DNA of 64,000 bases from Deltaproteobacteria bacterium (GTDB lineage: Bacteria; Desulfobacterota; Desulfobacteria; Desulfobacterales; JAHEIW01): positions 1 through 64,000 of the forward strand of contig JAHEIW010000009.1 in the NCBI GenBank assembly GCA_024639185.1, written 5' to 3'. Both the position numbers and the translations under genes were made by a program. Of this stretch, positions 1-64,000 are shown one piece after another (within the stretch, counting starts at the first letter, position 1; each line of letters begins with the position of its first letter). Below the pieces are notes generated by a model. The model made no database searches, was not told the origin of the DNA, and saw nothing but the letters and a program-made list of their open reading frames with translations.

Positions 1-1
1 C

Positions 2-238
2 GGCATCTCAAACGTCCAGCACTTTTATCGCCAGCTGTGTCGCAACGGCTACAATCTGGGCATTTTGGCGGCGGAGATGCCTTCCAGCCGGCTTGAGCTG
101 CGAATCGTCATCATGGTTCGCCCAAATTACGCCCCCTGGGTTCGAAGCGATCATACCGGCTTTGAGATGATGCTGGGGGATATGACCACCTTTAACGCCC
201 CGGAGCAAACAGCCGAACAGGCACGTGCATTCTTTTAA
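2..238 (+). CDS. C-terminal end of an unidentified protein (5'-truncated by window edge)
   Basis: An open frame runs from the first bases of the window to a TAA stop, giving 78 residues with no in-frame stop, so it is the carboxyl end of a gene that begins upstream. The fragment is rich in aromatic residues, arginine and methionine, with the segment RPNYAPWVRSDHTGFEMML near the middle, and ends in ARAFF. I do not recognise the family. The residue mix looks like a folded soluble domain rather than a membrane or low-complexity tail. The gene is followed within three bases by a repeat-hairpin element. The reverse-strand open frame over the same bases has no such character and is taken as a shadow. 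Confidence 0.5.
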   Translation, partial: GISNVQHFYRQLCRNGYNLGILAAEMPSSRLELRIVIMVRPNYAPWVRSDHTGFEMMLGDMTTFNAPEQTAEQARAFF

Positions 239-240
239 TT

Positions 241-398
241 CCAGGTTCAAAGGTTCCGGGTTCAGAGGTTCAAAGGTTAAAGATCTTCGCTACTAGCTCG
301 GCGGATCAATCCTTGATAGCATATTCTTGTTTCTCATATCTGTCATCTGATCATTGTTACCCAACCTCTGAACCCTTGAACGGTGAACCTTGAACCTG
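241..398. repeat. Word-repeat hairpin, family B (GGTTCA words)
   Basis: The left arm (241-278) is a degenerate tandem of the word AGGTTCA/GGGTTCAGA. The right arm (361-398) is the same word in reverse complement (CCTCTGAACCCTTGAAC). About 80 bases lie between them. A fragment of family A (CTGACACCCGACAG) follows at 400-416. The element fills the gap between the truncated first gene and the hlyC-like gene. A second family B copy lies at 43437. Confidence 0.75.
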
Positions 399-469
399 CT
401 GACTGACACCCGACAGCCGATAAATAATGAACACAACACAAACGGGTTAAAGCGAACAGAGGAGTCGAA

Positions 470-1726
470 TTATGAGGCGGTTGAGGCTTCCTGGGGAGGT
501 TCAAGTTCCGTCTGGCGCACGATGTATTCACTGATGCGGTTGCCGTCCATCTCATTGACCGTGATCAGAAAATTACCCAACGGAATTTCTTCTTTTTCGT
601 GGGGAATGCGTCCGATTTGATTTAAAACGTATCCGGAAAATGTGTCATACTCCTTTGAATCCGGAATCTGCATCGGAATCTTCTCGTTAACTTCATCGAT
701 TTCGGATTTGCCCAGCACCCGCCACTCATCCTTTTTAAGCCTGACAATATGCGGCTCGAATGTATCGGTCTCATCAACAATCTCGCCGACAATTTCTTCA
801 AGTGCATCTTCCAGGGTAATCAAACCGGAGACCCCCCCGTGTTCATCCACGACGATGGCCATGTGCTGTTTTCGCTGTTTAAATTGCTTGAGCAAACTGT
901 CCAGTTTTTTATTTTCAGGCACAAAATAAGGATTGCGCTTTATTTTAAGCACGTCGGCCACCTCATCTGATATGGCCTGGTGCTTGAGGAGATCTTTGAC
1001 GTTCAAAATACCCACAACATGATCGATATCGCCGTCGATGACCGGAATGCGTGTATAACCGGATTGAACGATTTCTTGCAGGTTTAACGGTTCATTGCCT
1101 TCAATGACAAACATGTCGGCTCTGGGGGTCATAATTTCAGACGCATTGGTATCGTCAAACTCAAATATATTTTCGATGAACTCTTTTTCTTCTTCTTCGA
1201 TCCCGCCTTCCTCTTCGACAACTTCAACAAACGTCATCAATTCTTCTTCAGTAACAAACGGCTTCTTGTGGATTTTTCCGGTCAGTTTGGGAATGAAATT
1301 TAAAAATAAAATCAAAGGCGTCAATAGTATTGAAAGCCAATACAGCGGATAGATGACGAATCGTGCAATTAAAATGTTGTTACGGGTGGCAATGGACTTG
1401 GGAAAAATTTCGCCAAAAATGAGAATCAGAAAAGTCATAACACCGGTGGCAATGCCTACCGCGTGACTTGAAACCAGATTAAGGGTAATAGCGGTGGCAA
1501 TGGCTGAGGCACCCACATTGACAAAATTATTGCCAATCAGAATTGTTGACAGCAGCCGATGCGGGTCTTCTTTCATCTTTTTGATCAGCCGATTGGTTGC
1601 CCCTTTTTGTTTGGCAAGATGGATGGCTTTGGCCTTGCTGATGGAAAATAAAGCGGTTTCAGCGGAGGAAAAAAATCCGGAGAGCAAAAGTAAAACTATT
1701 AAGATGAAAACTTGATCGGATAGCAT
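470..1726 (-). CDS. CNNM/HlyC/CorC-family membrane transporter with CBS pair
   Basis: This 418-residue protein has the full order of the CNNM/HlyC (TlyC, former hemolysin) family. An amino-terminal DUF21 membrane domain with about four hydrophobic segments spans residues 1-150 and begins with the typical LLLLSGFFSSAETALFSIS signature. A Glu-rich linking helix follows at about 160-185, then two CBS repeats from about 195 to 325 (SEIMTPRADM, GYTRIPVIDGD, HVVGILNVKDLL). A carboxyl CorC_HlyC FAD-like domain spans about 335-405. Family members are linked to magnesium or cobalt efflux or resistance in the inner membrane. The substrate here is inferred only from family membership. It is a single gene with unrelated neighbours. 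The ATG at 1726 directly precedes the first membrane segment, but I see no strong Shine-Dalgarno. Confidence 0.9.
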   Translation of the reverse strand: MLSDQVFILIVLLLLSGFFSSAETALFSISKAKAIHLAKQKGATNRLIKKMKEDPHRLLSTILIGNNFVNVGASAIATAITLNLVSSHAVGIATGVMTFLILIFGEIFPKSIATRNNILIARFVIYPLYWLSILLTPLILFLNFIPKLTGKIHKKPFVTEEELMTFVEVVEEEGGIEEEEKEFIENIFEFDDTNASEIMTPRADMFVIEGNEPLNLQEIVQSGYTRIPVIDGDIDHVVGILNVKDLLKHQAISDEVADVLKIKRNPYFVPENKKLDSLLKQFKQRKQHMAIVVDEHGGVSGLITLEDALEEIVGEIVDETDTFEPHIVRLKKDEWRVLGKSEIDEVNEKIPMQIPDSKEYDTFSGYVLNQIGRIPHEKEEIPLGNFLITVNEMDGNRISEYIVRQTELEPPQEASTAS

Positions 1727-2024
1727 AAATGCTGTTAAATCTAACCTTTGCTTAGCGCACCTGTCAACTGCTCCTGCCTCAACCGACGCTAAAAATTGAG
1801 GGCAAGCAGATCAACAAATCGCAAGCGGTTCAGGCCTTGCTATATATTGTGATGTGGAGTTGGAATTAATATAGCCGTCCAAATCCTCCTGAAATGCTAA
1901 TATAATGTTATTCCATGACGCTGTCAATTCAGAGATCCGGTGAGAATAAATCGATACATGGTTTTTGACGCCGTTTTAACTAAGCCTGGAAGAAAATTCA
2001 AAAATTACGACAACAACGCCGCCA

Positions 2025-2693
2025 TTAAACCAGTGACGGGCGTCTGCGCTGACGCTTGGTGCTGAAACCGATCAAAAAACCCACTATCAGTACCGCCGAA
2101 CCGGCCAGAAACCATTTAATGGCGTAATTCATCTCCATTTTGGACACCTGCTCATCAAGCTTTTGAGCCTTCTCGGTTTGTTCGGCCAGCTGTGCTGCCA
2201 CACGCTCATAATTGGCTTTTAGGCTAACGTATTCGCTCGCTTCTGATTTTAAGGTCTCAAATTCGGTGCTTGTTTTTTGCAGCTGTTTTTGGGTAGTTTC
2301 AAACTCTGATCTGAACTCTTTATTTTCGGACTTGAGCCTGTTATTTTCCTCGATGAGGGCTGCGGCCTGGGCCGTCAAATTTTTATGCTTGCTCTGCAGG
2401 CGCTCAAGCCTCAGGTTATGGGTTGCGCTGGGGGTTAAGTATCGGCTCAAAACCCAGCCCTCTTTGCCGTTGGCCATTTTTACCTGCGTCCACTCCTCTC
2501 CTGGATTAACGACCTCAACGATCTGCCCGGATTCAAGCACCGCTATTATTTTGTTGCCGGTACTCGGCCCGGACCGTAAGGTTATTTTCAAATTGTCCGA
2601 AATATACATCGTTTCCGCCTGTATCGACGTGGCAAACAAACATAGTATCAGCAACACCCCGCATACACCAAATCGTTTGAAAAAATCATTCAT
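2025..2693 (-). CDS. SH3-domain, coiled-coil, membrane-anchored protein (YgiM/TIGR04211 type)
   Basis: The start is placed at the ATG at 2693, with GAAAGGG eight bases upstream; the longer reading from 2714 would swallow that ribosome site. The protein has about 222 residues: a signal peptide (FGVCGVLLILCLFATSIQA), then a bacterial SH3 domain at about 28-85 with the typical LRSGPSTGNKII and GWVLSRYL segments. A long coiled coil follows at about 90-185, then a single membrane helix (WFLAGSAVLIVGFLIGF) and a short Arg-rich cytoplasmic tail. This is the architecture of E. coli YgiM and TIGR04211 proteins: a periplasmic SH3 domain and coiled coil with a carboxyl anchor. The exact role is not established; a cell-wall or envelope function is inferred. 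Confidence 0.85.
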   Translation of the reverse strand: MNDFFKRFGVCGVLLILCLFATSIQAETMYISDNLKITLRSGPSTGNKIIAVLESGQIVEVVNPGEEWTQVKMANGKEGWVLSRYLTPSATHNLRLERLQSKHKNLTAQAAALIEENNRLKSENKEFRSEFETTQKQLQKTSTEFETLKSEASEYVSLKANYERVAAQLAEQTEKAQKLDEQVSKMEMNYAIKWFLAGSAVLIVGFLIGFSTKRQRRRPSLV

Positions 2694-3060
2694 AACAGGC
2701 CCTTTCAGAATCATAGTTTATTGAGTGCTCATTAAACCGGCTGACAAACGGATTGAGGGGCATCGATCCTCACGCCTTTTTCTTACGACAACGATCTGCA
2801 CCGGAAACCCGCACGCAGGACCATGGTGTCGGTAAGTGCTGAAGCTGGCTTGCAGCGTGCCAAAATCCGATTAATCGGCGCTGGGTAGCGCTCTGATTTT
2901 TATTTTACAACATTCTGCTAAATTAGTAAAATTAGATCCTAACACCTTTAAATTTATTGACAAATGTTCAAATTTTGAGTTTACTGTTGGATATTAAATA
3001 AATACCATCGGTTTTCTCGATTGGTTTCGGCAAAACCGGTATCGGTGGTGGTGTTGCGCT
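2694..3060. other. Divergent intergenic region, no gene seen
   Basis: These 367 bases separate the SH3 gene (minus) from the DUF1178 gene (plus) and should hold both promoters. The only structure seen is a short hairpin, TGAGG/CCTCA around 2756-2774, followed by a T-rich stretch. It is a weak terminator-like signal. No convincing promoter pair or word-repeat element was found. Confidence 0.4.
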
Positions 3061-3480
3061 ATGATCGCTTATGATTTGAAATGTATCGACGGGCATTCGT
3101 TTGAAGGCTGGTTTGAGGACAGCCAAGCCTATGAGAGTCAGAAAAAAAAGGGCCTGGTCGCCTGTCCGGTGTGCAACAGCACGCGTGTAACCCGAATACC
3201 CTCCACTTTTGCCATTAAATCCTCGCAGATCCCCCAAAAAGTGTCGCTTGAGGAAGAACACCTGAAAAAAGTTGGCAAAAAAATAGTCGATTTTGTTCAA
3301 AAAAATTTCGATGACGTCGGATGCGATTTTGCAAAAGAAGCTTTGAAAATCCATTACGGCGTTGAGGAACCGCGCAACATCCGCGGTGTCAGTACCGAGG
3401 AAGAAGAAAAAATGCTCAAAGAAGAGGGCATTGAATTTCTCAAGGTCCCCATGCCGGAGAGGCCCGATACCGACGCCTAA
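3061..3480 (+). CDS. DUF1178 family protein
   Basis: This 139-residue soluble protein opens with MIAYDLKCIDGHSFEGWFED and carries a CPVC pair at about 39-42, the amino-terminal hallmark of DUF1178. In this family the opening CxxGHxFEGWF and CPxC motifs look like a small zinc ribbon. The middle (about 60-110) is charged and helical (LEEEHLKKVGKKIVDFVQKN), and the carboxyl end keeps the EEEEKMLKEEGI and VPMPER segments. Length and order match the family. The biochemical function is unknown. The gene converges on nuoN, with a long inverted repeat between them. Confidence 0.88.
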   Translation: MIAYDLKCIDGHSFEGWFEDSQAYESQKKKGLVACPVCNSTRVTRIPSTFAIKSSQIPQKVSLEEEHLKKVGKKIVDFVQKNFDDVGCDFAKEALKIHYGVEEPRNIRGVSTEEEEKMLKEEGIEFLKVPMPERPDTDA

Positions 3481-3541
3481 TCCCCAAAACACCTAATTAT
3501 CCTTCTATAAGTATCATCTTCAAATACATTTGATTGATCTG

Positions 3542-3728
3542 AAAAGGTCATGTCATTTTCTTCGGGACGCTATGATATGTCACTTGCCTGTGGCCCGATA
3601 TTTGGGATTAAACCTGCCTCGATTTATTTTTTAGGGATAGATGCCCATCATCCCAAATATCGAGCCACAAACCAGCTTGGGGGATAATTTTTCGACATAG
3701 CGTCCTTCAGAAAAAAACATAGCCTTTT
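3542..3728. repeat. 187-bp imperfect palindrome between convergent genes
   Basis: The two halves are reverse complements over most of their length. The outer arms (3542-3574 and 3696-3728) match at about 26 of 33 positions, ending in a perfect GGACGCTATG/CATAGCGTCC. The inner arms (3589-3608 and 3650-3669) match at 19 of 20. The loop is about 41 bases. It lies between DUF1178 and the end of nuoN. The size and TIR-like edges suggest a MITE-like insertion or a large bidirectional terminator. No open frame or obvious target duplication is visible. Confidence 0.75.
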
Positions 3729-3805
3729 AGACATGAAAAGCTGAGATTTTAAACTGCCTTTTAACTTTTGTTTACCTATCTCTGCGGAAAATCAACGGGT
3801 ACCTG

Positions 3806-5230
3806 TCAAACGAGGGAGCGGACGGCGGCTTCGGCAAGCTCAAGCAGATAAGCCGGATATATACCCAGGCCAATCATGGCAAGGATCAGTACTGCCGTAA
3901 GCAACTTCAGCGGCGGGGACAGCCGCAGTTCAGTCAGCGGTGCGTTCGGCTTTAACAGGTAGGCGGCTTTCAATACAAGCAGGTAGTAATAAAGAGAGAC
4001 CAAAACATTGATCATGGCGATCAACACCAGCGTGAAGTAGCCCTGCTCCATGGCAGCCAAAAAGATAAACAGTTTGGCGCTGAAACCAATGGTAGGTGGA
4101 ATACCGGCCAGGCTGAAAATGGATACCATCAAAGCCATTGCCAGAAGCGGAGACCGCTGGTGCAGACCCGCCAGTTCTTCAATCTGGATATTACGCCCGT
4201 CATCGGCCACCTTAACGACCACCAGAAAGGCGCTGAACTTCATGATCAAGAGGGCTGCGGCATAAAAGAGAACACTGCTGTAGCCAAACGGGTTCATACT
4301 TAATATCCCGATCAACAGATAACCCGCATGGGCGACCGTTGAGTATGCCAGCAACCGTTTGATGTCTTGCTGAACAATGGCGACCAGGTTGCCCACCGTC
4401 ATCGAGACAATCGCAAGCGTTACCAACGCATGCGCCAGGTAATTGCCAGCTGCGCCGCTACCGGCGGCAGCGACCATTCGGACGAGAAGGGCAATCGCAG
4501 CCACCTTTGAAGCCGTGGCGATATAAGCCGTCACCTGGTTGGTGGCGCCCTGGTAAACATCCGGTGCCCAGAAATGAAACGGGAATACTGCCAGTTTGAA
4601 AAAGAAACCGCTGAGCGTCAACAGCAGTCCCAGGATGACAACCGGTTTGTCGATCACGGCGGGAATCACCCGGACCATATCATTGACATGAGCCACCTGG
4701 GTCGTCGCATAAAGTAAAGCCAGGCCGAAGAGCATCACCGCCGATGCGGTGATACCAATCAGAAAATATTTGATGCCGGCTTCGATGCCCAGGTCTTTAT
4801 CCCTTCTCAAGGCCACCAGAATGTAGAGGGCATAGCTGGAAAGCTCAAGGGAGACGTACATCGCCAACAGGTGCACGCTGCTGACCAGCATGAGCATCGC
4901 CAGGGTGCAGACAAACAAAAGCAGATAAAAATCCGGATGATCCTTTTCACGGATCGCACTGACATTCGGGCACAGGCAAACAATCAAAAACAGCCCCAGA
5001 GCCAGCAATACTTTGAAAACCTGTGAAAACAAATCAATCTGATAGGCGTTGGAAAAAAGGAGGCCTTCTGATCGGACCGCCAGCAGGCAGACCAGCACAC
5101 CACCGGCTGCCAGCAACAATGCGCTGACATAATCGCGCCTGGAATTTATGCGCCGCAGCATTGACAGCGCCAAAAACCACAGGCTGACCAGAAGATAGTA
5201 TATTTCAGGACTGAATATCATCCACTTCAT
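3806..5230 (-). CDS. nuoN: NADH-quinone oxidoreductase subunit N
   Basis: This is a 474-residue, almost entirely hydrophobic protein with about 14 membrane segments. The central antiporter-like core, with FPFHFWAPDVYQGATNQVTAYI around residues 215-240, is the NuoN signature. An RLLAYSTVAHAGYLL loop at about 290-305 is shared with the Mrp-type antiporter subunits. It is one of the three proton-pumping subunits of the complex I membrane arm. It is the last gene of the nuo operon. Its ATG overlaps the nuoM stop by one base (TGATG), a sign of translational coupling. Length is normal. Confidence 0.96.
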   Translation of the reverse strand: MKWMIFSPEIYYLLVSLWFLALSMLRRINSRRDYVSALLLAAGGVLVCLLAVRSEGLLFSNAYQIDLFSQVFKVLLALGLFLIVCLCPNVSAIREKDHPDFYLLLFVCTLAMLMLVSSVHLLAMYVSLELSSYALYILVALRRDKDLGIEAGIKYFLIGITASAVMLFGLALLYATTQVAHVNDMVRVIPAVIDKPVVILGLLLTLSGFFFKLAVFPFHFWAPDVYQGATNQVTAYIATASKVAAIALLVRMVAAAGSGAAGNYLAHALVTLAIVSMTVGNLVAIVQQDIKRLLAYSTVAHAGYLLIGILSMNPFGYSSVLFYAAALLIMKFSAFLVVVKVADDGRNIQIEELAGLHQRSPLLAMALMVSIFSLAGIPPTIGFSAKLFIFLAAMEQGYFTLVLIAMINVLVSLYYYLLVLKAAYLLKPNAPLTELRLSPPLKLLTAVLILAMIGLGIYPAYLLELAEAAVRSLV

Positions 5231-6708
5231 CAGGGTAACCCGTTAATGAATGGAATTGTCGCCGTATCGATGACATCGAACAGCAGGGACGGAAAAAGTC
5301 CGAAAAAAACCAAAACACCCACCAGAATCATACGGGGGATGCCCAGCCGAAAGGGTACATCCGGCAGCTGCTCATATTTGGCATTCTTCGGGCCGTAAAA
5401 TGTTTTTTGAACGACCCGCAGCATGAACAGGGCGCTGACCACTAAAGCAGCCACGGCCATCACGCCGCGAAACGGGTAGACCTTGAAAGCCGAGATAAAC
5501 ACCACCAACTCTCCCCAGAAGCTGGCCAGGCAGGGAACCCCCATACTGGCCATGGCCGCCACGATAAAATAGGTCGAGGCCACGGGCATAATCCGGCTGA
5601 GACCGCCCAGCTCGTCAATGGCCTTGGTATGGGTTCGATCGTAAATATAGCCCACCGAGGAAAAGAATAAAGCCGTCATCACCCCGTGGGCAAACATTTG
5701 AAAAATAGCGCCGTTCAGGCCATCAACGCTGACGGTTGACAATCCCAGGCCGACAATGCCCATGTGTGAGACGCTGGAATAGCCGATCACATACTTCAGA
5801 TCGGTCTGGCGCAGGCCGGCCAGTGCGCCATAGACGATACCCACCGCGGCCAATGAGGCCATCAATGTCGACCAGTATTGCCATCCTTCCGGGCACAGAA
5901 AAATAGCCACCCGCAACACACCGAATGCACCGATCTTCATCAAGACACCGGCATGCACCATGCTGACCGCGTGGGGGGCTGCCACATGGCCGACCGGCGA
6001 CCATGTGTGAAAAGGCCACACAGCGGCCAGAATGCCGAAACCCAGGAAAAGTAATATAAACGCAAATTTTTGTTGATCGGCGCTAAAGGTTCCCGGCTGC
6101 ATCAGTGAAACGATATCAAATGTATTCAATCCGGATTTGACGAAAAGATAGACAATCGCCGGTAAAATCAGAGCGCTTCCGGCCAGCAGATACAGCGTTA
6201 ATTTCATGGCGGCATATTCTTTGCGGGTTTTACCCCAGACGGCAATCAGCAAATACATCGGAAACAGCGACACATCATACCAGACAAAAATGAAAAACAA
6301 ATCCATACTCATAAATAGCCCGAATACACCACTGACCATCACAAAATACAGCACATAAAACTCTTTGACGCGGGTTTGCATTTCCCACATCGTCAACACA
6401 CCGGTAAAAAAAACAATACCGGTCAGCAGCAAATTGGGAAGATTGATCCCATCGACAGCATTGAAATAGGTGATGCCCAGGGACTCGACCCATATGACTT
6501 TTTCGACAAACTGGAGCCCCACCTGGTTTTTGTCAAAGGCCAAAAATAAATACAGGGATAATGCCAGTGTGATTCCCGAAAAAACCGCCGCCATCCATTT
6601 GATGGCCTGGGCATGACGTTCAGGCGTAAATAGCATCATCAAGATGCCAATTATGCAACTCAGCAAAATGCATGAAAGATATGGAAATTCGGCAAACGCC
6701 ATTTGCAT
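5230..6708 (-). CDS. nuoM: NADH-quinone oxidoreductase subunit M
   Basis: This is a 492-residue polytopic membrane protein of the antiporter-like family, with about 14 helices. Diagnostic segments are WYDVSLFPMYLLIAVWG at about 140 (the conserved Glu of many family members is Asp here), AVWPFHTWSPVGHVAAPHAV at about 230-250 and LKYVIGYSSVSHMGIVGLG at about 300. It forms a proton channel in the distal membrane arm of complex I. Two in-frame ATGs (6708 and 6702) are possible, with AAAGG a few bases upstream. nuoN follows with a one-base overlap. The gap to nuoL is 170 bases and holds a repeat hairpin. Confidence 0.96.
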   Translation of the reverse strand: MQMAFAEFPYLSCILLSCIIGILMMLFTPERHAQAIKWMAAVFSGITLALSLYLFLAFDKNQVGLQFVEKVIWVESLGITYFNAVDGINLPNLLLTGIVFFTGVLTMWEMQTRVKEFYVLYFVMVSGVFGLFMSMDLFFIFVWYDVSLFPMYLLIAVWGKTRKEYAAMKLTLYLLAGSALILPAIVYLFVKSGLNTFDIVSLMQPGTFSADQQKFAFILLFLGFGILAAVWPFHTWSPVGHVAAPHAVSMVHAGVLMKIGAFGVLRVAIFLCPEGWQYWSTLMASLAAVGIVYGALAGLRQTDLKYVIGYSSVSHMGIVGLGLSTVSVDGLNGAIFQMFAHGVMTALFFSSVGYIYDRTHTKAIDELGGLSRIMPVASTYFIVAAMASMGVPCLASFWGELVVFISAFKVYPFRGVMAVAALVVSALFMLRVVQKTFYGPKNAKYEQLPDVPFRLGIPRMILVGVLVFFGLFPSLLFDVIDTATIPFINGLP

Positions 6709-6731
6709 GTGGTTAGGCCTTTAAATGATTG

Positions 6732-6830
6732 GGCTTATAAAAAGCCGGAATTAAACCAGGAAAGCACGAAAATGTGGAAACACGAAAATCACATATAATT
6801 TCTTGCTTTCGTTCTTCTGTGTTTTCGGGG
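6732..6830. repeat. Word-repeat hairpin in nuoL-nuoM gap (family D-like, GCACGAAAA words)
   Basis: A small perfect stem (GGCTT/AAGCC, 6732-6746) is followed by a larger imperfect hairpin. Its left arm is 6754-6791 (GGAAAGCACGAAAATGTGG) and its right arm 6802-6830 (TTTCGTTCTTCTGTGTTTTC). The arms are made of repeated CACGAAA-type words and resemble, at lower identity, the CACGAAG family D elements at 15908, 36167 and 44309. Confidence 0.6.
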
Positions 6831-6878
6831 TTAATATGTATTTCTACTTTCATCAGGCAACGGCACTCTGAGACTGTT

Positions 6879-8780
6879 TTAAAAAATAAAATAGATCGCC
6901 AGCAAAACCAGCACGATAAAAATAACCAGCAGACGGTATTGCACCATTCCCAGGTGCAAACTGGACAGAACCCGCCCGCTGAAAAGGGTGGCTTTGCTCA
7001 GACCGTCAATACTGCCGTCGATGACATGATCGTCATTTTGCTTACACAGATTGGCAAGGCCTTTATAGACGATATAGTCTAGACACAAGCGATAGAAATC
7101 ATCGATATACCAGCGCCGAGCAAAAAAGGTGTGCAGCGCCGGTATCTTTTCGACAAAACCCACCCGGCCAGCATCCCGCCGACCGAATTCCAACCAGGCC
7201 AATCCCACCCCGGCCGCTGCTACCGCCAGGGCCACAAATGGCAGCCAGGCGTGATGCGCAGCGGCATGCGCATCGATTGCCAGCGGCCCGGTTATAAACT
7301 GATCCAGGGGCTGCTGATATAATCCCAGCACCAAGGTAACCGCCGCCAATATGATCAGGGGCCAGGCCATTGCCATGTAATGGGAACCGTTGTGATCATC
7401 GCCATGGCCATAAGCAGCAGCAGTTGAACCCTGCTGCAGCGGGGTGCGGGGGAATATGAGAATAAAAATCAGCCGGAATGCATAATAGGCGGTCAAAAAA
7501 GCACCCAGCAGACCGGCCACAAGCCAGATGGGGTTGTTTTGATCCGCCAGCGCGGCCAGGATTAATTCTTTGCTGAAAAATCCGGACAGCGGCGGCAGGC
7601 CGGCCAGAGCGGCGGCAGCAATAATAATACAGATCGTCGGCGTTTTCAGGCTGCGTCCGCCGCGGTCGCTGATCTCAAAAATATCATTGGATTCGTATGC
7701 GTGGATTAATACACCGGAACATAAAAACAGCAGGGCTTTAAAGCCAGCGTGGGTGGTCAGGTGATAAACACCGGCAAAATAGCTTCCGGCCGCCAGACCC
7801 ATGATCATAAAGCCCAGTTGGCTGATGGTCGAGTAGGCCCAAACCTGCTTGATATCCCGGCTGACCATCGCCATGGTCGATGCCATTAGCATGCTGATGG
7901 TGCCGATCACCAGAAAAATTAGCATGGCGGTTGGTGAGAGGCTGAAATATGGAAAAAGGCGCGCAAATAAATAAACACCGGCGGCAACCATTGTGGCCGA
8001 ATGCAGCAATGCGCTGACCGGCGTCGGCCCTTCCATAGCATCCGGCAACCACGTCAGTAATGGAAACTGAGCGCTTTTGCCAACAATACCGCCGAAAATC
8101 AGCAAGGCTGAAAGGGTAATGAGGCCTGCCGACATCTGAGTCTGAACATGGGGCCCATTGATATCCATGATGTTCAAATTGCCCAGATGCATCAGCACGA
8201 CAAGCAACCCGATAAAAAAAGCCACATCTCCAAGCCGTGTCATCACAAATGCTTTTTTACCGGCCTCAGTGGCACTGAATTTATCGTACCAGAAACCAAT
8301 CAGCAGATAAGAGGAAAGTCCGACCAGCTCCCAGAAAATATACAGTTGCAGCATGGTGGGTGCGAGGGTCAGACTCATCATGGCCCAGGCGAAAAGGGAC
8401 ATAAAGGCGTAGTAGCGCGAAAACCCCGGATCGCCGGCCATATACCCGATAGAGTACATCTGAACCAAAAAGCTGATCACCGTTACCACGACCAGCATCA
8501 GCAAACTGGTCGGATCCAGCAGATAACCAAAGGGAATCTGAAGGTTGCCTGAGACAACCCAGCGAAAAGTGATCGTGATTGGCGCTGTCAGTCCCCAGTG
8601 CTTGATCAGCAAAAAAAGTGCACACAGCAATGACACCCCGATGGCGGTGATCGACAGCCCGGCCGAAAGCCGTGGCCAGCGCCGGGTAAAGACCATAATG
8701 ATGATGAATGCTGCCAGGGGCAGCAGCGTGGTCAACAGGGCCGCAATCATGGTCGGATTATTAATCCCTGGCGAGGTCAT
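6879..8780 (-). CDS. nuoL: NADH-quinone oxidoreductase subunit L
   Basis: This is a 633-residue polytopic protein, the largest antiporter-like subunit. Landmarks are FWELVGLSSYLLIGFWYDK at about 150-168, with the conserved Glu. TWLPDAMEGPTPVSALLHSA follows at about 245-265 (the classical NuoL/ND5 signature), and DIKQVWAYSTISQLGFM at about 310. The carboxyl part should contain the long lateral helix and the last membrane helix of NuoL. The ATG at 8780 is clear. The 276-base gap upstream towards nuoK is unusually long for an operon and contains a family A repeat. Confidence 0.96.
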   Translation of the reverse strand: MTSPGINNPTMIAALLTTLLPLAAFIIIMVFTRRWPRLSAGLSITAIGVSLLCALFLLIKHWGLTAPITITFRWVVSGNLQIPFGYLLDPTSLLMLVVVTVISFLVQMYSIGYMAGDPGFSRYYAFMSLFAWAMMSLTLAPTMLQLYIFWELVGLSSYLLIGFWYDKFSATEAGKKAFVMTRLGDVAFFIGLLVVLMHLGNLNIMDINGPHVQTQMSAGLITLSALLIFGGIVGKSAQFPLLTWLPDAMEGPTPVSALLHSATMVAAGVYLFARLFPYFSLSPTAMLIFLVIGTISMLMASTMAMVSRDIKQVWAYSTISQLGFMIMGLAAGSYFAGVYHLTTHAGFKALLFLCSGVLIHAYESNDIFEISDRGGRSLKTPTICIIIAAAALAGLPPLSGFFSKELILAALADQNNPIWLVAGLLGAFLTAYYAFRLIFILIFPRTPLQQGSTAAAYGHGDDHNGSHYMAMAWPLIILAAVTLVLGLYQQPLDQFITGPLAIDAHAAAHHAWLPFVALAVAAAGVGLAWLEFGRRDAGRVGFVEKIPALHTFFARRWYIDDFYRLCLDYIVYKGLANLCKQNDDHVIDGSIDGLSKATLFSGRVLSSLHLGMVQYRLLVIFIVLVLLAIYFIF

Positions 8781-8833
8781 CTGGTCCTTTCGATTCGCTA
8801 TTCATAAAAAAGTTCAAGTGCCCGCAAAAGTAG

Positions 8834-9006
8834 GTTTCAGTGTTCAGGTGTCAGCCTTTGGCCCGAAGGGCCTAATTTTGGCCTTAGAACCTGTGGGCAA
8901 CAAGCATTTCAAGAGAGGTTTCAAGTTTCGATTGACACACAGTGACCTGACACCCGAAACCTGACACCTGAACCGCCTACGGCGGAACTATAGAGCCTGA
9001 CACCTT
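8834..9006. repeat. Word-repeat hairpin, family A, in nuoK-nuoL gap
   Basis: The left arm at 8834-8854 (GTTTCAGTGTTCAGGTGTCAG) is answered by 8942-8974, where the complementary word is tandemly repeated (CTGACACCCGAAACCTGACACCTGAAC), and again by CTGACACC at 8998-9005. Small GC stems (GGCCCGAAGGGCC, CCGCCTACGGCGG) lie inside. Copies of the same words occur at 26257 and 46813, and a solo right arm at 16655. Confidence 0.75.
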
Positions 9007-9056
9007 GGTTTTTGCGATTTTGAATTTCACAATTCAGATCTTGCCATTAACGTCCG

Positions 9057-9359
9057 TTACTTAAGGAGGTTGTAGTGCGCCGGATCAAATGACCCGGTTC
9101 GTCGATAGGCAAATATAATCAATGCCAGCCCAACGGACACCTCGGCGGCTGCCACCGCTAAGATGAAAAGCACAAACACCTGGCCTTCCAGGTGTTGCCA
9201 GCGTAGTGCTGCGGCGACAAATGCGATCGAAGCGCCATTTAACATAATTTCAACCCCCAGCACCATCATGATCAGGTTGCGCCGAACAACGACACAAAAA
9301 ATCCCCATCAGAAAAAGGATTCCCGCTAAAATGAGCACATGGCCAAACGGAACGATCAT
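9057..9359 (-). CDS. nuoK: NADH-quinone oxidoreductase subunit K
   Basis: This 100-residue protein has three membrane helices. The two buried glutamates essential for proton transfer in the family sit in GVEIMLNGASIAFVAAA at about 35-50 and in the AAAEVSVGLALIIFAYR segment at about 68-85. Length is exactly typical. The start ATG overlaps the nuoJ stop by four bases (ATGA), indicating translational coupling. It is part of the membrane arm near the quinone channel. Confidence 0.95.
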   Translation of the reverse strand: MIVPFGHVLILAGILFLMGIFCVVVRRNLIMMVLGVEIMLNGASIAFVAAALRWQHLEGQVFVLFILAVAAAEVSVGLALIIFAYRRTGSFDPAHYNLLK

Positions 9360-9856
9360 GATGTATCCTTTTTGCGCCCTAAATATAGGGCCCCCACTAA
9401 AGCCACCAGCAGCAGCAGTGAGATTATCTCAATCGCCAGCCAGTGCCGTTGGAAAAGGTATTCACTGAAGGCCTCAGGCCTGGCCAGCGCTATTGTAAGT
9501 GTAACCTGGCTTCCGGGAGCAGCGGAAATGATCACCGCACCGATAACCAGATAGACCAAGCCCATCAGCGCGACGGGCACCCATTGTCGCATCGGAAACA
9601 ATTTTTCTTCGTCAGGAACCGCTTTGACCATCATAATGATAAATAAAAATAAGATCATGATGGCACCGGCATAGATGATCACTTCCAGTACCGCCAGCAG
9701 GGGGGCGCCGAAAAGGTAGAACATCATGGCGGTGCCAAAAAACGAAAAAACCAGATACACCACGGCATGCACCAGGTTGCGACGGGTAATCGCCAGACCC
9801 GTGGTCAAAACGATAGTGGCGGCTAGAATGTAGAATATGATGGCGTAGATGGTCAT
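9356..9856 (-). CDS. nuoJ: NADH-quinone oxidoreductase subunit J
   Basis: This 166-residue protein has five predicted membrane helices. It contains the AVVYLVFSFFGTAMMFYLFG stretch (about 31-50) and LLAVLEVIIYAGAIMILFLF (about 53-72), which are characteristic of NuoJ/ND6; the pi-bulge helix lies in the second. It overlaps nuoK by four bases. A 114-base gap holding a family E hairpin separates it from nuoI. Confidence 0.95.
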   Translation of the reverse strand: MTIYAIIFYILAATIVLTTGLAITRRNLVHAVVYLVFSFFGTAMMFYLFGAPLLAVLEVIIYAGAIMILFLFIIMMVKAVPDEEKLFPMRQWVPVALMGLVYLVIGAVIISAAPGSQVTLTIALARPEAFSEYLFQRHWLAIEIISLLLLVALVGALYLGRKKDTS

Positions 9857-9866
9857 AATTTTAAAA

Positions 9867-9969
9867 CCAGAGAACAGAGGTCAGACGACAGATGGCAGAT
9901 GGCAGATGGCAGATGCATATCGTAATTATCATTTTTTCTGTCTTCTGTCTTCTGTCATCTGTCATCTGG
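9867..9969. repeat. Word-repeat hairpin, family E, in nuoI-nuoJ gap
   Basis: The left arm (9867-9916) reads as repeated CAGA words and contains about three and a half copies of the 7-bp unit GATGGCA. The right arm (9937-9969) is the reverse complement type, TCTGTCTTCTGTCATCTG. The apex is A/T-rich. Related CAGA words recur inside the element at 46813. Confidence 0.75.
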
Positions 9970-9970
9970 G

Positions 9971-10507
9971 TCATGGCAAATTGCTCTTAATGTTGACTGG
10001 CCTCTCCTCCTTGATATGTTCCCCTTTCTGGCCAACGTCGGTCGCTACACCGGCATATTTATAGAAATTGTATTCTTTATCTTTGCCCTGGTGGTCGACG
10101 AGCAGATCTTTTTTCTCATACACGAAGGACAGGATGTCATTTTTGCAATTCTCAAACTGAGGAGTCAACTGAATGGCCGATGTCGGGCAGGCCTCCTCGC
10201 AAAAGCCGCAATAGATGCAGCGCGCAAAGTTGATGCGAAACCATTGCGCATAGCGCCGGCCACCCTCTTTTTCGGCAGATTGCATGGAGATGCAGCTGAC
10301 CGGACAAACCGCCGAACACAGATAACAGGCCACGCAGCGTTCGGCACCGTCCGGATCCCGGGTCAAGATGATACGGGCCCGGCTGCGCGCCGGCAGCGGG
10401 CGTTTGTATTCAGGATATTCTTCCGTTATAGGCTTGCGAAAGAGATGTTTGAAGGTTGTCGCAAAACCAATCGCAAGTGCTTTAACGGCTTCGATGGCAT
10501 CTTTCAT
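9971..10507 (-). CDS. nuoI: NADH-quinone oxidoreductase subunit I (2x[4Fe-4S])
   Basis: This 178-residue peripheral subunit carries two ferredoxin-type motifs, CVACYLCSAVCPVSC at about 58-72 and CIYCGFCEEACPTSA at about 97-111. They ligate clusters N6a and N6b, which pass electrons from NuoG towards NuoB. The amino-terminal region has the usual amphipathic GFATTFKHLFRKP membrane-associating helix. The carboxyl tail of about 40 residues beyond the cluster domain is Lys/Glu-rich and slightly longer than in some homologues. The ATG at 10507 is clear. Confidence 0.96.
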   Translation of the reverse strand: MKDAIEAVKALAIGFATTFKHLFRKPITEEYPEYKRPLPARSRARIILTRDPDGAERCVACYLCSAVCPVSCISMQSAEKEGGRRYAQWFRINFARCIYCGFCEEACPTSAIQLTPQFENCKNDILSFVYEKKDLLVDHQGKDKEYNFYKYAGVATDVGQKGEHIKEERPVNIKSNLP

Positions 10508-10552
10508 GGATTAATTGCATCTTTCTTTTTTATGGGTATGTATGTAAACGCG

Positions 10553-10663
10553 ATGTTGGTTGTTGGTCGTCCGTTGTCCGTTGAGGTATCGGGCGTTTTT
10601 TGTTTTCTTTAATTTAATCCACAACTCGATTGCAACGGACAACTGACAACAAACAACGGACAG
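10553..10663. repeat. Word-repeat hairpin, family F, in nuoH-nuoI gap
   Basis: The left arm at 10555-10588 is built from GTTGTCCGTTG-type words and the right arm at 10630-10663 from their complement (CAACGGACAACTGACAAC). This family was seen once in the window. Confidence 0.7.
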
Positions 10664-10666
10664 ACC

Positions 10667-11653
10667 CTATATTAATAGAATTGCCCCCGTCACCATAATA
10701 TTTATAAGTGACAGCGGAATGAGCACCTTCCAGCCCAGCGCCATGAGTTGATCATAGCGCAGCCGCGGCAGGGTTCCGCGAACCCATATCATAATCAGCG
10801 CCACCAGAATCATTTTAATCAATAGCCATACCGGCGGTGGCAATATCGGACCGCGCCATCCTCCCAGGAACAGAACCGCCACCAGGGCACCCAGCACCTG
10901 TAAATGAACATATTCGCCCAGAAAAAACAGGCCGAAGCGGATACCGCTGTATTCAGTGTGATAGCCGGCGCCCAGCTCATTTTCGGCTTCGGGCATATCA
11001 AAGGGAATGCGTTTACTTTCAGCCATGGCACTGATCATAAAAATGACAAACGCAAAGGGTTGAACGATGATAAACGGGTAATTTGCCTGGGCATTGACGA
11101 TATCCACAATGCTGAATGAATCCGCCAGCATGATGATCGGCACCAGGGAAAGACCCAGGGCAAGCTCGTAGCTGATCATTTGAGCCGCGCCCCGAATACC
11201 GCCCAGCAGGCTGTATTTCGAGTTGGAAGCCCAGCCGCCCATGGCAACGCCGTAAACCCCTAAGGATGAAAGTGCAAATATGTACAGCAGTCCCACATTG
11301 AGGTCGGTAATTACGAGCGGGACTTGGCGGCCCCAGAGCGTCAGATGACTGCCGAATGGGACAACAGCAAACATCATCAGGGCGGTGGTGGCAACCACGG
11401 CCGGCGCCAGCAGAAAAATAAAACGGTCGGCCGCAGCCGGCACGATGTCTTCCTTGATGAGCATCTTTATGGTATCCGCGATCGGCTGCAACAGACCGAA
11501 CTTACCGGCCCGGTTTGGGCCGTAGCGGATCTGCAGGCGTGCCAAAAACTTGCGCTCCACCCAAACGAGATAGGCAGCCAGCAGCAGCAGCGCCAGAAGC
11601 ACAACTCCCAGTTTTACGATCAGGATGATGAATCCAAAAATCCAGTCTGGCAT
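10667..11653 (-). CDS. nuoH: NADH-quinone oxidoreductase subunit H
   Basis: This 328-residue protein has about eight or nine membrane helices. It has the quinone-chamber signature ERKFLARLQIRYGPNRAGKFG at about 33-53, and AESKRIPFDMPEAENELGAGYHTEYSG at about 208-234, which holds the conserved acidic residues linking quinone reduction to proton pumping. Length is normal. It joins the peripheral arm to the membrane arm. Word-repeat hairpins lie on both sides. Confidence 0.96.
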   Translation of the reverse strand: MPDWIFGFIILIVKLGVVLLALLLLAAYLVWVERKFLARLQIRYGPNRAGKFGLLQPIADTIKMLIKEDIVPAAADRFIFLLAPAVVATTALMMFAVVPFGSHLTLWGRQVPLVITDLNVGLLYIFALSSLGVYGVAMGGWASNSKYSLLGGIRGAAQMISYELALGLSLVPIIMLADSFSIVDIVNAQANYPFIIVQPFAFVIFMISAMAESKRIPFDMPEAENELGAGYHTEYSGIRFGLFFLGEYVHLQVLGALVAVLFLGGWRGPILPPPVWLLIKMILVALIMIWVRGTLPRLRYDQLMALGWKVLIPLSLINIMVTGAILLI

Positions 11654-11715
11654 AAACCTATCCGTTCGCTCGATTACCTATCCCGTAATTAATGACATGA
11701 CATTTTATCGTTATC

Positions 11716-11793
11716 TGTAGGGGCGGGGTTTATCCCCGCCCAAAAAGCTCCATACCCGCTTCGATACAGGCGGGCTTAAAGCCCGCCCCTACA
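11716..11793. repeat. GC-rich double palindrome, family H, in nuoG-nuoH gap
   Basis: Two short palindromes, GGGGCGGGGTTTATCCCCGCCC (11719-11741) and GGCGGGCTTAAAGCCCGCC (11769-11787), form the arms of a larger inverted repeat. Its edges are TGTAGGGGCGGG and CCCGCCCCTACA. Repeats of this look (GTAGGGGCGGGCTTTAAGCC type) occur in many bacterial genomes. Read through on the minus strand it gives a false open frame (GAGFKPAC). Confidence 0.8.
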
Positions 11794-11854
11794 TTTGCAA
11801 CTTTTGGGACACCGATATTTACCGTACGGCAACCTTTGCCTTTAGCATATTCGC

Positions 11855-14353
11855 CTATTCTACCTTTCGGATCTGATCTCTTCGAATCCGCGTCTGGCCG
11901 GTCTCCATTTGTTGCCAATTCAGCTTGCCATCCCGTGGGATGATGAGCATTGCGGGAGCCATATTTTCGACCACCTGCAATCTGGCTTCGATAACTCCAC
12001 CGTTTAGCTCAAGGGCCACCTGATCTCCATCATTGAGGTTCAGCTGCTGGGCGTCAGATGAATGCATGCAAATACACGGCGCGTTGGCCAATTCCTGCAA
12101 ACACGCTGAATAAGCAGATAGCTCTTCAGTGCCAAATGTGCGTTCGGTGACCAGCACCTCCAGCCGGCCATCGTCGGTGGAACCGCCGTTTGGCTGCTGG
12201 CACTCAAAGTGTTTCTGAGAATTTGGCGCCTGGAAAAAGCGGGTGCCCAGCGGTGGAATTTGGGCAAGACCCGGCAGCTGGTTAAACCCGGATTCGCTTT
12301 TAATCAACCAGTGTTGTATGTCAGTCCGTAAATCATTGGCATTTATCTGCTGCCCGATGTCTATCAATTGGGCCAGGATCTGCCAGGCGGCCTGGGGTTC
12401 AACACCCGGGATTTGCGAGTCGTATATTCGGGGGGGATGGTCGCCGTTACCGGTTTCAGCTATTGGAATACCGCCCCGATAGGCAGGTTCCACCACTTGC
12501 ACCCTGCCCTCCTGGTTGATGTAGATGCCGCCGCTCTCATAGAGGGTTGTTGTCGGCAAGAAAATATTTGCTTTTGGTACTACCTCAGAATTGACATAAT
12601 CCGTGACGGCCAGCAATTCTAATTTTTGCAGGGCCTGTTCAATCCGCTGTCGATCCGGAAATTGCCAGAGCGGATTGCATTCAACCAAAATCAGCGCTTT
12701 GACGGAACCCTGCTCAATGGCTGTGATCAGTGTTTCAACCGAAACGTTTTCATCTGTCAGGAGTCCGGCCGCAAACGCATTGGTTCCGGGCATTACATAA
12801 AACAACCCGGCCGCTTTGCCGGCGGCCTGCAGCAGGGCAGCACAATCGGCCGCCAGCGCTGGCGTCTGGCGACTCACGATTTCAGTGCCGCAGACCATAA
12901 CGGGTCGTTGGCAGGTTTTTAGTTTTTCGGCCAGTGTATCTATTTCTGTCTGCTGGAAGGTAAATGTCTGCTCTCCGGCTGCAAGCGATGAATAAAATTC
13001 ACGGGCGGGCGCGTCCAACTTATCGACCACCGCAGCGTCAAGTGCGGTGTTGATCACAGCGCCGAAGCCAGTATGAATCGCATCCGGATCGGCCGGCAGA
13101 TGCGTGAATTCACACGGCAAGCATACGGGTCGCGGATCGAAAACAGCAATCGTTGCCCCCTTGCGCTGGGCCTGTCGCAGGGCCAGCGCCAGCATTGGTG
13201 CTTCGTTTAGCGGATCGGCACCCAACACGGCCACAAAATCGGCTGATTCAATTTCACGCATTTCGACCGCCAGATCCGGATCAAGCACAGAAATAGCTGT
13301 TTTTACTTTCGCGGTGATGGCATCATCTATAAGATAGGCCGGCGGCTGCCAGCTTCGGGCCTGGCTGACGCGTTTGATCATGGCCAGCGTTTCAAGGCTG
13401 TTGCGGCTCGAACCGGCACAGGCAATTGCTGCGCTGCCATCCGTATCCACAATGGCCTGCAGCCGTTGTTTCAAAACTGCCAGCCCTTCATCAATGGATG
13501 CGGTTTGGCCGTCGAAAAGAGCCGTGCGGGGGCGCTGTTTCAGACTGTTATATGAAAATCCATAACGGCCTCTGTCACAGATAAAATGCCCGTTGATGGC
13601 TTCGTTCAGACGGGCCTCCTGTCTGACGACTTTGCGATACCGGCTGCTGGCGATGGTATGGCAGCCCAAAGAACAATTAATGCACAGCGACGGGCTGCGT
13701 TCATAATCCCAGCGCCGGCCGAAATAGCGTGAGGGCTTATCCGTATAAACGCCGGTCGGGCAGATATCGATGAGGTTACCTGAAAAAGGGCTTTCCAGAA
13801 TCCCTTCCTCAAACCGTCCAAAATAGGTCTGGTTAGCGGATTGCATCGCACCCAGATCCCGATAACCGTTAAATTCCTGGTAAAAACGGGAACAGCGGTA
13901 ACAATGGATGCAGCGGTTCATCTCGTGTTGAATTAACGGACCCAGATACTGGTCATGATAGGTGCGCTTTTTACCCGGATATCTGCGGATGCCGTGGCCG
14001 CCGGATACCGTCATGTCCTGCAGCAGACAATGCCCGCCCGCATCGCAAACCGGGCAATCATGGGGGTGGTGCAACATGAGCCATTCAATCACCGATTTGC
14101 GAAATGCCACCGCTTCTTCATCAGTGGTTGACACGACCATATCATCCTGGGCATCGACCATGCAGCTCATCTGCACCCCTTTAAAGGGACCCTGCAGAAA
14201 TTTAACCGCGCAGACACGGCAGGCGCCGACGGATCCCAGGGCCGGGTGATAGCAAAAGCGCGGAATCATGATTCCGAGCTGTTCCGCCGCTTCGATCACC
14301 TTGGTTCCCGGTGCGACTTCTATGTCGCGGTCGTCGATAATAATTTTAGGCAT
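11855..14353 (-). CDS. nuoG: NADH-quinone oxidoreductase subunit G
   Basis: Starting at the ATG at 14353 (a TTG two codons upstream is less likely), the protein has 832 residues. The amino part holds a [2Fe-2S] site (CYHPALGSVGACRVC, about 35-49). Next comes the His-Cys3 site HDCPVCDAGGHC (about 97-108) and a [4Fe-4S] site CIHCYRC with the later DICPTGVY Cys (about 145-200). Then CINCSLGC (about 224-231) opens the molybdopterin-oxidoreductase-like domain, as in NuoG proteins with the extra N7-type cluster. The rest is the degenerate molybdopterin-type fold and a carboxyl beta-barrel. It receives electrons from NuoF/NuoE and passes them to NuoI. Confidence 0.95.
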   Translation of the reverse strand: MPKIIIDDRDIEVAPGTKVIEAAEQLGIMIPRFCYHPALGSVGACRVCAVKFLQGPFKGVQMSCMVDAQDDMVVSTTDEEAVAFRKSVIEWLMLHHPHDCPVCDAGGHCLLQDMTVSGGHGIRRYPGKKRTYHDQYLGPLIQHEMNRCIHCYRCSRFYQEFNGYRDLGAMQSANQTYFGRFEEGILESPFSGNLIDICPTGVYTDKPSRYFGRRWDYERSPSLCINCSLGCHTIASSRYRKVVRQEARLNEAINGHFICDRGRYGFSYNSLKQRPRTALFDGQTASIDEGLAVLKQRLQAIVDTDGSAAIACAGSSRNSLETLAMIKRVSQARSWQPPAYLIDDAITAKVKTAISVLDPDLAVEMREIESADFVAVLGADPLNEAPMLALALRQAQRKGATIAVFDPRPVCLPCEFTHLPADPDAIHTGFGAVINTALDAAVVDKLDAPAREFYSSLAAGEQTFTFQQTEIDTLAEKLKTCQRPVMVCGTEIVSRQTPALAADCAALLQAAGKAAGLFYVMPGTNAFAAGLLTDENVSVETLITAIEQGSVKALILVECNPLWQFPDRQRIEQALQKLELLAVTDYVNSEVVPKANIFLPTTTLYESGGIYINQEGRVQVVEPAYRGGIPIAETGNGDHPPRIYDSQIPGVEPQAAWQILAQLIDIGQQINANDLRTDIQHWLIKSESGFNQLPGLAQIPPLGTRFFQAPNSQKHFECQQPNGGSTDDGRLEVLVTERTFGTEELSAYSACLQELANAPCICMHSSDAQQLNLNDGDQVALELNGGVIEARLQVVENMAPAMLIIPRDGKLNWQQMETGQTRIRRDQIRKVE

Positions 14354-14420
14354 ATACAACGCTCGTACACAGTTAAAGTCTTCAACAAGATCCGCAATAC
14401 GGTCAAACGATTCCTAATCC

Positions 14421-14542
14421 ACTGGAATACTGGAAAGATGGAATGGTGGAATGATGGGTACCGAAGACTGAGATCGAAATCCGATTAAGGCAACATCCTT
14501 TTAGTACCCAATATTCCATTGTTCCAGCATTCCAACATTCCC
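14421..14542. repeat. Word-repeat hairpin, family C, in nuoF-nuoG gap
   Basis: The left arm (14421-14460) is a tandem of TGGAATGNTGGAA words. The right arm (14504-14542) is the complement, ATTCCATTGTTCCAGCATTCC. The family recurs at 31323 and 38741 with the same word and orientation, but with unrelated apex sequence. Confidence 0.8.
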
Positions 14543-14605
14543 TAAACTTCAATTCGCAAAAAATACGATTATCTGCTTACATCTGTATAACAACACAATT
14601 AGCGC

Positions 14606-15877
14606 CTACTTGAAAGGGCATGCCTTCTGATGAATATGCGCCTCGACCTCTTCACGGAAATGTCTCAGCAAACTTTGCAATGGAGCGACAGCTCCGGGCG
14701 CATAAGCACAATAGGCGCTCCACAGCTGCTTACCCATGTCTTCCAGGATCGGGATAAAATCTTGTTCGCCATCACCATTTTCAATTCGAGCGAGCAAATC
14801 GCGGATATAGGGCAGACCTTCCCGGCAGGGAGTGCACCAGCCGCAGGATTCGCGAGCGAAAAATTCGGTCAAATTCAAAGTAGCATCCACCAGGCATGTG
14901 TGCTGGTCAAACACCATAATCGCGCCGGTACCCAGGCGGTTACCCACTTTTTTGAGGGATTCAAAATCCATCTCAATGTTGTAATGTTCTTTAGGTAAAA
15001 AGCCGGTGGATGCGCCTCCCGGCAGGCAGGCCTTGAACTCAGCGCCGTTGAGCATACCGCCGGCATATTCATTGATGATTTCACTCAATCGGATTCCCAT
15101 GGGCAGTTCATAAGCACCCGGCTGGTTGACCTTGCCGCTGATGCAAAATATTTTGGTCCCGGCACCGGTATCGGTGGTGGCAAGATCTTTAAACCAATCC
15201 GGTCCATGGCGAATAATATGCGGCATATATGCAAAGGTTTCGACATTGCTCAAGACCGTGGGCAAATCCCACAGTCCTTTTTCGGTTGGATACGGCGGCG
15301 GCTGCATGGGATTGGGCCGTTTGCCCATCAAAGCGTTGAGTTGAGCAGTGACCTCGCCGCAGATATAGCGCCCACCGCTGCGGTGAACAACTATTTCCAG
15401 AGCGTAATTGCTGCCGAGAATGTTTTTCCCTAAATAACCCGCTTTTTCAGCCAGCTTAAGTTCTCGTTCCAGAATTTTGGCCCCGCTTTCATATTCCGGC
15501 CGGATAAAGATAATGCCTTTTTCGGCCTTGATGCTGTATCCTGCAATGATGATGCCCTCAATCATCATGTGCGGATTGGTGTGGATCAATACGCGATCTT
15601 TGAATGTTCCGGGCTCCATTTCATCCGCATTGCAGACAATGTACCTTGGAAGGGGCGCATCTGTGGCCACTGTTTTCAGTTTAAAGCCTGTTGGGAAAGC
15701 GGCACCGCCACGCCCCAGCAGATTGGATTCATCAATCATTTGAATGATGTCAGATTCGCTATGCTGTTGAAGTGTCGCTTTCAACCCCTCATACCCGCCG
15801 TTTTGTTCGTATTCCGCCAGGGTATTAATATGATCCGGTTTGCGGTTTTCCAATAATATCTGCGGATACGTTTCCAT
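14606..15877 (-). CDS. nuoF: NADH-quinone oxidoreductase subunit F (FMN, NADH site)
   Basis: This 423-residue flavoprotein contains the glycine-rich NADH-binding GRGGAAFPTGFKLK at about 56-69 and the FMN-binding segment around YIVCNADEMEPGTFKDR at about 79-95. A second glycine-rich stretch, AYICGE-like (RYICGEVTAQLNAL), lies near 175. The N3 [4Fe-4S] motif ESCGWCTPCREG is near 345. Length matches the classical NuoF. It is the NADH-oxidising entry point, so this complex I is the NADH-dependent form rather than the NuoEFG-less 11-subunit form. Confidence 0.96.
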   Translation of the reverse strand: METYPQILLENRKPDHINTLAEYEQNGGYEGLKATLQQHSESDIIQMIDESNLLGRGGAAFPTGFKLKTVATDAPLPRYIVCNADEMEPGTFKDRVLIHTNPHMMIEGIIIAGYSIKAEKGIIFIRPEYESGAKILERELKLAEKAGYLGKNILGSNYALEIVVHRSGGRYICGEVTAQLNALMGKRPNPMQPPPYPTEKGLWDLPTVLSNVETFAYMPHIIRHGPDWFKDLATTDTGAGTKIFCISGKVNQPGAYELPMGIRLSEIINEYAGGMLNGAEFKACLPGGASTGFLPKEHYNIEMDFESLKKVGNRLGTGAIMVFDQHTCLVDATLNLTEFFARESCGWCTPCREGLPYIRDLLARIENGDGEQDFIPILEDMGKQLWSAYCAYAPGAVAPLQSLLRHFREEVEAHIHQKACPFK

Positions 15878-15905
15878 AATGTTTTGTTTGATTATTTTGA
15901 TTTTC

Positions 15906-16015
15906 TAACCACAAAGGCACGAAGCTCACAAAGAAGAATTAAATACGAATATAAAAAAAATATTTGCTTTGTTGTATCTTTCACTCTTTGTGCTCTTTGT
16001 GACTTTGTGGTGAAA
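15906..16015. repeat. Word-repeat hairpin, family D, in nuoE-nuoF gap
   Basis: The left arm is 15908-15937 (CCACAAAGGCACGAAGCTCA) and the right arm 15981-16013 (CTCTTTGTGCTCTTTGTGAC...GTGG). Each is a tandem of CACAAAG/CACGAAG words around an A/T-rich apex. Family D recurs at 27142, 36167 and 44309. Confidence 0.8.
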
Positions 16016-16033
16016 AAAAGGTTGTGTACGGAA

Positions 16034-16507
16034 TTAAGCTTCGGATCGCAGCTTTTCCAATATCTGATCAATTTTTCCCGGCGTAAGAGGGCCATAAACT
16101 TTACGGTTAATCAGCATGGCCGGCGCCCGATCACAATATCCAATACAACAGACCGGCAATAGGGTAAACAAACCGTCGGCAGATGTGCCGCCTACCTCGA
16201 TATCCAGCTTCTGACACAGGTAATTCTTAATTGATTCAAATCCGTCCATCCAGCAAATCAGACTGTCGCAAACATGAATCACATACTTGCCCACCGGTTC
16301 TCGATAAATAAAGGTATAGAATGTGGACAGCTCTTCTACTTCCAGTGCCGACATACCCAGCATTGCCGCTGTCTGTTCAACGGCTTCATCGCTTAAATAG
16401 CCATAGTGATCCTGAAGCGCTAACATGGCGTCCACCACCAGCTCGCGCGGATGATCCACATGGGCAATCTGTTTTTCTAAAGCTTCTCTAAGTTCGTCTG
16501 GCAGCAT
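16034..16507 (-). CDS. nuoE: NADH-quinone oxidoreductase subunit E ([2Fe-2S])
   Basis: From the ATG at 16507 this is a 157-residue thioredoxin-fold ferredoxin. It has CDSLIC (CX4C) and CIGYC (CX3C), the four ligands of cluster N1a, and the GTSADGLFTL segment between them. The longer open frame from a TTG at 16618 adds NETNETNRTNLTSL, which is just translated family G repeat, so it is rejected; 157 residues is the usual NuoE length. AAAGAG lies immediately upstream of the ATG with short spacing, so the exact start is moderately certain. Confidence 0.93.
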   Translation of the reverse strand: MLPDELREALEKQIAHVDHPRELVVDAMLALQDHYGYLSDEAVEQTAAMLGMSALEVEELSTFYTFIYREPVGKYVIHVCDSLICWMDGFESIKNYLCQKLDIEVGGTSADGLFTLLPVCCIGYCDRAPAMLINRKVYGPLTPGKIDQILEKLRSEA

Positions 16508-16535
16508 GAGCTCTTTAAAAAGTTTCGTCAAAATA

Positions 16536-16677
16536 CAAAGACTTGTTAAATTAGTTCTATTCGTTTCATTGGTTTCATTGGTTGGCTTAAACCGAACCAA
16601 TTGAACAAATTCAACCAATCAAACCAATGTAACAGATGATACATTTGATAGCCGACTGACACCTGACAGCTGAACAC
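16536..16677. repeat. Word-repeat hairpin, family G, plus solo family A arm, upstream of nuoE
   Basis: The left arm (16538-16585) consists of TTCATTGGTT words and the right arm (16592-16630) of AACCAATTGAAC-type complements, with almost no loop. A solo family A right arm (CTGACACCTGACAGCTGAAC) follows at 16655-16674. It starts about 30 bases from the nuoE ATG, so it would lie within that ribosome-loading region of the polycistronic RNA. Confidence 0.75.
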
Positions 16678-16686
16678 ACCATTATT

Positions 16687-19038
16687 TTAGCGATCAATAT
16701 CCGGCAAAATATAATCAACCGATCCGATGATGGCGATCAAATCCGCTATACTCTCACCCACCACCAGAAGCGGCATCACCTGGACATTAGCAAATCCGGG
16801 GCCGCGAATGCGCACCCGATAGGCATAGCCCAGGCCGTCGCTGACCACATAGTAGCCCTGCTCGCCTCTGGGAATTTCACAGGCAGCGTGAGCTTCGCCT
16901 CGTGGTATTTTGGGGCCCCGGGTAACATTGATGTAATGATGAATCAGGCTTTCGATATCTTTAAGCATATCTTCGCGTCTGGGGATCACGTAACGGTAAT
17001 CATCGGTAATATATCGGCCCGCGGGCATATTATTGGCCGCCTGTTCAATGATGCGAATACTTTGCCGCATTTCTTCTATCCGCACCAGATAACGGGCATA
17101 GCAGTCGCCTTCGGTGGCAGTGGGAACCTCAAACTCAAAGTTTTCGTAGCCCGAATAGGGCATCTTTTTACGCAAGTCCCAATCCAGACCGCAGCTGCGC
17201 AAATTGGGGCCCGTCACCCCCCAATCCATGGCTTCCTGCAGGGAAATTCGGCCAACTCCCTGGGTGCGGGCCTTAAAAATGGGATTCTTACGAATTAAAT
17301 TTTCGTATTCTTGTAGGCGCTTGGGAAATATGCTGACAAACTGATCCACAGCTGCTTTCCACCCCTCGGGCAATTCGGCGGCCACGCCTCCGATTCGAAA
17401 CCAGGAAGGGTGCAAACGTCCACCGGTAATCAGCTCCACAATGTCGAGAATCATCTCCCGCTCGCGAAAGGTATAGAAATTGGGCGTCATGGCACCGACA
17501 TCATGGGCATATGTGGCCAGCCAGACCAGATGGTTGCTCAGACGGTAGAACTCGCTAAGCATGACCCGAATCACCTGCGCCCGTTCGGGTACCTGTATGT
17601 TGGCAAGGGTTTCCACCGCCAACAGATAGGGTAAATCATTGGCCGCGCCGGCCAAATAATCGACCCGCGCCAAATAGGGAATGAACTGGTGCCAGGTCTG
17701 GCGCTCACCAATTTTTTCAACCGACCGGTGGTGATAGCCGATCTCCAATTCGAGACCGGTAATCTGCTCACCGTTCAAGGAGGCAATATAGCGCAGCAAT
17801 CCATGGGTGCTGACGTGATGGGGACCGATGTTTAATATCAACGGCTGCTCGCCATCAGATGTTTTGACATAAACACCGCCATCTAAGGGCTGTAGTTTCC
17901 CGGCATCTTCTCGCGTATAAGGCGCCATTTCAGTCGCCCGGCCCGGGTGGCTTTTACGCAACGGATGTCCCTGCCAATCGGGCGGCATAATGATGCGGTG
18001 CAGATTTGGATGGCCCTCAAAATGAATCCCCATCAGATCGAACACTTCGCGTTCATACCAGTTGGCTGAAGGCCACACGTCGGTAATGCTGCGGATAACC
18101 GGGTCCTGACCCTGCAACGGCACTTTGAGCCGCAGCCGACTGGCCGAGTCAAAAGACAACAGGTGATAGACCATGGTATAATCCGCATAATTTTCCGGTT
18201 GCCGGCGGGCGGATTCATCGATGGCGGTCAGATCATCCAGGCGCTGAAATCTGGGTGTGGCTTCATGCTTAAGATATTTGAGCACATCGACAAGCCGGTC
18301 TTCGGTAACCTGCAATGTGAGCATGTCGGAAGTGGGCTCTATGGGTTGCAGCGCGTCACCAAATCTGGTGCTCAATTCCCGGGACAGGTCCTGATCGGAT
18401 GAACTCAGCGCGATCTGCCGCGGCGGCGGGGTCCACATCAAATCCGTGCGGCTGCCCCGGAAATCAGGCGGAACCACAGAGGTGCCGCGGATAGCCGTGC
18501 CTTGCATACCCGGTCCCCGGGGATCGCGGGATTTGGTCCGGCCGTCCACCCTCAGTGGCGTAACGCTTCCCTGGGTGCCGCCTTTTAAATTAAAAATGGG
18601 ACGGGTGGGACTTTCGGTTTCGATTTTTTTTTGTAATTCCACAATGCCCTGCAGAACGGCCTCCGGCCGCGGCGGGCAACCAGGAATGTAGACATCCACC
18701 GGAAGGATCTGATCAATTCCCTGCACAACACTGTATGCATCGTACATGCCGCCGCAGTTGGCACAGGAGCCCATCGAAATTACCCATTTGGGTTCGGCCA
18801 TCTGCTCATAAAGACGCAAAATAACCGGTGCAATCTTTTTGAAAATCGTGCCGGAGATGATCATCAGGTCGGCCTGTCGGGGAGAGGGGCGCAACACTTC
18901 AGCGCCGAAACGGGCCAGGTCATAACGAGCTGTCAGCGCGGTGGCTTTTTCAACAAAACAGCATGAGAGCCCAAAAAACATCGGCCACAGGCTGTATTTG
19001 CGCGCCCAGTTAATTAAGGCATCGGTTCCGCTTAGCAA
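16687..19038 (-). CDS. nuoBCD: Fused NADH-quinone oxidoreductase subunit B/C/D
   Basis: One uninterrupted frame encodes three normally separate subunits. NuoB comes first, with N2-cluster cysteines C45, C46, C111 and C140 in the numbering of the longest 802-residue reading. An Arg/Pro/Gly-rich linker follows (about 170-250). NuoC (about 255-400) has [20 protein letters not shown]. NuoD (about 405-802) has [14 protein letters not shown] and ends in [12 protein letters not shown]. NuoCD fusions are common; a B-C-D fusion is rare. The longest reading starts at a TTG at 19095 inside nuoA without a ribosome site. I prefer the TTG at 19038, with AAGGA 12 bases upstream, giving 783 residues. The usual GP(Q/H)HPSTHG Pro is Val here. 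It forms the quinone-reducing Q-module. Confidence 0.92.
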
Positions 19039-19046
19039 GCGGTCGC

Positions 19047-19457
19047 TTAATCCTTTTGGGTTAGCGGACCCCAATCGAGTCCCCCCTTTCGCCAAATGTA
19101 AAACAGACCCAGTAACAACAGGACAATAAAAAATGAAATTTGCAGCCAGCCGGCCCAGCCGAGTTTGCCATGCGCGATGGCCCAGGCAAAAATAAAAGCG
19201 CCTTCCACGTCAAATATCAGAAAAAAGATGGCAACCAGATAAAAAGGGACCGGATAGTGCAGGCGGGCCTCTCCGGTAGGGATGATACCGCTTTCATAGG
19301 GTCTTAATTTTTCGACTGTTTTTTTCTTTTCTCCGAGCCAGACGGCAATGATGAGCTGGGATGCAACGAAAATGAGGATCAAAATTACGTAGATCGTCAG
19401 GCTAAAAACGCCGGGTTCCCAGGGTGAAAGCGTGCCGGAGGCAATCATCGGTTCCAT
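19047..19457 (-). CDS. nuoA: NADH-quinone oxidoreductase subunit A
   Basis: This 136-residue membrane protein has three helices. The conserved loop [36 protein letters not shown] (about 53-88) with the FDVE motif is the NuoA/ND3 signature. It is the first gene of the operon, and the nuoBCD start follows immediately or overlaps. The ATG at 19457 is used; a second in-frame ATG lies three codons on. A candidate promoter lies about 160 bases upstream. Confidence 0.95.
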
Positions 19458-19620
19458 AGGTTCACTGCTGTCGCTTTGATCCGTGGATTAGGGACGAGCT
19501 CAGGTATTCCAGATAATGCATTCATCGAAACGGATGTTTTTTTGCCGGTACAACTGCAATATATTGAAAATATGAGTTAAAATTCTTAGTGAATCGCAGG
19601 TAGCGGCTGACGAAATTTTT

Positions 19621-19649
19621 TATATAGATTAGAGTCCGTCAAATTGCAA
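19621..19649 (-). promoter_or_regulatory. Candidate sigma-70 promoter for the nuo operon
   Basis: On the minus strand, TTGCAA (19649-19644) and TATATA (19626-19621) are separated by exactly 17 bases, about 160 bases upstream of the nuoA ATG and just past the end of gmhB. It is the best -35/-10 pair seen in this gap. Without transcription data it is only a candidate. Confidence 0.35.
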
Positions 19650-19718
19650 GGTAAATTACCGTTCAGATCGGTACGGTTCACGAATTTCCAATGCAAGAGC
19701 CAAATGTCGCTTCATGGG

Positions 19719-20270
19719 TTATAAACCCATGATCCATTCGGCGGCCGCATATAAATCTGCGGCCAGATAGTCGGCAGCCAGATTCGCAGCCGTCAGACGT
19801 GATGCGGCTTCTTGATAGTTTCCGGTCTTCACCAGGATTGAATGGCCGCAACCCGCGTTGCGGGCGCACGCGATGTCCTTTGCGCTGTCACCGACCATTA
19901 TGCTGGTTGTCAGCTCAATCTGATATTTTTTTTGAGCCTTGATGATTAGGCCGGTCAGGGGTTTTCGGCAATCGCAGCCGTCTTCAGGCATATGCGGGCA
20001 AAAGAATATATCGCTTATTTTGCCCCCCCCGGATCTGACAGCCGCCTTTAGCTTCGAATGAATATTTTCAAGCTCAGCCGGGGAAATAAGCTTGCGTGGA
20101 ATAGCCGATTGGTTCGTGATCACAATGATTGTAAAACCGGCTGCGGTCAGATTGCGCAGCGCTTCGATACTGCGCGGCAAAAAATTGAATTCCGACCATT
20201 TTTTAATATAATCGGCAGAGTCCTGATTGATCGTTCCATCCCGATCGACAAAAACGACTTTTTTTAGCAA
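19719..20270 (-). CDS. gmhB: D-glycero-D-manno-heptose 1,7-bisphosphate 7-phosphatase-type HAD hydrolase
   Basis: This 183-residue HAD-IIIA phosphatase has catalytic D9 and D11 in FVDRDGTINQD, the motif II Ser/Thr in IIVITNQS, a zinc loop CPHMPEDGCDCRKP at about 96-109, and motif III/IV residues in MVGDSAKDIACARNAG. The CxHx(n)CxC zinc loop is what separates GmhB from other HAD-IIIA enzymes. GmhB removes the C7 phosphate in ADP-heptose synthesis for the lipopolysaccharide inner core. The start appears to be a TTG at 20270 preceded by TTAGGAG. No other heptose genes are adjacent. Related histidinol-phosphate phosphatases share the fold, so the substrate is inferred. Confidence 0.85.
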   Translation of the reverse strand: MLKKVVFVDRDGTINQDSADYIKKWSEFNFLPRSIEALRNLTAAGFTIIVITNQSAIPRKLISPAELENIHSKLKAAVRSGGGKISDIFFCPHMPEDGCDCRKPLTGLIIKAQKKYQIELTTSIMVGDSAKDIACARNAGCGHSILVKTGNYQEAASRLTAANLAADYLAADLYAAAEWIMGL

Positions 20271-20399
20271 AATAATGAACTCCTAAACAAAGGATCTTAG
20301 CCATCTTGAAAGGTTCACCCCAGAGCCTTATTCAAATTATTGACCTCGCTTAATTTAGAACTGAAACAAAAATTCTTTTGTGAGCTTCGAGTGCTCATG

Positions 20400-20445
20400 A
20401 CCGCCACCATGCCCGCTGGTGCCGCGCATGGCAGGCGAGTCTGTA
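20400..20445. repeat. GC-rich hairpin related to family J
   Basis: CATGCCCGCTGGTGCCGCGCATGGCAGGCGAGTCTGT-type sequence (key parts CATGCCCGC, GGCAGGCGAGTCTGT) resembles the family J elements at 27241 and 39462 at lower identity. It lies in the rlpA-gmhB gap. Confidence 0.45.
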
Positions 20446-20490
20446 CTAAAAATAATGGGTAAAATGTGGAAATAACTATTGGTGAACAGG

Positions 20491-21273
20491 TTATTCGGCA
20501 ACCAGAATGGGATCGCTGAATCCATCCTGTATGAGTATTTTTTCCTGTTCGACGGCCTCTTCTAAAGTGGTGAAACGGCCGACCCGGACCCGGTAAAAGA
20601 TTTGATCGCCACGATCATAAACCGCTATATGCGCATTTTTATAGCGCTGTGCCAGCTGACGCCGTTGCTTTTCAGCATTTTCACGACTCAAAAAGGCGCC
20701 GACCTGAAAGGTAAAATTGCCGGTGGTATAATCACCTGTCGTGTAAGTCGATGCCGTCTTGCCGGCAGTGGTTGTCCGTTTGCCCAGGGCTACCACTTCA
20801 ACCCGGGCCGTTCCCGGACCCACAATTCCGATTTCCTTGGCAGCCGAATAGGATAAATCAATTATTCTGCCACGCACAAATGGGCCTCGATCGTTGATTC
20901 GCACCACAGTGCTGCGGTTATTTACCAGATTATGGACTTGCACGTAAGTGCCCAGCGGCAGTGTTTTGTGCGCCGCGGTCATGGCATACATGTTATAAAT
21001 CTCACCGTTGGATGTTTTTTTACCGTGAAAATCGCGCCCGTACCAGGAGGCCAGGCCGCGCTGGCGAAAGCCATCGGAATGGGGTAGTGGCTGATACCAC
21101 TTGCCGAGTACTTTATAGGGTTTCGGATGGCCGGGCTTGCTGGACGGCGGTGGTTGAGAAGTAGAGGTGCTGCTCACACAGCCGAATGCCCAAAATACAA
21201 AGCAGGTGCACACCAGAAGTAAACACATTTTTTTCAAGCGGATGCATAGACGGTGGATTCCGCACATAAGCAT
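20491..21273 (-). CDS. rlpA: RlpA-like septal-ring lytic transglycosylase lipoprotein with SPOR domain
   Basis: From the ATG at 21273 (with GAAAGAATCA upstream) the protein has 260 residues. It starts with a hydrophobic signal and a lipobox-like AFGC Cys. A double-psi beta-barrel follows, with GLASWYGRDFHGKKTSNGE, the invariant TAAHKTLPLGTYVQV and the catalytic-type Asp in VVRINDRGPFVRGRIIDLS. After a Thr-rich linker, a carboxyl SPOR domain (FTFQVGAFLSRENAEK to FSDPILVAE) would bind denuded septal glycan. RlpA cleaves glycan strands lacking stem peptides at the division site. A longer frame to 21333 lacks a ribosome site. It lies directly downstream of lon on the same strand. Confidence 0.9.
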   Translation of the reverse strand: MLMCGIHRLCIRLKKMCLLLVCTCFVFWAFGCVSSTSTSQPPPSSKPGHPKPYKVLGKWYQPLPHSDGFRQRGLASWYGRDFHGKKTSNGEIYNMYAMTAAHKTLPLGTYVQVHNLVNNRSTVVRINDRGPFVRGRIIDLSYSAAKEIGIVGPGTARVEVVALGKRTTTAGKTASTYTTGDYTTGNFTFQVGAFLSRENAEKQRRQLAQRYKNAHIAVYDRGDQIFYRVRVGRFTTLEEAVEQEKILIQDGFSDPILVAE

Positions 21274-21362
21274 TGATTCTTTCGCCACTAAAATCCGTCG
21301 ATCCCACCGGAAGCATGACACATTCAGATGCAAAAGCAGCTATTTATTCTATCAGTCCCATA

Positions 21363-23765
21363 TTAACGTTTACGCTTTGGGGACCGCCTTTTTCGGGCTG
21401 GCCGCTTTCTACCATTCAGTGCCAGTTCCAGGACGTCTTTCATTTTATCAACAAAATGAAAGCGGATTTCCTTCTTAACCTTTGCCGGGACATCCTCAAG
21501 ATCTTTTTGATTCCACTCCGGCAGGATAATCTCCTTGATGCCGGCCCGGTGAGCGGCCAGAACTTTTTCTTTGATACCACCTATCGGCAGCACCTGACCC
21601 CTGAGTGTAATTTCACCGGTCATGGCCAGATCCTTGTTGATGGTCTTCCCGGTCAGCAGGGAGGTCAAGGCGGTCAGCATGGTGACGCCGGCCGAGGGGC
21701 CGTCTTTGGGTATCGCACCGGCCGGCACATGGATATGTAAATCATGCGTGTCAAAAAAATCTTCATCGATATCTAAACTTTTGGCATTTGAACGGATAAA
21801 ACTCAAAGCCGCCGTTGCCGATTCTTTCATCACATCACCCAGCTGTCCGGTAAGCGTTAATCCTTTTTTGCCTTTCATGGCGGTGGCTTCAATGAAAAGA
21901 AGCTCACCGCCGGTGGGTGTCCACGCCAGACCGGTGACCACACCCGGTGTCGATACTCTGGACTTGGTTTCAGAGGTAAACCGGATCGGCCCGAGGTAAC
22001 CGTGAATATCGTCGAGGTTGATGGTCACCGTTTTGGCCTTGCCGGTGGCAATTTTACTGGCCACGCCGCGGCAAACATTGGCGATTTCGCGTTCCAGATT
22101 ACGAAGTCCGGCTTCACGGGTATAGCCGCTAATGATTTGTTTTAGAGCGCCCTGACTAAATTTAATCTGCTTGGCATTTAAGCCATGCTCATCCCGCTGG
22201 CGCGGAATGAGGTAGCGTTTGGCGATTTTGAGCTTTTCATCCAGGGTGTAGCCGTGCAGCATCAAAACTTCCATCCGATCCCGCAAAGCCGGTGGTATGG
22301 TATCTAAGATATTGGCGGTTGTGATGAACATCACCTTGGAAAGATCGAAGGGCACATCCAGATAGTGATCGGAAAACGAAAAATTTTGTTCGGGGTCAAG
22401 CACTTCCAGAAGGGCTGAAGAAGGGTCTCCGCGAAAATCGCTGCCGACCTTATCGATTTCATCGAGCATGAATACCGGGTTATTGGATTCCGCCCGTCGC
22501 AATCCCTGTATAATCCTGCCTGGAAGCGCGCCGACATAGGTCCGCCGGTGTCCGCGGATTTCGGCTTCGTCCCTGACGCCGCCCAGAGAAATACGATGGA
22601 ATTTGCGGCCCAGCGCTCTTGCAATCGATTGTCCCAGCGAGGTTTTACCGGTGCCCGGGGGGCCCGCGAAACATAAAATCGGCCCTTTTGATTCGGGCTT
22701 TAATTTACGGACCGCCAGATATTCGATAATGCGCTTTTTGGGTTTTTCCAGTCCATAATGATCTTCATCCAGGATCTTTTGGGCCTTTTTGATATCAACG
22801 TTATCCGAGGTGCTGTCGTGCCACGGCAAAGCCGTTATCCAGTCCAGATAGGTTGATGCAACGGTGTATTCGGCAGAAGACGGATGCATTCTGGCCAGAC
22901 GGTCCAGTTCGCGTTCGGCTTCTTTGTGGGCTTCGGGTGGGAGATTTTTTTCTCCGATTTTAGCCCGGTACTCTTCGATTTCGACCTGCGTCTCATCCTG
23001 TTCGCCCAGCTCCTCTTTAATGGCTTTGAGCTGTTGCCGGAGGTAGTATTCTTTCTGGCTCTTATCCATGTCTCCTTTGACCTGGCTCTGAATTTTATTG
23101 CCCAGTTCAAGGACGCTCAGCTGATGATTGACCAGTCGGGTTACTTCTTTGAGACGTTCCTTTACATTTTGAGTCTCAAGAACTTTTTGCTTTTCTAATG
23201 GAGTGGCATTAATGGTGGAGGCAACCATATCCGCCAGCGTACCGGGTTCAGGAATCGATTTGGCCATCTGGCCGATCTCCGGAGGCAGCCCCGGGGAAAG
23301 TTCCACAATACGATTGAACTGGCCCATTAGGTTGGACATGAGCGCTTCAGTTTCCTTGCCTTTGGTCTCATCTTCTTCCAGCACCTGGATTCGTGCGCGC
23401 AGATAAGGCCTGCTGCTTTCCCAGGATTTTATTTTAAACCGATGGAGGCCCTGTACCAGAAGCTGGGTTCGATTATCCTGGGTCTTGGCCATTTTCAAAA
23501 TAAGGGCGCTGGTCCCGATCGACGCCAGATCGCTGCGGTCTGGCTTGTTTTCCTCTATGGGCTTCTTTGATACCACCAGCCCGATGATGCGATTTTGCGC
23601 CATGGCCTCATCAATCAGGCGTACCGATTCACCCTGCATGACCACCAGTGGCAATACCATTTTGGGAAACAGGGCTGCGTCAAATAACGGCAGGATTGGA
23701 AGCAATTCGGGAATTTTTTCGGAATTAATATCCAGCGTTGGTTTTTGATCAGGTTGATCCGTCAT
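21363..23765 (-). CDS. lon: ATP-dependent Lon protease
   Basis: This is an 800-residue, full-length LonA. The amino substrate-binding Lon_N domain spans about 20-215 and a coiled coil about 220-300. The AAA+ module has Walker A GPPGTGKTS (368-376) and Walker B VFMLDEID (431-438). The protease domain has catalytic Ser691 in PKDGPSAG and Lys734 in GGIKEK, the normal 43-residue spacing. The carboxyl end is a basic tail (ARKRRSPKRKR) longer than in E. coli Lon. It degrades misfolded and regulatory proteins in the cytoplasm. A strong GGAGGAGAAC precedes the ATG. It lies 88 bases downstream of an hsp20 gene on the same strand, consistent with joint heat-shock expression. Confidence 0.97.
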   Translation of the reverse strand: MTDQPDQKPTLDINSEKIPELLPILPLFDAALFPKMVLPLVVMQGESVRLIDEAMAQNRIIGLVVSKKPIEENKPDRSDLASIGTSALILKMAKTQDNRTQLLVQGLHRFKIKSWESSRPYLRARIQVLEEDETKGKETEALMSNLMGQFNRIVELSPGLPPEIGQMAKSIPEPGTLADMVASTINATPLEKQKVLETQNVKERLKEVTRLVNHQLSVLELGNKIQSQVKGDMDKSQKEYYLRQQLKAIKEELGEQDETQVEIEEYRAKIGEKNLPPEAHKEAERELDRLARMHPSSAEYTVASTYLDWITALPWHDSTSDNVDIKKAQKILDEDHYGLEKPKKRIIEYLAVRKLKPESKGPILCFAGPPGTGKTSLGQSIARALGRKFHRISLGGVRDEAEIRGHRRTYVGALPGRIIQGLRRAESNNPVFMLDEIDKVGSDFRGDPSSALLEVLDPEQNFSFSDHYLDVPFDLSKVMFITTANILDTIPPALRDRMEVLMLHGYTLDEKLKIAKRYLIPRQRDEHGLNAKQIKFSQGALKQIISGYTREAGLRNLEREIANVCRGVASKIATGKAKTVTINLDDIHGYLGPIRFTSETKSRVSTPGVVTGLAWTPTGGELLFIEATAMKGKKGLTLTGQLGDVMKESATAALSFIRSNAKSLDIDEDFFDTHDLHIHVPAGAIPKDGPSAGVTMLTALTSLLTGKTINKDLAMTGEITLRGQVLPIGGIKEKVLAAHRAGIKEIILPEWNQKDLEDVPAKVKKEIRFHFVDKMKDVLELALNGRKRPARKRRSPKRKR

Positions 23766-23853
23766 GTTCTCCTCCAGGAAGGGTCGTCTGATTCTTGCTT
23801 AATTTAACTACAAATCGGCATTTGATAACTGGCGAAAATCTGCCGGTTAAATA

Positions 23854-24300
23854 TTATCCGTCTGATATGGGTATTTTATGGGTTTTTTCGATGGGCACTT
23901 TTGCCAGTCGAATCTCGAGTATGCCATTGGTATAACCGGCAGACACGACTTCCGTGTCGATGGGCGCAGGCAGATAGAGTATTCTTTCGAATCGGCCGTA
24001 TTGAATTTCTGCCAGCCGGTAGGTGGTTTCATCGGTGCAATGCCTGGCAATCCGGTTTCCCTTTATCCGGACGGCCTTACTGCTAATTTCGACTTCCAGA
24101 TCATCTTTCTCGACCCCGGCAACCTCTGCCACGATAACAATTTCTTCCGGCGTTTCATTCATGTCCATCGGCGGTTTCCAGGAACGCTCGGCAAGTGTGA
24201 ACGCCGGACTCATCGATCGAAACATGTCTTCAATTGTTTTTTCAAGGTCAGAACCCAAAGGCCCAAAATCTTCGGCAATTCTAATTTTGATATATTCCAT
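23854..24300 (-). CDS. Hsp20/alpha-crystallin family small heat-shock protein
   Basis: This 148-residue chaperone has an alpha-crystallin domain from about residue 40 (PPMDMNETPEEIVIVAEVAG) to GILEIRLAKVPIEK near the end. The conserved G-I-L (NGILEIRLAK) strand is present. Short amino and carboxyl arms flank it, and the carboxyl IPI motif that docks neighbouring subunits is present. It has AGGAG seven bases before its ATG. It is divergent from a second hsp20 gene 152 bases away and precedes lon on the same strand. The two Hsp20 proteins are clearly different sequences and not a recent duplication. Confidence 0.93.
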   Translation of the reverse strand: MEYIKIRIAEDFGPLGSDLEKTIEDMFRSMSPAFTLAERSWKPPMDMNETPEEIVIVAEVAGVEKDDLEVEISSKAVRIKGNRIARHCTDETTYRLAEIQYGRFERILYLPAPIDTEVVSAGYTNGILEIRLAKVPIEKTHKIPISDG

Positions 24301-24452
24301 CGCCGGCTCCTAAATGCTAAACAGATCGTTTGGTTTAGTTTATAGAAATCACGACAAAGTAACACTGATTACATGCTTTGTAAAGCTTGACAAGAAACCA
24401 TGTATGATTACGTTTCGGGCGAAGTAATTGATTAGTAATAGGAGGTTAAATC

Positions 24453-24902
24453 ATGCCAATCGTAAGATGGGATCCGTTCCGGGACGTGGCCGCCCTGCAA
24501 GATCGTATTAATCGAATTTTTAGCGAATCCTTTGACAGCTCGCGTGAGCTGGATGATGATGGCAGTCTTTACGACTGGCGGCCACCGGTCGATATTTATC
24601 AAGCGGCCGAAGGTTATATTATGAAAGTGGAATTGGCCGGCGTTGAAAAAGAGGATGTCTCGGTTGAAGTCAAGGATAATATATTAACCCTCCAAGGCGA
24701 ACGGCTTCTTGACCCGCAAGTCAAAGACGAACAATACTATCGCAAAGAACGCACTTTCGGCAAATTCCAGCGCTCTTTTACGCTGCAAGAGTCCATCAAG
24801 CCAGAGCAGGTTAAGGCATCATTTAAAAACGGCGTATTAAAGATCGTGGTCCCCAAGCCCACGAAAGAAAAAGCCAAACAGGTCACCGTCAAAATCGATT
24901 AA
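24453..24902 (+). CDS. Hsp20/alpha-crystallin family small heat-shock protein
   Basis: This 149-residue classical class A small heat-shock protein opens with MPIVRWDPFRDVAALQDRINRIF, then has the domain DWRPPVDIYQAAEGYIMKVELAGVEKEDVSVEV. FGKFQRSFTLQESIKPEQVKA and NGVLKIVVPKP follow, as in the common proteobacterial HspA type. It is an ATP-independent holdase in the cytoplasm. TAGGAGG sits ideally before the ATG, so translation should be strong. It is divergently arranged with the minus-strand hsp20-lon unit. The 152-base region between them should hold both promoters; CTTGAC at about 24388 is the clearest -35-like word. Confidence 0.95.
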   Translation: MPIVRWDPFRDVAALQDRINRIFSESFDSSRELDDDGSLYDWRPPVDIYQAAEGYIMKVELAGVEKEDVSVEVKDNILTLQGERLLDPQVKDEQYYRKERTFGKFQRSFTLQESIKPEQVKASFKNGVLKIVVPKPTKEKAKQVTVKID

Positions 24903-25046
24903 CACATGTTCGGGGTCCGGCCTCAGCCAGCCCCGCAGCTGTTCTTTGCGCTCCCACCCCGTTGCTGCAAGCAAAGCATCTTTACCTGTTATTTCAGCCT
25001 ATCATCGGGCGGGTGCGACCGTCCGGATAATAAAAGTTGACCACGG

Positions 25047-25066
25047 ACAAGGGCATTGCCCTTTTG
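25047..25066 (+). terminator. Short terminator-like hairpin after hsp20
   Basis: AAGGGC-ATT-GCCCTT followed by TTGG forms a six-pair stem about 145 bases after the hsp20 stop and 25 bases before the MFS gene. The U-tract is short, so it may be only a weak terminator. Confidence 0.4.
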
Positions 25067-25090
25067 GCCTAAATACCGTATGAACCGGCT

Positions 25091-26254
25091 ATGGTCACCG
25101 AAAACAAGCCAACAGATAGACTTGTTATCGGTTCCCAGTACTTTTTGTATTTTGGCGTACTGGGGATGTATCTGCCCTTTTTTAACCTGTACTGCTACCA
25201 GCTGGGCTTCAGCGGCCTGAACATCGGAATATTATCTGCTGCCCGTTCGGTCGCAATGGTGGTTTTCCCCCTCATATGGGGTGTTCTGGCTGATCGCATG
25301 GGTGCCCGTCGCTCCATCTATATTCTATGCAGCTTCTGCAGTGCTCTGATCTGGATGCAATATCTTTTTACGGTTGAATTTGGTCCCATGCTGGCCATTA
25401 CCCTTCTTTATGGGATGTTTTATGCCCCCATCATCTCCTTTCTGGAGGCATTTACCATGGACATCCTGGGAAAAGAAAAAAAAAGCTATGGCCATCTACG
25501 CGTCTGGGGTTCAATCAGCTTTATCGCTGTTGTGCTCGTTCTGGGTAAGGTCATCGACCTGTATTCGGTAGAGATTATCGTTGTTCTTATTCTGGCCGGA
25601 TCATTGATGTTCGCTCTGATTTCGACTCAAATCCCTGCCATGCGACCGCTAAAAAGGAAGCGCCTGTCCGGGGGAGCCAAAAATTTGCTGAACGGCCGTG
25701 TCCTGGTGTTTTTGTTTTGTGCGTTTTTAATGCTGGTCAGCCATGGCGCCTATTACGGATTTTTTTCGATTCACCTTGAGAATCAGGGGTACGGCAGCAC
25801 TTTTATCGGATTAACATGGGCATTGGCCTCGGCAGCAGAGATACTGGTGATGATCCGATCCAATCAAATCTTTCGGCGCTTTTCGCTCGAGTCTGTCCTG
25901 ATTTTTTCTTTTTTGGTCGCTGCCCTGAGGTGGATTGTTCTTTTTGCAGCCCAATCGGCGGCAGTCATCTTAGTTTCCCAGGTTTTGCATGCCATAACCT
26001 ATGGCACCTTTCACATTGCCAGCATCCTTTATATTGATCGCCTCACGCCCGACAAAGCCAAGACCCTGGGGCAGGCGGTCAACAATGCTGTCAGCTATGG
26101 TCTGGGTTTGATGGTCGGCTTCTTTTTCAATGGCTACCTGTATGAACTCAGCGGGTCCCATACCCTGTTCATGATCAGTAGCCTGATTGCATTAGCCGGC
26201 GGCGTATTTTTCGGGGCATTCTATCTTGTGGATCGGAGGCGTGTCGTTAAATAA
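25091..26254 (+). CDS. MFS transporter (PPP/nucleoside-symporter-like, 12 TM)
   Basis: This 387-residue protein has twelve predicted membrane helices. It opens with YFLYFGVLGMYLPFFNLY, followed by the MFS motif A-like GVLADRMGARRSIYI at about 63-77. Then come SFLEAFTMDILGKEKKSYGHLRVWGSISF (about 118-146) and a second-half repeat. This pattern, especially the GxLRxWGSxxF segment, is that of the MFS_1-like family that includes 3-phenylpropionate (HcaT) and nucleoside symporters. The substrate cannot be read from sequence. It lies upstream of the envelope-glycan region and is followed at once by a family A repeat. Confidence 0.85.
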   Translation: MVTENKPTDRLVIGSQYFLYFGVLGMYLPFFNLYCYQLGFSGLNIGILSAARSVAMVVFPLIWGVLADRMGARRSIYILCSFCSALIWMQYLFTVEFGPMLAITLLYGMFYAPIISFLEAFTMDILGKEKKSYGHLRVWGSISFIAVVLVLGKVIDLYSVEIIVVLILAGSLMFALISTQIPAMRPLKRKRLSGGAKNLLNGRVLVFLFCAFLMLVSHGAYYGFFSIHLENQGYGSTFIGLTWALASAAEILVMIRSNQIFRRFSLESVLIFSFLVAALRWIVLFAAQSAAVILVSQVLHAITYGTFHIASILYIDRLTPDKAKTLGQAVNNAVSYGLGLMVGFFFNGYLYELSGSHTLFMISSLIALAGGVFFGAFYLVDRRRVVK

Positions 26255-26256
26255 TG

Positions 26257-26394
26257 GTTTCAGTGTTCAGGTGTCAGTCCTCTGGTTGCTGGCCGCTGGC
26301 TACTAGCTGCTGGCTACTGGCTATTTGAAACCATAACTCGCAACCCGGAACCCGCGACGCGCAACACGTAACTTTGAACCAGGGAACTGACACC
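26257..26394. repeat. Composite word-repeat element, families A and K, with CGCAACCCGGAACCC words
   Basis: It is bracketed by GTTTCAGTGTTCAGGTGTCAG (26257-26277) and its partial complement CTGACACC (26387-26394). Inside lie CTGCTGGC/CTACTGGC words (26283-26322, family K, also at 43487) and a CGCAACCCGGAACCCGCGAC stretch (26339-26362). Different word types thus appear nested within family A ends. It fills the space between the convergent MFS and acyltransferase genes. Confidence 0.7.
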
Positions 26395-26399
26395 TTTTC

Positions 26400-27077
26400 T
26401 CAGTCTCCCCTATGCGGGAAAAATATATACCGCAACCAATGCCGCCATGTATTGTCGCGCAACAAATCCCTGTCTAATTGATCGATTTCGGCATACAGGT
26501 CGGTGGTTTTTGAAAACCATTGCTCGCGGGTCGTAAAAGATTTTTTTGGATCAAGGCGTTTGACAACTGTGGCGGGATTTCCGGCGGCGATGCAATCGGA
26601 CGGAATTGGATTCACGACCACAGACCCGGCGCCGATGATCGTATTTTCACCGATGGAGACGCCTTTGCAGACAATGACACTGTCTCCAATCCAGACGTTA
26701 TCCGCTATGCGTATGGGGGCTGTTTTACCGAAAGCAATCCGGTTATAAATATCATGCCAGTCTGAATCGGTCAGGTAAACACCGCTGGCCAGCATGCAGT
26801 TGTCACCGATATGTATTTTTGAAGCCGAACTGACTCTAACGCCCGGACAAATAATGCCGTAATCGCCAATTTGAATTTGCCCGCTCACCTGTTGGTCCGA
26901 CCAAACAGACAGGCGCACCCGGTGGTCAGACGTCGCAAAAATCGTAACATGATCACCGATCGAAACCGGTGATCCGAATACTTCCACAAACCAGGGTTTG
27001 ATAACGGTGGCGGATTTGCCAAGGGCGGCAAAATGCGGTTGTAAGAAATGCGCGGCGTAAAATTTTTGGAACTTCAA
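26400..27077 (-). CDS. Left-handed beta-helix (LbH) O-acetyltransferase-type acyltransferase
   Basis: The body contains hexapeptide-repeat coils: SIGDHVTIFAT, IQIGDYGIICPGVRVS, KIHIGDNCMLASGVYLTD, IRIADNVWIGDSVIVCKGV and SIGENTIIGAGSVVV. It then closes with the family ending DCIAAGNPATVVKRL. This is the LbH fold of maltose/galactoside/WbbJ-type acyltransferases that modify sugars with an acetyl-CoA donor. About 75 residues after the helix hold charged helical segments. The longest frame goes to 27260, but its first 40 residues are translated repeat (CELCVLCGRSYKK). I place the start near the TTG at 27077, with low certainty. Neighbours suggest a surface-glycan decoration role (inference). Confidence 0.8.
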   Translation of the reverse strand: MKFQKFYAAHFLQPHFAALGKSATVIKPWFVEVFGSPVSIGDHVTIFATSDHRVRLSVWSDQQVSGQIQIGDYGIICPGVRVSSASKIHIGDNCMLASGVYLTDSDWHDIYNRIAFGKTAPIRIADNVWIGDSVIVCKGVSIGENTIIGAGSVVVNPIPSDCIAAGNPATVVKRLDPKKSFTTREQWFSKTTDLYAEIDQLDRDLLRDNTWRHWLRYIFFPHRGD

Positions 27078-27141
27078 GACCGCTTTTTTGACTATGTATG
27101 GGCGGTGATCTCTTCGCAAGGATCTTGCCTTTTTATAAGAT

Positions 27142-27288
27142 CTACCACAGAGCACACAGAGCTCGCAGAGGATTTGTTTTAGGTTGTTAGGTATGGGGGC
27201 CCAAATAATAAAACATAAAACTCTGTGGCCTCTGTGCACCCACGCCCGCCATGCGAGCAAGGCGAGGCGGGCGGGTCTGTGGTGAAAT
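27142..27288. repeat. Word-repeat hairpin, family D, interrupted by a family J GC hairpin
   Basis: The left arm is 27143-27172 (CCACAGAGCACACAGAGCTC...GAGG). The right arm starts at 27217 (CTCTGTGGCCTCTGTGCACC) and resumes at 27274 (GTCTGTGGTG). Between the two pieces sits a GC-rich palindrome, 27243-27273 (GCCCGCCATGCGAGC / GGCGAGGCGGGCGGG), which occurs alone at 39462. One repeat element therefore appears inserted into another. Confidence 0.75.
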
Positions 27289-27300
27289 AAATGAAATGGA

Positions 27301-28389
27301 TCATGTCAAAAAAGAAGAAGTATAAACTTTATAGGATCCGACAAACGGCGACAGCTCGGAGGCCGCCCAGAATTGATGACTGAACAGCACGCTTGCAGGC
27401 GTTAGATTATAGATCGCATCTGCGGCTATTAATGTCACCGCATTGGTCCAGGTGATTTTATCCTCCGGCCAGGTGACCAGATCTGGGCAGGTAAAACCGC
27501 ACCAGTAAGATCCGTCCTCGTAACGCCGATCGCTGATCCAGTTAAAGACAATTCTGGCCAGTTCCAGGTTGCCCATGCCGGCTAAAGCCAGCGTCAGCTC
27601 AGCGGTTTCGGCAATGGTTACCCAGGGCTTATCTGATACGCAACGAACGCCACGGTCTTCTACAATAAATTTTTTCCAGTACCTGTCGATCCGCTCTTGC
27701 GCGTCCGTGCCGGTGATGATACCCGCCAGAATCGGATAAAACCAATCCATCGAAAAACGCGATTTGGTCATATTGAACAGATAAGGTTTGTTTTTAACGG
27801 CGTCTGCCAGCTTGATACAGGCGCGTTCCCATGATGGCATTGAAAGGCCCAGTATTTTTGCAAGCGCCAGGGCGCATTTGATGCTCATGTAAATGGAGCT
27901 GGACCCCGTTAAAAGGGCCATAGGATCGATGTTGCCTTTGGGGCTTATGGCCCAGTAAATCTCTCCATTGGGGGTTTGCAGGCTCACGGCAAATTGGATG
28001 GCCCTAAAAATCGTGGGCCACAGTTGCTCGAGCAGGGCATGGTCTTTGGTTATCAGAAAATGGTGAAACAGGCCCACCGCTATATAGGAAGACAAATTGG
28101 CGTCTCTGGTTTTATCTTCAGGGACCCCGTTACGATAGGCCGTGTACCAGCTGCCGTCTTCCAGTTGCCGCTCGGCCAGCCACCGAAACGCTCGCCGCGC
28201 CTCCTCATGATACCCACCCACGCTCAGCCCCATGGCGGATTCGATGTGATCCCAGGGGTCTGATTTTTGACCCACTGCCCACGGTATCTCACCATCGGAT
28301 CGCTGGGTCCGGGCAATAAATGACGCCACCTCACCGATATCGAACCTATTTGGCTGCAGTCGCTCGCTGCTGGATAATTTAACGTCCAC
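27301..28389 (-). CDS. Alpha/alpha-barrel protein with QW-like repeats (prenyltransferase/squalene-cyclase-like fold)
   Basis: This 362-residue soluble protein contains repeated helices punctuated by QW-like motifs: RTQRSDGEIPW (about 29), ERQLEDGSWYTAY (about 72), SLQTPNGEIYWAI (about 137) and DRRYEDGSYWCGF (about 297). WDHIESAMGL occurs near 46. These are features of the (alpha/alpha)6 toroids shared by terpene cyclases, protein prenyltransferases and several glycoside hydrolases. The DXDD cyclase motif is absent, so a cyclase is unlikely; a glycan- or lipid-processing enzyme is possible. The start is a GTG with AAGGGG about 12 bases upstream. Databases often label such proteins as prenyltransferase; the true activity is unknown. 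Confidence 0.65.
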   Translation of the reverse strand: MDVKLSSSERLQPNRFDIGEVASFIARTQRSDGEIPWAVGQKSDPWDHIESAMGLSVGGYHEEARRAFRWLAERQLEDGSWYTAYRNGVPEDKTRDANLSSYIAVGLFHHFLITKDHALLEQLWPTIFRAIQFAVSLQTPNGEIYWAISPKGNIDPMALLTGSSSIYMSIKCALALAKILGLSMPSWERACIKLADAVKNKPYLFNMTKSRFSMDWFYPILAGIITGTDAQERIDRYWKKFIVEDRGVRCVSDKPWVTIAETAELTLALAGMGNLELARIVFNWISDRRYEDGSYWCGFTCPDLVTWPEDKITWTNAVTLIAADAIYNLTPASVLFSHQFWAASELSPFVGSYKVYTSSFLT

Positions 28390-28407
28390 TAAAGGCCATA
28401 TCCCCTT

Positions 28408-28510
28408 TTATAGTCGTTGTCAAAAAAACGTTCCGATTGCGTAACGTTTTTTTGCCACAACACTTATGCCGCCATCCTTTTCTGCAAGCATTAGAATGAC
28501 AAGCGGTGAT
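28408..28510. repeat. TIR-bounded small element, copy 1 (upstream of ECF operon)
   Basis: It begins TTATAGTCGTTGTC and ends GACAAGCGGTGAT, imperfect terminal inverted repeats. It contains a terminator-like stem ACGTTCCGATTGCGTAACGT flanked by an A-tract and a T-tract. It is about 85 percent identical by eye to copy 2 at 30478 in the same orientation, 2.07 kb away. There is no open frame. Confidence 0.75.
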
Positions 28511-28544
28511 TTTCCGGTAAAAGTGCATTCATACAAAGGAATCC

Positions 28545-28592
28545 GACGTTATGCAAGCAGAATATCAACTGCTTTTGCACGCAAAAAACGTC
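28545..28592. other. Nested hairpin upstream of the ECF sigma gene
   Basis: Outer arms GACGTT/AACGTC enclose inner arms AAGCAG/CTGCTT with an 8-base loop and a short T-run after the inner stem. It lies about 180 bases before the sigma-factor ATG in a 383-base gap that otherwise holds only the TIR element. It could be a leader structure or a terminator for readthrough. The role is unknown. Confidence 0.45.
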
Positions 28593-28772
28593 TGACGACC
28601 TGAATGTGGCACCATCGATGTCGGGCCTCAATGTAAACCATTTGCTCCTTTTTGACGTCTTTGCAAACAGCGCGCATAACAGTAGTGGACAATTGTATCT
28701 GGAGCCATTATGATGAAGACGCATATCTGAAGCATTTTTCTTCTAGGCGGCTAACCTGGCAGATACTGAAAA

Positions 28773-29396
28773 ATGAATCCATCAAGACATAGTGCGTCCG
28801 GCTCTCAAAGCGCTGACCTGCAGCTGACAGAACTGGTAGAAAATGCCAGAGACGGCAACCGCCTGGCATTTGATCAACTGATTGATCGCTATCAGGGAGA
28901 CATATATCGCATGATATACTACCGCATACACAGTCAAATGGATGCTGAAGATCTGACCCAGGACGTATTTGTTCGTGCTTTCCGCAGCATTTCCCGGCTG
29001 CGGGAGCCAAAGCGATTTCGCAGCTGGCTGTATACGATTGCCGTAAACAGAGTAAATGACTACCTTCGCAAAAAACGAGTCCGATCCATTTTTAAATCAT
29101 CCGATGAAGGCCCCGAGATTCAGCCGGAAGCAGATGATCAACGCGATAATCCCGAAGCACTGGAGCAGGTTTTAAAGGAAGATTTCTGGCGGCAGGTGAG
29201 TCGCATCGCCAAAAAACTATCGAAAATGGAACGCGAAGTATTTATGCTGCGATTTATGGACGATTTAAATATCGCTGATATTGCCCAAATATTGAAGAAG
29301 AGCGAAAGCACCGTAAAAACCCACCTGTATCGGGCTTTGGCAAAATTTAAAAAGGAAAAAGGATTACGACAATTTCTTCAGGAGGACTTAGCGTGA
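28773..29396 (+). CDS. ECF-family RNA polymerase sigma factor (RpoE-like)
   Basis: This 207-residue group IV sigma factor has region 2 at about 28-95, with RYQGDIYRMIYYRI, the DAEDLTQDVFVRAFRSI core-binding helix and FRSWLYTIAVNRVNDYLRKKR. Region 4 spans about 145-200, with LSKMEREVFMLRFMDDLNIADIAQIL and the helix-turn-helix KSESTVKTHLYRALAKFKK. An acidic linker (about 105-125) joins them. It recruits polymerase to envelope- or stress-response promoters. The next gene overlaps by four bases (GTGA) and encodes a ZAS-type anti-sigma factor, followed by a Spy-like periplasmic protein. The unit therefore resembles RpoE/RseA-type or CpxP-like envelope-stress sensing. Confidence 0.92.
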   Translation: MNPSRHSASGSQSADLQLTELVENARDGNRLAFDQLIDRYQGDIYRMIYYRIHSQMDAEDLTQDVFVRAFRSISRLREPKRFRSWLYTIAVNRVNDYLRKKRVRSIFKSSDEGPEIQPEADDQRDNPEALEQVLKEDFWRQVSRIAKKLSKMEREVFMLRFMDDLNIADIAQILKKSESTVKTHLYRALAKFKKEKGLRQFLQEDLA

Positions 29397-29941
29397 GCAA
29401 TCACAACGCCATGACTTCGCATCTGGGCGAAAACGACATTTTACAGGCAGTCATTGATGAAACCGATCTGTCTCAGCGCTTGAAGCAGCATTTGAGCGAA
29501 TGTTCGCATTGCCGTCTACAAAAGGAGCGTTTCGCGCAGGAGCTAACGCGTTTGGGGCAACTGGCCAGGCGCTATGCACCCGGTCCGCAACGGCGGGTGA
29601 CCCTCGTTGAAAAGAGGGTTCGATCGCCTATTTTTAACTGGAAATACGCCGTTAGCGCTGCAGCCGTTGCCGCCGCCATTATCGTCGTATGGGCAACTGT
29701 CTTAATTCAAAGTCAGCAGCCCGGTCGTGTTGGTAATTTGACCCAAAATATGGTAGAAGCAGAAAGACTGATGACGGAGATAGATGGGCTGGTTGAAAAT
29801 GCGTTGCCGCCGGTCTACCTGGAAATTGTGGGTGAAACCGAATTGAACCCGGATGAAGAATTTTTAGAATTCCTCATTCCGGCCGCTGATGAATCCCCCC
29901 GAATCTCTGCAATAACAAGGAAAGGACCCGCAAGATGTTAA
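29393..29941 (+). CDS. Zinc-binding (ZAS-type) anti-sigma factor, membrane-anchored
   Basis: This 182-residue protein starts at a GTG overlapping the sigma-factor stop. It contains H33-x3-C37-x2-C40 in KQHLSECSHCRLQ, the zinc anti-sigma motif, in a short helical cytoplasmic domain. One membrane helix (YAVSAAAVAAAIIVVWATVLI) follows at about 85-105, then a periplasmic tail of about 75 acidic residues. Such proteins hold the partner sigma at the membrane until an envelope signal or redox change releases it. Translational coupling to the sigma gene and overlap with the next gene support co-regulation. Confidence 0.85.
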   Translation: MSNHNAMTSHLGENDILQAVIDETDLSQRLKQHLSECSHCRLQKERFAQELTRLGQLARRYAPGPQRRVTLVEKRVRSPIFNWKYAVSAAAVAAAIIVVWATVLIQSQQPGRVGNLTQNMVEAERLMTEIDGLVENALPPVYLEIVGETELNPDEEFLEFLIPAADESPRISAITRKGPARC

Positions 29942-30342
29942 AAAAGGTCTTGATTGCTGCTCTGCTGATCCTACTCATGGGCCTGCCCGGGGCTGTCAGC
30001 GCGCAGGAAGTGCCTTCCGGTAAGTGGTGGTACAATAAGAAAGTCGTTCAGAACCTCAATCTGACCCAAAAAGAGGTCGGGCAGCTGGATCGGCTCTATG
30101 AAGACAGCCATCGCAGACTCATTGATTTAAAAAGTGCGGTAAAACGGGAACAGTTCGAGCTCGATACACTCCTGGGCAAAGAGCCTGTTGATGACACCAA
30201 GGTCCGCAAACAATTCAAGCGACTTGAAAAAGCCCGCACCGATCTGGCCGACGAGCGCCTGGGATTTGTTATCCGCGTCAGAGAAATCATTGGCGCCGAT
30301 CGGTTTCAGCAACTGAAGACGTCTTACAAGGATTGGCGATAG
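29935..30342 (+). CDS. Spy/CpxP-like periplasmic stress protein
   Basis: This 135-residue protein has a clean signal peptide (LIAALLILLMGLPGAVSAQE). A mature helical domain follows with an LTQ-type motif (NLNLTQKEVGQLDRLYEDSHRRL, about 46-68) and a second amphipathic hairpin (KVRKQFKRLEKARTDLADERLGFVIRVREII). That is the pattern of the Spy/CpxP/CnrX (LTXXQ) family of periplasmic chaperones and metal or stress sensors. It overlaps the anti-sigma gene by seven bases. By analogy with CnrX or CpxP it may feed envelope state back to the anti-sigma factor (inference). No metal-binding His/Met cluster is evident. Confidence 0.8.
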   Translation: MLKKVLIAALLILLMGLPGAVSAQEVPSGKWWYNKKVVQNLNLTQKEVGQLDRLYEDSHRRLIDLKSAVKREQFELDTLLGKEPVDDTKVRKQFKRLEKARTDLADERLGFVIRVREIIGADRFQQLKTSYKDWR

Positions 30343-30477
30343 GACAACCTTGCCGGCAAGCAATTTGAATCCCTGATTTGCAGCAGATCAGCGCTTCATA
30401 ACCGCCTATTTTTCCCGCTTGACTTTAGTCCACGCATTGTTTAGGTTACTTTTCATACAGACACTACCATCAGACCT

Positions 30478-30589
30478 TTATAGTGGTTGTCAAAAAAACG
30501 TTCCGATTGCGGAACGCTTTTTTACTACAACACTTATACCGCCATCCTTTTTTGCGTTGTTCCGAACATTAAATTGACAAGCGGTATAA
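30478..30589. repeat. TIR-bounded small element, copy 2 (downstream of ECF operon)
   Basis: It begins TTATAGTGGTTGTCAA and ends TTGACAAGCGGTATAA; the ends are inverted repeats matching at 13 of 16 positions. It carries a bidirectional terminator-like stem, CGTTCCGATTGCGGAACG, between an A-tract and a T-tract (about 30496-30524). It matches copy 1 at 28408 in the same orientation. It could serve as terminator of the ECF operon. Confidence 0.78.
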
Positions 30590-30720
30590 TTGTAATCGGT
30601 TTTAGCAACCGAGGACCCGATTTGTTTGATGCGGGTCCGCCCATTGCACAGCGTGCTTTCCTTCTTTAACCGCCAGCCTTTCATTCAGGTTTGCCGGATC
30701 CCATTAACCCAGTACCAGGT

Positions 30721-30809
30721 AAAAAAGGAGGCGCTTATGATAAAGGTTTATATCAAATTCCGAGTTTAAAGCCTCCAACGGCGTTGACCGTTCGTCCGGA
30801 GGCTTTATT
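30721..30809 (+). promoter_or_regulatory. Attenuator-like leader: 10-codon ORF with alternative GGAGGC pairings
   Basis: A strong ribosome site (AAAAAAGGAGGC, 30721-30732) precedes an ATG at 30737 that opens a 10-codon frame (MIKVYIKFRV) ending in TAA at 30767-30769. Immediately after, TAAAGCCTCC (30767-30776) can pair with GGAGGCTTTA (30798-30807) across a small inner stem (AACGG/CCGTT). The same GCCTCC can instead pair with the GGAGGC of the ribosome site. The two folds exclude each other, like a translational or transcriptional attenuator. The next gene is dodecin. Confidence 0.5.
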
Positions 30810-30843
30810 ATGCCCACAAAACGGAAAGGGCTAAAATATCGGC

Positions 30844-30883
30844 GCGCCAAACGGCTGTCGGGGTGAAACCGGCCGATTGGCGC
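30844..30883 (+). other. Second hairpin in the dodecin leader
   Basis: GCGCCAA (30844-30850) pairs with TTGGCGC (30877-30883), and inner GGC pairs with GCC. It is flanked by two copies of GCTAAAAT (30830-30837 and 30882-30889). It lies 50 bases before the dodecin ATG. The function is unknown. Confidence 0.4.
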
Positions 30884-30933
30884 TAAAATGGATCCATCGA
30901 CATTGCGCTCAAAGTTGCAGAAAGGAGGAAAAA

Positions 30934-31149
30934 ATGCCTGACAGCGTGTACAAAGTCATCAGACTGGTAGGAACGAGTCCGTCTTCCTGGGAAGAGGCCG
31001 CCAAAAACGCAGTTGAAACTGCCGGCAAATCCCTAAGAGATCTGAGGGTCGCGGAAATTGACAAATTGGATATGAAAGTTGAAAACGGTAATGTTACCGC
31101 TTTCCGCGCCCTTGTAAACCTGTCTTTTAAATACGGCGGTGAAGGGTAA
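30934..31149 (+). CDS. Dodecin family flavin-binding protein
   Basis: This 71-residue protein starts at the ATG at 30934, directly after AGGAGGAAAAA. A longer frame from 30877 is rejected because it includes this ribosome site. The sequence has the dodecin layout: VYKVIRLVGTSPSSWEEAAKNAVETAGKSL, then RDLRVAEIDKLDMKVENGNVTAFRALVNLSFKY. The Trp in SSWEEA is the residue that stacks on flavin in dodecins. Dodecins assemble as hollow dodecamers that bind riboflavin, FMN or CoA and may buffer flavin. The gene stands alone, with a structured leader upstream and a strong terminator downstream. Confidence 0.92.
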   Translation: MPDSVYKVIRLVGTSPSSWEEAAKNAVETAGKSLRDLRVAEIDKLDMKVENGNVTAFRALVNLSFKYGGEG

Positions 31150-31205
31150 GCGGACTGTTGTAGGTTTGTAAATCATTACACTTAACATTAATTATTGCTA
31201 AAGAA

Positions 31206-31250
31206 TAAACCTCCGAAATGAACGATAACCGCTTCTTTTGGAGGTTTATT
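31206..31250 (+). terminator. Rho-independent terminator of the dodecin gene
   Basis: TAAACCTCC (31206-31214) pairs with GGAGGTTTA (31240-31248), then TT, about 60 bases after the dodecin stop. The stem resembles that of the leader hairpin at 30767-30807. Confidence 0.7.
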
Positions 31251-31322
31251 GCTTTCAACATCCTTCGTCTAATCCAATAGACACGGTTAGCGATCAGCAG
31301 CTTGGCGCTTATCAAGTGCCAT

Positions 31323-31480
31323 GGGGTATTGGAATAATGGAATGTTGGAAAGTTGGGTTTTTGCAGAATAAGATTTACTATTAACCGGTTGGCTTTTAGC
31401 GTTATTTAAAACCAGTACATCATCCGTTTTTCAGGCCCAATATTCCATTCTTCCAATATTCCAACATTCCTGCATCCCAA
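31323..31480. repeat. Word-repeat hairpin, family C
   Basis: The left arm is 31325-31357 (TATTGGAATAATGGAATGTT) and the right arm 31436-31477 (CCCAATATTCCATTCTTCC...AACATTCC). Both are tandems of the GGAAT word. It shares words and ends (CCCAATATTCCAT) with the copy at 14421. It occupies most of the gap between dodecin and the methyltransferase. Confidence 0.8.
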
Positions 31481-31545
31481 GGAACTTTTTGCCTTTGAAA
31501 GCGGCATGAGTTCAATAGCGGATGATGATTTCGAGGGGTTCAATT

Positions 31546-32271
31546 ATGGTTAGCGTCCGCGATCACTATGAAAATCATCTCGCACGGCACTATGCCTGGA
31601 TTTGCGGCGGTGTTGAACACAATTTAGAGCAAAATCGCAACTTTTTTGAGGCGCACGACATTCAGCCGTTAGACACCGGCCGCGCATTCGATTTGGGGGC
31701 CGGTTGCGGGTTTCAATCGATTCCCCTGGCTGAAATTGGGTTTAGCGTCGTTGCGGTGGACCTGAGCGCACGGCTTTTGGGAGAACTGAAAAACAACGCG
31801 CCCCATCTGCCGATCGCCACGATATGTGATGACGTATCCAATTTCAGCCATTATGTACGCGGCACCATCGACCTGGTGGTCTGCATGGGGGATACACTGA
31901 CACACCTGGCAGACCTTGAGAAAGCTGCGGCATTGATGCAGCAGGCATATAGCGCTCTGGTGACCGGTGGTGGTATGATTCTTTCATTCCGGAATCTGAC
32001 CCGGGCGCTGGTGGGTCTGGACCGTTTTATTCCGGTTCGCTCCAGCGATACCACCATTTTTACCTGCTTTCTGGAGTATGAAAAAAATACCGTTCAGGTG
32101 CATGACATCGTATATGAAAAAAAGAAACAGCAATGGGTCCTGCACAAAAGTGCTTATCAGAAATTGATTATTTCTGCGGAATGGATCCGAAACATTCTGC
32201 ATCAAGCCGGGTTTACGATAAAATTTTATAATGAAACAAATGGGTTAATTTTTATCATCGCCCGAAAATAA
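31546..32271 (+). CDS. Class I SAM-dependent methyltransferase
   Basis: From the ATG at 31546 (GAGGGG seven bases upstream; the frame from 31522 is too long) the protein has 241 residues. Motif I is FDLGAGCGFQSIPLAEIGFSVVAVDLS (about 45-71), where the SAM-binding loop is DLGAGCG and the acidic end of beta-2 is VAVDLS. Motif IV is IDLVVCMGDTLTHL (about 106-119). The carboxyl half is beta-rich, as in Rossmann methyltransferases acting on small molecules. The target is unknown. It is the first gene of a plus-strand run leading into three glycosyltransferases and two radical SAM genes, though 257 bases separate it from the next gene. Confidence 0.88.
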   Translation: MVSVRDHYENHLARHYAWICGGVEHNLEQNRNFFEAHDIQPLDTGRAFDLGAGCGFQSIPLAEIGFSVVAVDLSARLLGELKNNAPHLPIATICDDVSNFSHYVRGTIDLVVCMGDTLTHLADLEKAAALMQQAYSALVTGGGMILSFRNLTRALVGLDRFIPVRSSDTTIFTCFLEYEKNTVQVHDIVYEKKKQQWVLHKSAYQKLIISAEWIRNILHQAGFTIKFYNETNGLIFIIARK

Positions 32272-32528
32272 GTACCGCGCTATTTTGTGAATTCGAGGTA
32301 TATTTACAAGCAGACGTTGTGACATTTATCTGCCCGGATATTGAACCCATCTGAGCGTTTGACGTTTTTCATTGATTTTTGCCCGCTAATCGCATAGACA
32401 AAAAGCTTGAAAGAAGGGATTCCAGATAACAGCGGTGAACCTTTCGCCCGTGAAAAATTCCTTTGATAATTGCGGCTCAGCGAGCCCAAACTGCCCCCCT
32501 CCACATTAGATATTAGTCTGATTGGGTC

Positions 32529-34028
32529 ATGGAACTCCTGCAATATATCTGGCTGGGCATTTATCTGTTTGCTCTGGCGGCACTTTTGACTTACGGCATG
32601 AATTGCTGGTTTCTCATGCTAATTTATCGTCTGAATAGCCCGAAGGCCGCCCGCCAACACCAGCGCATTAAAGAAACATTTTATCGCACTGTTCCACCCA
32701 AAGACTGGCCCCACGTGACCGTCCAGCTTCCCATTTACAACGAGCGCTATGTGGTTGAGCGACTGATAGAATCGGTTTGCAGTATCGATTGGCCAGGGCA
32801 TTTGCTGGAGGTGCAGGTACTCGATGACTCAACCGATGATACCGTAAAAATCGCCCGTGCCATGGTCGCAAAGATGAAGACCGCCGGCGTTGATATTGGG
32901 TATATTCATCGCAGCGATCGCAGCGGCTTTAAAGCCGGTGCCCTCAGAGAGGGCCTTAAGACCGCCAAGGGATCGCTGGTGGCGGTTTTTGACGCTGATT
33001 TTATTCCCGCACCGGATTTTCTGAAAGAATCGGTGCCCTATTTTCAGGATCCCCGGATCGGCATGCTGCAAACCCGCTGGGGGCATATCAACAGCGACTA
33101 TTCCTTGCTGACCCGTGCGCAATCCATTGGGATTGACGGTCATTTCGGCGTTGAACAGGCCTCCCGGGCCTGGGGCGGGCTATTTATGAACTTTAACGGC
33201 ACCGGCGGCATCTGGCGCAAAAAAACCATTGAAGAGGCCGGCGGCTGGCAGGCCGACACCCTTACCGAAGACCTGGACTTAAGCTACCGGGCCCAGCTTA
33301 AGGGATGGAAGCTGATGTTCGCATCGCAGGTGGTATGTCCGGCCGAGATTCCGGTTACCATCAACGCTTTTAAATCCCAGCAGCATCGCTGGGCCAAGGG
33401 TTCGATTCAAACCGCCAGAAAGAATCTGGGCAAGCTGTTTAAATCGGATGCGTCGAGGCTTGTAAAGATTCAGGCATTTTTACATTTAACCCACTACATG
33501 GTGCATCCCATGATGCTGTTGGTGGTCTTGACATCGATCCCCATGCTGTACTCCCAGTGGTTTTTTAACACTCTGGCGTATCCGGTTATGATTTTTACGG
33601 TGTTGTGCCTGGCAACCTTGGGCCCATCGTCTTTGTACCTATTTTCCCAGCGCATCCTCTACCGTGACTGGAAATCGCGCATCAAATATTTACCACTTTT
33701 GATGTGCCTGGGTACCGGAATCGCCGTCAACAACACCAAAGCCGTGCTGGAAGCCCTGTTTGATATTAAAAGTGGATTTATCCGCACCCCCAAGTACGGG
33801 ATCCGCCAAAAAGGCGAAAACTGGCAAAACAAACGCTATGCCATTCCGCTGAATGCCGTATCCATTCTTGAACTTTTTCTCGGGCTATATTCCCTGACCG
33901 GGCTTCTCATGTTTCTGTTTTTCAGCAAGTATCTGGTCAGCCCCTTCCTTTTGATTTATACTTCCGGCTTTTTCTATGTGTTCTTTCTTTCGGTGAAACA
34001 TGGATTCGGAAAAACCGCATCAAGCTAA
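32529..34028 (+). CDS. Processive-type GT2 glycosyltransferase (cellulose-synthase-like)
   Basis: This 499-residue membrane enzyme begins with one hydrophobic segment and has a cytoplasmic GT-A domain with HVTVQLPIYNERYVVERLI (about 62-80). The first metal Asp set is VLDDSTDDT, the DXD is FDADFIPAPDFL, TEDLDLSYR contains the acceptor Asp, and QQHRWAKGS is the QxxRW motif. Several carboxyl membrane helices follow (about 325-490). All four motifs of the cellulose-synthase/CslA-like GT2 group are present, so it likely makes a beta-linked polysaccharide or a glycolipid at the inner membrane. No PilZ domain is seen. The next gene overlaps by 29 bases. Confidence 0.9.
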   Translation: MELLQYIWLGIYLFALAALLTYGMNCWFLMLIYRLNSPKAARQHQRIKETFYRTVPPKDWPHVTVQLPIYNERYVVERLIESVCSIDWPGHLLEVQVLDDSTDDTVKIARAMVAKMKTAGVDIGYIHRSDRSGFKAGALREGLKTAKGSLVAVFDADFIPAPDFLKESVPYFQDPRIGMLQTRWGHINSDYSLLTRAQSIGIDGHFGVEQASRAWGGLFMNFNGTGGIWRKKTIEEAGGWQADTLTEDLDLSYRAQLKGWKLMFASQVVCPAEIPVTINAFKSQQHRWAKGSIQTARKNLGKLFKSDASRLVKIQAFLHLTHYMVHPMMLLVVLTSIPMLYSQWFFNTLAYPVMIFTVLCLATLGPSSLYLFSQRILYRDWKSRIKYLPLLMCLGTGIAVNNTKAVLEALFDIKSGFIRTPKYGIRQKGENWQNKRYAIPLNAVSILELFLGLYSLTGLLMFLFFSKYLVSPFLLIYTSGFFYVFFLSVKHGFGKTASS

Positions 34029-35427
34029 ATCATCCACACCCTCTTTTCTCGCGGTACAGATGGCCATTGTCGGCCTGGGCCTCATTTCGGGGGTGCTCTA
34101 TTTTTATAATTTTAGACTTCAGGCCTTTGTTAAAGAAATCCCTCTGGTGGCAAGATCCAGTGTACATTTTTATGTTTTTTTATTTCTGGTATTAAGCCTG
34201 CTGTACCTGATCGGCATTTATCTCGTCTTTAAATACCGCACCGTCTGGATGCGCTCCCAGAGCCTGGTTCCGATAATTATCTTGTTTGCCGTGCTGTTCA
34301 GGGCTGTTCTGGTCCCGGCCGATCCGGCAGTGCTGTCAGGTGATATGTACCGCTATATCTGGGATGGACGCATTCAACAAAACGGAACGAATCCGTACCG
34401 ATATCCGCCTGATGCCGACGAGCTCAAATCACAGCGCGACGATCACATTTACCCGCATATCAATCGCAAATCCCACCCGACCTTGTACCCGGCCGGTGCG
34501 CAGCTGTTTTTCCGCTTATTTCATATGATCGTTGGGGACAATGTCTCCGGATTCAAGGGCCTGATGACCCTATTCGATATGCTGAGCCTTTTGGGTCTGC
34601 TGGCGCTGTTGAAGGTTTACCGGTTTGACAGCTGGCGGCTGTTGATTTATGCCTGGAATCCCTTGGTCATATTTGAAATCGCTTATAGCGGCCACCTGGA
34701 AGGACTAACTGTTTTCTGGATGGTACTGGCATGTTATCTCAGTGCCACCCACAGACATATGACGGGTGCCGCCGCCCTGGCGGTCTCAAGCGCCATCAAG
34801 CTGTATCCGGCCCTGCTTTTGCCGGCCTTGTTAAACCGCGGACAGCGTATCAAAGGATGTTTGGCCTTTGTGATCACAATCGTGTTGCTGTATGTGCCTT
34901 TTTGGGGTGCCGGACGTAAGGTTTTGGGGTTTCTACCGATATATTTACAAAACCCCTATCAAAGTTTTAACCTGGGGCTGAAAACCGTTCTGATGAAGCT
35001 GCTGCCGCAAATAAATTATTCATTGTGGAGCATCGTATTTTTACTGGGCCTGGCGGCTGCCGGTTTGTATGTTTTCTTGAAAGACAAAAGCCCGAACCTG
35101 AGCATTCGATATGCGTTCATCCTGATGGGGCTATTGGTGGTCCTGATGCCGGCATCCTTGCATCCCTGGTATGTCATTATTGTGATCCCGTTTCTGTGTT
35201 TTTTCCCTGCGGTGGCCTGGTTGCTGTTTAGCTGCATGGTGGCCCTGTCCTATTTAAAATATGTGTCACCGACAGGCAGCATGCCGGTGTGGATTCTGTG
35301 GCTGGAATACGGACTTTTGTTTGCGCTGCTGGCCGGCGGTTCGATTTTCGGCTGGATCGTTAAACAAAAACGCGGCGGTGCCTTTGGGCCCGCTGAAAAT
35401 GAGTACTACATACTAACACGTCTTTAG
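34000..35427 (+). CDS. Polytopic GT-C-type glycosyltransferase (GT87/mannosyltransferase-like)
   Basis: This 475-residue protein has about 11-13 membrane helices. An acidic loop after the first helices, SGDMYRYIWDGRIQQNGTNPYRYPP (about 113-137), has the DXXR/YxWDG pattern of GT-C enzymes that use lipid-linked sugars (GT87, MptB-like). HPTLYPAGAQLFF follows at about 157. The remaining helices carry the KLYPALLLPALL motif (about 267). It would transfer a sugar from a polyprenyl-phosphate donor on the outer face of the membrane. The start overlaps the upstream GT2 gene by 29 bases, so the two are coupled. The next gene encodes a likely donor synthase. Confidence 0.8.
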   Translation: MDSEKPHQAKSSTPSFLAVQMAIVGLGLISGVLYFYNFRLQAFVKEIPLVARSSVHFYVFLFLVLSLLYLIGIYLVFKYRTVWMRSQSLVPIIILFAVLFRAVLVPADPAVLSGDMYRYIWDGRIQQNGTNPYRYPPDADELKSQRDDHIYPHINRKSHPTLYPAGAQLFFRLFHMIVGDNVSGFKGLMTLFDMLSLLGLLALLKVYRFDSWRLLIYAWNPLVIFEIAYSGHLEGLTVFWMVLACYLSATHRHMTGAAALAVSSAIKLYPALLLPALLNRGQRIKGCLAFVITIVLLYVPFWGAGRKVLGFLPIYLQNPYQSFNLGLKTVLMKLLPQINYSLWSIVFLLGLAAAGLYVFLKDKSPNLSIRYAFILMGLLVVLMPASLHPWYVIIVIPFLCFFPAVAWLLFSCMVALSYLKYVSPTGSMPVWILWLEYGLLFALLAGGSIFGWIVKQKRGGAFGPAENEYYILTRL

Positions 35428-35452
35428 ACAATGACGCTTAGCACATGCTTAA

Positions 35453-36154
35453 ATGATGAATCCCAGCAAAAAGTTGAGCATAGCCGTCGTTATTCCGACC
35501 TATAACGAGGTCCGGGCCATTGGCGAAGTTGTCCGGGGTATTCCGCGCAATCGGATCAAAGAAGTCATTGTAGTTGACAACGGTTCCACCGACGGCACTG
35601 CTGAACAGGCGACGGCCGCCGGCGCCCGGGTCATTCATGAATCGCGTAAGGGGTATGGCTCGGCCTGTTGGGCCGGATCTCAGGCTGCTCGCAGCAGCGA
35701 TCTGATTGTCTTTTTAGACGGTGACCGCAGCGATGACCCCGCACAGCTGGATCGTATTGCCGATCCCGTCATCCAGGGTCAGACTGACCTGGTGATCGGC
35801 AGCCGGATCGGCGGCAGCCTTGAAAAGGGGTCGATGCCCCTGCATGCTCAGCTGGGCAACCGCATGATTGTATTGCTGCTGCGGTTGCTGTATGGTGTCC
35901 GGATTACGGATATCGGTTCGTTCCGGGCCATTCGAACCCGCAATTTATTTGAACTAAACATGGAGCAGATGACGTATGGCTGGCCGGTGGAAATGATCGT
36001 CAAAGCCGCGCGCCGCAAATTGCGCATTCAAAGCGTGCCCATCCGATACCGCAAAAGAATCGGGATATCCAAAGTAACAGGCTCTGTGCGCGGCAGCATG
36101 ATGGCCGCCTATTATATGTTTCTGGTACCGCTGAAGTACCTGATTAAACGCTAA
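35453..36154 (+). CDS. GT2 dolichyl-phosphate-mannose-synthase-like glycosyltransferase (DPM1-like)
   Basis: This is a 233-residue soluble GT-A enzyme: SIAVVIPTYNEVRAIGEVV (about 9-27), VVDNGSTDGTAEQA (about 42-55), the DXD-equivalent VFLDGDRSDDP (about 85-95) and IGSRIGGSLEKGSMP (about 113-127). The Trp-containing YGWPVEMIVKAAR and VPIRYRKRIGISKVTG are conserved in prenyl-phosphate sugar synthases. It lacks carboxyl membrane helices, like the short DPM1 type. It would load a sugar onto polyprenyl phosphate, the donor needed by the GT-C enzyme encoded next door. ATGATG gives two possible starts, three bases apart. Confidence 0.87.
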   Translation: MMNPSKKLSIAVVIPTYNEVRAIGEVVRGIPRNRIKEVIVVDNGSTDGTAEQATAAGARVIHESRKGYGSACWAGSQAARSSDLIVFLDGDRSDDPAQLDRIADPVIQGQTDLVIGSRIGGSLEKGSMPLHAQLGNRMIVLLLRLLYGVRITDIGSFRAIRTRNLFELNMEQMTYGWPVEMIVKAARRKLRIQSVPIRYRKRIGISKVTGSVRGSMMAAYYMFLVPLKYLIKR

Positions 36155-36166
36155 AGGGTGGTTTAA

Positions 36167-36243
36167 ATCACCACAAAGAGCACGAAGATTAACTAAAAAA
36201 TCTTCATTTTTTTACTTCGTGCCCTTCGTGATCTTCGTGGTTG
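36167..36243. repeat. Word-repeat hairpin, family D
   Basis: The left arm is 36169-36190 (CACCACAAAGAGCACGAAGA) and the right arm 36213-36243 (TACTTCGTGCCCTTCGTGAT...CGTGG), with an A/T-rich apex. It is nearly a duplicate of the element at 44309 (same CTTCGTGCCCTTCGTG run). Confidence 0.8.
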
Positions 36244-36327
36244 CATATATGCGTGCTATGTTCTGCGTGGTAAAAAACACCCATACGCATAATGAATTTA
36301 TTATCGACTTAGCTTCAGAGGCTGAAA

Positions 36328-37326
36328 ATGGTTTCTCTTGGAATCGGACTGACCAGCGATTGTAATTTGAACTGTGCGCACTGCTATCGGGATCAAAATC
36401 GAATTGATAATCTAACCCTGACAGACATTCAAAAAGTATGTGAGGCCATCCCGGTCAGCGCTATCGGTTTCGGTACGGGCGAAAACGGCCTAAATCCAGA
36501 ATATCATGATATCGTTGAGTATTTACACAGCCGACAGATCAAACTCAGCCTGGCTTCCAATGGATATACACTGTCAATTACACCTGATGAAAAACTGAGA
36601 TATTTCAGCGACGTCGAATTTTCGGTCGACTTTCCTGATCAGCACAGACAGGATGAATTTCGCGGCCCGGGCAACTGGCAAAACGTAATGGACGGCATCG
36701 CCAGATGCTGCAATCTGGGAATACGGGTTTCTATTCTGGCCGTGTTGATGAATGTCAATTATAAGGACCTGGGAAAAATCGCCGCCCTGGCAGGGTCACT
36801 GGGGGCTGATTTTAGAGTCAACGTCTATCAGCCCATGTATACTGTTGAATTTATGCCCAGTTTTGAGCAGTACTGGCAGGCGTTTAACATCCTTTTTAAA
36901 AACACCGAAATTATCTCCGTATCTGAACCTCTGGTCAATACGTTTTTAGGCGTCAGGGGCCTGCATGGCACGCCCTGCGGCGGTCGCAGCATGCGGGTGA
37001 CACCCAACGGGCATCTAAAAGCCTGTGTGTACTGGCCGGATTCGGATCTCACCATTGCAGATCTGGTGCAACAAAAAGAAGCCGTATTCGACACACCTTC
37101 TTTCAGACAAACCCATCAAACGCCGCCATTCTGTTCAACATGCGAACATGTTCAAAATTGTGGTGGTGGCTGTGCCGCCCGGCGGAAGCTTAGAAACCGC
37201 TATGATGAGCCCGATGAATTCTGCCCGATCTATAGAGATAAACGCATTCAGATCGCTGGCCGGCTGTCGGCGGCATCCAAACCGACCCGAAGCGGCAGTA
37301 TATGTACAACAATCATCCGGTCCTAA
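36328..37326 (+). CDS. Radical SAM/SPASM-type protein
   Basis: This 332-residue radical SAM protein has its cluster motif at C12-x3-C16-x2-C19 (TSDCNLNCAHCYRD), a GFGTGENGLNPEY loop in the position of the GGE SAM-binding motif, and an alpha/beta barrel to about 210. The carboxyl region is SPASM-like, with Cys in TPCGGRSMRVTPNGHLKACVYW, then FCSTCEHVQNCGGGC and EFCPIY, enough for auxiliary [4Fe-4S] clusters. SPASM enzymes usually modify peptides or small substrates (PqqE, MftC, heme d1/AHB enzymes). The partner is unknown and no precursor peptide gene was found nearby. GAGGCTGAAA precedes the ATG. A second radical SAM gene follows 300 bases on. Confidence 0.9.
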   Translation: MVSLGIGLTSDCNLNCAHCYRDQNRIDNLTLTDIQKVCEAIPVSAIGFGTGENGLNPEYHDIVEYLHSRQIKLSLASNGYTLSITPDEKLRYFSDVEFSVDFPDQHRQDEFRGPGNWQNVMDGIARCCNLGIRVSILAVLMNVNYKDLGKIAALAGSLGADFRVNVYQPMYTVEFMPSFEQYWQAFNILFKNTEIISVSEPLVNTFLGVRGLHGTPCGGRSMRVTPNGHLKACVYWPDSDLTIADLVQQKEAVFDTPSFRQTHQTPPFCSTCEHVQNCGGGCAARRKLRNRYDEPDEFCPIYRDKRIQIAGRLSAASKPTRSGSICTTIIRS

Positions 37327-37439
37327 TATGAGCGTTCCAAATTTAAAAAGGAAAAAAATTAATTTATTGGAATTTTGCCGTTTAATTTTTTTAATTTGAA
37401 ACCCTTTGGGCTTGCCGATCTTACCGCATCTACTGTGTT

Positions 37440-37480
37440 AGATGCCGTTCCGCATAGTACACTATAGCGGAACGCCATCT
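37440..37480. repeat. 41-bp near-perfect palindrome between radical SAM genes
   Basis: AGATGCCGTTCCGC is mirrored by GCGGAACGCCATCT with one mismatch, and the 13-base centre (ATAGTACACTATA) is itself almost palindromic. No T-tract follows, so it is not a typical intrinsic terminator. It could be an operator, a REP-like unit or an RNA hairpin. Confidence 0.65.
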
Positions 37481-37626
37481 GCCGTGTAGCTGCCGCAACC
37501 TCGACAAGCGCTCAAATCAGGCCGTAATTTGAATGTTTCAAGTCTCTAAATTTGTATTTTTAATATGTGAAACCTTGTGGCGAGCCGGAGGCCTCCATTT
37601 GGCACAAGATTGAGGTTAAACATAAT

Positions 37627-38634
37627 ATGGCACCTATTGAAACGAACCTGGAGCTACCGCGCAATTTATATCTTGAGGTCACCAATCGCTGTAACCTCAA
37701 ATGCAAGGCCTGCATTCTGTATCGAGGAAGTTGGGAACCTGCGCGCGATATGACGCTTGACGAGCTGGTCCGCATTACAGATCAATTGCCGCAGCTTGAA
37801 CGCATGGCCCTGCACGGTATCGGTGAGCCGCTGTTAAATGCTGACCTGCCGGCCATGATTCGCCATTTGAAAAACCGCAACGCTTACGTTTATTTTAATT
37901 CCAACGGGGTCTTGCTGGATGAAAACCATCAAAACGAGCTCATCAACGCCGGCCTGGATGAACTTCGCATATCTCTGGATGCCGCCAACCGGCAGGATTA
38001 TAAAGCCATGCGCGACAGTGACCGGTTTGAGCAAATCATGTCAAATTTGCGCTCGATGGTTAAACTCATGCGACGGCTGCAGGTCTCTCGACCGGCCCTT
38101 TCTCTCTGGTATCTGGGCACCCGTGAAAACATCAAGGCACTGCCGGAATTTGTAGAGCTGGCTGCGGATCTTGGTGTCAACCAGGTATATCTGCAGCGGC
38201 TGGTTTATTTCCAGGATGATGGCGGCTACGGGCTGGCTACATCCGACAAAACCCTGGTGGCATCCGAGGGCAGGGTCCGGCAGCGGGTGGAACAGGGGCA
38301 GAATCTGGCCAAACAGCTCGGTATCCAATTCAATGCCTCGGGCCTGACTTCGCCTCTTGAAAGTGTTCAAACGGATACACGAAACCACCATCCCTGGCAA
38401 GGGTGCTTTCGACCCATAACGCTAATGTACATTACGGCAAACGGCAATGTGCTGCCGTGTTGCATTGCGCCCTTTTCGACTTCAGACTATGCGTCCATCA
38501 TCCTGGGCAATGTGTTTGAAACTCCGCTGGAAGAAATCTGGCAGGGATCGAAATATCGTTCCTTTCGAAAGTCCCACCAAACGGCCACCCCCCCCAGAAG
38601 CTGCCGCGGCTGCGGAAATCTCTGGAGCCTCTAA
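37627..38634 (+). CDS. Radical SAM protein with carboxyl Cys-rich (SPASM-like) region
   Basis: From the ATG at 37627 (GAGG upstream; the frame from 37567 lacks one) it has 335 residues. The cluster motif is C22-x3-C26-x2-C29 in TNRCNLKCKACILY. The GGE-like loop is LHGIGEPLLNADL, and later barrel strands include YFNSNGVLLDE and LRISLDAAN. The carboxyl half has WQGCFRPITLMYITANGNVLPCCIAPF, and the end SCRGCGNLW supplies the extra cysteines of a SPASM or twitch domain. It is not a copy of the upstream radical SAM protein; their sequences share only motifs. Tandem radical SAM genes after a glycosyltransferase run suggest modification of a glycolipid or peptide (inference). Confidence 0.88.
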   Translation: MAPIETNLELPRNLYLEVTNRCNLKCKACILYRGSWEPARDMTLDELVRITDQLPQLERMALHGIGEPLLNADLPAMIRHLKNRNAYVYFNSNGVLLDENHQNELINAGLDELRISLDAANRQDYKAMRDSDRFEQIMSNLRSMVKLMRRLQVSRPALSLWYLGTRENIKALPEFVELAADLGVNQVYLQRLVYFQDDGGYGLATSDKTLVASEGRVRQRVEQGQNLAKQLGIQFNASGLTSPLESVQTDTRNHHPWQGCFRPITLMYITANGNVLPCCIAPFSTSDYASIILGNVFETPLEEIWQGSKYRSFRKSHQTATPPRSCRGCGNLWSL

Positions 38635-38740
38635 AATTGACAATTTTCTGTTTCCAAGTTACGATTATGATTGTGGCCCAAGATATGAAGATCTAAATTT
38701 CATGGCTTAAAGGTATCATTTTCCCAGTTTTCTCATCCGA

Positions 38741-38883
38741 TGGGAATGATGGAATGCTGGTGAAATGGAATTTTGGGTATAAAGGCGGACTACGCCGCAA
38801 TTTTTTTGATTGTCTGCCCTATACAGGAATTTATTCAGATGGATCAAACCCATCATTCCAATATTCCATTATTCCATTATTCC
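38741..38883. repeat. Word-repeat hairpin, family C
   Basis: The left arm is 38741-38776 (TGGGAATGATGGAATGCTGG) and the right arm 38849-38883 (CCCATCATTCCAATATTCC). It is the third copy of the GGAAT-word family in the window. It sits in the 337-base gap before the PA2779-like gene. Confidence 0.78.
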
Positions 38884-38971
38884 GCAGCAAAAGACCAAAT
38901 CAGCGATTTTTTTCTATTTTGAATGTTTGGTTTTGTATGACTGAACAATACAGACCTGGAGGAGGTACAGA

Positions 38972-39379
38972 ATGAAATTGTTCCGAACACGATTCAAGTT
39001 CCTGAGTGCATATCTGGTGATCATGATGGTTGTGTTGACCGCACCCCACCAATCGGTGCTGGCCGCTATGGTCGATACAGAGGTAACCCTGGCGATAACA
39101 GCCGACGGGCAAAATGCGCGCAACGCGATTAAAACGATCCTGGCCCGGGAAGATGCACAGGCTGTTTTAAAAGCCCAGGGAATCAATCCCCTCGAAGCCA
39201 TGGCCCGTGTTGACAGCCTTACCGATGCTGAGGCCCAGAGGATTGCCGATCAAATCGAAGAACTTCCCGCCGGCGGCGGCTTCTTTGTCACCTTTCTGAT
39301 CGTGGTAGGTGTCATTGTCCTTATCCTGGCCATTACCGATGCAATGGGTTATACCAACGTCTTTACATTTGTCCGATAA
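38972..39379 (+). CDS. PA2779 family protein
   Basis: This 135-residue small envelope protein has a signal-type amino end (FLSAYLVIMMVVLTAPHQSVLAAM), a short acidic/helical domain (ITADGQNARNAIKTILAREDAQAVLKAQGIN), then ELPAGGGFFVTFLIVVGVIVLILAITDAMGY, a carboxyl membrane helix with an amino-side Gly-rich turn. This matches PA2779 proteins, which occur beside PA2778 cysteine peptidases; here the partner is 280 bases downstream. The function is not established. A signal plus carboxyl anchor suggests a small substrate or partner of the peptidase. GGAGGTACAGA gives a strong start. Confidence 0.87.
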   Translation: MKLFRTRFKFLSAYLVIMMVVLTAPHQSVLAAMVDTEVTLAITADGQNARNAIKTILAREDAQAVLKAQGINPLEAMARVDSLTDAEAQRIADQIEELPAGGGFFVTFLIVVGVIVLILAITDAMGYTNVFTFVR

Positions 39380-39423
39380 TACCTTAATTTTGCACGAGTC
39401 GGAGACTTTCATATGCAAGACAC

Positions 39424-39462
39424 TTAAGGCCGAGGCAATAGTGAACTATGCCTCGGCCTTAA
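39424..39462. terminator. Strong hairpin after the PA2779-like gene
   Basis: TTAAGGCCGAGGCA (39424-39437) pairs perfectly with TGCCTCGGCCTTAA (39449-39462), with an 11-base loop. It lies 45 bases after the stop. No T-tract follows, so termination would be inefficient. It may act as an attenuator or RNA 3'-end stabiliser between the PA2779 and PA2778 genes. Confidence 0.55.
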
Positions 39463-39502
39463 CCCGCCCGCCTCGCCTGAGCGCTCGCGATGGCGGGCAG
39501 GT
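39462..39502. repeat. GC-rich hairpin, family J
   Basis: ACCCGCCCGCCTCGCC and GATGGCGGGCAGGT form the arms, with GAGCGCTC at the tip. It is the reverse complement, with a few changes, of the GC element inserted in the family D hairpin at 27243-27273. Confidence 0.7.
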
Positions 39503-39658
39503 AACGCAGCAGATGAAAGCCTCCGGCTTGCCCTGCGGGTGAAAATTAATGAAATAAAAGGATTTTCATCCATTATACCAAACAGGTCTTTTGTTGTACT
39601 TCTATGATTTGCTTGACTTGCTGTCATTAAGGGCATTCTAAACTTCGCATTAATTTTC

Positions 39659-40642
39659 ATGCAAAATTCAGGTAATACCAATATCAAGCGACACCGCATT
39701 CTGGGTTCCTGGCAGCGGATGCTGGTTTGGGGCTGGGTGTTGGGACTGCTCGTTTTGAGTGGTTGCGCATCCACCCAAACAAACAAATGGTACCAGACCT
39801 CAAATAGCGTCCCGCCGCATCAAATATTGAATGCGGTGCCGTTCTATCCCCAAAAAGCGTATCAATGCGGGCCGGCATCGTTGGCCATGGCTCTTTCCTG
39901 GAGTGGCCTTCAGATCGGCCCGGATGAGCTGAACCCACTGGTATACACGCCTTCCCTAAAAGGCAGCCTGCAGCCGGCAATGATTGCAGCCACCCGCCGC
40001 CAGGGAAAAGTTGCCTATCCGATCAGCGGAGCGCAGGAGCTACTTCAGGAAGTGGCGGCCGGCCATCCGGTTGTCGTGCTGCAGAACCTGGGGCTGTCCT
40101 GGATTCCTGTCTGGCATTATGCCGTGGTCATCGGTTATGACGTTGATGCGGAAATGGTTATTTTACATTCAGGGGTTACAAGCCGGAAAAAAACGCGCTT
40201 CAGGACTTTTGAAAATACCTGGGCACGGGGTGACCACTGGGGTCTGCTGGTGTTGCCGCCCGATCGTCTGCCGGCAACGGTCAACGAGCAATCGTGGATT
40301 ACGGCAATAGTGGGCCTGGAGAAGGCCCGGCAATGGCCGGCCGCCGTTAGAGGGTATCAAACCGCTTTGCACCGCTGGCCGCAGAGCTTTTCTGCCCATA
40401 TCGGTTTGGGCAACAGCTATTATGCCGTGGGAAATTTAAACTCTGCAGCCGTTGTATTAAGCCAGGCGACCGTTCGCTTCCCGCATGAAGGGGTGGCATT
40501 TAACAACCTGGCCCAGGTGCTGTCGGAGCAGGGCAAAAAACGGGAGGCCATAAAAGCAGCCCGCCGGGCCGTTAAGCTGGGCGGGCCGCATGTGGATCAA
40601 TTTCAAAAAACCCTGGATGAGATTCAGGCCGGGTCACCTTAA
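39659..40642 (+). CDS. PA2778 family cysteine peptidase, TPR lipoprotein
   Basis: This 327-residue protein has a lipoprotein signal (LVWGWVLGLLVLSGCAS, lipid Cys36) and a C39-type papain-like domain. Catalytic Cys70 is in YQCGPASLAMAL, His153 in VWHYAVVIGYD and a following Asp near 161. About 120 carboxyl residues form TPR-like helices (FSAHIGLGNSYYAVGNLNSA, VAFNNLAQVLSEQGKKREAI). The bacteriocin-type C39 domains cleave Gly-Gly leaders; the PA2779 partner has an LPAGGG site just before its membrane helix, a plausible but untested cleavage site. The ATG at 39659 lacks an obvious ribosome site; a later ATG (39719) is possible. Confidence 0.87.
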   Translation: MQNSGNTNIKRHRILGSWQRMLVWGWVLGLLVLSGCASTQTNKWYQTSNSVPPHQILNAVPFYPQKAYQCGPASLAMALSWSGLQIGPDELNPLVYTPSLKGSLQPAMIAATRRQGKVAYPISGAQELLQEVAAGHPVVVLQNLGLSWIPVWHYAVVIGYDVDAEMVILHSGVTSRKKTRFRTFENTWARGDHWGLLVLPPDRLPATVNEQSWITAIVGLEKARQWPAAVRGYQTALHRWPQSFSAHIGLGNSYYAVGNLNSAAVVLSQATVRFPHEGVAFNNLAQVLSEQGKKREAIKAARRAVKLGGPHVDQFQKTLDEIQAGSP

Positions 40643-40682
40643 GAGTGAAAATAATTTAAAGTGCTTTTATTCTTTCTTTTTG

Positions 40683-40707
40683 CCGATATCTTTAAGGTGA
40701 ATATCGG
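40683..40707. terminator. Terminator-like hairpin between convergent genes
   Basis: CCGATAT (40683-40689) pairs with ATATCGG (40701-40707) across an 11-base loop. It lies in the short gap between the PA2778-like gene (plus) and the membrane sulfatase gene (minus). On the minus strand the stem is followed by an A/G-rich run, so it is weak in that direction. Confidence 0.35.
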
Positions 40708-40739
40708 GAAGATCCGCTATGATGCAAAATTAAACATTT

Positions 40740-43412
40740 TCAGTTGTTGCCGGCTCTGGCAAGTGGCTTAGCAGGCAGGGAAGTGCTCAACAGCGGCCGG
40801 TATGTTTTTCCTTCCACCCGGTTCAAATAGCGCAGGAGCTCCTGTTCCAGTTCGGCGGCCAGGCGGGGTTTTGCTTCCAGCAGATTATTCTTCTCGAGGG
40901 GATCTTCAGCTACGTTGAATAACTGGGCAAGGTCCAGTTCGGCAAAATAAATGAATTTCCACTGCCAGTTTCGATACAAAAAATAGCGGCGTTTGAAGGA
41001 AGCCCGGCCGACAATGTCTCTTTGAAGATAACGGCTGTGATCATCGCCTGCTAACAGCGGCACCAGTGATATCCCCATATGCGGGTCATCATAAGGCGGG
41101 TCAATGGCATAGCCTGCCAGCTCAGCAATCGTGGGTGCCATATCCGCCGCAATAACAGGTATATCATCAAAACGTGTGCGCATATGGTGTGTTAGTAAAA
41201 TAGCCGGTATTCGAATTTCTTCCTCATAAACGGTATGGCCGTGCAGACTGGCGCCGTGTTCCCAGAATTGTTCCCCGTGGTCCGACGTAAATAAAATGAC
41301 GGTTTTATCGTAAATATAATTCGCTTTCAGCCAGTTGATAAACCGTTCAAAGGCGCGGTCCAGATAAGACAGGTTGTTGTCATAAAGATCCCGGGGTGTA
41401 TCACCGAAATCGATGCCACCGGTTTTTTTCCAGAGATCATTATGCACATCCATCAAATGCAAAAAGCACAGAAAGCGCTCGCCGGCTTTGATTTGGGCGA
41501 TAGCCTGGCGGGCCGAATCAAAGACCTCATCCGCTGTGGCGGTACGCCGGTCGCTTTGCGCTCTGGGAATGGTCAGCTCGGCAACCGCATCATCCGGCGG
41601 GAATATGGATCGCGGCCCAAAACCCTTCATGACCATATAGTGTTGGATAGCTTCTGCCTGGGCAAGTTTAAGATAGAGGTTTTCCTGATATAAATCCGGC
41701 CCGTACAGGGTAAAGCGACTTCGACCAGCCACCAGAAACGGAAAGGCTGCAAAAGAGCCGCCCCCCTGGCTGTAGGCCCGACGAAACGAGATGGCCTCTT
41801 TTTTTGCCCATTTGTCTATAAAAGGCGTCAGGTTGCGATCGTAGCCGGCGGAATGAAACGCATCGCCTCTGAGCGCATCGACGACTATGACCATCAGGTT
41901 GAAATCTTTGGGCAGCAGCGAGGGCCTCACTTTTTGCAGCTTCCACGGCTGGGGCCAGGGATGGGGCTGCTGATTATAAACCGGTCTTTGTCCCAATCGA
42001 ATCCAGCGGTCAAACTTTAATATACCGGCCAACTCCCTGGCGTAAGCCGCTTCTACCCGCGTCAGATCACTGAATTGCAGCAAAATCATTTTGGCATTCG
42101 GGTAATGGTTCAGCAGCCCGAAAGGAATAAAACCGGCAATAAAAATCGTGGCCAGCAGCGCCCAGCGTCGCCCGGATCCGGATGGCAAAAGCCTTTCAAT
42201 AAGAAAAACTTCTTTAAAAAGAAGCACCAGTGCACCGGCCGTTACGATTGTTGATACTTTTAATAAGATGCTTTTCAAATAAGAAAATGCTGTAAACCAG
42301 GGATTAAATAAATCACCGTAGAGCAACACATAACTCACAATGCCGCAAAGCAGGACAATCGACAGGATCACCGTGATCCATGCTGCCCGGCGATAGGGCC
42401 TGGCGGTGACGAGCCAAAACAGCGGATAAACAAACAAGACCCCCATTGAAACACATACAAGTCCCACCGGACTATGTTGGTGTCCCGGCGGTAAGTAGCG
42501 CGAAATTTGCAGGTGAATTTTTGATACCAGGGCCCCGCCGGTTGCGGTCAGCAAGAAGGCCAGGGCGATAACAGCGGGCCTGAGCTCTAACTTCTCGACC
42601 TGCCATTCAATTGCAACCATCAGGGCGGCTAGCGCGATGATGGTGTAAAAGCCGCACAACAAGACATACGGCAGGAAGAATGAAAATCCCTTCAGGGAGG
42701 TTTTGGTGTCCAATTTGTTCTGCCAAAAGCCGGACAAAGAAAGGATGGCCAGCGTTACCATACCAAACCATAGTCCGGTGATGCCGGCAAAAACCGCAGG
42801 CATGAATTTGTGCAGGGCAATTTCCACACCGGAATTGAATTGCATATAATCCTTGAGCCGGTACCAGGCAGGATCCAGCCGGGTGACGATGACATTTATC
42901 AGAAAGAGCAGCGCCAGAAACAATAGTGCATGCGATTCTGTGTATCGCAAGCGCTGGGGGGTTTCGCGGCTGCGGACCTGCTGATACCAGAAAACGATGT
43001 AAGCCTGCATCAGGATTGAAAGCAGTAAAACAAATGCAGCGCCAGAAGCGAAATGGCTCCATCCTTTCCATATCGCCAGCGCTACGATCGCAACGCAGAC
43101 AAATTGACTGCGCGCAGACAATTTAAGTGTTGCCGCTTTGGCGGTCGCCGCGCAGCGGATCCAGGACTGTTGCAATGCGCCCACAACAATCAGATATCCC
43201 AGAGCCAGGCTCATGAATACAAAGAGGTGTTCTGCCAGAAATGCAAAACCCGGACTTTCACCGGCGGAAATCTCCTGTCCCAGCTGGCTGCGGACGGCGA
43301 CAAAAAGATAAACGAGCACAAAAACAAGAAAGGCCCCGCCAAAATGCAGCCATGGTAGGGCTTTGGATAGTCTTTTCAGGAGTGTCGCGCCTTTATTTCC
43401 AGTTGGGTTCAT
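40740..43412 (-). CDS. Large membrane protein with carboxyl sulfatase/alkaline-phosphatase-fold domain
   Basis: In this 890-residue protein, residues 1-480 hold about 12 membrane helices. The rest is a periplasmic sulfatase-superfamily domain starting with LMVIVVDALRGDAFHSAGYDRNLTPFIDKW. Metal-site residues appear in VVDALRGD, FTSDHGEQFWEHG and LHGHTVYEEEIRIPAIL. The nucleophile region SQGGGSFAAFPFLVAGR lacks the CxPxR formylglycine motif; a Ser lies where Thr is the nucleophile in LTA-synthase/EptA-type enzymes. A phospho- or sulfo-transferase acting on lipids or glycans is therefore likelier than a true sulfatase (inference). The CHxx-like carboxyl part DPLEKNNLLEAKP is typical of sulfatases. 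It stands alone on this strand. Confidence 0.85.
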   Translation of the reverse strand: MNPTGNKGATLLKRLSKALPWLHFGGAFLVFVLVYLFVAVRSQLGQEISAGESPGFAFLAEHLFVFMSLALGYLIVVGALQQSWIRCAATAKAATLKLSARSQFVCVAIVALAIWKGWSHFASGAAFVLLLSILMQAYIVFWYQQVRSRETPQRLRYTESHALLFLALLFLINVIVTRLDPAWYRLKDYMQFNSGVEIALHKFMPAVFAGITGLWFGMVTLAILSLSGFWQNKLDTKTSLKGFSFFLPYVLLCGFYTIIALAALMVAIEWQVEKLELRPAVIALAFLLTATGGALVSKIHLQISRYLPPGHQHSPVGLVCVSMGVLFVYPLFWLVTARPYRRAAWITVILSIVLLCGIVSYVLLYGDLFNPWFTAFSYLKSILLKVSTIVTAGALVLLFKEVFLIERLLPSGSGRRWALLATIFIAGFIPFGLLNHYPNAKMILLQFSDLTRVEAAYARELAGILKFDRWIRLGQRPVYNQQPHPWPQPWKLQKVRPSLLPKDFNLMVIVVDALRGDAFHSAGYDRNLTPFIDKWAKKEAISFRRAYSQGGGSFAAFPFLVAGRSRFTLYGPDLYQENLYLKLAQAEAIQHYMVMKGFGPRSIFPPDDAVAELTIPRAQSDRRTATADEVFDSARQAIAQIKAGERFLCFLHLMDVHNDLWKKTGGIDFGDTPRDLYDNNLSYLDRAFERFINWLKANYIYDKTVILFTSDHGEQFWEHGASLHGHTVYEEEIRIPAILLTHHMRTRFDDIPVIAADMAPTIAELAGYAIDPPYDDPHMGISLVPLLAGDDHSRYLQRDIVGRASFKRRYFLYRNWQWKFIYFAELDLAQLFNVAEDPLEKNNLLEAKPRLAAELEQELLRYLNRVEGKTYRPLLSTSLPAKPLARAGNN

Positions 43413-43436
43413 AAACTAAGAAGATTCCATCAACTT

Positions 43437-43570
43437 AGGGTTCAGGGGTTCAGAGGTTCGGGGTTCAGGGTTCAAAGGTTGATGCCGCTGGCTACTGGCG
43501 GCAGGCGGCTGGCAAAACCGATTCGTTCGAAAACCAGAGAGCCAGGGGCCAGGAGCCAGAAGCTGGAATA
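43437..43570. repeat. Word-repeat element, families B and K
   Basis: 43437-43480 is a run of GGTTCAGGGGTTCAGAGG-type words (family B left arm) without an obvious right arm. It is followed by a family K hairpin, CTGGCTACTGGC (43489-43500) against GAGAGCCAGGGGCCAGGAGC (43536-43555). It lies between the sulfatase-fold and cytochrome genes. Confidence 0.7.
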
Positions 43571-43621
43571 ATGAAACCTGAAAAAGCACTTTATATGCAC
43601 AATTGTACATGACGTGCTGCG

Positions 43622-44251
43622 CTAACGAAACGGCGTGAAGACCAGATCACCCGTCAATCGAAAGGCAATACTGTGGCATTGATGGCATTCGGTTAACTTC
43701 TGCGGGGATAACGACCAGGCGCCTTCCGGTGTGAAGCGCGCATAATTCCAGTCTACCGCAAAAAAAGGATCGGATCCAGACGCGGACGCAGGCGCCTGTT
43801 TGGTCATAAGCTCAATTTCCACCAGTTTAGCCTCGCCCTTGTATCCTTCCAGAATGAGCGTGGCTCCCACCGGCCAAATTCGCAACGAAGCAGGCCTGCC
43901 GGAATTCCTTATCACTTTCGTTTGCCTTAAATCGGATGGACGGTAAAAGATCCAGGCGCTCTGGTCACTTGAAAAACGGCGTGTTTTAATGAATGTTCTG
44001 GCCCAACCCTTCAACGGGGTTCCGGCAGCGTTGCGATAGGGCGGCAGCTCAACTTTGCGATTTAAATACTGATGGCTGGCGGGAATAATGGTTGCCGGCG
44101 ATTCGAGCGGCCTCAGGCCCGGTGGCTTCAGCAACCATTTTGCATCGTTTGAATAACTGCCAACCGCTGCCAGCAGGATGCCAATCAGGATTAAACCGAG
44201 GTGAAGATATTGTCGTTTTTGATTCAACATACTCCCCATCTCTGATGACAT
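43622..44251 (-). CDS. Monohaem cytochrome P460-like protein
   Basis: This secreted or anchored protein of about 209 residues has one membrane helix near the amino end (LHLGLILIGILLAAVG). A beta-rich domain follows (NAAGTPLKGWARTFIKTRR, RIWPVGATLILEGYKGE), and it ends with TECHQCHSIA, a CxxCH haem c motif, in SLSPQKLTECHQCHSIAFRLTGDLVFTPF. A carboxyl CxxCH followed by DxVFTPF is typical of the cytochrome P460 domain. Its redox role is unknown. It may act with the two cytochrome c genes that follow on the same strand. Several Met codons (44251, 44239, 44230) could be the start; ribosome-site evidence is poor. Confidence 0.75.
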   Translation of the reverse strand: MSSEMGSMLNQKRQYLHLGLILIGILLAAVGSYSNDAKWLLKPPGLRPLESPATIIPASHQYLNRKVELPPYRNAAGTPLKGWARTFIKTRRFSSDQSAWIFYRPSDLRQTKVIRNSGRPASLRIWPVGATLILEGYKGEAKLVEIELMTKQAPASASGSDPFFAVDWNYARFTPEGAWSLSPQKLTECHQCHSIAFRLTGDLVFTPFR

Positions 44252-44308
44252 ACACAATCACAACGATCCGGCATCGCTTCTATTTTGCCTCAACACCCAT
44301 CTGATTTC

Positions 44309-44386
44309 TCACCACGAAGAACACGAAGATAAATACCAGATTTTAAGAATTTTTTCACTTAGTGCCCTTCGTGCGCTTCGCGGTAA
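44309..44386. repeat. Word-repeat hairpin, family D
   Basis: The left arm is 44311-44330 (CACCACGAAGAACACGAAGA) and the right arm 44356-44385 (TCACTTAGTGCCCTTCGTGC...CGCGGT). It is very close to the copy at 36167. Confidence 0.78.
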
Positions 44387-44507
44387 GTTCGGCTAAAGCA
44401 TCTTAACGCGTGGCGCCAAATGAGGAAAAGGCTTTGCGCCGCTGATATATCGGCACAAAGCCGGGTCGTGAATTCAAGGAAAATAGCTTAATAAATGGGA
44501 AGCGCCT

Positions 44508-45767
44508 TTACAAGGATTTCAAATAATCAACCAGGGCTTTAATTTTTGAATCTTCAAGATGCTTGAACGGCGGCATTTTACCCTGGCCGTTGACGATCGT
44601 GGCCCGCACGTTTTCTTCGTTGGTTGGGCGCCCCGATGCGGGCAGCTTGGGACTGTTGAAAAGTCCCTTTAAACCGGGCCCTACTTTGGTATCTTTGCGA
44701 TCGGCATAATGGCAGCCTGAACAACTGGCGCTAAACAGATCTTTGCCGGATTCGGTGGCCCTGGCATTTTGCAGCTTGGCAAAAACCCATTCGCCGGAGC
44801 GCTCCGGCAGCTGGAAGGTGCCCTGCAAACGGACCTGATTTTCCTGACACGCCAATTGGAGATCCGCCTTGCCCTTAGCGCCCTTAAACCGGAAGTCCAT
44901 GGCAACATTCTGTTCGGCTTGGGTCATCTGATCGATCAGAATATCACCGGCAAACTGCTTGCCGCTGAATGTCCCCGCCTTTTGCGGGGTAAACTGATAG
45001 ACCTTGTCAAAGTTAGACTTCCAGATGCCGGCCACGTCACATTTTAATTTTTCAGCGTGTACAACCGGCGGCTTGATAATGGATTGGTTCAAACCACTGT
45101 AAATAGGGCTGTTGCTGCATTGATGATCGGCCACTACAAAAAGCCATTCGCTTAAATTTTCTTTGTCAAGCGGCTGCGGAATAAACGGTGATTCATATTC
45201 CCCGCCTGGAAAATCCGCTTTTTTATCTTTTAAATCACCGCTTTGCGGAACCAGCCGGTAGGATCGAAAACGCTTGCTGTCAATCGCCAGCATCTGCGGG
45301 CCCAGGTTGTCGTTAGCATCTTCAACCCGCATTTTAATCTGAAAGACCTGATCGGAAATTTTATTGAAACGAATATCTGAAATTTGGGGATCATCACCCG
45401 GGTTACCATCCACCGGTAATATCACCGGGATATCGTTGTCCTCACCTTCTTTGATCTGTACCTGCAGCGGAAAGTAGATATAGCCTTCACTGTAGACGTG
45501 CAAACCCCAGGGACCGCCGCTCGGCAAAAGGATTTTAAAGGTGCCGTCAGCGCCGATGGCTCCGCCGGACAAAAAGGCATCGTTGTGCAGCTCACCTTTT
45601 TCCAGGGCCACAGCACCGCTGGCAACCACCTTGCCATCGGCAGTGATGACCTTTCCGGAAATGAACGTTTGCCCCCATGCATGTGGCAAACTCAAAAAAA
45701 CTAAACAGGCCAGTGATAGAAAAATTAGCGCTAGCAAATTTCTTTTTTTTGATCTGTGCGTAACCAT
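44508..45767 (-). CDS. Periplasmic monohaem cytochrome c with carboxypeptidase-like beta-sandwich
   Basis: Starting at the ATG at 45767 (AAGAGGT six bases upstream; the 45794 start is rejected), the protein has 419 residues. It has a signal peptide (LIFLSLACLVFLSLPHAWGQ) and a carboxypeptidase-regulatory-like sandwich (ISGKVITADGKVVASGAVAL, about 38-120). An unassigned middle of about 190 residues has several Cys. The carboxyl cytochrome c domain has haem site CSGCH and KVGPGLKGLF, and the axial Met in GKMPPF. That last domain is clearly paralogous to the one in the next gene (45838). Together they suggest periplasmic electron transfer or redox sensing. Confidence 0.82.
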   Translation of the reverse strand: MVTHRSKKRNLLALIFLSLACLVFLSLPHAWGQTFISGKVITADGKVVASGAVALEKGELHNDAFLSGGAIGADGTFKILLPSGGPWGLHVYSEGYIYFPLQVQIKEGEDNDIPVILPVDGNPGDDPQISDIRFNKISDQVFQIKMRVEDANDNLGPQMLAIDSKRFRSYRLVPQSGDLKDKKADFPGGEYESPFIPQPLDKENLSEWLFVVADHQCSNSPIYSGLNQSIIKPPVVHAEKLKCDVAGIWKSNFDKVYQFTPQKAGTFSGKQFAGDILIDQMTQAEQNVAMDFRFKGAKGKADLQLACQENQVRLQGTFQLPERSGEWVFAKLQNARATESGKDLFSASCSGCHYADRKDTKVGPGLKGLFNSPKLPASGRPTNEENVRATIVNGQGKMPPFKHLEDSKIKALVDYLKSL

Positions 45768-45837
45768 TTCAAACCTCTTAATCTCTCTGAGCATCCTCAG
45801 CCTAAATTGATTGTTAGATACATTTTTAAGATGAGTT

Positions 45838-46545
45838 CTAAAGTGTTTTCAAATAGTTGAGTAGTGCATTCACCTGTTCCTCAGAAAGGTGCCCAAAGGG
45901 CGGCATTTTGCTGACGGGTGTTTTTAAAATCTGCCGGAAGTTGTCATCTGATACCGGACGGCCGCTAACGGGAAATTTGCTCTGGGTAAAGATACCTTTC
46001 AATCCAGGTCCCACCTTGGTGGCGGTGCTATCTGTCAGGTGACAGGCCGAACAGTTTTGCTTAAAGAGCTGTTCGCCCGTGGCAGCCAGACCTTTGGTTT
46101 CCTCTGCAGCCGGTTCACGGGTTCCGTAGACCAGCTCTCCGCCAAAGTACCCGAGACCGATCACCGTCAAAAGGCACAGCGCATAAAGGGTCATAACCGT
46201 TTTGGTAAAGCCGCCGGCAAAAGCACTGTAAACCACAGCGACCAGAAGTAAAAATAATAGCACCCCGGCTAACACGAGCTTCACCTTTATCTCAAAAAGG
46301 TAGGCACCACCGAAGCGCTGCTGCCAATCCATCAGACCCAGCAGTACGGTGGGAATTGCCATAATCAAGGCCAGTATAAAGCAATGCCGGGCACTCTGGG
46401 CCACATTTTTGCGATTAAAAATCCAGGCAACCAGAGCAAATAAAAACCCGCCGATAATCAGGCCGGCGGGCAAATGGGTGGCCGGCGGGTGCAGCGGGTG
46501 GGTATAGCCAATTTTGGCCAAAAGTTGGTAAATGGATTCAATCAT
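45838..46545 (-). CDS. DUF2231-type membrane protein fused to monohaem cytochrome c
   Basis: In this 235-residue protein, four membrane helices (about 20-145) match the DUF2231 pattern (HPLHPPATHLPAGLIIGGFLFALVAWIF; LMDWQQRFGG). A carboxyl cytochrome c domain follows, with QNCSACHLTD, KVGPGLKGIFTQ, SGRPVSDDNF and axial-type MPPFGHLSE. The DUF2231 histidines near the start may bind haem b, making a small quinol-to-cytochrome unit (inference). GGGGGCTCTAAA precedes the ATG. It lies just upstream of the longer cytochrome gene on the same strand (70 bases). Confidence 0.85.
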   Translation of the reverse strand: MIESIYQLLAKIGYTHPLHPPATHLPAGLIIGGFLFALVAWIFNRKNVAQSARHCFILALIMAIPTVLLGLMDWQQRFGGAYLFEIKVKLVLAGVLLFLLLVAVVYSAFAGGFTKTVMTLYALCLLTVIGLGYFGGELVYGTREPAAEETKGLAATGEQLFKQNCSACHLTDSTATKVGPGLKGIFTQSKFPVSGRPVSDDNFRQILKTPVSKMPPFGHLSEEQVNALLNYLKTL

Positions 46546-46812
46546 TTTAGAGCCCCCTTTACCCTATATGTCGAGATGGGTACCCATTCTGGAATTTAGG
46601 CAGGGTCGACAGGAAAAAAACGCGGTTTATTGAGGAACGTTTAGTAATTAACGCATCCGCAAGCGACGTGTCAATTGGAATTTGTATCAACCATCGCCAT
46701 CAGCTTTCGATTAGTAGTGCTGTCATTTAATTCAAGGTCATATGGATAGCATTTAATATTAAATAATGCCTGATTGCAAATGCTGCATTTCGTAATTAAG
46801 TTCCCTAATGCT

Positions 46813-46940
46813 TTTAGTGTTCAGGTGTCGGGTGTCAGGATTCAGAAGACAGAAATCAGACGACAGAGGACAGATGCTAATAGTGGGAGATGCAGAGATT
46901 TATTTGTTATCTGTTTACTGACACCTGACACCCGAAAGCT
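46813..46940. repeat. Word-repeat hairpin, families A and E
   Basis: The left arm at 46813-46838 (TTAGTGTTCAGGTGTCGGGT) and the right arm at 46917-46938 (ACTGACACCTGACACCCGAA) are family A; CAGACGACAGAGGACAGATG words of family E lie inside (46841-46874). It lies in the 562-base gap between the DUF2231 cytochrome and the NifU-like gene. The rest of the gap (46546-46812, 46941-47107) shows no gene and no strong structure. Confidence 0.75.
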
Positions 46941-47107
46941 TGTTTATCAAAGTCGTGCTTTTTAGATCCGGCAACAGACTGCTTGGGCAGGATGCTGTTG
47001 ATGAAAACCAGCAGTTTAGGCTTGACCAATGCCACAAAGTGGTATAAATTTAGGCCAGCAGATTAAAAGCAGTATATCATCAAACCCAATATTGCGGGAG
47101 AAAAAAA

Positions 47108-47326
47108 ATGAAAGAGCAAGTACAAAGCGCTTTGGATGACATCCGGCCGTCCCTTCAGGCAGATGGTGGTGATGTCGAGCTGGTCGATGTGGTCGACGGG
47201 ATCGTTAAAGTTCGCTTAACGGGTGCCTGTGGTGGCTGTCCCATGTCACAGATGACCCTCAAACAGGGTATTGAAACTTACGTGAAAAAGAAAATTCCTG
47301 AGATCGTCAGCGTAGAGTCCGTGTAA
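47108..47326 (+). CDS. NifU-like carboxyl-domain scaffold protein (NfuA type)
   Basis: This 72-residue protein consists only of a NifU carboxyl domain: [22 protein letters not shown], then [18 protein letters not shown] with the CxxC that holds a transient [4Fe-4S] cluster between two subunits. It delivers iron-sulfur clusters to apoproteins, fitting a genome with complex I, radical SAM and ferredoxin-type proteins nearby. GGGAG lies eight bases before the ATG. It is a single gene followed by a strong terminator. Confidence 0.93.
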
Positions 47327-47401
47327 TTCAAAGCGCTGAAGATATTTTACAGCACTTAATCCCTCGACGGCCGCATACAAAGCTTAACCCCTGTAAGGCA
47401 G

Positions 47402-47458
47402 CGCCCTGTTTGTTATCCCCCGATTATTGCGCCAATCATAAACAGGGCGTTTGATTTT
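47402..47458 (+). terminator. Rho-independent terminator after nifU-like gene
   Basis: CGCCCTGTTT (47402-47411) pairs with AAACAGGGCG (47440-47449), followed by TTTGATTTT. It lies between the convergent nifU-like and MFS genes and could serve both, though the T-tract favours the plus strand. Confidence 0.75.
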
Positions 47459-47489
47459 AATCCGGTGGCAATCGTAAAATGACAGATCG

Positions 47490-48713
47490 TCACCTGTTAT
47501 GGTAACGAACATCGGTGCCGTAGCGGGCAAAGGCGATGGTCCCCACCACCCCAAAAGCAAAGGCAACAATCAGATTGGTTGCCGGACAAACCTGCCATAA
47601 AAAGGCGCCACCAAAGGCTGCTACCGAAACGCACACGTCCCGCATAAAATAGTAGAGCCCGTACATCCCGGCTTTGCAGGATTCCGGCGCCAGATCCAGT
47701 ATGAGCGCTTTGCGGGTCGGCTCACCAAACTCTTTTAGCCCCCTGAGAACAAATGCCGGTATCAGCCACACAAACGACCGGCAGAACAACAGCACGAGGG
47801 GAAATAAAGTAAAAAAGAAAAAGGTGGCCACCACAAAAGGCTTCTTGGTGGTTTTATCAGCCAGGTGGGCGACCGGGATGTAGACGAGCACTGCCGTGGC
47901 CATTTCAATTGCGGTCAACAGACCGAATTGAAATGCGCTAACAGGCCGATCAATGGTCTGCATGCACCACACCACGACAAACGCATAGGGGATCTGTTCA
48001 CAGAAGCGGATGAGAATATCAGATACCAGCAGGCGCTTGAGCGAAGCATCCATGGACTGAAACAATTTCCAGGGATTTTTTTCCGGCCTGAGCTCACAAT
48101 CGTCAGTCGGGGCAGGACGGGTATCGTCTTCAATTAATTTTTGCTGAAGCAAAACTGCCAGGACGGCTAAAGCCAGCGCCGCGCCAAAGGCGATGCGAAC
48201 GCCCTGCTCAACCCCCCACACCCCAATACACAGTCCGCCCAGTATCGGTCCTGTAGCCATGGGAAAGCGCCGCACCAGGGAATGCATGGTGACACCCATG
48301 GTTCTTTTGTGGGTCGGCAGTACCTTGGCAATCAGGCCCATGGTTGCCGGCAGGGAAATGGCCGACCAAGCCAGAAAAAAAACCGCGCCGATCAAAACCG
48401 CCTGCCAGGCCGGGATCAGAATCACCATTAAAAAGCCGGCCATGGCCATAAAATTAAACACCAGCAATGCGCGTTTAAAACCGATGCGCTCGGATAGATA
48501 TCCCCCCGGAAAGGCATAAACGGCCGACAGGAAATTATCCAATCCGTTTAACAGGCCGATCGATATCACCCCGCCCCCTAAGGACAGTAAATAAATGGGC
48601 AGAAAGCGCTCCGCCATGCGCTCGCCCATACCCACCAGAACCACCATAAACAACAATCCCACAGTGCTCTGGGTCAATCCAAGAAATTTCGAAACGCTTT
48701 TAAAACGGCTCAT
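47490..48713 (-). CDS. MFS transporter (12 TM)
   Basis: This 407-residue protein has twelve predicted helices. It has a MFS motif A region GGYLSERIGFKRALLVF (about 56-72), followed by PATMGLIAKVLPTHKRTMGV (motif B/C area) and a second copy, AHLADKTTKKPFVVA (about 277). FEFGEPTRKALIL-like sequence (LKEFGEPTRKALILDLAPES) near 330 is common in a deltaproteobacterial MFS group of unknown substrate. The ATG at 48713 is good. It is divergent from sodA with 478 bases between. Confidence 0.87.
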   Translation of the reverse strand: MSRFKSVSKFLGLTQSTVGLLFMVVLVGMGERMAERFLPIYLLSLGGGVISIGLLNGLDNFLSAVYAFPGGYLSERIGFKRALLVFNFMAMAGFLMVILIPAWQAVLIGAVFFLAWSAISLPATMGLIAKVLPTHKRTMGVTMHSLVRRFPMATGPILGGLCIGVWGVEQGVRIAFGAALALAVLAVLLQQKLIEDDTRPAPTDDCELRPEKNPWKLFQSMDASLKRLLVSDILIRFCEQIPYAFVVVWCMQTIDRPVSAFQFGLLTAIEMATAVLVYIPVAHLADKTTKKPFVVATFFFFTLFPLVLLFCRSFVWLIPAFVLRGLKEFGEPTRKALILDLAPESCKAGMYGLYYFMRDVCVSVAAFGGAFLWQVCPATNLIVAFAFGVVGTIAFARYGTDVRYHNR

Positions 48714-48802
48714 CGGCAGGTCTCTATGTGCAGGTAATCTCCGGTTTATATCTTAAAAAATAGGCGGCCGGGGAGCATTTCTGCAAGGCTCATGACAGTA
48801 GC

Positions 48803-49008
48803 GGAATGAATTATCAGTCCCGCCTGTGGCGGGATATGAATGCATCAGGGTGCCTTGCGAAAGAGCCGCTTATGATCTCAGGGCAATTTGAGAAGCTGAA
48901 ATCGAATTTAGGCTTCACTTATTATTTGAATTCGATTCCTGTTCTTGCGGTACGCCCCCTTATGCATGAGTTTGCATCCCGCCCGGGCGGGACTGATAAT
49001 TTATGCAG
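48803..49008. repeat. 206-bp palindromic element, family I, upstream of sodA
   Basis: The left arm is 48803-48845 (GAATTATCAGTCCCGCC, then GGCGGGATATGAATGCAT) and the right arm 48962-49008 (ATGCATGAGTTTGCATCCC, then GGGACTGATAATTTATGC). Each arm contains its own small GGCGGG palindrome. A further inner pair, AATCGAATT/AATTCGATT, lies at 48899-48946. A solo arm is found on the far side of sodA at 49975. Confidence 0.78.
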
Positions 49009-49122
49009 CTACACAATTAAGAAAGCTTTTTTTATATCAACTCATTGATATTTATATACTTTCTTAGTGTGCACAAATAGTTGTCGGATTTATTTTAGTG
49101 CTTATTATTATATTAAAATATT

Positions 49123-49140
49123 TGATAAATATAATTATCA
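49123..49140. promoter_or_regulatory. Palindrome in the sodA promoter region (possible Fur/PerR-type site)
   Basis: TGATAA-ATATAA-TTATCA is a perfect 6+6 inverted repeat in an A/T-rich stretch 52 bases before the sodA ATG. It resembles, but does not exactly match, metal- or peroxide-regulator boxes (TGATAATNATTATCA). Superoxide dismutase genes are common Fur targets. Confidence 0.35.
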
Positions 49141-49191
49141 CTTCTTTATTTTTCTTCCAAGAAAATCATAAAAATTATCGGAGGTGTAAAG

Positions 49192-49797
49192 ATGAGCCAT
49201 ATATTACCTGCGCTTCCATATGCATATAATGCTTTGGAACCGTATTTCGATGAACAAACCATGCAAATTCACCATACCAAACATCACCAGACCTATGTCG
49301 ATAAACTCAATGCCGCGCTGGAGGGCCACGACGCATTACACAACAAAAGTGCTGAAGAGCTGATAACGGATCTGAACGCCGTCCCGGAGAAGACTCGAAC
49401 CGCTGTTCGCAATCACGGCGGCGGTCATGCCAACCACAGCTTTTTCTGGCCCCTGTTGTGGAAGGAGATCGATTTTGGTGGTGACGTGGCAAAGGCCATA
49501 ACCGCCAAATTTGGAGATTATGACAGCTTTAAAGAGCAATTTTCGAATTCTGCCGCCCTGCTATTCGGCAGCGGCTGGACCTGGCTGGTTGTGAAAAACG
49601 GTCAGCTTGAGATCACCACCACACCCAATCAGGACAGTCCACTGAGCCAGGGCCACATCCCGATTCTGGGTCTGGATGTCTGGGAGCACGCCTATTATTT
49701 AAAATACCAGAATCGCCGGCTGGACTATATTGCCGCATTCTTTAACGTCATCAACTGGGAAAAAGTGGATGAAAACTATAAAAATGCAATTCAGTAA
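49192..49797 (+). CDS. sodA: Superoxide dismutase, Fe/Mn family
   Basis: This 201-residue enzyme has metal ligands His27 ([17 protein letters not shown]), His82 ([11 protein letters not shown]), and Asp and His in [10 protein letters not shown] (about 163 and 167). The signature LYRRH-type helix and [10 protein letters not shown] are present, and Tyr35 sits at the access funnel. GGGHANHS and [15 protein letters not shown] are typical of the Mn or cambialistic group. It converts superoxide to peroxide and oxygen in the cytoplasm, useful to an anaerobe exposed to air. The ribosome site CGGAGGTGTAAAG is strong. It is a monocistronic gene, flanked by family I palindromes on both sides and followed by a terminator. 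Confidence 0.96.
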
Positions 49798-49866
49798 GAA
49801 CCACAGCAACTCAGAAAAGGAACCCGACAATTATTAAGATGAGATAAATAAATAATCCTAAAAAAC

Positions 49867-49901
49867 CAAGAGGGCAGGATGGATTGCATCCTGCCCTCTT
49901 G
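49867..49901 (+). terminator. Rho-independent terminator of sodA
   Basis: CAAGAGGGCAGGATG (49868-49882 approximately) pairs perfectly with CATCCTGCCCTCTTG, with a five-base loop, and is followed by ATTTTTGG. It is the strongest terminator in the window. Confidence 0.88.
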
Positions 49902-49974
49902 ATTTTTGGTAGCGAACACTTTAATCGCCTTGACATAACAGCGGGAGTTTTTCCATCCAACCCTTGATAATAGC

Positions 49975-50018
49975 AGAATGAATTATCGGTCCCGCCTATG
50001 GCGGGATCTGAATGGTTT
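49975..50018. repeat. Solo arm of family I palindrome, downstream of sodA
   Basis: GAATGAATTATCGGTCCCGC followed by CTATGGCGGGATCTGAATG is nearly identical to the left arm of the element at 48803, in the same orientation. No second arm is visible. The remaining bases to 50285 show no gene or strong structure. Confidence 0.75.
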
Positions 50019-50285
50019 AGGTCAAATAATCCCAAAAACCTGAATAGGCTATTTCAATTGACCATTTCGTCCCTTTATCGGATCTTTGAAAGTGGATCAA
50101 AAATTCAAGGTTAGCGACCGGAAGGTTAAATTTTCCAAGATGTTGATTGTATCTTTATTTTTACTCGCGAATCATTATCTACCATGTATAGTGTCCACCG
50201 AAAAATAAAGATTGAAGAATAATTCTGATAGTGGGCAGTGAAAATTTTCTTCAGGCGCAAGGTCCAATTAGCCATATTCCGGCGC

Positions 50286-51293
50286 TTATGACAATTCAGC
50301 GCTGGTTTGCTTTTCCTTCTGCACAGGCTGCCAGTATTGCTTGCGATCAATGGAATGAACGACAACTTCCCGAATCTGTATACCTTGGAGAATGCGTAGA
50401 GGCACATCAACGCCTGCTTTGCCAACAGCCCAGACCTTTCTGTAAAAATCTGCCATCCCATGCACATCCTGTTTATTTACGGCAAGAATGATATCACCCC
50501 TTTTGATTCCAGCCTTTTCAGAGGGACTGCCCGATGTAACGCGCTCTACAATTAAGCGCCCGTATAATTCTTGTGTCCTAACACCGAGCCAAGGTCGTGG
50601 CGGTAATTTAGAACTTCCTGAAAGCTTCAAGTCGCTGAGAATGGGTTTCAACAGATCTATGGGCACGAACATATTTGTTGGCATTACTCCCAGTTCTGCA
50701 ATCGTGAGCTGAGAAAACAAATACCCAATGCCAACTAGATGGCCATCGCTATTAATAAGAGCGGCACCGCTGAATCGGTCAATCGGAGGGGCTGTAAATA
50801 TAGCATTCTCCAAAAGATACTCCCATGGGCCAGCAAATTCTTTCCGGGCAACCACTGCGACCCCATGGACTGCGTTCGAGCTCCCATAACTTACAGCCAG
50901 AACCAGGGCACCCTTCTTGACTTCTGATGAACTGCCAAACGGCATAGGTGTCACTTGCAGTGGTGAAGTTGCCCGCAGCAGACCTAAGCCGGTATTCCGA
51001 TCATAAGCAACAACTATCGCATCGACTGTTTTGTAATCTTTTCCTACTATTTTAACTGTTTCAGCCTCGATCGTCTGGAAACCGATGGTGAGGATATGTC
51101 CGGTTTCATCAATAACAACACCACTTGCCACCCGATTTGTCCCAAATCTTTCTGCTGTGCGGGCATTTTGAGGCACCGAGATTCGAATCTCAACAACAGC
51201 ATCCAAGGATTTTTCAGCTTCTTGTTCAGCATGGACAGTAAGCGAAAAGGTGGCTAAAATAATGAAGAGAATAGTGAGATAAATTTTTTTCAT
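50286..51293 (-). CDS. HtrA/DegP-like secreted protein with PDZ domain, probably catalytically inactive
   Basis: From the ATG at 51293 the protein has 335 residues: a signal peptide (ILFIILATFSLTVHAEQ), a trypsin-like domain (about 30-225) and one PDZ domain (about 235-320: PWLGVRTQELYGRLIVERVTSGSPSEKAGIKRGDIILAV). The Ser region is DRFSGAALIN in place of GNSGGPLVN, and keeps the Ser. Where HtrA has the catalytic His (TNNHVV) this protein reads TIGFQTIE, and where HtrA has Asp (TDLAVL) it reads TGLGLL. So His and Asp appear lost. It may be a peptide-binding pseudo-protease in the periplasm. The frame is intact and has a good signal peptide, so it is not an obvious pseudogene. Confidence 0.8.
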   Translation of the reverse strand: MKKIYLTILFIILATFSLTVHAEQEAEKSLDAVVEIRISVPQNARTAERFGTNRVASGVVIDETGHILTIGFQTIEAETVKIVGKDYKTVDAIVVAYDRNTGLGLLRATSPLQVTPMPFGSSSEVKKGALVLAVSYGSSNAVHGVAVVARKEFAGPWEYLLENAIFTAPPIDRFSGAALINSDGHLVGIGYLFSQLTIAELGVMPTNMFVPIDLLKPILSDLKLSGSSKLPPRPWLGVRTQELYGRLIVERVTSGSPSEKAGIKRGDIILAVNKQDVHGMADFYRKVWAVGKAGVDVPLRILQGIQIREVVVHSIDRKQYWQPVQKEKQTSAELS

Positions 51294-51380
51294 AATCCCT
51301 ACCCTTTCTTTGGCAAGTATCAAGAGAGGACTAGCGTCTCACAACTTATTATAGAATCATCTCCGTCCAACGACGAAAAA

Positions 51381-51981
51381 TTAACACTTCAGTAAGACAA
51401 ATAGCATCTTTGTCTCTCGCATCAGTTGCCCTATCGGTAATTTACGGGGGCATGATTTTTCTGCCTCGGTGAAGTCCAGTTGAGTCAAAAGCTCTCTTGT
51501 CCGAGTCGGTAATTCCTCGAAGGTGGATCGTGCCAATCCATGATCCTGGTATGAATGAAAGTACATGAGACAGCGCATGACATCGCCGATTGGCACCCTT
51601 TCGGGAAGCACTTCTGAGCAGTGACGCTCGCATCCGGCACAGTAGTCGCCGCTGGTTTCTCTGGCATATTGGGCCAATAGGTTATGATCTGACTTTGATA
51701 GGCGATTTTGTTCTACTGCCGCTGCAGCGTTTGGCGCCATAATTGTCAGATTTGGCATCTGTGAACAGATGCTGGCGATACGCTCATCCTGCCATACGGC
51801 CATGAGTTTTGCCTGATAGTCTGAAAATCCCTTATTGATAAAGGGGAGTAAAATTGCCACTCCTTCTCGTGGAAAGTTTGGTTACCAGAAAAACTTGCTC
51901 GCGGGTATGGGGGTTGCGGGCGAACCAACGCCCGATACCCTCTTCACTGCGGCCCCTTCCGTAGCCCTCTTCCTCTTTATC
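51381..51981 (-). pseudogene. Decayed aldo/keto reductase with carboxyl Fe-S-type region
   Basis: Two segments in different frames together look like a Tat-type aldo/keto reductase. On the minus strand 51981-51860 reads GYGRGRSEEGIGRW and NPHTREQVFLVTKL, the typical amino-half strand of the family, directly after a stop. From about 51860 the frame shifts and 51381-51860 reads the carboxyl end: DYQAKLMAVWQDERIASICS, then CAGCERHC, PIGDVMRCLMYFHSYQDHG and CPRKLPIGQLMRE. Roughly 150 residues of the barrel between them are missing, as is the amino end. The 159-residue frame alone could be mistaken for a hypothetical gene. The remains of the ferredoxin-type Cys motif are also degenerate. Confidence 0.7.
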
Positions 51982-52084
51982 TTAAAATTTTAGGTTACTT
52001 TCAATTAATCCGTTTTTACATCAAATAGCAATAAATTGAAAGACTTTCGCTAAAAGCCAAAAATTAATGACTCCAGCATTCCTG

Positions 52085-52262
52085 CTAAGACACAGCCTTT
52101 GAATGGTTTTTTATTGCGTTTTTGACTCTGGCGGGTGTCATCGGAAGCTCATACAGGCGAACACCGATCGCATCGCAAACCGCATTGGCGATGACAGCAC
52201 CCATAGGTGTGATGGCCGGTTCCCCGCACCCCTGCGGCGGCATAGTGAACTGTAATTCTAAA
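52085..52262 (-). pseudogene. Remnant of a molybdopterin-binding (xanthine dehydrogenase family) subunit
   Basis: The minus strand reads GEPAITPMGAVIANAVCDAI, then GVRLYELPMTPARVKNAI, and a TAG at 52087-52085. This is the standard carboxyl end of large molybdopterin subunits (GEPxxxPxxAxANAxxDAxGVRxxxLPxTPxxV). Just upstream VHYAAAGV continues in another frame, so one extra base breaks the gene; beyond that nothing recognisable remains. It lies downstream of the succinate-semialdehyde dehydrogenase gene on the same strand and may once have belonged to that operon. Confidence 0.6.
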
Positions 52263-52486
52263 AGGCAACAGGTCGTTTGTGATGTTTATAAATCGATTAC
52301 TATGTGTTTATCAGCTGAATGGAAGTCATGAAGTGGCATGTATTAAAATACGATATGGTTCGTCAGGTGTTTGATCTTCAGAAAACACGGCAATTTTTTT
52401 GATGTATTTTGGCAATTATTTCTTTGATAGAATCTGCTCTCATAGATGTGGGTGTTGATGATCGCGGATCCCCATATGCGGTGTGG

Positions 52487-53914
52487 TCAGATGGAAAATC
52501 CACCCAGCTTTGTTTCCAGATATTCGTTAAGGCCCTCGATAGCTCCCTCACGTCCTAAACCGCTTTCCTTCATGCCTCCGAAAGGCGCCGCTGCCGAGGT
52601 TGGATTGATATCATTGATGCCAACGATTCCGAAATTTAATCCCTCGAATAAGGTAAAGGCCTTTTTCAAGTCTTGCGTGTAAACATATGATGCCAGACCG
52701 TAGCTGGTATCATTGGCCATGGATAGCAGATCGTCTCCGTTTTCGTAAGGAATGATGGGTGCAACCGGACCGAATGTCTCTTCCCGATATATGGTCATAT
52801 CCGCCGTCACATGATTCAATATGGTCGGTGCATAAAAAAAACCTTGGTCCAGTCCTTCTTCACGCAGTCTTTGGCCACCAATAACCAGTTCGGCACCATT
52901 CTGGATGGCGTCCTGAACTTGGCGGTCAACTTTTTCCAGGGCAGCATCGTTGACCAGCGGACCGATCCTGACCCCCGGATCAAAACCGGAACCGGCCTTC
53001 AAAGCTGACACTCGTTTGGACAATTCACCAATAAATGGGTCGATTAGATCCGTATGCACATAAATACGATTGGGGCTGATGCAAGCCTGACCGGTGTTGA
53101 GAAATTTGACCAGCACCAGCCCTTTGGCCGCATGAATCGGATCCGCATCACGGCAAACGATAAAGGGCGCATGACCACCCAATTCCAAAGATACCCGCTT
53201 TAAATGTGTTGCGGCCTCGCGGGCAAGCATCTTGCCGATTTGGGTCGATCCGGTGAAGGTCAGTTTCCGCACTCTGGGATCACCTAAGAATGCGGCTCCA
53301 ATCGGCCCCGGCTCCAGGGCCGTCACCAGGTTGACGACACCGGCAGGAATCCCGGCTTTGGCAAACATGTCAAAAACGGCTTTGGCGCATAGAGGGGTTG
53401 CTTCGGCAGGTTTTAGGACGATGGTGCAACCTGCCGCTATCGCCGGAGCGACCTTGCGGGTGATCATGGAGATGGGATAATTCCACGGCGTAATGGCGCC
53501 GACGACACCAACAGGCTGGCGCAGCACCATAAAGCGTTGATCAGCCCTGGCAGATGGGATGGTCTTGCCATAGATACGTTTGGCTTCTTCCGCATACCAC
53601 AGCAAAAAGTCGGCACCGTATTTAACTTCATTACGCGCGGCAACGATGGGCTTGCCCTGCTCCTCGGTCATTATCTTGGCCAATCGGTCCAGGTTTTCCA
53701 TCATCAGTGCATGGGCCGTATAAAGGACCTGGGACCGTTGATATGCGGTTTGAGAAGACCAATCCGGAAAGGCATCGGCAGCCGCATCGATGGCGCTGAT
53801 GGCATCAATTCCGTCACCATCCGGAACTTCCCCGATAGGCTCACCCGTTGCGGGATTGAATGATTGAAAACGGCGTCCGCTTTTGGCATTTTCCCACTTA
53901 CCATTAATAAACAT
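52487..53914 (-). CDS. gabD: NAD(P)-dependent succinate-semialdehyde dehydrogenase-type aldehyde dehydrogenase
   Basis: This 475-residue ALDH has the cofactor strand GAITPWNYPISMITRKVAPA (about 137-156), TFTGSTQIGKM (about 218), the catalytic Glu in VSLELGGHAPF (about 243-253) and the catalytic Cys in NTGQACISPNRIYVH (about 278-292). REETFGPVAP comes near 380, and the end is PFGGMKESGLGREG. The pattern and length are those of SSADH/GabD, which oxidises succinate semialdehyde to succinate. It is the last intact gene of the TetR-led operon, directly after the 4-hydroxybutyryl-CoA-dehydratase-like gene (62 bases), which supports four-carbon semialdehyde metabolism. Other aldehydes are possible. 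GGAGAGCGAGAA precedes the ATG. Confidence 0.9.
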   Translation of the reverse strand: MFINGKWENAKSGRRFQSFNPATGEPIGEVPDGDGIDAISAIDAAADAFPDWSSQTAYQRSQVLYTAHALMMENLDRLAKIMTEEQGKPIVAARNEVKYGADFLLWYAEEAKRIYGKTIPSARADQRFMVLRQPVGVVGAITPWNYPISMITRKVAPAIAAGCTIVLKPAEATPLCAKAVFDMFAKAGIPAGVVNLVTALEPGPIGAAFLGDPRVRKLTFTGSTQIGKMLAREAATHLKRVSLELGGHAPFIVCRDADPIHAAKGLVLVKFLNTGQACISPNRIYVHTDLIDPFIGELSKRVSALKAGSGFDPGVRIGPLVNDAALEKVDRQVQDAIQNGAELVIGGQRLREEGLDQGFFYAPTILNHVTADMTIYREETFGPVAPIIPYENGDDLLSMANDTSYGLASYVYTQDLKKAFTLFEGLNFGIVGINDINPTSAAAPFGGMKESGLGREGAIEGLNEYLETKLGGFSI

Positions 53915-53976
53915 TTCTCGCTCTCCAAATTACACAGATTTCCGTCACCTTTAATACGCAATTGTTCGGAGCGTTT

Positions 53977-55449
53977 CTAATTCTTTAATTTTTTCTGCGG
54001 TTCGGAAATTTCCTCCTCGATGTTAATAATTTTTCTGGCATAATCGGCGTACTCTTCAAGCGGTGTCGTAAACCGCACCACCAGCTTGGCCCCGTCCGGC
54101 GACCCGCCGCCGTGCATACAACCGGGTACGCCGGAGCCGATGGTCAGCCATTCGGACAGGCGTGCGGCTTTAAACCGTGATTCGGCGGATCCGGCGCCGG
54201 CTTTCAGACATTTCTGAATAAGATGCCCGTACTGCGGATTGGTAAAATCCTTATAAGAGGGCATGCACCCGGTTTCGACGATTCCGCCGCCGATATCCTG
54301 AGTGAGTCGCTTTACTTCATATGGCAGGGTGGCCACCATAACTTTGTTGGTATGGGCGGTATGGAAGTCCGCAAAATAAGAACCGGATGGATGTTTGGTG
54401 CCCAAAGCGATCGCACCGGCCCCCAGGCCGTAGGTGATCGTATTGTTGACGGACATGGTGACCAGCTTGTCAGTAAACACTTTGGCCGACAGCCCATTTA
54501 GCCGTGCCATCAGGACCGACGCGCCGATCATCACATCCCCCTGTCCGGCGACACAGGCACCGATACAGGCGCGGTAATTGGCGGTGAAATATTGAATAAC
54601 CTTCCCGGTGTATTTATACTCCTTGCACAGGAACACCCTTTCTTTGGGCACAAAAACATCTTCGAATAGTAGCCATCCCTGGGTAATACCCGTATCCGGC
54701 GTTTCGACAGCAGCGGTGTCCTCCAGCTCTCTCCGGTCACTGGGTCTGGTGGCCTCTACAATGGTCAACCCTTCAATATCTCTGGGCACAACACAGGCAA
54801 GCGCGTAATCCTGATCTGCCTCACCGTAGACACTGCCCGGCAGCAAAAAAATCTCCTGGGAAGCTGCCGTTCCGCAAATCATTAACTTGGCCCCGCGAAT
54901 GACGATGCCGTCTTCCCGAACTTCCGTTATCCGCAGGTTGGTGTCGGGATCGGGCTGCTGGGAAGGTTTCAGGCTGCGATCGCCTTTTGCATCCGTGAGG
55001 GCCCCGGCGACTGTCAGCCCTTTGCTCTCAGCCGATAGGATCCAGTTTTTCAGTCGAAGTTGGTAATCAGTGCCGTTGGCCTCATCCATTTCACCACAAA
55101 CGGCCCACATGACGTTCATGGCATTCCACCCGACGCAGACCGCTCCGGTGCAGCTGCCGGTGCGCCGATAATTCTGCCGTTTCATGCGCATATTGGCGAT
55201 CAGATCTTCCGAACTCTGCATCATGGAGTTCCAGCGTAAAATTTTTTCGCCGGTAAAAGCTGAAGTCGTTGCGTAAATGTCTTTCAATGCCGGATCATTG
55301 GCTGCGTCGTAATTCAGCGCGTGGCTCTCCACCGTTCTTTTGGTGGCAGGATGGGTCGTAACATCTTCGATCAGCTCGCCAAACTTGAAGATATTCGGTC
55401 TGAGTTCGCGCAGCGCCTTTAGATAGTCTTCTCGTGTCTTTAGTGCCAT
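53977..55449 (-). CDS. 4-hydroxyphenylacetate 3-hydroxylase family protein, 4-hydroxybutyryl-CoA dehydratase-like
   Basis: This 490-residue flavoprotein of the HpaB/AbfD family shows LIANMRMKRQNYRRTGSCTG at about 83-102, GWNAMNVMWAV, the FAD-site segment DIEGLTIVEATRPSDRRELED (about 224-244), WLLFEDVFVPKERVFL and a carboxyl acyl-CoA-dehydrogenase-like bundle. Clostridial 4-hydroxybutyryl-CoA dehydratase binds a [4Fe-4S] cluster through C99, C103, H292 and C299. Here the cysteines are C100 and C105 (CX4C) and C299, and position 292 is Tyr, with an extra C295. The reaction is therefore uncertain: the cluster may be rearranged or absent. The neighbours (SSADH, ETF, acyl-CoA dehydrogenase) favour a hydroxyacyl-CoA or vinylacetyl-CoA step. 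Confidence 0.82.
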   Translation of the reverse strand: MALKTREDYLKALRELRPNIFKFGELIEDVTTHPATKRTVESHALNYDAANDPALKDIYATTSAFTGEKILRWNSMMQSSEDLIANMRMKRQNYRRTGSCTGAVCVGWNAMNVMWAVCGEMDEANGTDYQLRLKNWILSAESKGLTVAGALTDAKGDRSLKPSQQPDPDTNLRITEVREDGIVIRGAKLMICGTAASQEIFLLPGSVYGEADQDYALACVVPRDIEGLTIVEATRPSDRRELEDTAAVETPDTGITQGWLLFEDVFVPKERVFLCKEYKYTGKVIQYFTANYRACIGACVAGQGDVMIGASVLMARLNGLSAKVFTDKLVTMSVNNTITYGLGAGAIALGTKHPSGSYFADFHTAHTNKVMVATLPYEVKRLTQDIGGGIVETGCMPSYKDFTNPQYGHLIQKCLKAGAGSAESRFKAARLSEWLTIGSGVPGCMHGGGSPDGAKLVVRFTTPLEEYADYARKIINIEEEISEPQKKLKN

Positions 55450-55506
55450 GTTTTATCCCCTTTCGTGTCCTGACAGATGTTATCGATAAGGACAAAATTA
55501 ATTTGG

Positions 55507-56514
55507 CTATTCGCAGGTATTTTTTTTCTCCTCGTACTGCTTTATTTGTTCGATCAATGCGGGCAAAAATTTTCTACAATCATCGACAATACCGTAATCG
55601 ACCTGCTCAAATATCGGTGATTTGTCATCGTTGTTGATGGCGACCATTACCCGGGCGCCGACGATACCGACCATGTGCTGCTGCTCTCCCGACAAACCTA
55701 CGCCGATATAAACCTCCGGGCTCACCATTTTTCCGCTCTGCCCGATCATGGTTTCCAGTTCGGCCCAGCCCTCATCGACCGCCGGCCGGGTCGAGCCTAA
55801 AGCGGCATTGAGCACTGCGGCCAGTTCGCATATATCCTTCCAACCATCGATATCGCCTGCCCCGGCGCCTCCTGCCACGATAGTGGAAGCGGTTTCAAGG
55901 GGCACGCCTTGTGGTTCTTCGCGGATGATTTCCAGAGTTTTAACGCGGCCGGGCAGATCGGTCGGGATATCAATCAGCACTATCTCGCCGGTACGAGAAT
56001 CGTCCGGCTCGGGTGTCGCAAAAACGCCTTTAGCGGCGGTCGCCATCTGTGGCCGTTTTTCAGGGCACACGATTGAAAGCAAGCCTCCGTAGGCCGGTAT
56101 GCGTTGCTCCAAAATCAATTCCTTATCAAGCACAAAATCGATGCAATGGGCGGTCAAACCGGTTTTCAAATGTGCGGCCACCAGCGGCGCCAGTTCCCGG
56201 CCCATGTCAGTTGAGCCGATGAGAATAATTTCGGGCTGTTGCTCTGAAGCAAGATTAACGGCGATCTGCGTATACAACTCGGGCTGATAAACTTCCAATT
56301 CGGGGGCATTACCCAGATAGACCCTGTCGGCCCCGGCGGCAATTAGCTGGCGCGCCGGTTGTTCAATTTTGTCCCCCAGCAAAATGGCTTCGACCAAAGT
56401 TCCCAGTTGATCTGCCAGTTTGCGGGCCTGGCCGATCAACTGCAGCGATACGGACTGCAGGTGGCAGTTAATTTGCTCGGCAATGACCCAAACAGCTCTA
56501 TGATCAGTTCCCAT
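55507..56514 (-). CDS. etfA: Electron transfer flavoprotein, alpha subunit
   Basis: This 335-residue EtfA/FixB has an amino nucleotide-binding-like domain (VWVIAEQINCHLQSVSLQLIGQARKLA; IILIGSTDMGRELAPLVAA). The carboxyl FAD domain has GAGDIDGWKDICELAAVLNAALGSTRPAVDEGW, then GQSGKMVSPEVYIGVGLSGEQQHMVGI and INNDDKSPIFEQVDYGIV. Standard EtfA reads GQTGKxVxPxLYIAxGISGAIQHLAGM; here it is GQSGKMVSPEVYIGVGLSGEQQHMVGI, a typical anaerobic variant. It pairs with the EtfB encoded immediately upstream (36-base gap) and carries electrons from the acyl-CoA dehydrogenase to the membrane quinone pool or to a bifurcating partner. Confidence 0.93.
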   Translation of the reverse strand: MGTDHRAVWVIAEQINCHLQSVSLQLIGQARKLADQLGTLVEAILLGDKIEQPARQLIAAGADRVYLGNAPELEVYQPELYTQIAVNLASEQQPEIILIGSTDMGRELAPLVAAHLKTGLTAHCIDFVLDKELILEQRIPAYGGLLSIVCPEKRPQMATAAKGVFATPEPDDSRTGEIVLIDIPTDLPGRVKTLEIIREEPQGVPLETASTIVAGGAGAGDIDGWKDICELAAVLNAALGSTRPAVDEGWAELETMIGQSGKMVSPEVYIGVGLSGEQQHMVGIVGARVMVAINNDDKSPIFEQVDYGIVDDCRKFLPALIEQIKQYEEKKNTCE

Positions 56515-56550
56515 CTATTCAAAACCTTTTCGTCTACAAACGATGGCATG

Positions 56551-57351
56551 TTATATCACTCCGGCTTCCACCAGTTTTTGCACCAGCATGTCTGTCTTTT
56601 CTTCACGGGTACCGGTTAAAATTTCTACCTGCCTTTTGTTTTCTTCCTGGGCGTTAAGCTCCGAAACGATGGTGGGAGAGCCTTTTAAACCCACAGATTC
56701 GGAGGATACGCCCAGTTCGTCGAGGCTCCAATGATCAATATCCTTTTTTCGGGCCTTGATAATTCCTGAGAAACTCAATGTTCTCGGCGTGTTCAATTCT
56801 CTGGTTACCGTAAAAACGGCAGGAAGCTTTACCTGCGCTAATCGGTACCCGTTTTCAACACTGGCTTTTACAATCCAGCTTGCGCCCTTACACTCGACGA
56901 TCTTCTTTACAAGCGTTACAACCGGCAAGCCCAGAAATGTCGCAATTTCAGGACCCACCCATTCGGTGCTGCCGTCGCTGCTGGCCATGCCGCAAAATAT
57001 GACGTCAAAGGAACCGATTTTTCGAATGCCTTTGGCAAGGGTAAAGGCGGTTGCGTAAGCATCCGCGCCGCCAAAAGCCGGGTCCGAAAGCAAATATCCC
57101 TGATCCGCCCCCAGCGCCAGACATTCTTTAACGATATTACCCGCCTCAGGCGGCCCCATACTGAGCACTGAAATGCGGGCCTCAAATTGAGCTTTGAGCT
57201 GGAGGGCAGCTTCCATAGCATGTTTATCAAGGGGATTTAACACCAACGGCACATCGCATCGTAGTAGGGTTTTGGTGTCCGGATCGATCTTTATATTGCA
57301 GGCCTCTTTAGGGTCGGGAACGGCCTTGACACATACGACAATATTGAGCAT
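56551..57351 (-). CDS. etfB: Electron transfer flavoprotein, beta subunit
   Basis: This 266-residue EtfB/FixA has the opening LNIVVCVKAVPDPKE and DPDTKTLLRCDVPLVLNPLDKHAMEAALQLK. Strand-loop ISVLSMGPPEAGNIVKECLALGAD (about 67-90) and DVIFCGMASSDGSTEWVGPEIATFLGLP (about 115-142) follow, which is the ETF-beta signature area. The CX5GADQGY-like LGADQGYLLSD segment is also usual. The carboxyl part has KARKKDIDHWSLDELGV, as in the group found with acyl-CoA dehydrogenases. It forms a heterodimer with EtfA. AAGAGGTAATAAAA precedes the ATG, and the acyl-CoA dehydrogenase gene is 51 bases upstream. Confidence 0.93.
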   Translation of the reverse strand: MLNIVVCVKAVPDPKEACNIKIDPDTKTLLRCDVPLVLNPLDKHAMEAALQLKAQFEARISVLSMGPPEAGNIVKECLALGADQGYLLSDPAFGGADAYATAFTLAKGIRKIGSFDVIFCGMASSDGSTEWVGPEIATFLGLPVVTLVKKIVECKGASWIVKASVENGYRLAQVKLPAVFTVTRELNTPRTLSFSGIIKARKKDIDHWSLDELGVSSESVGLKGSPTIVSELNAQEENKRQVEILTGTREEKTDMLVQKLVEAGVI

Positions 57352-57402
57352 TTTTATTACCTCTTAAAAAGGGGATTGAGGTGTTCCTCATTCCCCAAAC
57401 AT

Positions 57403-58539
57403 CTAAGACAGCACCCAGCGTCCGATGATAACCTTCATGATATCTGAAGTGCCGGCTGACGGCCCGACCACATAGGAATCACGCAAAAATCTCGAAACCG
57501 CGTATTCCTCCATGCAACCGTATCCGCCATGGATATCCACTGCCATTTTGGCAGCTCTCTGGCAGGCTTCGGTGGTATAGTATTTGGCGACGGCAAATTC
57601 ATTGCTGGAACGCTGGCCCTTATCCTGGATCGCCGCCGCGCGATAACCCAGCAACTGACCGGCTTCGAGATCGATTTTGAGATCCGCCAGTTTGTTCTGG
57701 ATGGTCTGCAGGGCAGCAATCGGCTTGCCGTATAGTATCCTTTCATTGGCAAATTTAATAGACTCTTCCAGGCAGGCAGTCTGCAATCCTAAAGCAACGC
57801 CGACCATGCCCCCCCGGCCGACATCGCCGATGGCGGCCATTGTCACGCGCAACCCTTTGCCTTCTTCTCCCAGCATTTGAGTGGCCGGAATGCGACAATT
57901 TTCAAATGCCAGCTCACCGGTGTTGCAGCCGCGCATACCCACTTTATGCTCTTTGTGGGTGGCCTTCCATCCGTCCATGTCTTTATCCAGAACAAACGCA
58001 CAAAATGCTTTGGGATTTTCTTCGTCTTTTGCCAAAACGGTAATCGTATCGGCAATGTGCGAATTGGTAATAAAGCACTTGCGACCATTGAGGATAAAAT
58101 CGTCACCCTCCTTTTTATAAGATGATCGGATGCCGGTAGGGTCAGAACCACCTGTGGCCTCGGTTACCGCCGTGGTGGATAGCCGTTCGCCTCTCGCCAG
58201 ACCGGGCAGATATTTCTTTTTGAGTTCTTCGCTGCCGAATTTAACAATCGGCTCGATCCCCAGAGCAAAAACCTGAAGCATCATGCCGGTGGCCACCGAC
58301 ACGCGGCTGATTTCCTCAACCGCAATCAGACGCTCGGTATACCCTAATCCCAGACCGCCGTATTCCTCCGGGATAGTGATGGCCATCATTTCGGCCTCGC
58401 CCAGCGCTTTTACGACGGCATCGCTAACCTCGCCCGTTTTTTCCATTTCATCCACGTAAGAGGCCACCTGGGTTTCCGCAAATTCGCGCGCTGCTTTTCG
58501 AAACATTTCCTGCTCTTCGGTGAACGTAAAATCAATCAT
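57403..58539 (-). CDS. Acyl-CoA dehydrogenase
   Basis: This 378-residue FAD enzyme has the standard three-part fold: an amino helical domain opening FTFTEEQEMFRKAAREFAE, and a central beta domain with VTEATGGSDPTGIRSSYKKEGDDFILNGRK (about 125-153). ITNSHIADTITVLAK follows, then a carboxyl four-helix bundle with MAAIGDVGRGGMVGVALG, QTIQNKLADLKIDLEA and HGGYGCMEEYAVSRFLRD (about 345-362). The Glu of GCMEEY fits the catalytic base position of short-chain enzymes. It oxidises an acyl-CoA to enoyl-CoA, passing electrons to the adjacent EtfBA. AGGAG precedes the ATG. Butyryl- or short branched-chain CoA is likely, but the substrate is unproven. Confidence 0.93.
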   Translation of the reverse strand: MIDFTFTEEQEMFRKAAREFAETQVASYVDEMEKTGEVSDAVVKALGEAEMMAITIPEEYGGLGLGYTERLIAVEEISRVSVATGMMLQVFALGIEPIVKFGSEELKKKYLPGLARGERLSTTAVTEATGGSDPTGIRSSYKKEGDDFILNGRKCFITNSHIADTITVLAKDEENPKAFCAFVLDKDMDGWKATHKEHKVGMRGCNTGELAFENCRIPATQMLGEEGKGLRVTMAAIGDVGRGGMVGVALGLQTACLEESIKFANERILYGKPIAALQTIQNKLADLKIDLEAGQLLGYRAAAIQDKGQRSSNEFAVAKYYTTEACQRAAKMAVDIHGGYGCMEEYAVSRFLRDSYVVGPSAGTSDIMKVIIGRWVLS

Positions 58540-58587
58540 TTTAATCTCCTCCTGCTAATAAATTTACATATCTCTATATTGCCAAAT

Positions 58588-59172
58588 TCAGTCTCTGAGT
58601 TTATTGAGATAATCAATCAAGGAGTTAATGGATTTATCCAAAGCTTCATATGATCTATCCACACTGAAATTAACCGAAGCTCCTAGCATGCCGTTGAAGA
58701 TTATCTCTGTAACGGTGGCGGTGTCATTGCCGCTGTATTGCATTGCAGGCGATTGGCCATTATCCAGTATTCTCTTGAGCATCGTCTTGAGGCCGACAAA
58801 GCCTTTCTGAACTTCCCTGGACAGGTGCGGACGTGAGTCACCCAATTCAACTGCAAACATAATAAATATGCATCCGCCGGGAAAATTTTCTGAGTCCAGG
58901 AGGTAGCTTTCCTTATAATTTAAAAGCAGCTGCTCAATTTTACTGATGGGGTCATCTATTTTATCCAGGCCTTGCAGGTTGCGTTCGCGCCAAATTCTGC
59001 GGGCTTCATTCAGAACCTGGAAGAAAAGGTCTTCTTTGCTTGCAAAATGATTGTAAAAACCGCCTTTGGAGGTACCGGCAGCCGAGAGGATATCCTGAAT
59101 GGATGTGCTTATAAATCCATTAAGTGAGAAGAGTTTTAGAGATTCGTGAACGATGGTATTTTTAAGATTCAA
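58588..59172 (-). CDS. TetR/AcrR-family transcriptional regulator
   Basis: The start is most likely the TTG at 59172, with TGAGG upstream, giving 194 residues. The longer frame to 59226 would run through the operator palindrome. The amino domain is NTIVHESLKLFSLNGFISTSIQDILSAAGTSKGGFYNHFASKEDLF, with the helix-turn-helix and the KGGFYNHF signature that joins helices 3 and 4. The carboxyl part is all-helical and should bind a ligand, probably an acyl-CoA (inference from gene context). An 18-bp palindrome lies at its own promoter and could control both this gene and the divergent acyl-CoA ligase. It heads the operon acd-etfBA-hpaB-like-gabD. Confidence 0.9.
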   Translation of the reverse strand: MNLKNTIVHESLKLFSLNGFISTSIQDILSAAGTSKGGFYNHFASKEDLFFQVLNEARRIWRERNLQGLDKIDDPISKIEQLLLNYKESYLLDSENFPGGCIFIMFAVELGDSRPHLSREVQKGFVGLKTMLKRILDNGQSPAMQYSGNDTATVTEIIFNGMLGASVNFSVDRSYEALDKSINSLIDYLNKLRD

Positions 59173-59197
59173 TTGACATAACCTCAAAATAAGGGTA

Positions 59198-59215
59198 AGA
59201 CGGACCGGTCGGTCT
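59198..59215. promoter_or_regulatory. Probable TetR-family operator
   Basis: AGACGGACCGGTCGGTCT is an 18-bp inverted repeat with 16 of 18 positions symmetric. Its core GACCGGTC and flanking GTCT/AGAC fit operator types bound by this TetR group. It sits 26 bases before the preferred tetR start and about 245 bases before the acyl-CoA ligase gene, in the divergent promoter region. Confidence 0.7.
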
Positions 59216-59459
59216 GTTGTTAGCAACCCGGCACTATTTTGTCAAGTGCAGTTTCTGCTATCTGCCGGGCCGTTTGTTGTGAATTTCGTTTCAGCACGTT
59301 CCATAAAAAATGTTTCGTTTGATCGATATTTTTTACACGCCTATGCATCCAGTCAAATGAGGTGGGTCGATTATGACTATTTGACATCCCGGGCAATATG
59401 CGCCCTTCTGAGAAAAACAAGTTGCCCTTCCCCCGGAACCATAATTAGAGGAGGAATCC

Positions 59460-61106
59460 GTGGATTCGAAGAAGAATAATTATGAGATGAACCTCGATAA
59501 AAATGCAGCGAATTTCGTTCCACTTTCACCTTTGTCCTTTATCGAAAAGACCAAGGATATATATCCGAACTATCCCTCCGTAATATACGCCGATCGAAAC
59601 TACACCTGGCTTGAAACCTATAATCGCTGTCTGAAATTTGCCAGCGCCCTTGAAAAACACGGCATTGGATTAGGGGATACGGTCTCAATTATTGCGGCAA
59701 ATACGCCCGAAATTTTTGAAACACACTACTCGGTCCCGATGGCCGGGGCGGTTCTCAATACGATCAACACGAGACTCGAAGCCGATACCATCGCATATAT
59801 TCTGGATCATGCCGACACGAAGGCATTTATTGTCGATACTCAGTTTTCTCCTGCGGTCAAAGAGGCCCTGACCCGGCTTGGAAAAGAAATTTTGGTGATT
59901 GATATTGAAGACCCGAATGCCAATTTGCAGAATGGCCAGGGAGAATGTCTCGGGGAATTTACCTTCGACGAATTTCTGGAAAAAGGGGATGCCGATTATC
60001 AGTGGAAGAGGCCCCTTGATGAGTGGCAGGCGATTACACTGAATTATACCTCCGGGACAACGGGCCGGCCCAAAGGCGTCGTCTACCACCATCGCGGCGC
60101 TTATTTAATGTCCTTGGGGAGCGTTATTGCATGGAATATGCCCAATCATCTAAAATATCTATATACGGTACCCATGTTTCACTGTAATGGATGGGGATAC
60201 CCGTGGACGATTGCCGCTCTGGCGGGGACGGCCGTCTGTTGTCGATATATCATTGCCAAAGATATCTACGATCTAATCGTCGATCACAAAATTACGCATT
60301 TTGGCGGAGCGCCCATCGTTCTAAATATGATTGCCAATGCACCTGACAATGAAAAGCGCAAAATTGATCACAAGGTTTATGCCATGACGGCGGGTGCACC
60401 GCCGCCGAGCGCTATACTGGAGAAAATGGAGGGCCTTGGCTTTGAAGTGATGCATGTTTACGGCCTTACTGAAACATACGGGCACGTACTTCATTGTGCC
60501 TGGAATCCGGATTGGGATGATTGTTCCATGCGTCAGAAGGCCGAAATCAAAGCGCGCCAAGGCGTGAGGTATCCAATGATGGAAGAAATTGATGTTTTCG
60601 ATCCCCTGACCATGGAAACGGTGCCAAGAGATGGTAAAACAATGGGTGAAATCATGATTCGCGGTAATACCGTCATGAAAGGATATTACAAAAATAAGGA
60701 GGAGACTGAAAAATCTTTCGAAAATGGATGGTTCCACTCCGGGGACCTGGCTGTCATGCACCCGGACGGCTACATCCAAATCAAGGATCGCTCCAAAGAC
60801 ATCATTATCTCCGGAGGAGAAAACATCTCTTCTGTTGAAGTCGAAAATGTCCTGGCCAAACACCCGGCGGTCTCTCTGGTAGCAGTCGTTGCCAAACCGC
60901 ATGAGAAATGGGGGGAGACCCCATGTGCTTTTGTGGAGCTCAATCGCGGTTATGAAGAAACGACCGAATCTGAATTAATCGCTTTCTGCAGGGAAAGTAT
61001 GGCCGGATTCAAAAGGCCTAAAAATATTGTCTTCTGTGAGCTGCCGAAGACTTCAACCGGTAAGGTACAAAAATTTGAATTAAGGAATAGGGCCAAGCAG
61101 ATTTAA
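59460..61106 (+). CDS. Fatty-acyl-CoA ligase (AMP-binding)
   Basis: This 548-residue ANL-family enzyme has the AMP motif LNYTSGTTGRPKGVVYHH (about 195-212). MFHCNGWGYPW, the YGLTETYGHV block (about 337-346), WFHSGDLAVMHPDGYIQIKDRSKDIIISGGENISSVEVE (about 423-461) and the catalytic Lys in PKTSTGKVQKFELR (about 528) are all present. The ETYG-HVLHC pattern matches the medium/long-chain ligase group (AlkK-type). The start is a GTG with a very strong GAGGAGGAATCC; a downstream ATG (codon 10) is the alternative. It activates a fatty or hydroxy acid to its CoA ester, feeding the divergent acyl-CoA operon. Confidence 0.93.
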   Translation: MDSKKNNYEMNLDKNAANFVPLSPLSFIEKTKDIYPNYPSVIYADRNYTWLETYNRCLKFASALEKHGIGLGDTVSIIAANTPEIFETHYSVPMAGAVLNTINTRLEADTIAYILDHADTKAFIVDTQFSPAVKEALTRLGKEILVIDIEDPNANLQNGQGECLGEFTFDEFLEKGDADYQWKRPLDEWQAITLNYTSGTTGRPKGVVYHHRGAYLMSLGSVIAWNMPNHLKYLYTVPMFHCNGWGYPWTIAALAGTAVCCRYIIAKDIYDLIVDHKITHFGGAPIVLNMIANAPDNEKRKIDHKVYAMTAGAPPPSAILEKMEGLGFEVMHVYGLTETYGHVLHCAWNPDWDDCSMRQKAEIKARQGVRYPMMEEIDVFDPLTMETVPRDGKTMGEIMIRGNTVMKGYYKNKEETEKSFENGWFHSGDLAVMHPDGYIQIKDRSKDIIISGGENISSVEVENVLAKHPAVSLVAVVAKPHEKWGETPCAFVELNRGYEETTESELIAFCRESMAGFKRPKNIVFCELPKTSTGKVQKFELRNRAKQI

Positions 61107-61276
61107 TCCGTACCATCTTTCATCTACAGCGATTTGGGATAGAAATGAAAAAGGAATATGTAAGGATTTTACAGATGAGCAAAAAAAGTCTCATCTCTGA
61201 ATCGGACACTTAATAGTGCCAGGATTCTTTCGAAAATGAGCACGAGTTAAAACCTTCAGTTGGAAACATGACCCGT

Positions 61277-62281
61277 TTAGGCCTTCATATTGACTATTGC
61301 CCGACCCTTATGTTTGCCATGCAACATTCGGTCGATGGCCTGATCCAGATCGGCCAGGGTAATTTCTTCCACGACCGTTTCCATCATTGGGATTTTCCAT
61401 TCACCGGCGAGTTTCTCCCAGGTCTTAAGCCGGTTCGGCATCGGGCAATTTTGGGAATCGATACCCACGAGGCTGACCCCACGCAGGATGAATGGAAATA
61501 CGTTGATCGGCAGCTCAGGTGAGGCCACATTACCGCAAGTGGTCACCACACCATTGGCATTCACAGATTTGATAGAAGTGGCCAGGATTTCTCCCCCGAC
61601 TGTGTCGATGCTGCCTGCCCAGCGAGACTTGAGAAGCGGACGACCGCTTTGATCTGTGGCCTCTTCGATGCTGATGATTTGCTGTGCCCCGATTTCTTTT
61701 AGATATTTCAATTCATCTACCAAGCCATTGACGGCAACGACCGTGTAACCCAATTTGGACAAAATTGCCACCGCAATGCCGCCAACGCCACCAGTGGCAC
61801 CCGATACCAGCACCTCACCATGCTCTGGCAAAATTCCCCCATGAACGATCAGTTGAAAGACCGACAGGGCTGCCGTAAACCCGGCTGTTCCATAGCACAT
61901 GGCCTCTCTTAACGTCAGTCCCTTGGGCAGGGGAACCACCCATTGGCCGGGTACCCGAATATATTGGCCAAACCCCCCTGCCGTGTTCATGCCTAAATCA
62001 TAACTGGTGACGATAACCTCATCACCGGGTTTGAAGGCGCTATCAGTGCTTTCCACCACCACACCAGCAGCGTCGATGCCGGGTGTATGGGGATAGCTGC
62101 GTGTTACGCCTTTATTGCCGCTGGCGGATAACGCATCTTTGTAATTCAAGGATGAATAGTGCACTTCAACCACAACGTCCCCCGGGGGGAGGTCATCTAT
62201 GGTTTTGTTGAGGATCTGACGTGTGTATTTTTTATCGTCAGTTTCTTCTACTACCAAGGCCTTAAATAAATTGTCTGTCAT
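61277..62281 (-). CDS. acuI: YhdH/AcuI-type medium-chain reductase (acrylyl-CoA reductase-like)
   Basis: Starting at the ATG at 62281 (GGAGGGTAAG precedes it) the protein has 334 residues of the zinc-free MDR family. Features are VVVEVHYSSLNYKDALSASGNKGV, YPHTPGIDAAGVVVES, the cofactor loop VLVSGATGGVGGIAVAILSKLGY (about 155-177) and the closing IDRMLHGKHKGRAIV. These match YhdH/YhfP/AcuI, which reduce acrylyl-CoA or similar enoyl-CoA with NADPH. No catalytic-zinc Cys/His pair is seen. It converges with the acyl-CoA ligase gene; 170 bases between them show no strong terminator. Its product fits the acyl-CoA metabolism of this region. Confidence 0.9.
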   Translation of the reverse strand: MTDNLFKALVVEETDDKKYTRQILNKTIDDLPPGDVVVEVHYSSLNYKDALSASGNKGVTRSYPHTPGIDAAGVVVESTDSAFKPGDEVIVTSYDLGMNTAGGFGQYIRVPGQWVVPLPKGLTLREAMCYGTAGFTAALSVFQLIVHGGILPEHGEVLVSGATGGVGGIAVAILSKLGYTVVAVNGLVDELKYLKEIGAQQIISIEEATDQSGRPLLKSRWAGSIDTVGGEILATSIKSVNANGVVTTCGNVASPELPINVFPFILRGVSLVGIDSQNCPMPNRLKTWEKLAGEWKIPMMETVVEEITLADLDQAIDRMLHGKHKGRAIVNMKA

Positions 62282-62511
62282 CTTACCCTCCACAGGTGCC
62301 TGATTGATAGATATACTTTTTACCGAACACGCTCAATTGGTGATGAGGGTCATTGAGAACATTGTAGCTTCACCATTATTGCAGATATCATCTTTTGGCA
62401 ATAAAAATCCTGACGCAATGCAGAGGTCATTTATGATTTTTCGGGGCTAACTTTTAAGATTTGTTTATATGAGATGAAAATTTTTCCAATGGTGGGTTAT
62501 TAGCCCAGGTG

Positions 62512-62533
62512 AATCCCCATCATGATGGGGATT
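62512..62533. terminator. Short perfect hairpin
   Basis: AATCCCCAT-CATG-ATGGGGATT is a nine-pair perfect stem followed by ATT on the plus strand. It could be a terminator or an operator. It is about 230 bases upstream of the acuI start. Confidence 0.45.
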
Positions 62534-62625
62534 ATTGTGAAGATTTGAACTGTTAATCCATTTCCAAAGCCAAATATAAAATATGAGAACAGGCTTTAGT
62601 CTTTGTAAATGGAATATAAATTTGG

Positions 62626-62655
62626 AAACCCCACCGCAAGAGGGTGCGGCGGTTT
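62626..62655. terminator. Bulged GC hairpin
   Basis: AAACC-cca-CCGCA pairs with TGCGG-c-GGTTT around a six-base loop. On the plus strand it ends in GGTTTT. It lies downstream of the small Cys-rich gene and may back up its terminator. Confidence 0.45.
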
Positions 62656-62678
62656 TGAGAAGATCGCGTGTGAGTGAG

Positions 62679-62706
62679 GCAGAGAGGAGCGGTTGCTCCT
62701 CTCTGC
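62679..62706 (-). terminator. Terminator of the ArsR-linked small gene
   Basis: GCAGAGAGGAGC-GGTT-GCTCCTCTCTGC is a perfect 12-pair stem with a 4-base loop, 15 bases beyond the stop of the minus-strand small gene. The T-tract is clearer on the plus strand (TTTG), so it may work in either direction. Confidence 0.65.
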
Positions 62707-62720
62707 TTTGAAATCGCGGA

Positions 62721-62930
62721 CTATTTTTCCTTTTTGATTCGCACGATGTGTTCTTTAACGCCCTTGGCTTCCTCCCGCAAATCTGCCAGATGCATTTCTA
62801 ACGCTTCGATCCGTTGTTTTTTGCTCATAAATCGTGGCCGCGCATACGGGGGCTGGTCGCATCCACAATCACAGACAATTTGCGGGCCCCATCTCTGGGA
62901 TCCATGATGACGAGTGGTCTGACAACACAT
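62721..62930 (-). CDS. Small Cys/His-rich protein linked to ArsR (DUF5320-like)
   Basis: Starting at the ATG at 62930, which has an excellent AAGGAGGTGATATT, the protein has 69 residues. It opens MCCQTTRHHG and has IVCDCGCDQ, so there are five Cys and two His in the first 30 residues, a likely metal site. It ends in a helical coiled coil, MSKKQRIEALEMHLADLREEAKGVKEHI. This layout resembles small DUF5320-type proteins found beside nitrogenase-like or metal-regulatory genes. An ArsR-type operator copy lies 31 bases upstream, so it is probably the regulatory target of the ArsR protein next door. Metal binding is inferred. Confidence 0.8.
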   Translation of the reverse strand: MCCQTTRHHGSQRWGPQIVCDCGCDQPPYARPRFMSKKQRIEALEMHLADLREEAKGVKEHIVRIKKEK

Positions 62931-62960
62931 AATATCACCTCCTTTCATTTATCATTTTTG

Positions 62961-62980
62961 TATATTCGCATATACTAATA
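62961..62980. promoter_or_regulatory. ArsR operator copy 2 (before the small Cys-rich gene)
   Basis: On the minus strand this reads TATTAGTATATGCGAATATA, sharing TATTAGTATATGC and AATA with the operator before arsR at 63325. It lies between the arsR stop and the small gene's ribosome site. Confidence 0.65.
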
Positions 62981-63002
62981 TTTAGAATAAAAAAAAATGG
63001 CC

Positions 63003-63317
63003 TTACCCTGCTATAAAATCTTCACCCAGCGTTTCTCGAAGCGCTTCGCGGTATTTTTCAAGTCCAGCCGGATCAAGCGAATAGTGCATAAAAGACCCAC
63101 GACGATCCCCGGTTACCAAACCCGCCTGTCGTAGAATGCGCAGGTGCTGCGAAACAGCCGATTGAGTCACCCCGAGCTGGTGTGCCAGTGCGTTGACACA
63201 TAGCGGTCCGCCCTCGCAGACCCCCGGCTTGCATTCGTTTAGCAGCTTTACCAATCGTAAACGCGTCGGATCAGACAGGGCCTTAAATATCTCAACCAGC
63301 TTTTCGACTTTGTCCAT
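63003..63317 (-). CDS. ArsR/SmtB-family metalloregulator
   Basis: This is a 104-residue winged-helix repressor: VEIFKALSDPTRLRLVKLLNE, then CVNALAHQLGVTQSAVSQHLRILRQAGLVTGDRRGSFMHYSL. The recognition helix is TQSAVSQHLRIL. Cys residues lie in NECKPGVCEGGPLCVN (C28, C33, C40 approximately), near helix 3, where many ArsR proteins bind thiophilic metals or sense redox state. It should repress itself and the small Cys-rich gene downstream through the two matching TATTAGTATATGC sites. No arsenate or metal efflux gene is visible next to it within this window. Confidence 0.92.
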   Translation of the reverse strand: MDKVEKLVEIFKALSDPTRLRLVKLLNECKPGVCEGGPLCVNALAHQLGVTQSAVSQHLRILRQAGLVTGDRRGSFMHYSLDPAGLEKYREALRETLGEDFIAG

Positions 63318-63324
63318 AACAATA

Positions 63325-63342
63325 TATTAGTATATGCTAATA
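63325..63342. promoter_or_regulatory. ArsR operator copy 1 (before arsR)
   Basis: TATTAG-TATATG-CTAATA is a perfect 6+6 inverted repeat eight bases upstream of the arsR ATG. The same sequence recurs at 62961-62980. Confidence 0.7.
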
Positions 63343-63443
63343 CATCAATATTAAGCCGGCCCGACGCGTTTGTCAAGCCAAAATGGTTCAGCTTTTTGCA
63401 TATGATTAAGAATATGTCCTGAAAGGCGACTCTAAAAACCCGC

Positions 63444-64000
63444 CTACTTAACCGTAGGACACTCAAGAAACAGCTCGTATGGGCATGTATGTTTGCAGTA
63501 GCCGTGGTCTAAACGTTTAAATAGCGTTGTAATGGCATCGCCCCGGTTTGCGATGATAAGATCCGGATTTAATTTTTCATAAAAACCCGCGGTCTTAAAA
63601 ACCTGCATGACCGGCAAATGAATGCCCATCAATACGAGTTGAATGTTTTTTTCACCAATCTCTTCCAGAAGCGCTTGCAGCGCATCAATACCGGTCATAT
63701 CGATATGCGTGACCGCCTGTAAATCCAGCAACAGAAATTTAATGGGTGTGTCGTGTTCGGCAAGACGTTCGAGCATGTGATCGGTTGTATATTCCGCGTT
63801 GGCAAAAAACATGACATTGTCGGATCTCAGATGCAATATCTGCGGGCAGCTCGGTTTGGCGTTAACATCGGCATTGACAAACATATTAAACTCAGGGTCT
63901 TTGGTAACCCTTACAATGCGCGGGTGCATGGTCTTCCATAAAAAATAGACCAGCGATAGCATCACACCGATCAAAAGGGCATAATCGGGTTTGGTCAACA
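63444..64000 (-). CDS. SulP-family anion transporter, C-terminal STAS end (partial)
   Basis: The frame is open to the window edge, so this is the carboxyl part of a longer gene starting beyond 64000. It begins in a membrane helix (DYALLIGVMLSLVYFLWKTMHPRI), typical of the last SulP transmembrane segment. It continues as a STAS domain (about 45-160 of the fragment) with LRSDNVMFFANAEYTTDHM, FLLLDLQAVTHIDMTGIDALQALLEEIGEKNIQLVLMGI, and ends with a short Cys/His tail, CKHTCPYELFLECPTVK. SulP proteins take up sulfate, bicarbonate or other anions; sulfate would suit a sulfate reducer (inference). The Cys-rich tail is unusual for the family. Confidence 0.85.
   Translation of the reverse strand, partial: LTKPDYALLIGVMLSLVYFLWKTMHPRIVRVTKDPEFNMFVNADVNAKPSCPQILHLRSDNVMFFANAEYTTDHMLERLAEHDTPIKFLLLDLQAVTHIDMTGIDALQALLEEIGEKNIQLVLMGIHLPVMQVFKTAGFYEKLNPDLIIANRGDAITTLFKRLDHGYCKHTCPYELFLECPTVK

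Follow-up and report, generated by a model that had tools for sequence, protein, structure and literature searches.

A leader element joining a 10-codon ORF to a terminator-like hairpin upstream of dodecin: a probable ribosome-dependent attenuator from a dispersed family

The dodecin gene in the 64,000-nt stretch of Desulfobacterales DNA analyzed here (the window) is preceded by a leader element that we interpret, with a probability of about two in three, as a ribosome-dependent transcription attenuator and as one copy of a dispersed family. Comparison between genomes supports a conserved anatomy, coding selection on the short ORF, covariation of the inner stem and a regular position before genes; termination at the hairpin, its blocking by a ribosome and the use of ribosome dwell time as the signal would be the probable mode of action. 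An earlier sequence-only reading of the same DNA had proposed a flavin- or translation-sensing attenuator. Its translation-dependent form is the best reading.

Within the window, five bases separate the GGAGG ribosome-binding site from the ATG of the leader ORF, and the stop codon overlaps the terminator-like hairpin (Table 1). The ORF with its ribosome site and the GCCTCC/GGAGGC hairpin just after its stop had both been picked out from the sequence alone and are present as described. The hairpin was predicted to fold with −19.4 kcal/mol (−23.4 in the relative G002 and −21.3 in the relative G001), and the window hairpin region folded alone displayed only mild excess stability over shuffled sequences (z −1.7). 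The T-run that follows is broken in the window copy and unbroken, as TTTTTT, in G001 and G002. The downstream gene was identified as dodecin by Pfam (82.2 bits, cut-off 22.5) over most of the protein, and the terminator-like stem behind it (11 bp, 31204–31214 with 31240–31250) is similar in design to the leader hairpin, in line with the repeated GGAGG stem reported earlier. A basic second ORF begins directly after the leader hairpin, whose 3′ arm offers GGAGG as a possible Shine–Dalgarno (SD) sequence; its functionality is doubtful.

Table 1 Features of the dodecin leader region, in window coordinates
Feature	Position	Strand	Basis
Promoter-like block TTGACTTT-n-CATTGTTTAG	30419..30444	+	upstream of dodecin, families f1 and f8
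MITE-like repeat, ~110 bp	30479..30588	.	repeat copies in genome; terminal inverted repeats
Upstream helix GGACCCG (30613-30619) / CGGGTCC (30632-30638)	30613..30638	+	compensatory changes
Leader element overall	30716..30814	+	span of covariance models R2/R3
Leader-ORF ribosome-binding site GGAGG	30727..30731	+	sequence; family consensus GGAG at -10..-7
Leader ORF MIKVYIKFRV (stop)	30737..30769	+	kept in three species; coding selection family-wide
Terminator-like hairpin AAAGCCTCC (30768-30776) / GGAGGCTTT (30798-30806)	30768..30806	+	folding energy
T-rich stretch TTTATTAT 3′ of hairpin	30804..30811	+	sequence; TTTTTT in G001 and G002
Second short ORF MPTKRKGLKYRRAKRLSG (stop)	30810..30866	+	start kept in three genus species, peptide diverged
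Dodecin gene	30934..31149	+	PF07311, E 3.3e-23, residues 5-67 of 71
Dodecin terminator-like hairpin AATAAACCTCC/GGAGGTTTATT	31204..31250	+	sequence

The window genome is incomplete and its close relatives are Desulfobacterales MAGs. Three further species of the genus were examined; dodecin was detectable in two, and in both the element stands before it. The leader peptides of the three species read MIKVYIKFRV, MIRDYTKLRV and MKRAYTKLRV; all 10 codons, the SD sequence, the start and the stop are kept, with the TAA of the relatives at the same position. Invariant positions across these species amount to 100% in the hairpin arms, 76% in the ORF and 36–48% in the diverged flanks, and two further blocks are well kept (88% in the 48 nt 5′ of the dodecin start, 76% in the 29 nt 3′ of the hairpin). 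A pattern scan for the ORF with a following CCTCC returned one match per genome in the three species, solely before dodecin. A check of ORF and stem conservation in relatives, suggested by the sequence-only reading, leaves an attenuator unrefuted. Diverged copies with the same spacing precede dodecin in G005 (without a stop at codon 11) and in G012 (MQAGHMKAPV followed by a stop, without an SD sequence), and another stands before dodecin in G021 (family f17); in several other relatives dodecin is present with no such element before it. Further upstream, the helix at 30613–30638 has the compensatory variants GGATTCG/CGGATCC and GGGTTCG/CGAACCC, among three sequences only. Upstream of dodecin in families f1 and f8 (for example, L005, L133, L137 and L139), a small hairpin of the type TTGCG..CGCAA lies directly 5′ of AAGAAAGGAGG and looks conserved by eye, the L133 version being TTGTGC..GCACAA; RNAalifold on a MAFFT alignment did not confirm it.

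Covariance searches placed the dodecin leader in a wider family. A first model, R1, was built from five dodecin copies, R2 from 17 sequences and R3 from 95. R1 recovered more loci in the order, nearly all of them combining a short ORF of matching layout with a GCCTCC/GGAGGC terminator and lying before other genes; one R1 match (L155) was rejected as false because it sits within a long reading frame. In the order, R2 matched at least ~106 places, spread over 55 of the 380 genomes. R3, applied to 395 phylum genomes, had matches in 40 of them, with E reaching 2e-14; most of these lie outside the order and hence were absent from its training set. The two largest scans scored up to 10 candidates per genome, and an earlier one up to 22. 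Several phylum genomes carry at least 10 copies and 355 carry none, compared to 258 expected for random placement; counts this uneven are unlike background matches. The window element itself scored 79.4 bits with R2, whose training sequences include it, and 56.3 bits with R3 (E 4.5e-8). Its E of 6e-21 with the seed model is not independent, because that model was partly built from the window element, and all E-values from covariance searches are rough. A more sensitive search gave two copies in the window's genome (one weak), 10 in G005, nine in G058 and seven in G168. Copies within one genome are diverged, not near identical. The family was grown iteratively and its consensus columns are therefore partly self-reinforcing.

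The family layout consists of an SD sequence and ATG, a peptide of the form M[KR][KR][GS][FY]QK[VM]P[IM], often a stop, a GCCTCC...GGAGGC hairpin at a fixed distance and a T-run, with the consensus AACCTTCTGGAG-AAAT-ATG-A[AG]A-AGG-[AG]GT-TTC-CAG-AAG-GTG-CCG-ATA-(stop or read-through)-AGCCTCCAAGGG-loop-CCCTTTGGAGGCTTTTT. Among 79 order copies, 59 have 34–35 nt between ATG and hairpin arm, and a subclass with an 11-codon peptide is longer by exactly one codon. Median hairpin energy across the family is −21.5 kcal/mol (z −4.9), and the inner stem covaries beyond the modeled pairs (z 7.5, n 65). Some copies occur in tandem or close clusters (L290, L292, L322, L327 and L333), for example as pairs separated by about 225 nt in G549:C882 and in G572:C257 and as three within 4 kb in G498:C18; clustered copies include the 11-codon subclass MRRWGYQKM. 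Near another copy, in G116, a group II intron D1-D4-3 was detected (RF02001, 54.8 bits, L161:68-243).

Evidence that the leader ORF is under protein-level selection comes from sequence comparison of 70 dereplicated copies. Codon counts left out eight R2 matches without a start codon at the expected place. Frame-0 amino-acid similarity exceeded column permutations with z 6.2 (3.1 and 2.3 in the other frames), a type of test that selection on additive column scores should not mimic. Only one stop falls in frame within codons 2–9; the other frames have 28 and 15. K7 is present in 62 of the 70 copies (as AAG or AAA) and P9 in 50, with all four codons used. A stop follows at codon 11 in 24 of 70; the remaining ORFs, about two thirds, run into the hairpin with unrelated tails. 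For Ile at codon 10, 29 of 32 copies use AUA, compared to 22% in downstream genes; for Arg at codon 2, 22 of 27 use AGA, compared to 17%. These biases may partly be products of model selection. The window copy lacks P9 and AUA10 of the family consensus: in its genus the peptide ends in K[FL]RV rather than KVPI (P9 to R, I10 to V), and the local copy may therefore be retuned. A model-free scan for bare hairpins found an ATG at the expected offset in two of 32 cases against 1.35 expected, which is no clear enrichment; the bare hairpin thus does not predict the ORF, and the scan was not used as evidence. Pairing between the upstream region and codons 2–5 reached z 3.5 to 5.6 in the order set and z −2.4 in the phylum set, and a helix around the ORF ribosome site (AACCCTT:AAGGGTT) is not claimed, being significant in the order set only.

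This anatomy suggests how the element may work. The short ORF carries a ribosome site of its own and either stops shortly ahead of the 5′ arm of what is predicted to be an intrinsic terminator or continues into that arm. The front edge of a ribosome lies about 12–15 nt beyond the P-site codon. A ribosome at codons 10–11 would overlie the 5′ arm and, following closely behind RNA polymerase, would cover GCCTCC as it translates or pauses and keep the terminator open, so that transcription would run on into the gene; if the ORF were not translated in time, the hairpin would form and transcription would end. Given direct occlusion by the ribosome, a competing antiterminator structure would not be required. 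The peptide end, K7-x-P9-I10, often with AUA and then a stop, would most likely set the ribosome dwell time. In E. coli, coupled ribosomes have been described as suppressing intrinsic terminators (PMC5021804). Points against this reading are the iterative growth of the family, the bare-hairpin scan, the missing codon-11 stop in about two thirds of copies, the departures of the window copy from the consensus and its broken T-run, the MITE-like repeat that lies between promoter-like block and leader in the window, and the relatives in which the element before dodecin is incomplete (G005 and G012) or missing.

The genes that follow are varied. An SD-preceded ORF on the same strand begins within 500 nt downstream in 130 of 161 copies, at a median distance of 122 nt, and a divergent SD-preceded ORF lies on the other side in 25 of 161. 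Downstream genes were called automatically, and 118 sampled downstream proteins match 111 Pfam families. Adenylate/guanylate cyclases lead with 11 of the 118, ahead of ParA-like ATPases with a glycogen-binding domain (5) and dodecin (5), with DctP (3), periplasmic binding proteins (3) and Usp (2) as further groups. These class III cyclases, the largest single group (for example, L204, L209, L220, L229 and L231), give a hint of a signaling regulon. That the family works as phylum-wide attenuation, in which a shared leader peptide before nucleotide cyclases, dodecin, stress proteins and secreted proteins reports a translational state and, through ribosome occupancy at one terminator design, switches a dispersed regulon, is a tentative extension to which we give somewhat less than an even chance. 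Such a state could be, for instance, an arrest at K-x-P-I or a slowed decoding of AUA/AGA codons; as signs of an arrest peptide, the conservation of K7, P9 and codon 10 is no more than suggestive. No run of a single codon was found in the peptide and the downstream genes are diverse, findings that exclude only the amino-acid-specific subclass of ribosome-mediated attenuators, in which regulatory codons match the operon product.

The same layout could be that of an independent small transcription unit, producing a 10-aa peptide or a small RNA, with dodecin and the other genes promoted after the hairpin. Such a unit would account for the full small-gene arrangement of SD sequence, ORF, stop and terminator, the median distance leaves room for a promoter, and a promoter-like TTGACC-16-TATTAT is found in the window at 30784–30811. 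However, this match overlaps the hairpin and its −10 part is not kept in G001 and G002, the read-through ORFs with their unrelated tails are unlike a functional free peptide, and in 15 of 130 copies the downstream gene begins less than 40 nt past the element, so that there is no room for a separate promoter. We regard an independent unit as unlikely. Somewhat less likely again is that the copies are mobile attenuators or repeats, namely terminators that mobile elements distributed and left before unrelated genes, with no regulatory role in common. Unrelated downstream genes and multiple copies per genome would be expected of them, and precedent exists in Enterobacteria and bacilli (PMC2965389), but the divergence of copies within a genome, the coding constraint on the ORF and the retention of the element before orthologous genes (dodecin, ParA-like ATPases and cyclases) argue against it; no transposase-like pattern was apparent on casual inspection.

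Translational coupling, in which translation of the first ORF would open the hairpin, free its GGAGG for the ORF at 30810 and so affect dodecin translation, is very unlikely: all three genus members do have the start codon directly after the hairpin with the arm GGAGG as an SD sequence, but the second peptide diverges, G005 and G012 have no start there, and the family consensus 3′ of the hairpin is a T-run. Dodecins bind flavins, and the sequence-only reading had accordingly raised a flavin signal, with GCCTCC pairing alternatively with the GGAGGC ribosome site of the ORF itself. That pairing is possible in the window, but relatives carry GGAGGA and GGAGGG, and complementarity between the SD sequence and the 5′ arm across the family did not exceed the level of shuffled partners and mostly fell short of it (z −1.1 to −2.1). 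In agreement with that reading's failure to recognize any riboswitch consensus, including the FMN type, the FMN riboswitch of Rfam did not reach its gathering score anywhere in the window and was absent from the weak hits in 30400–31300. A flavin- or FMN-responsive dodecin riboswitch working through this exchange is highly improbable: the five dodecins among the sampled downstream genes speak for it, but the diversity of those genes, most of them without a flavin link, disfavors a flavin signal. The second hairpin at 30844–30883, placed by the same reading before the dodecin start, is present, but the 98 nt that include it are no more stable than shuffles (z −0.3) and its segment is 36% invariant. 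A dodecin-specific riboswitch at 30844–30933 was likewise rejected, as RNAalifold on 12 dodecin leaders gave no consensus structure for their 3′ part.

Leader-peptide attenuators usually serve a single pathway. The ribosome-dependent attenuator favored here would share with the trp/his/thr/phe-type systems and bmrB-bmrCD of B. subtilis a short translated ORF adjoining or overlapping an intrinsic terminator in the 5′ leader; in the characterized bmrB case the terminator is reported to lie inside the leader ORF, with an outcome affected by rare codons (PMC4191407). It differs in that one peptide consensus, here known from sequence, precedes many unrelated genes, with no single-codon run and no alternative antiterminator hairpin found in the element. 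A sub-threshold Rfam Phe_leader match at L163 (34.1 bits, gathering score 55) was taken as chance. With the arrest peptides TnaC, ErmCL and SpeFL the element shares conserved residues near the peptide end and a ribosome position that would decide RNA structure or termination; unlike them, the peptide has only 10 residues, is not homologous as far as known and precedes diverse genes, and its arrest is putative. The FMN riboswitch, too, occupies the 5′ leader of flavin-linked genes, but neither a covariance-model match nor an FMN structure is present here. The nearest described concept is that of attenuator regulons and mobile attenuators (Naville and Gautheret 2010, PMC2965389), in which one terminator family likewise precedes non-homologous genes; here, in contrast, a conserved coding sequence belongs to the element. 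That work covers Enterobacteria and bacilli and makes no mention of this phylum, dodecin or Geobacter. No family in Rfam 15 matches the element and no description of it was found in open-access papers; the family is apparently undescribed. One peptide-plus-terminator element across many gene families would constitute a regulon run by ribosome behavior instead of by a protein or a metabolite-binding RNA, and would offer a route into signaling (class III cyclases and universal stress proteins) in little-studied bacteria of the phylum. At about 100 nt, it is simple enough for testing in one reporter plasmid. The family also indicates many 10-codon genes that are probably missed by standard annotation.

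The dodecin surroundings in the window have features of their own. The promoter-like block recurs upstream of dodecin in 12 genomes from two families, and its −10 part is a poor sigma-70 match. Between this block and the leader stands the MITE-like repeat, which has imperfect terminal inverted repeats (TATAGTGGTTGTCAA/TTGACAAGCGGTATA, from an alignment of nine copies), at least 40 genome matches to query bases 38–150 and a terminator-like hairpin at 30499–30516. It is missing at the corresponding site in G001 and G002, and local dodecin expression may therefore differ. A second window location of the repeat is 28407–28507. Genes for an ECF sigma factor, a probable anti-sigma factor and a heavy-metal-resistance (Metal_resist) periplasmic protein occupy 28773–30342, between dodecin and a gene at 27301–28389 whose transcription runs away from dodecin; in family f8, the dodecin-adjacent sequence resembles, by eye, the start of a homologue of the 27301–28389 gene. 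Elsewhere in the window, ARAGORN called a 94-base tRNA-Ile with anticodon TAT at 19589–19682, an uncommon find in bacteria that could be a misprediction.
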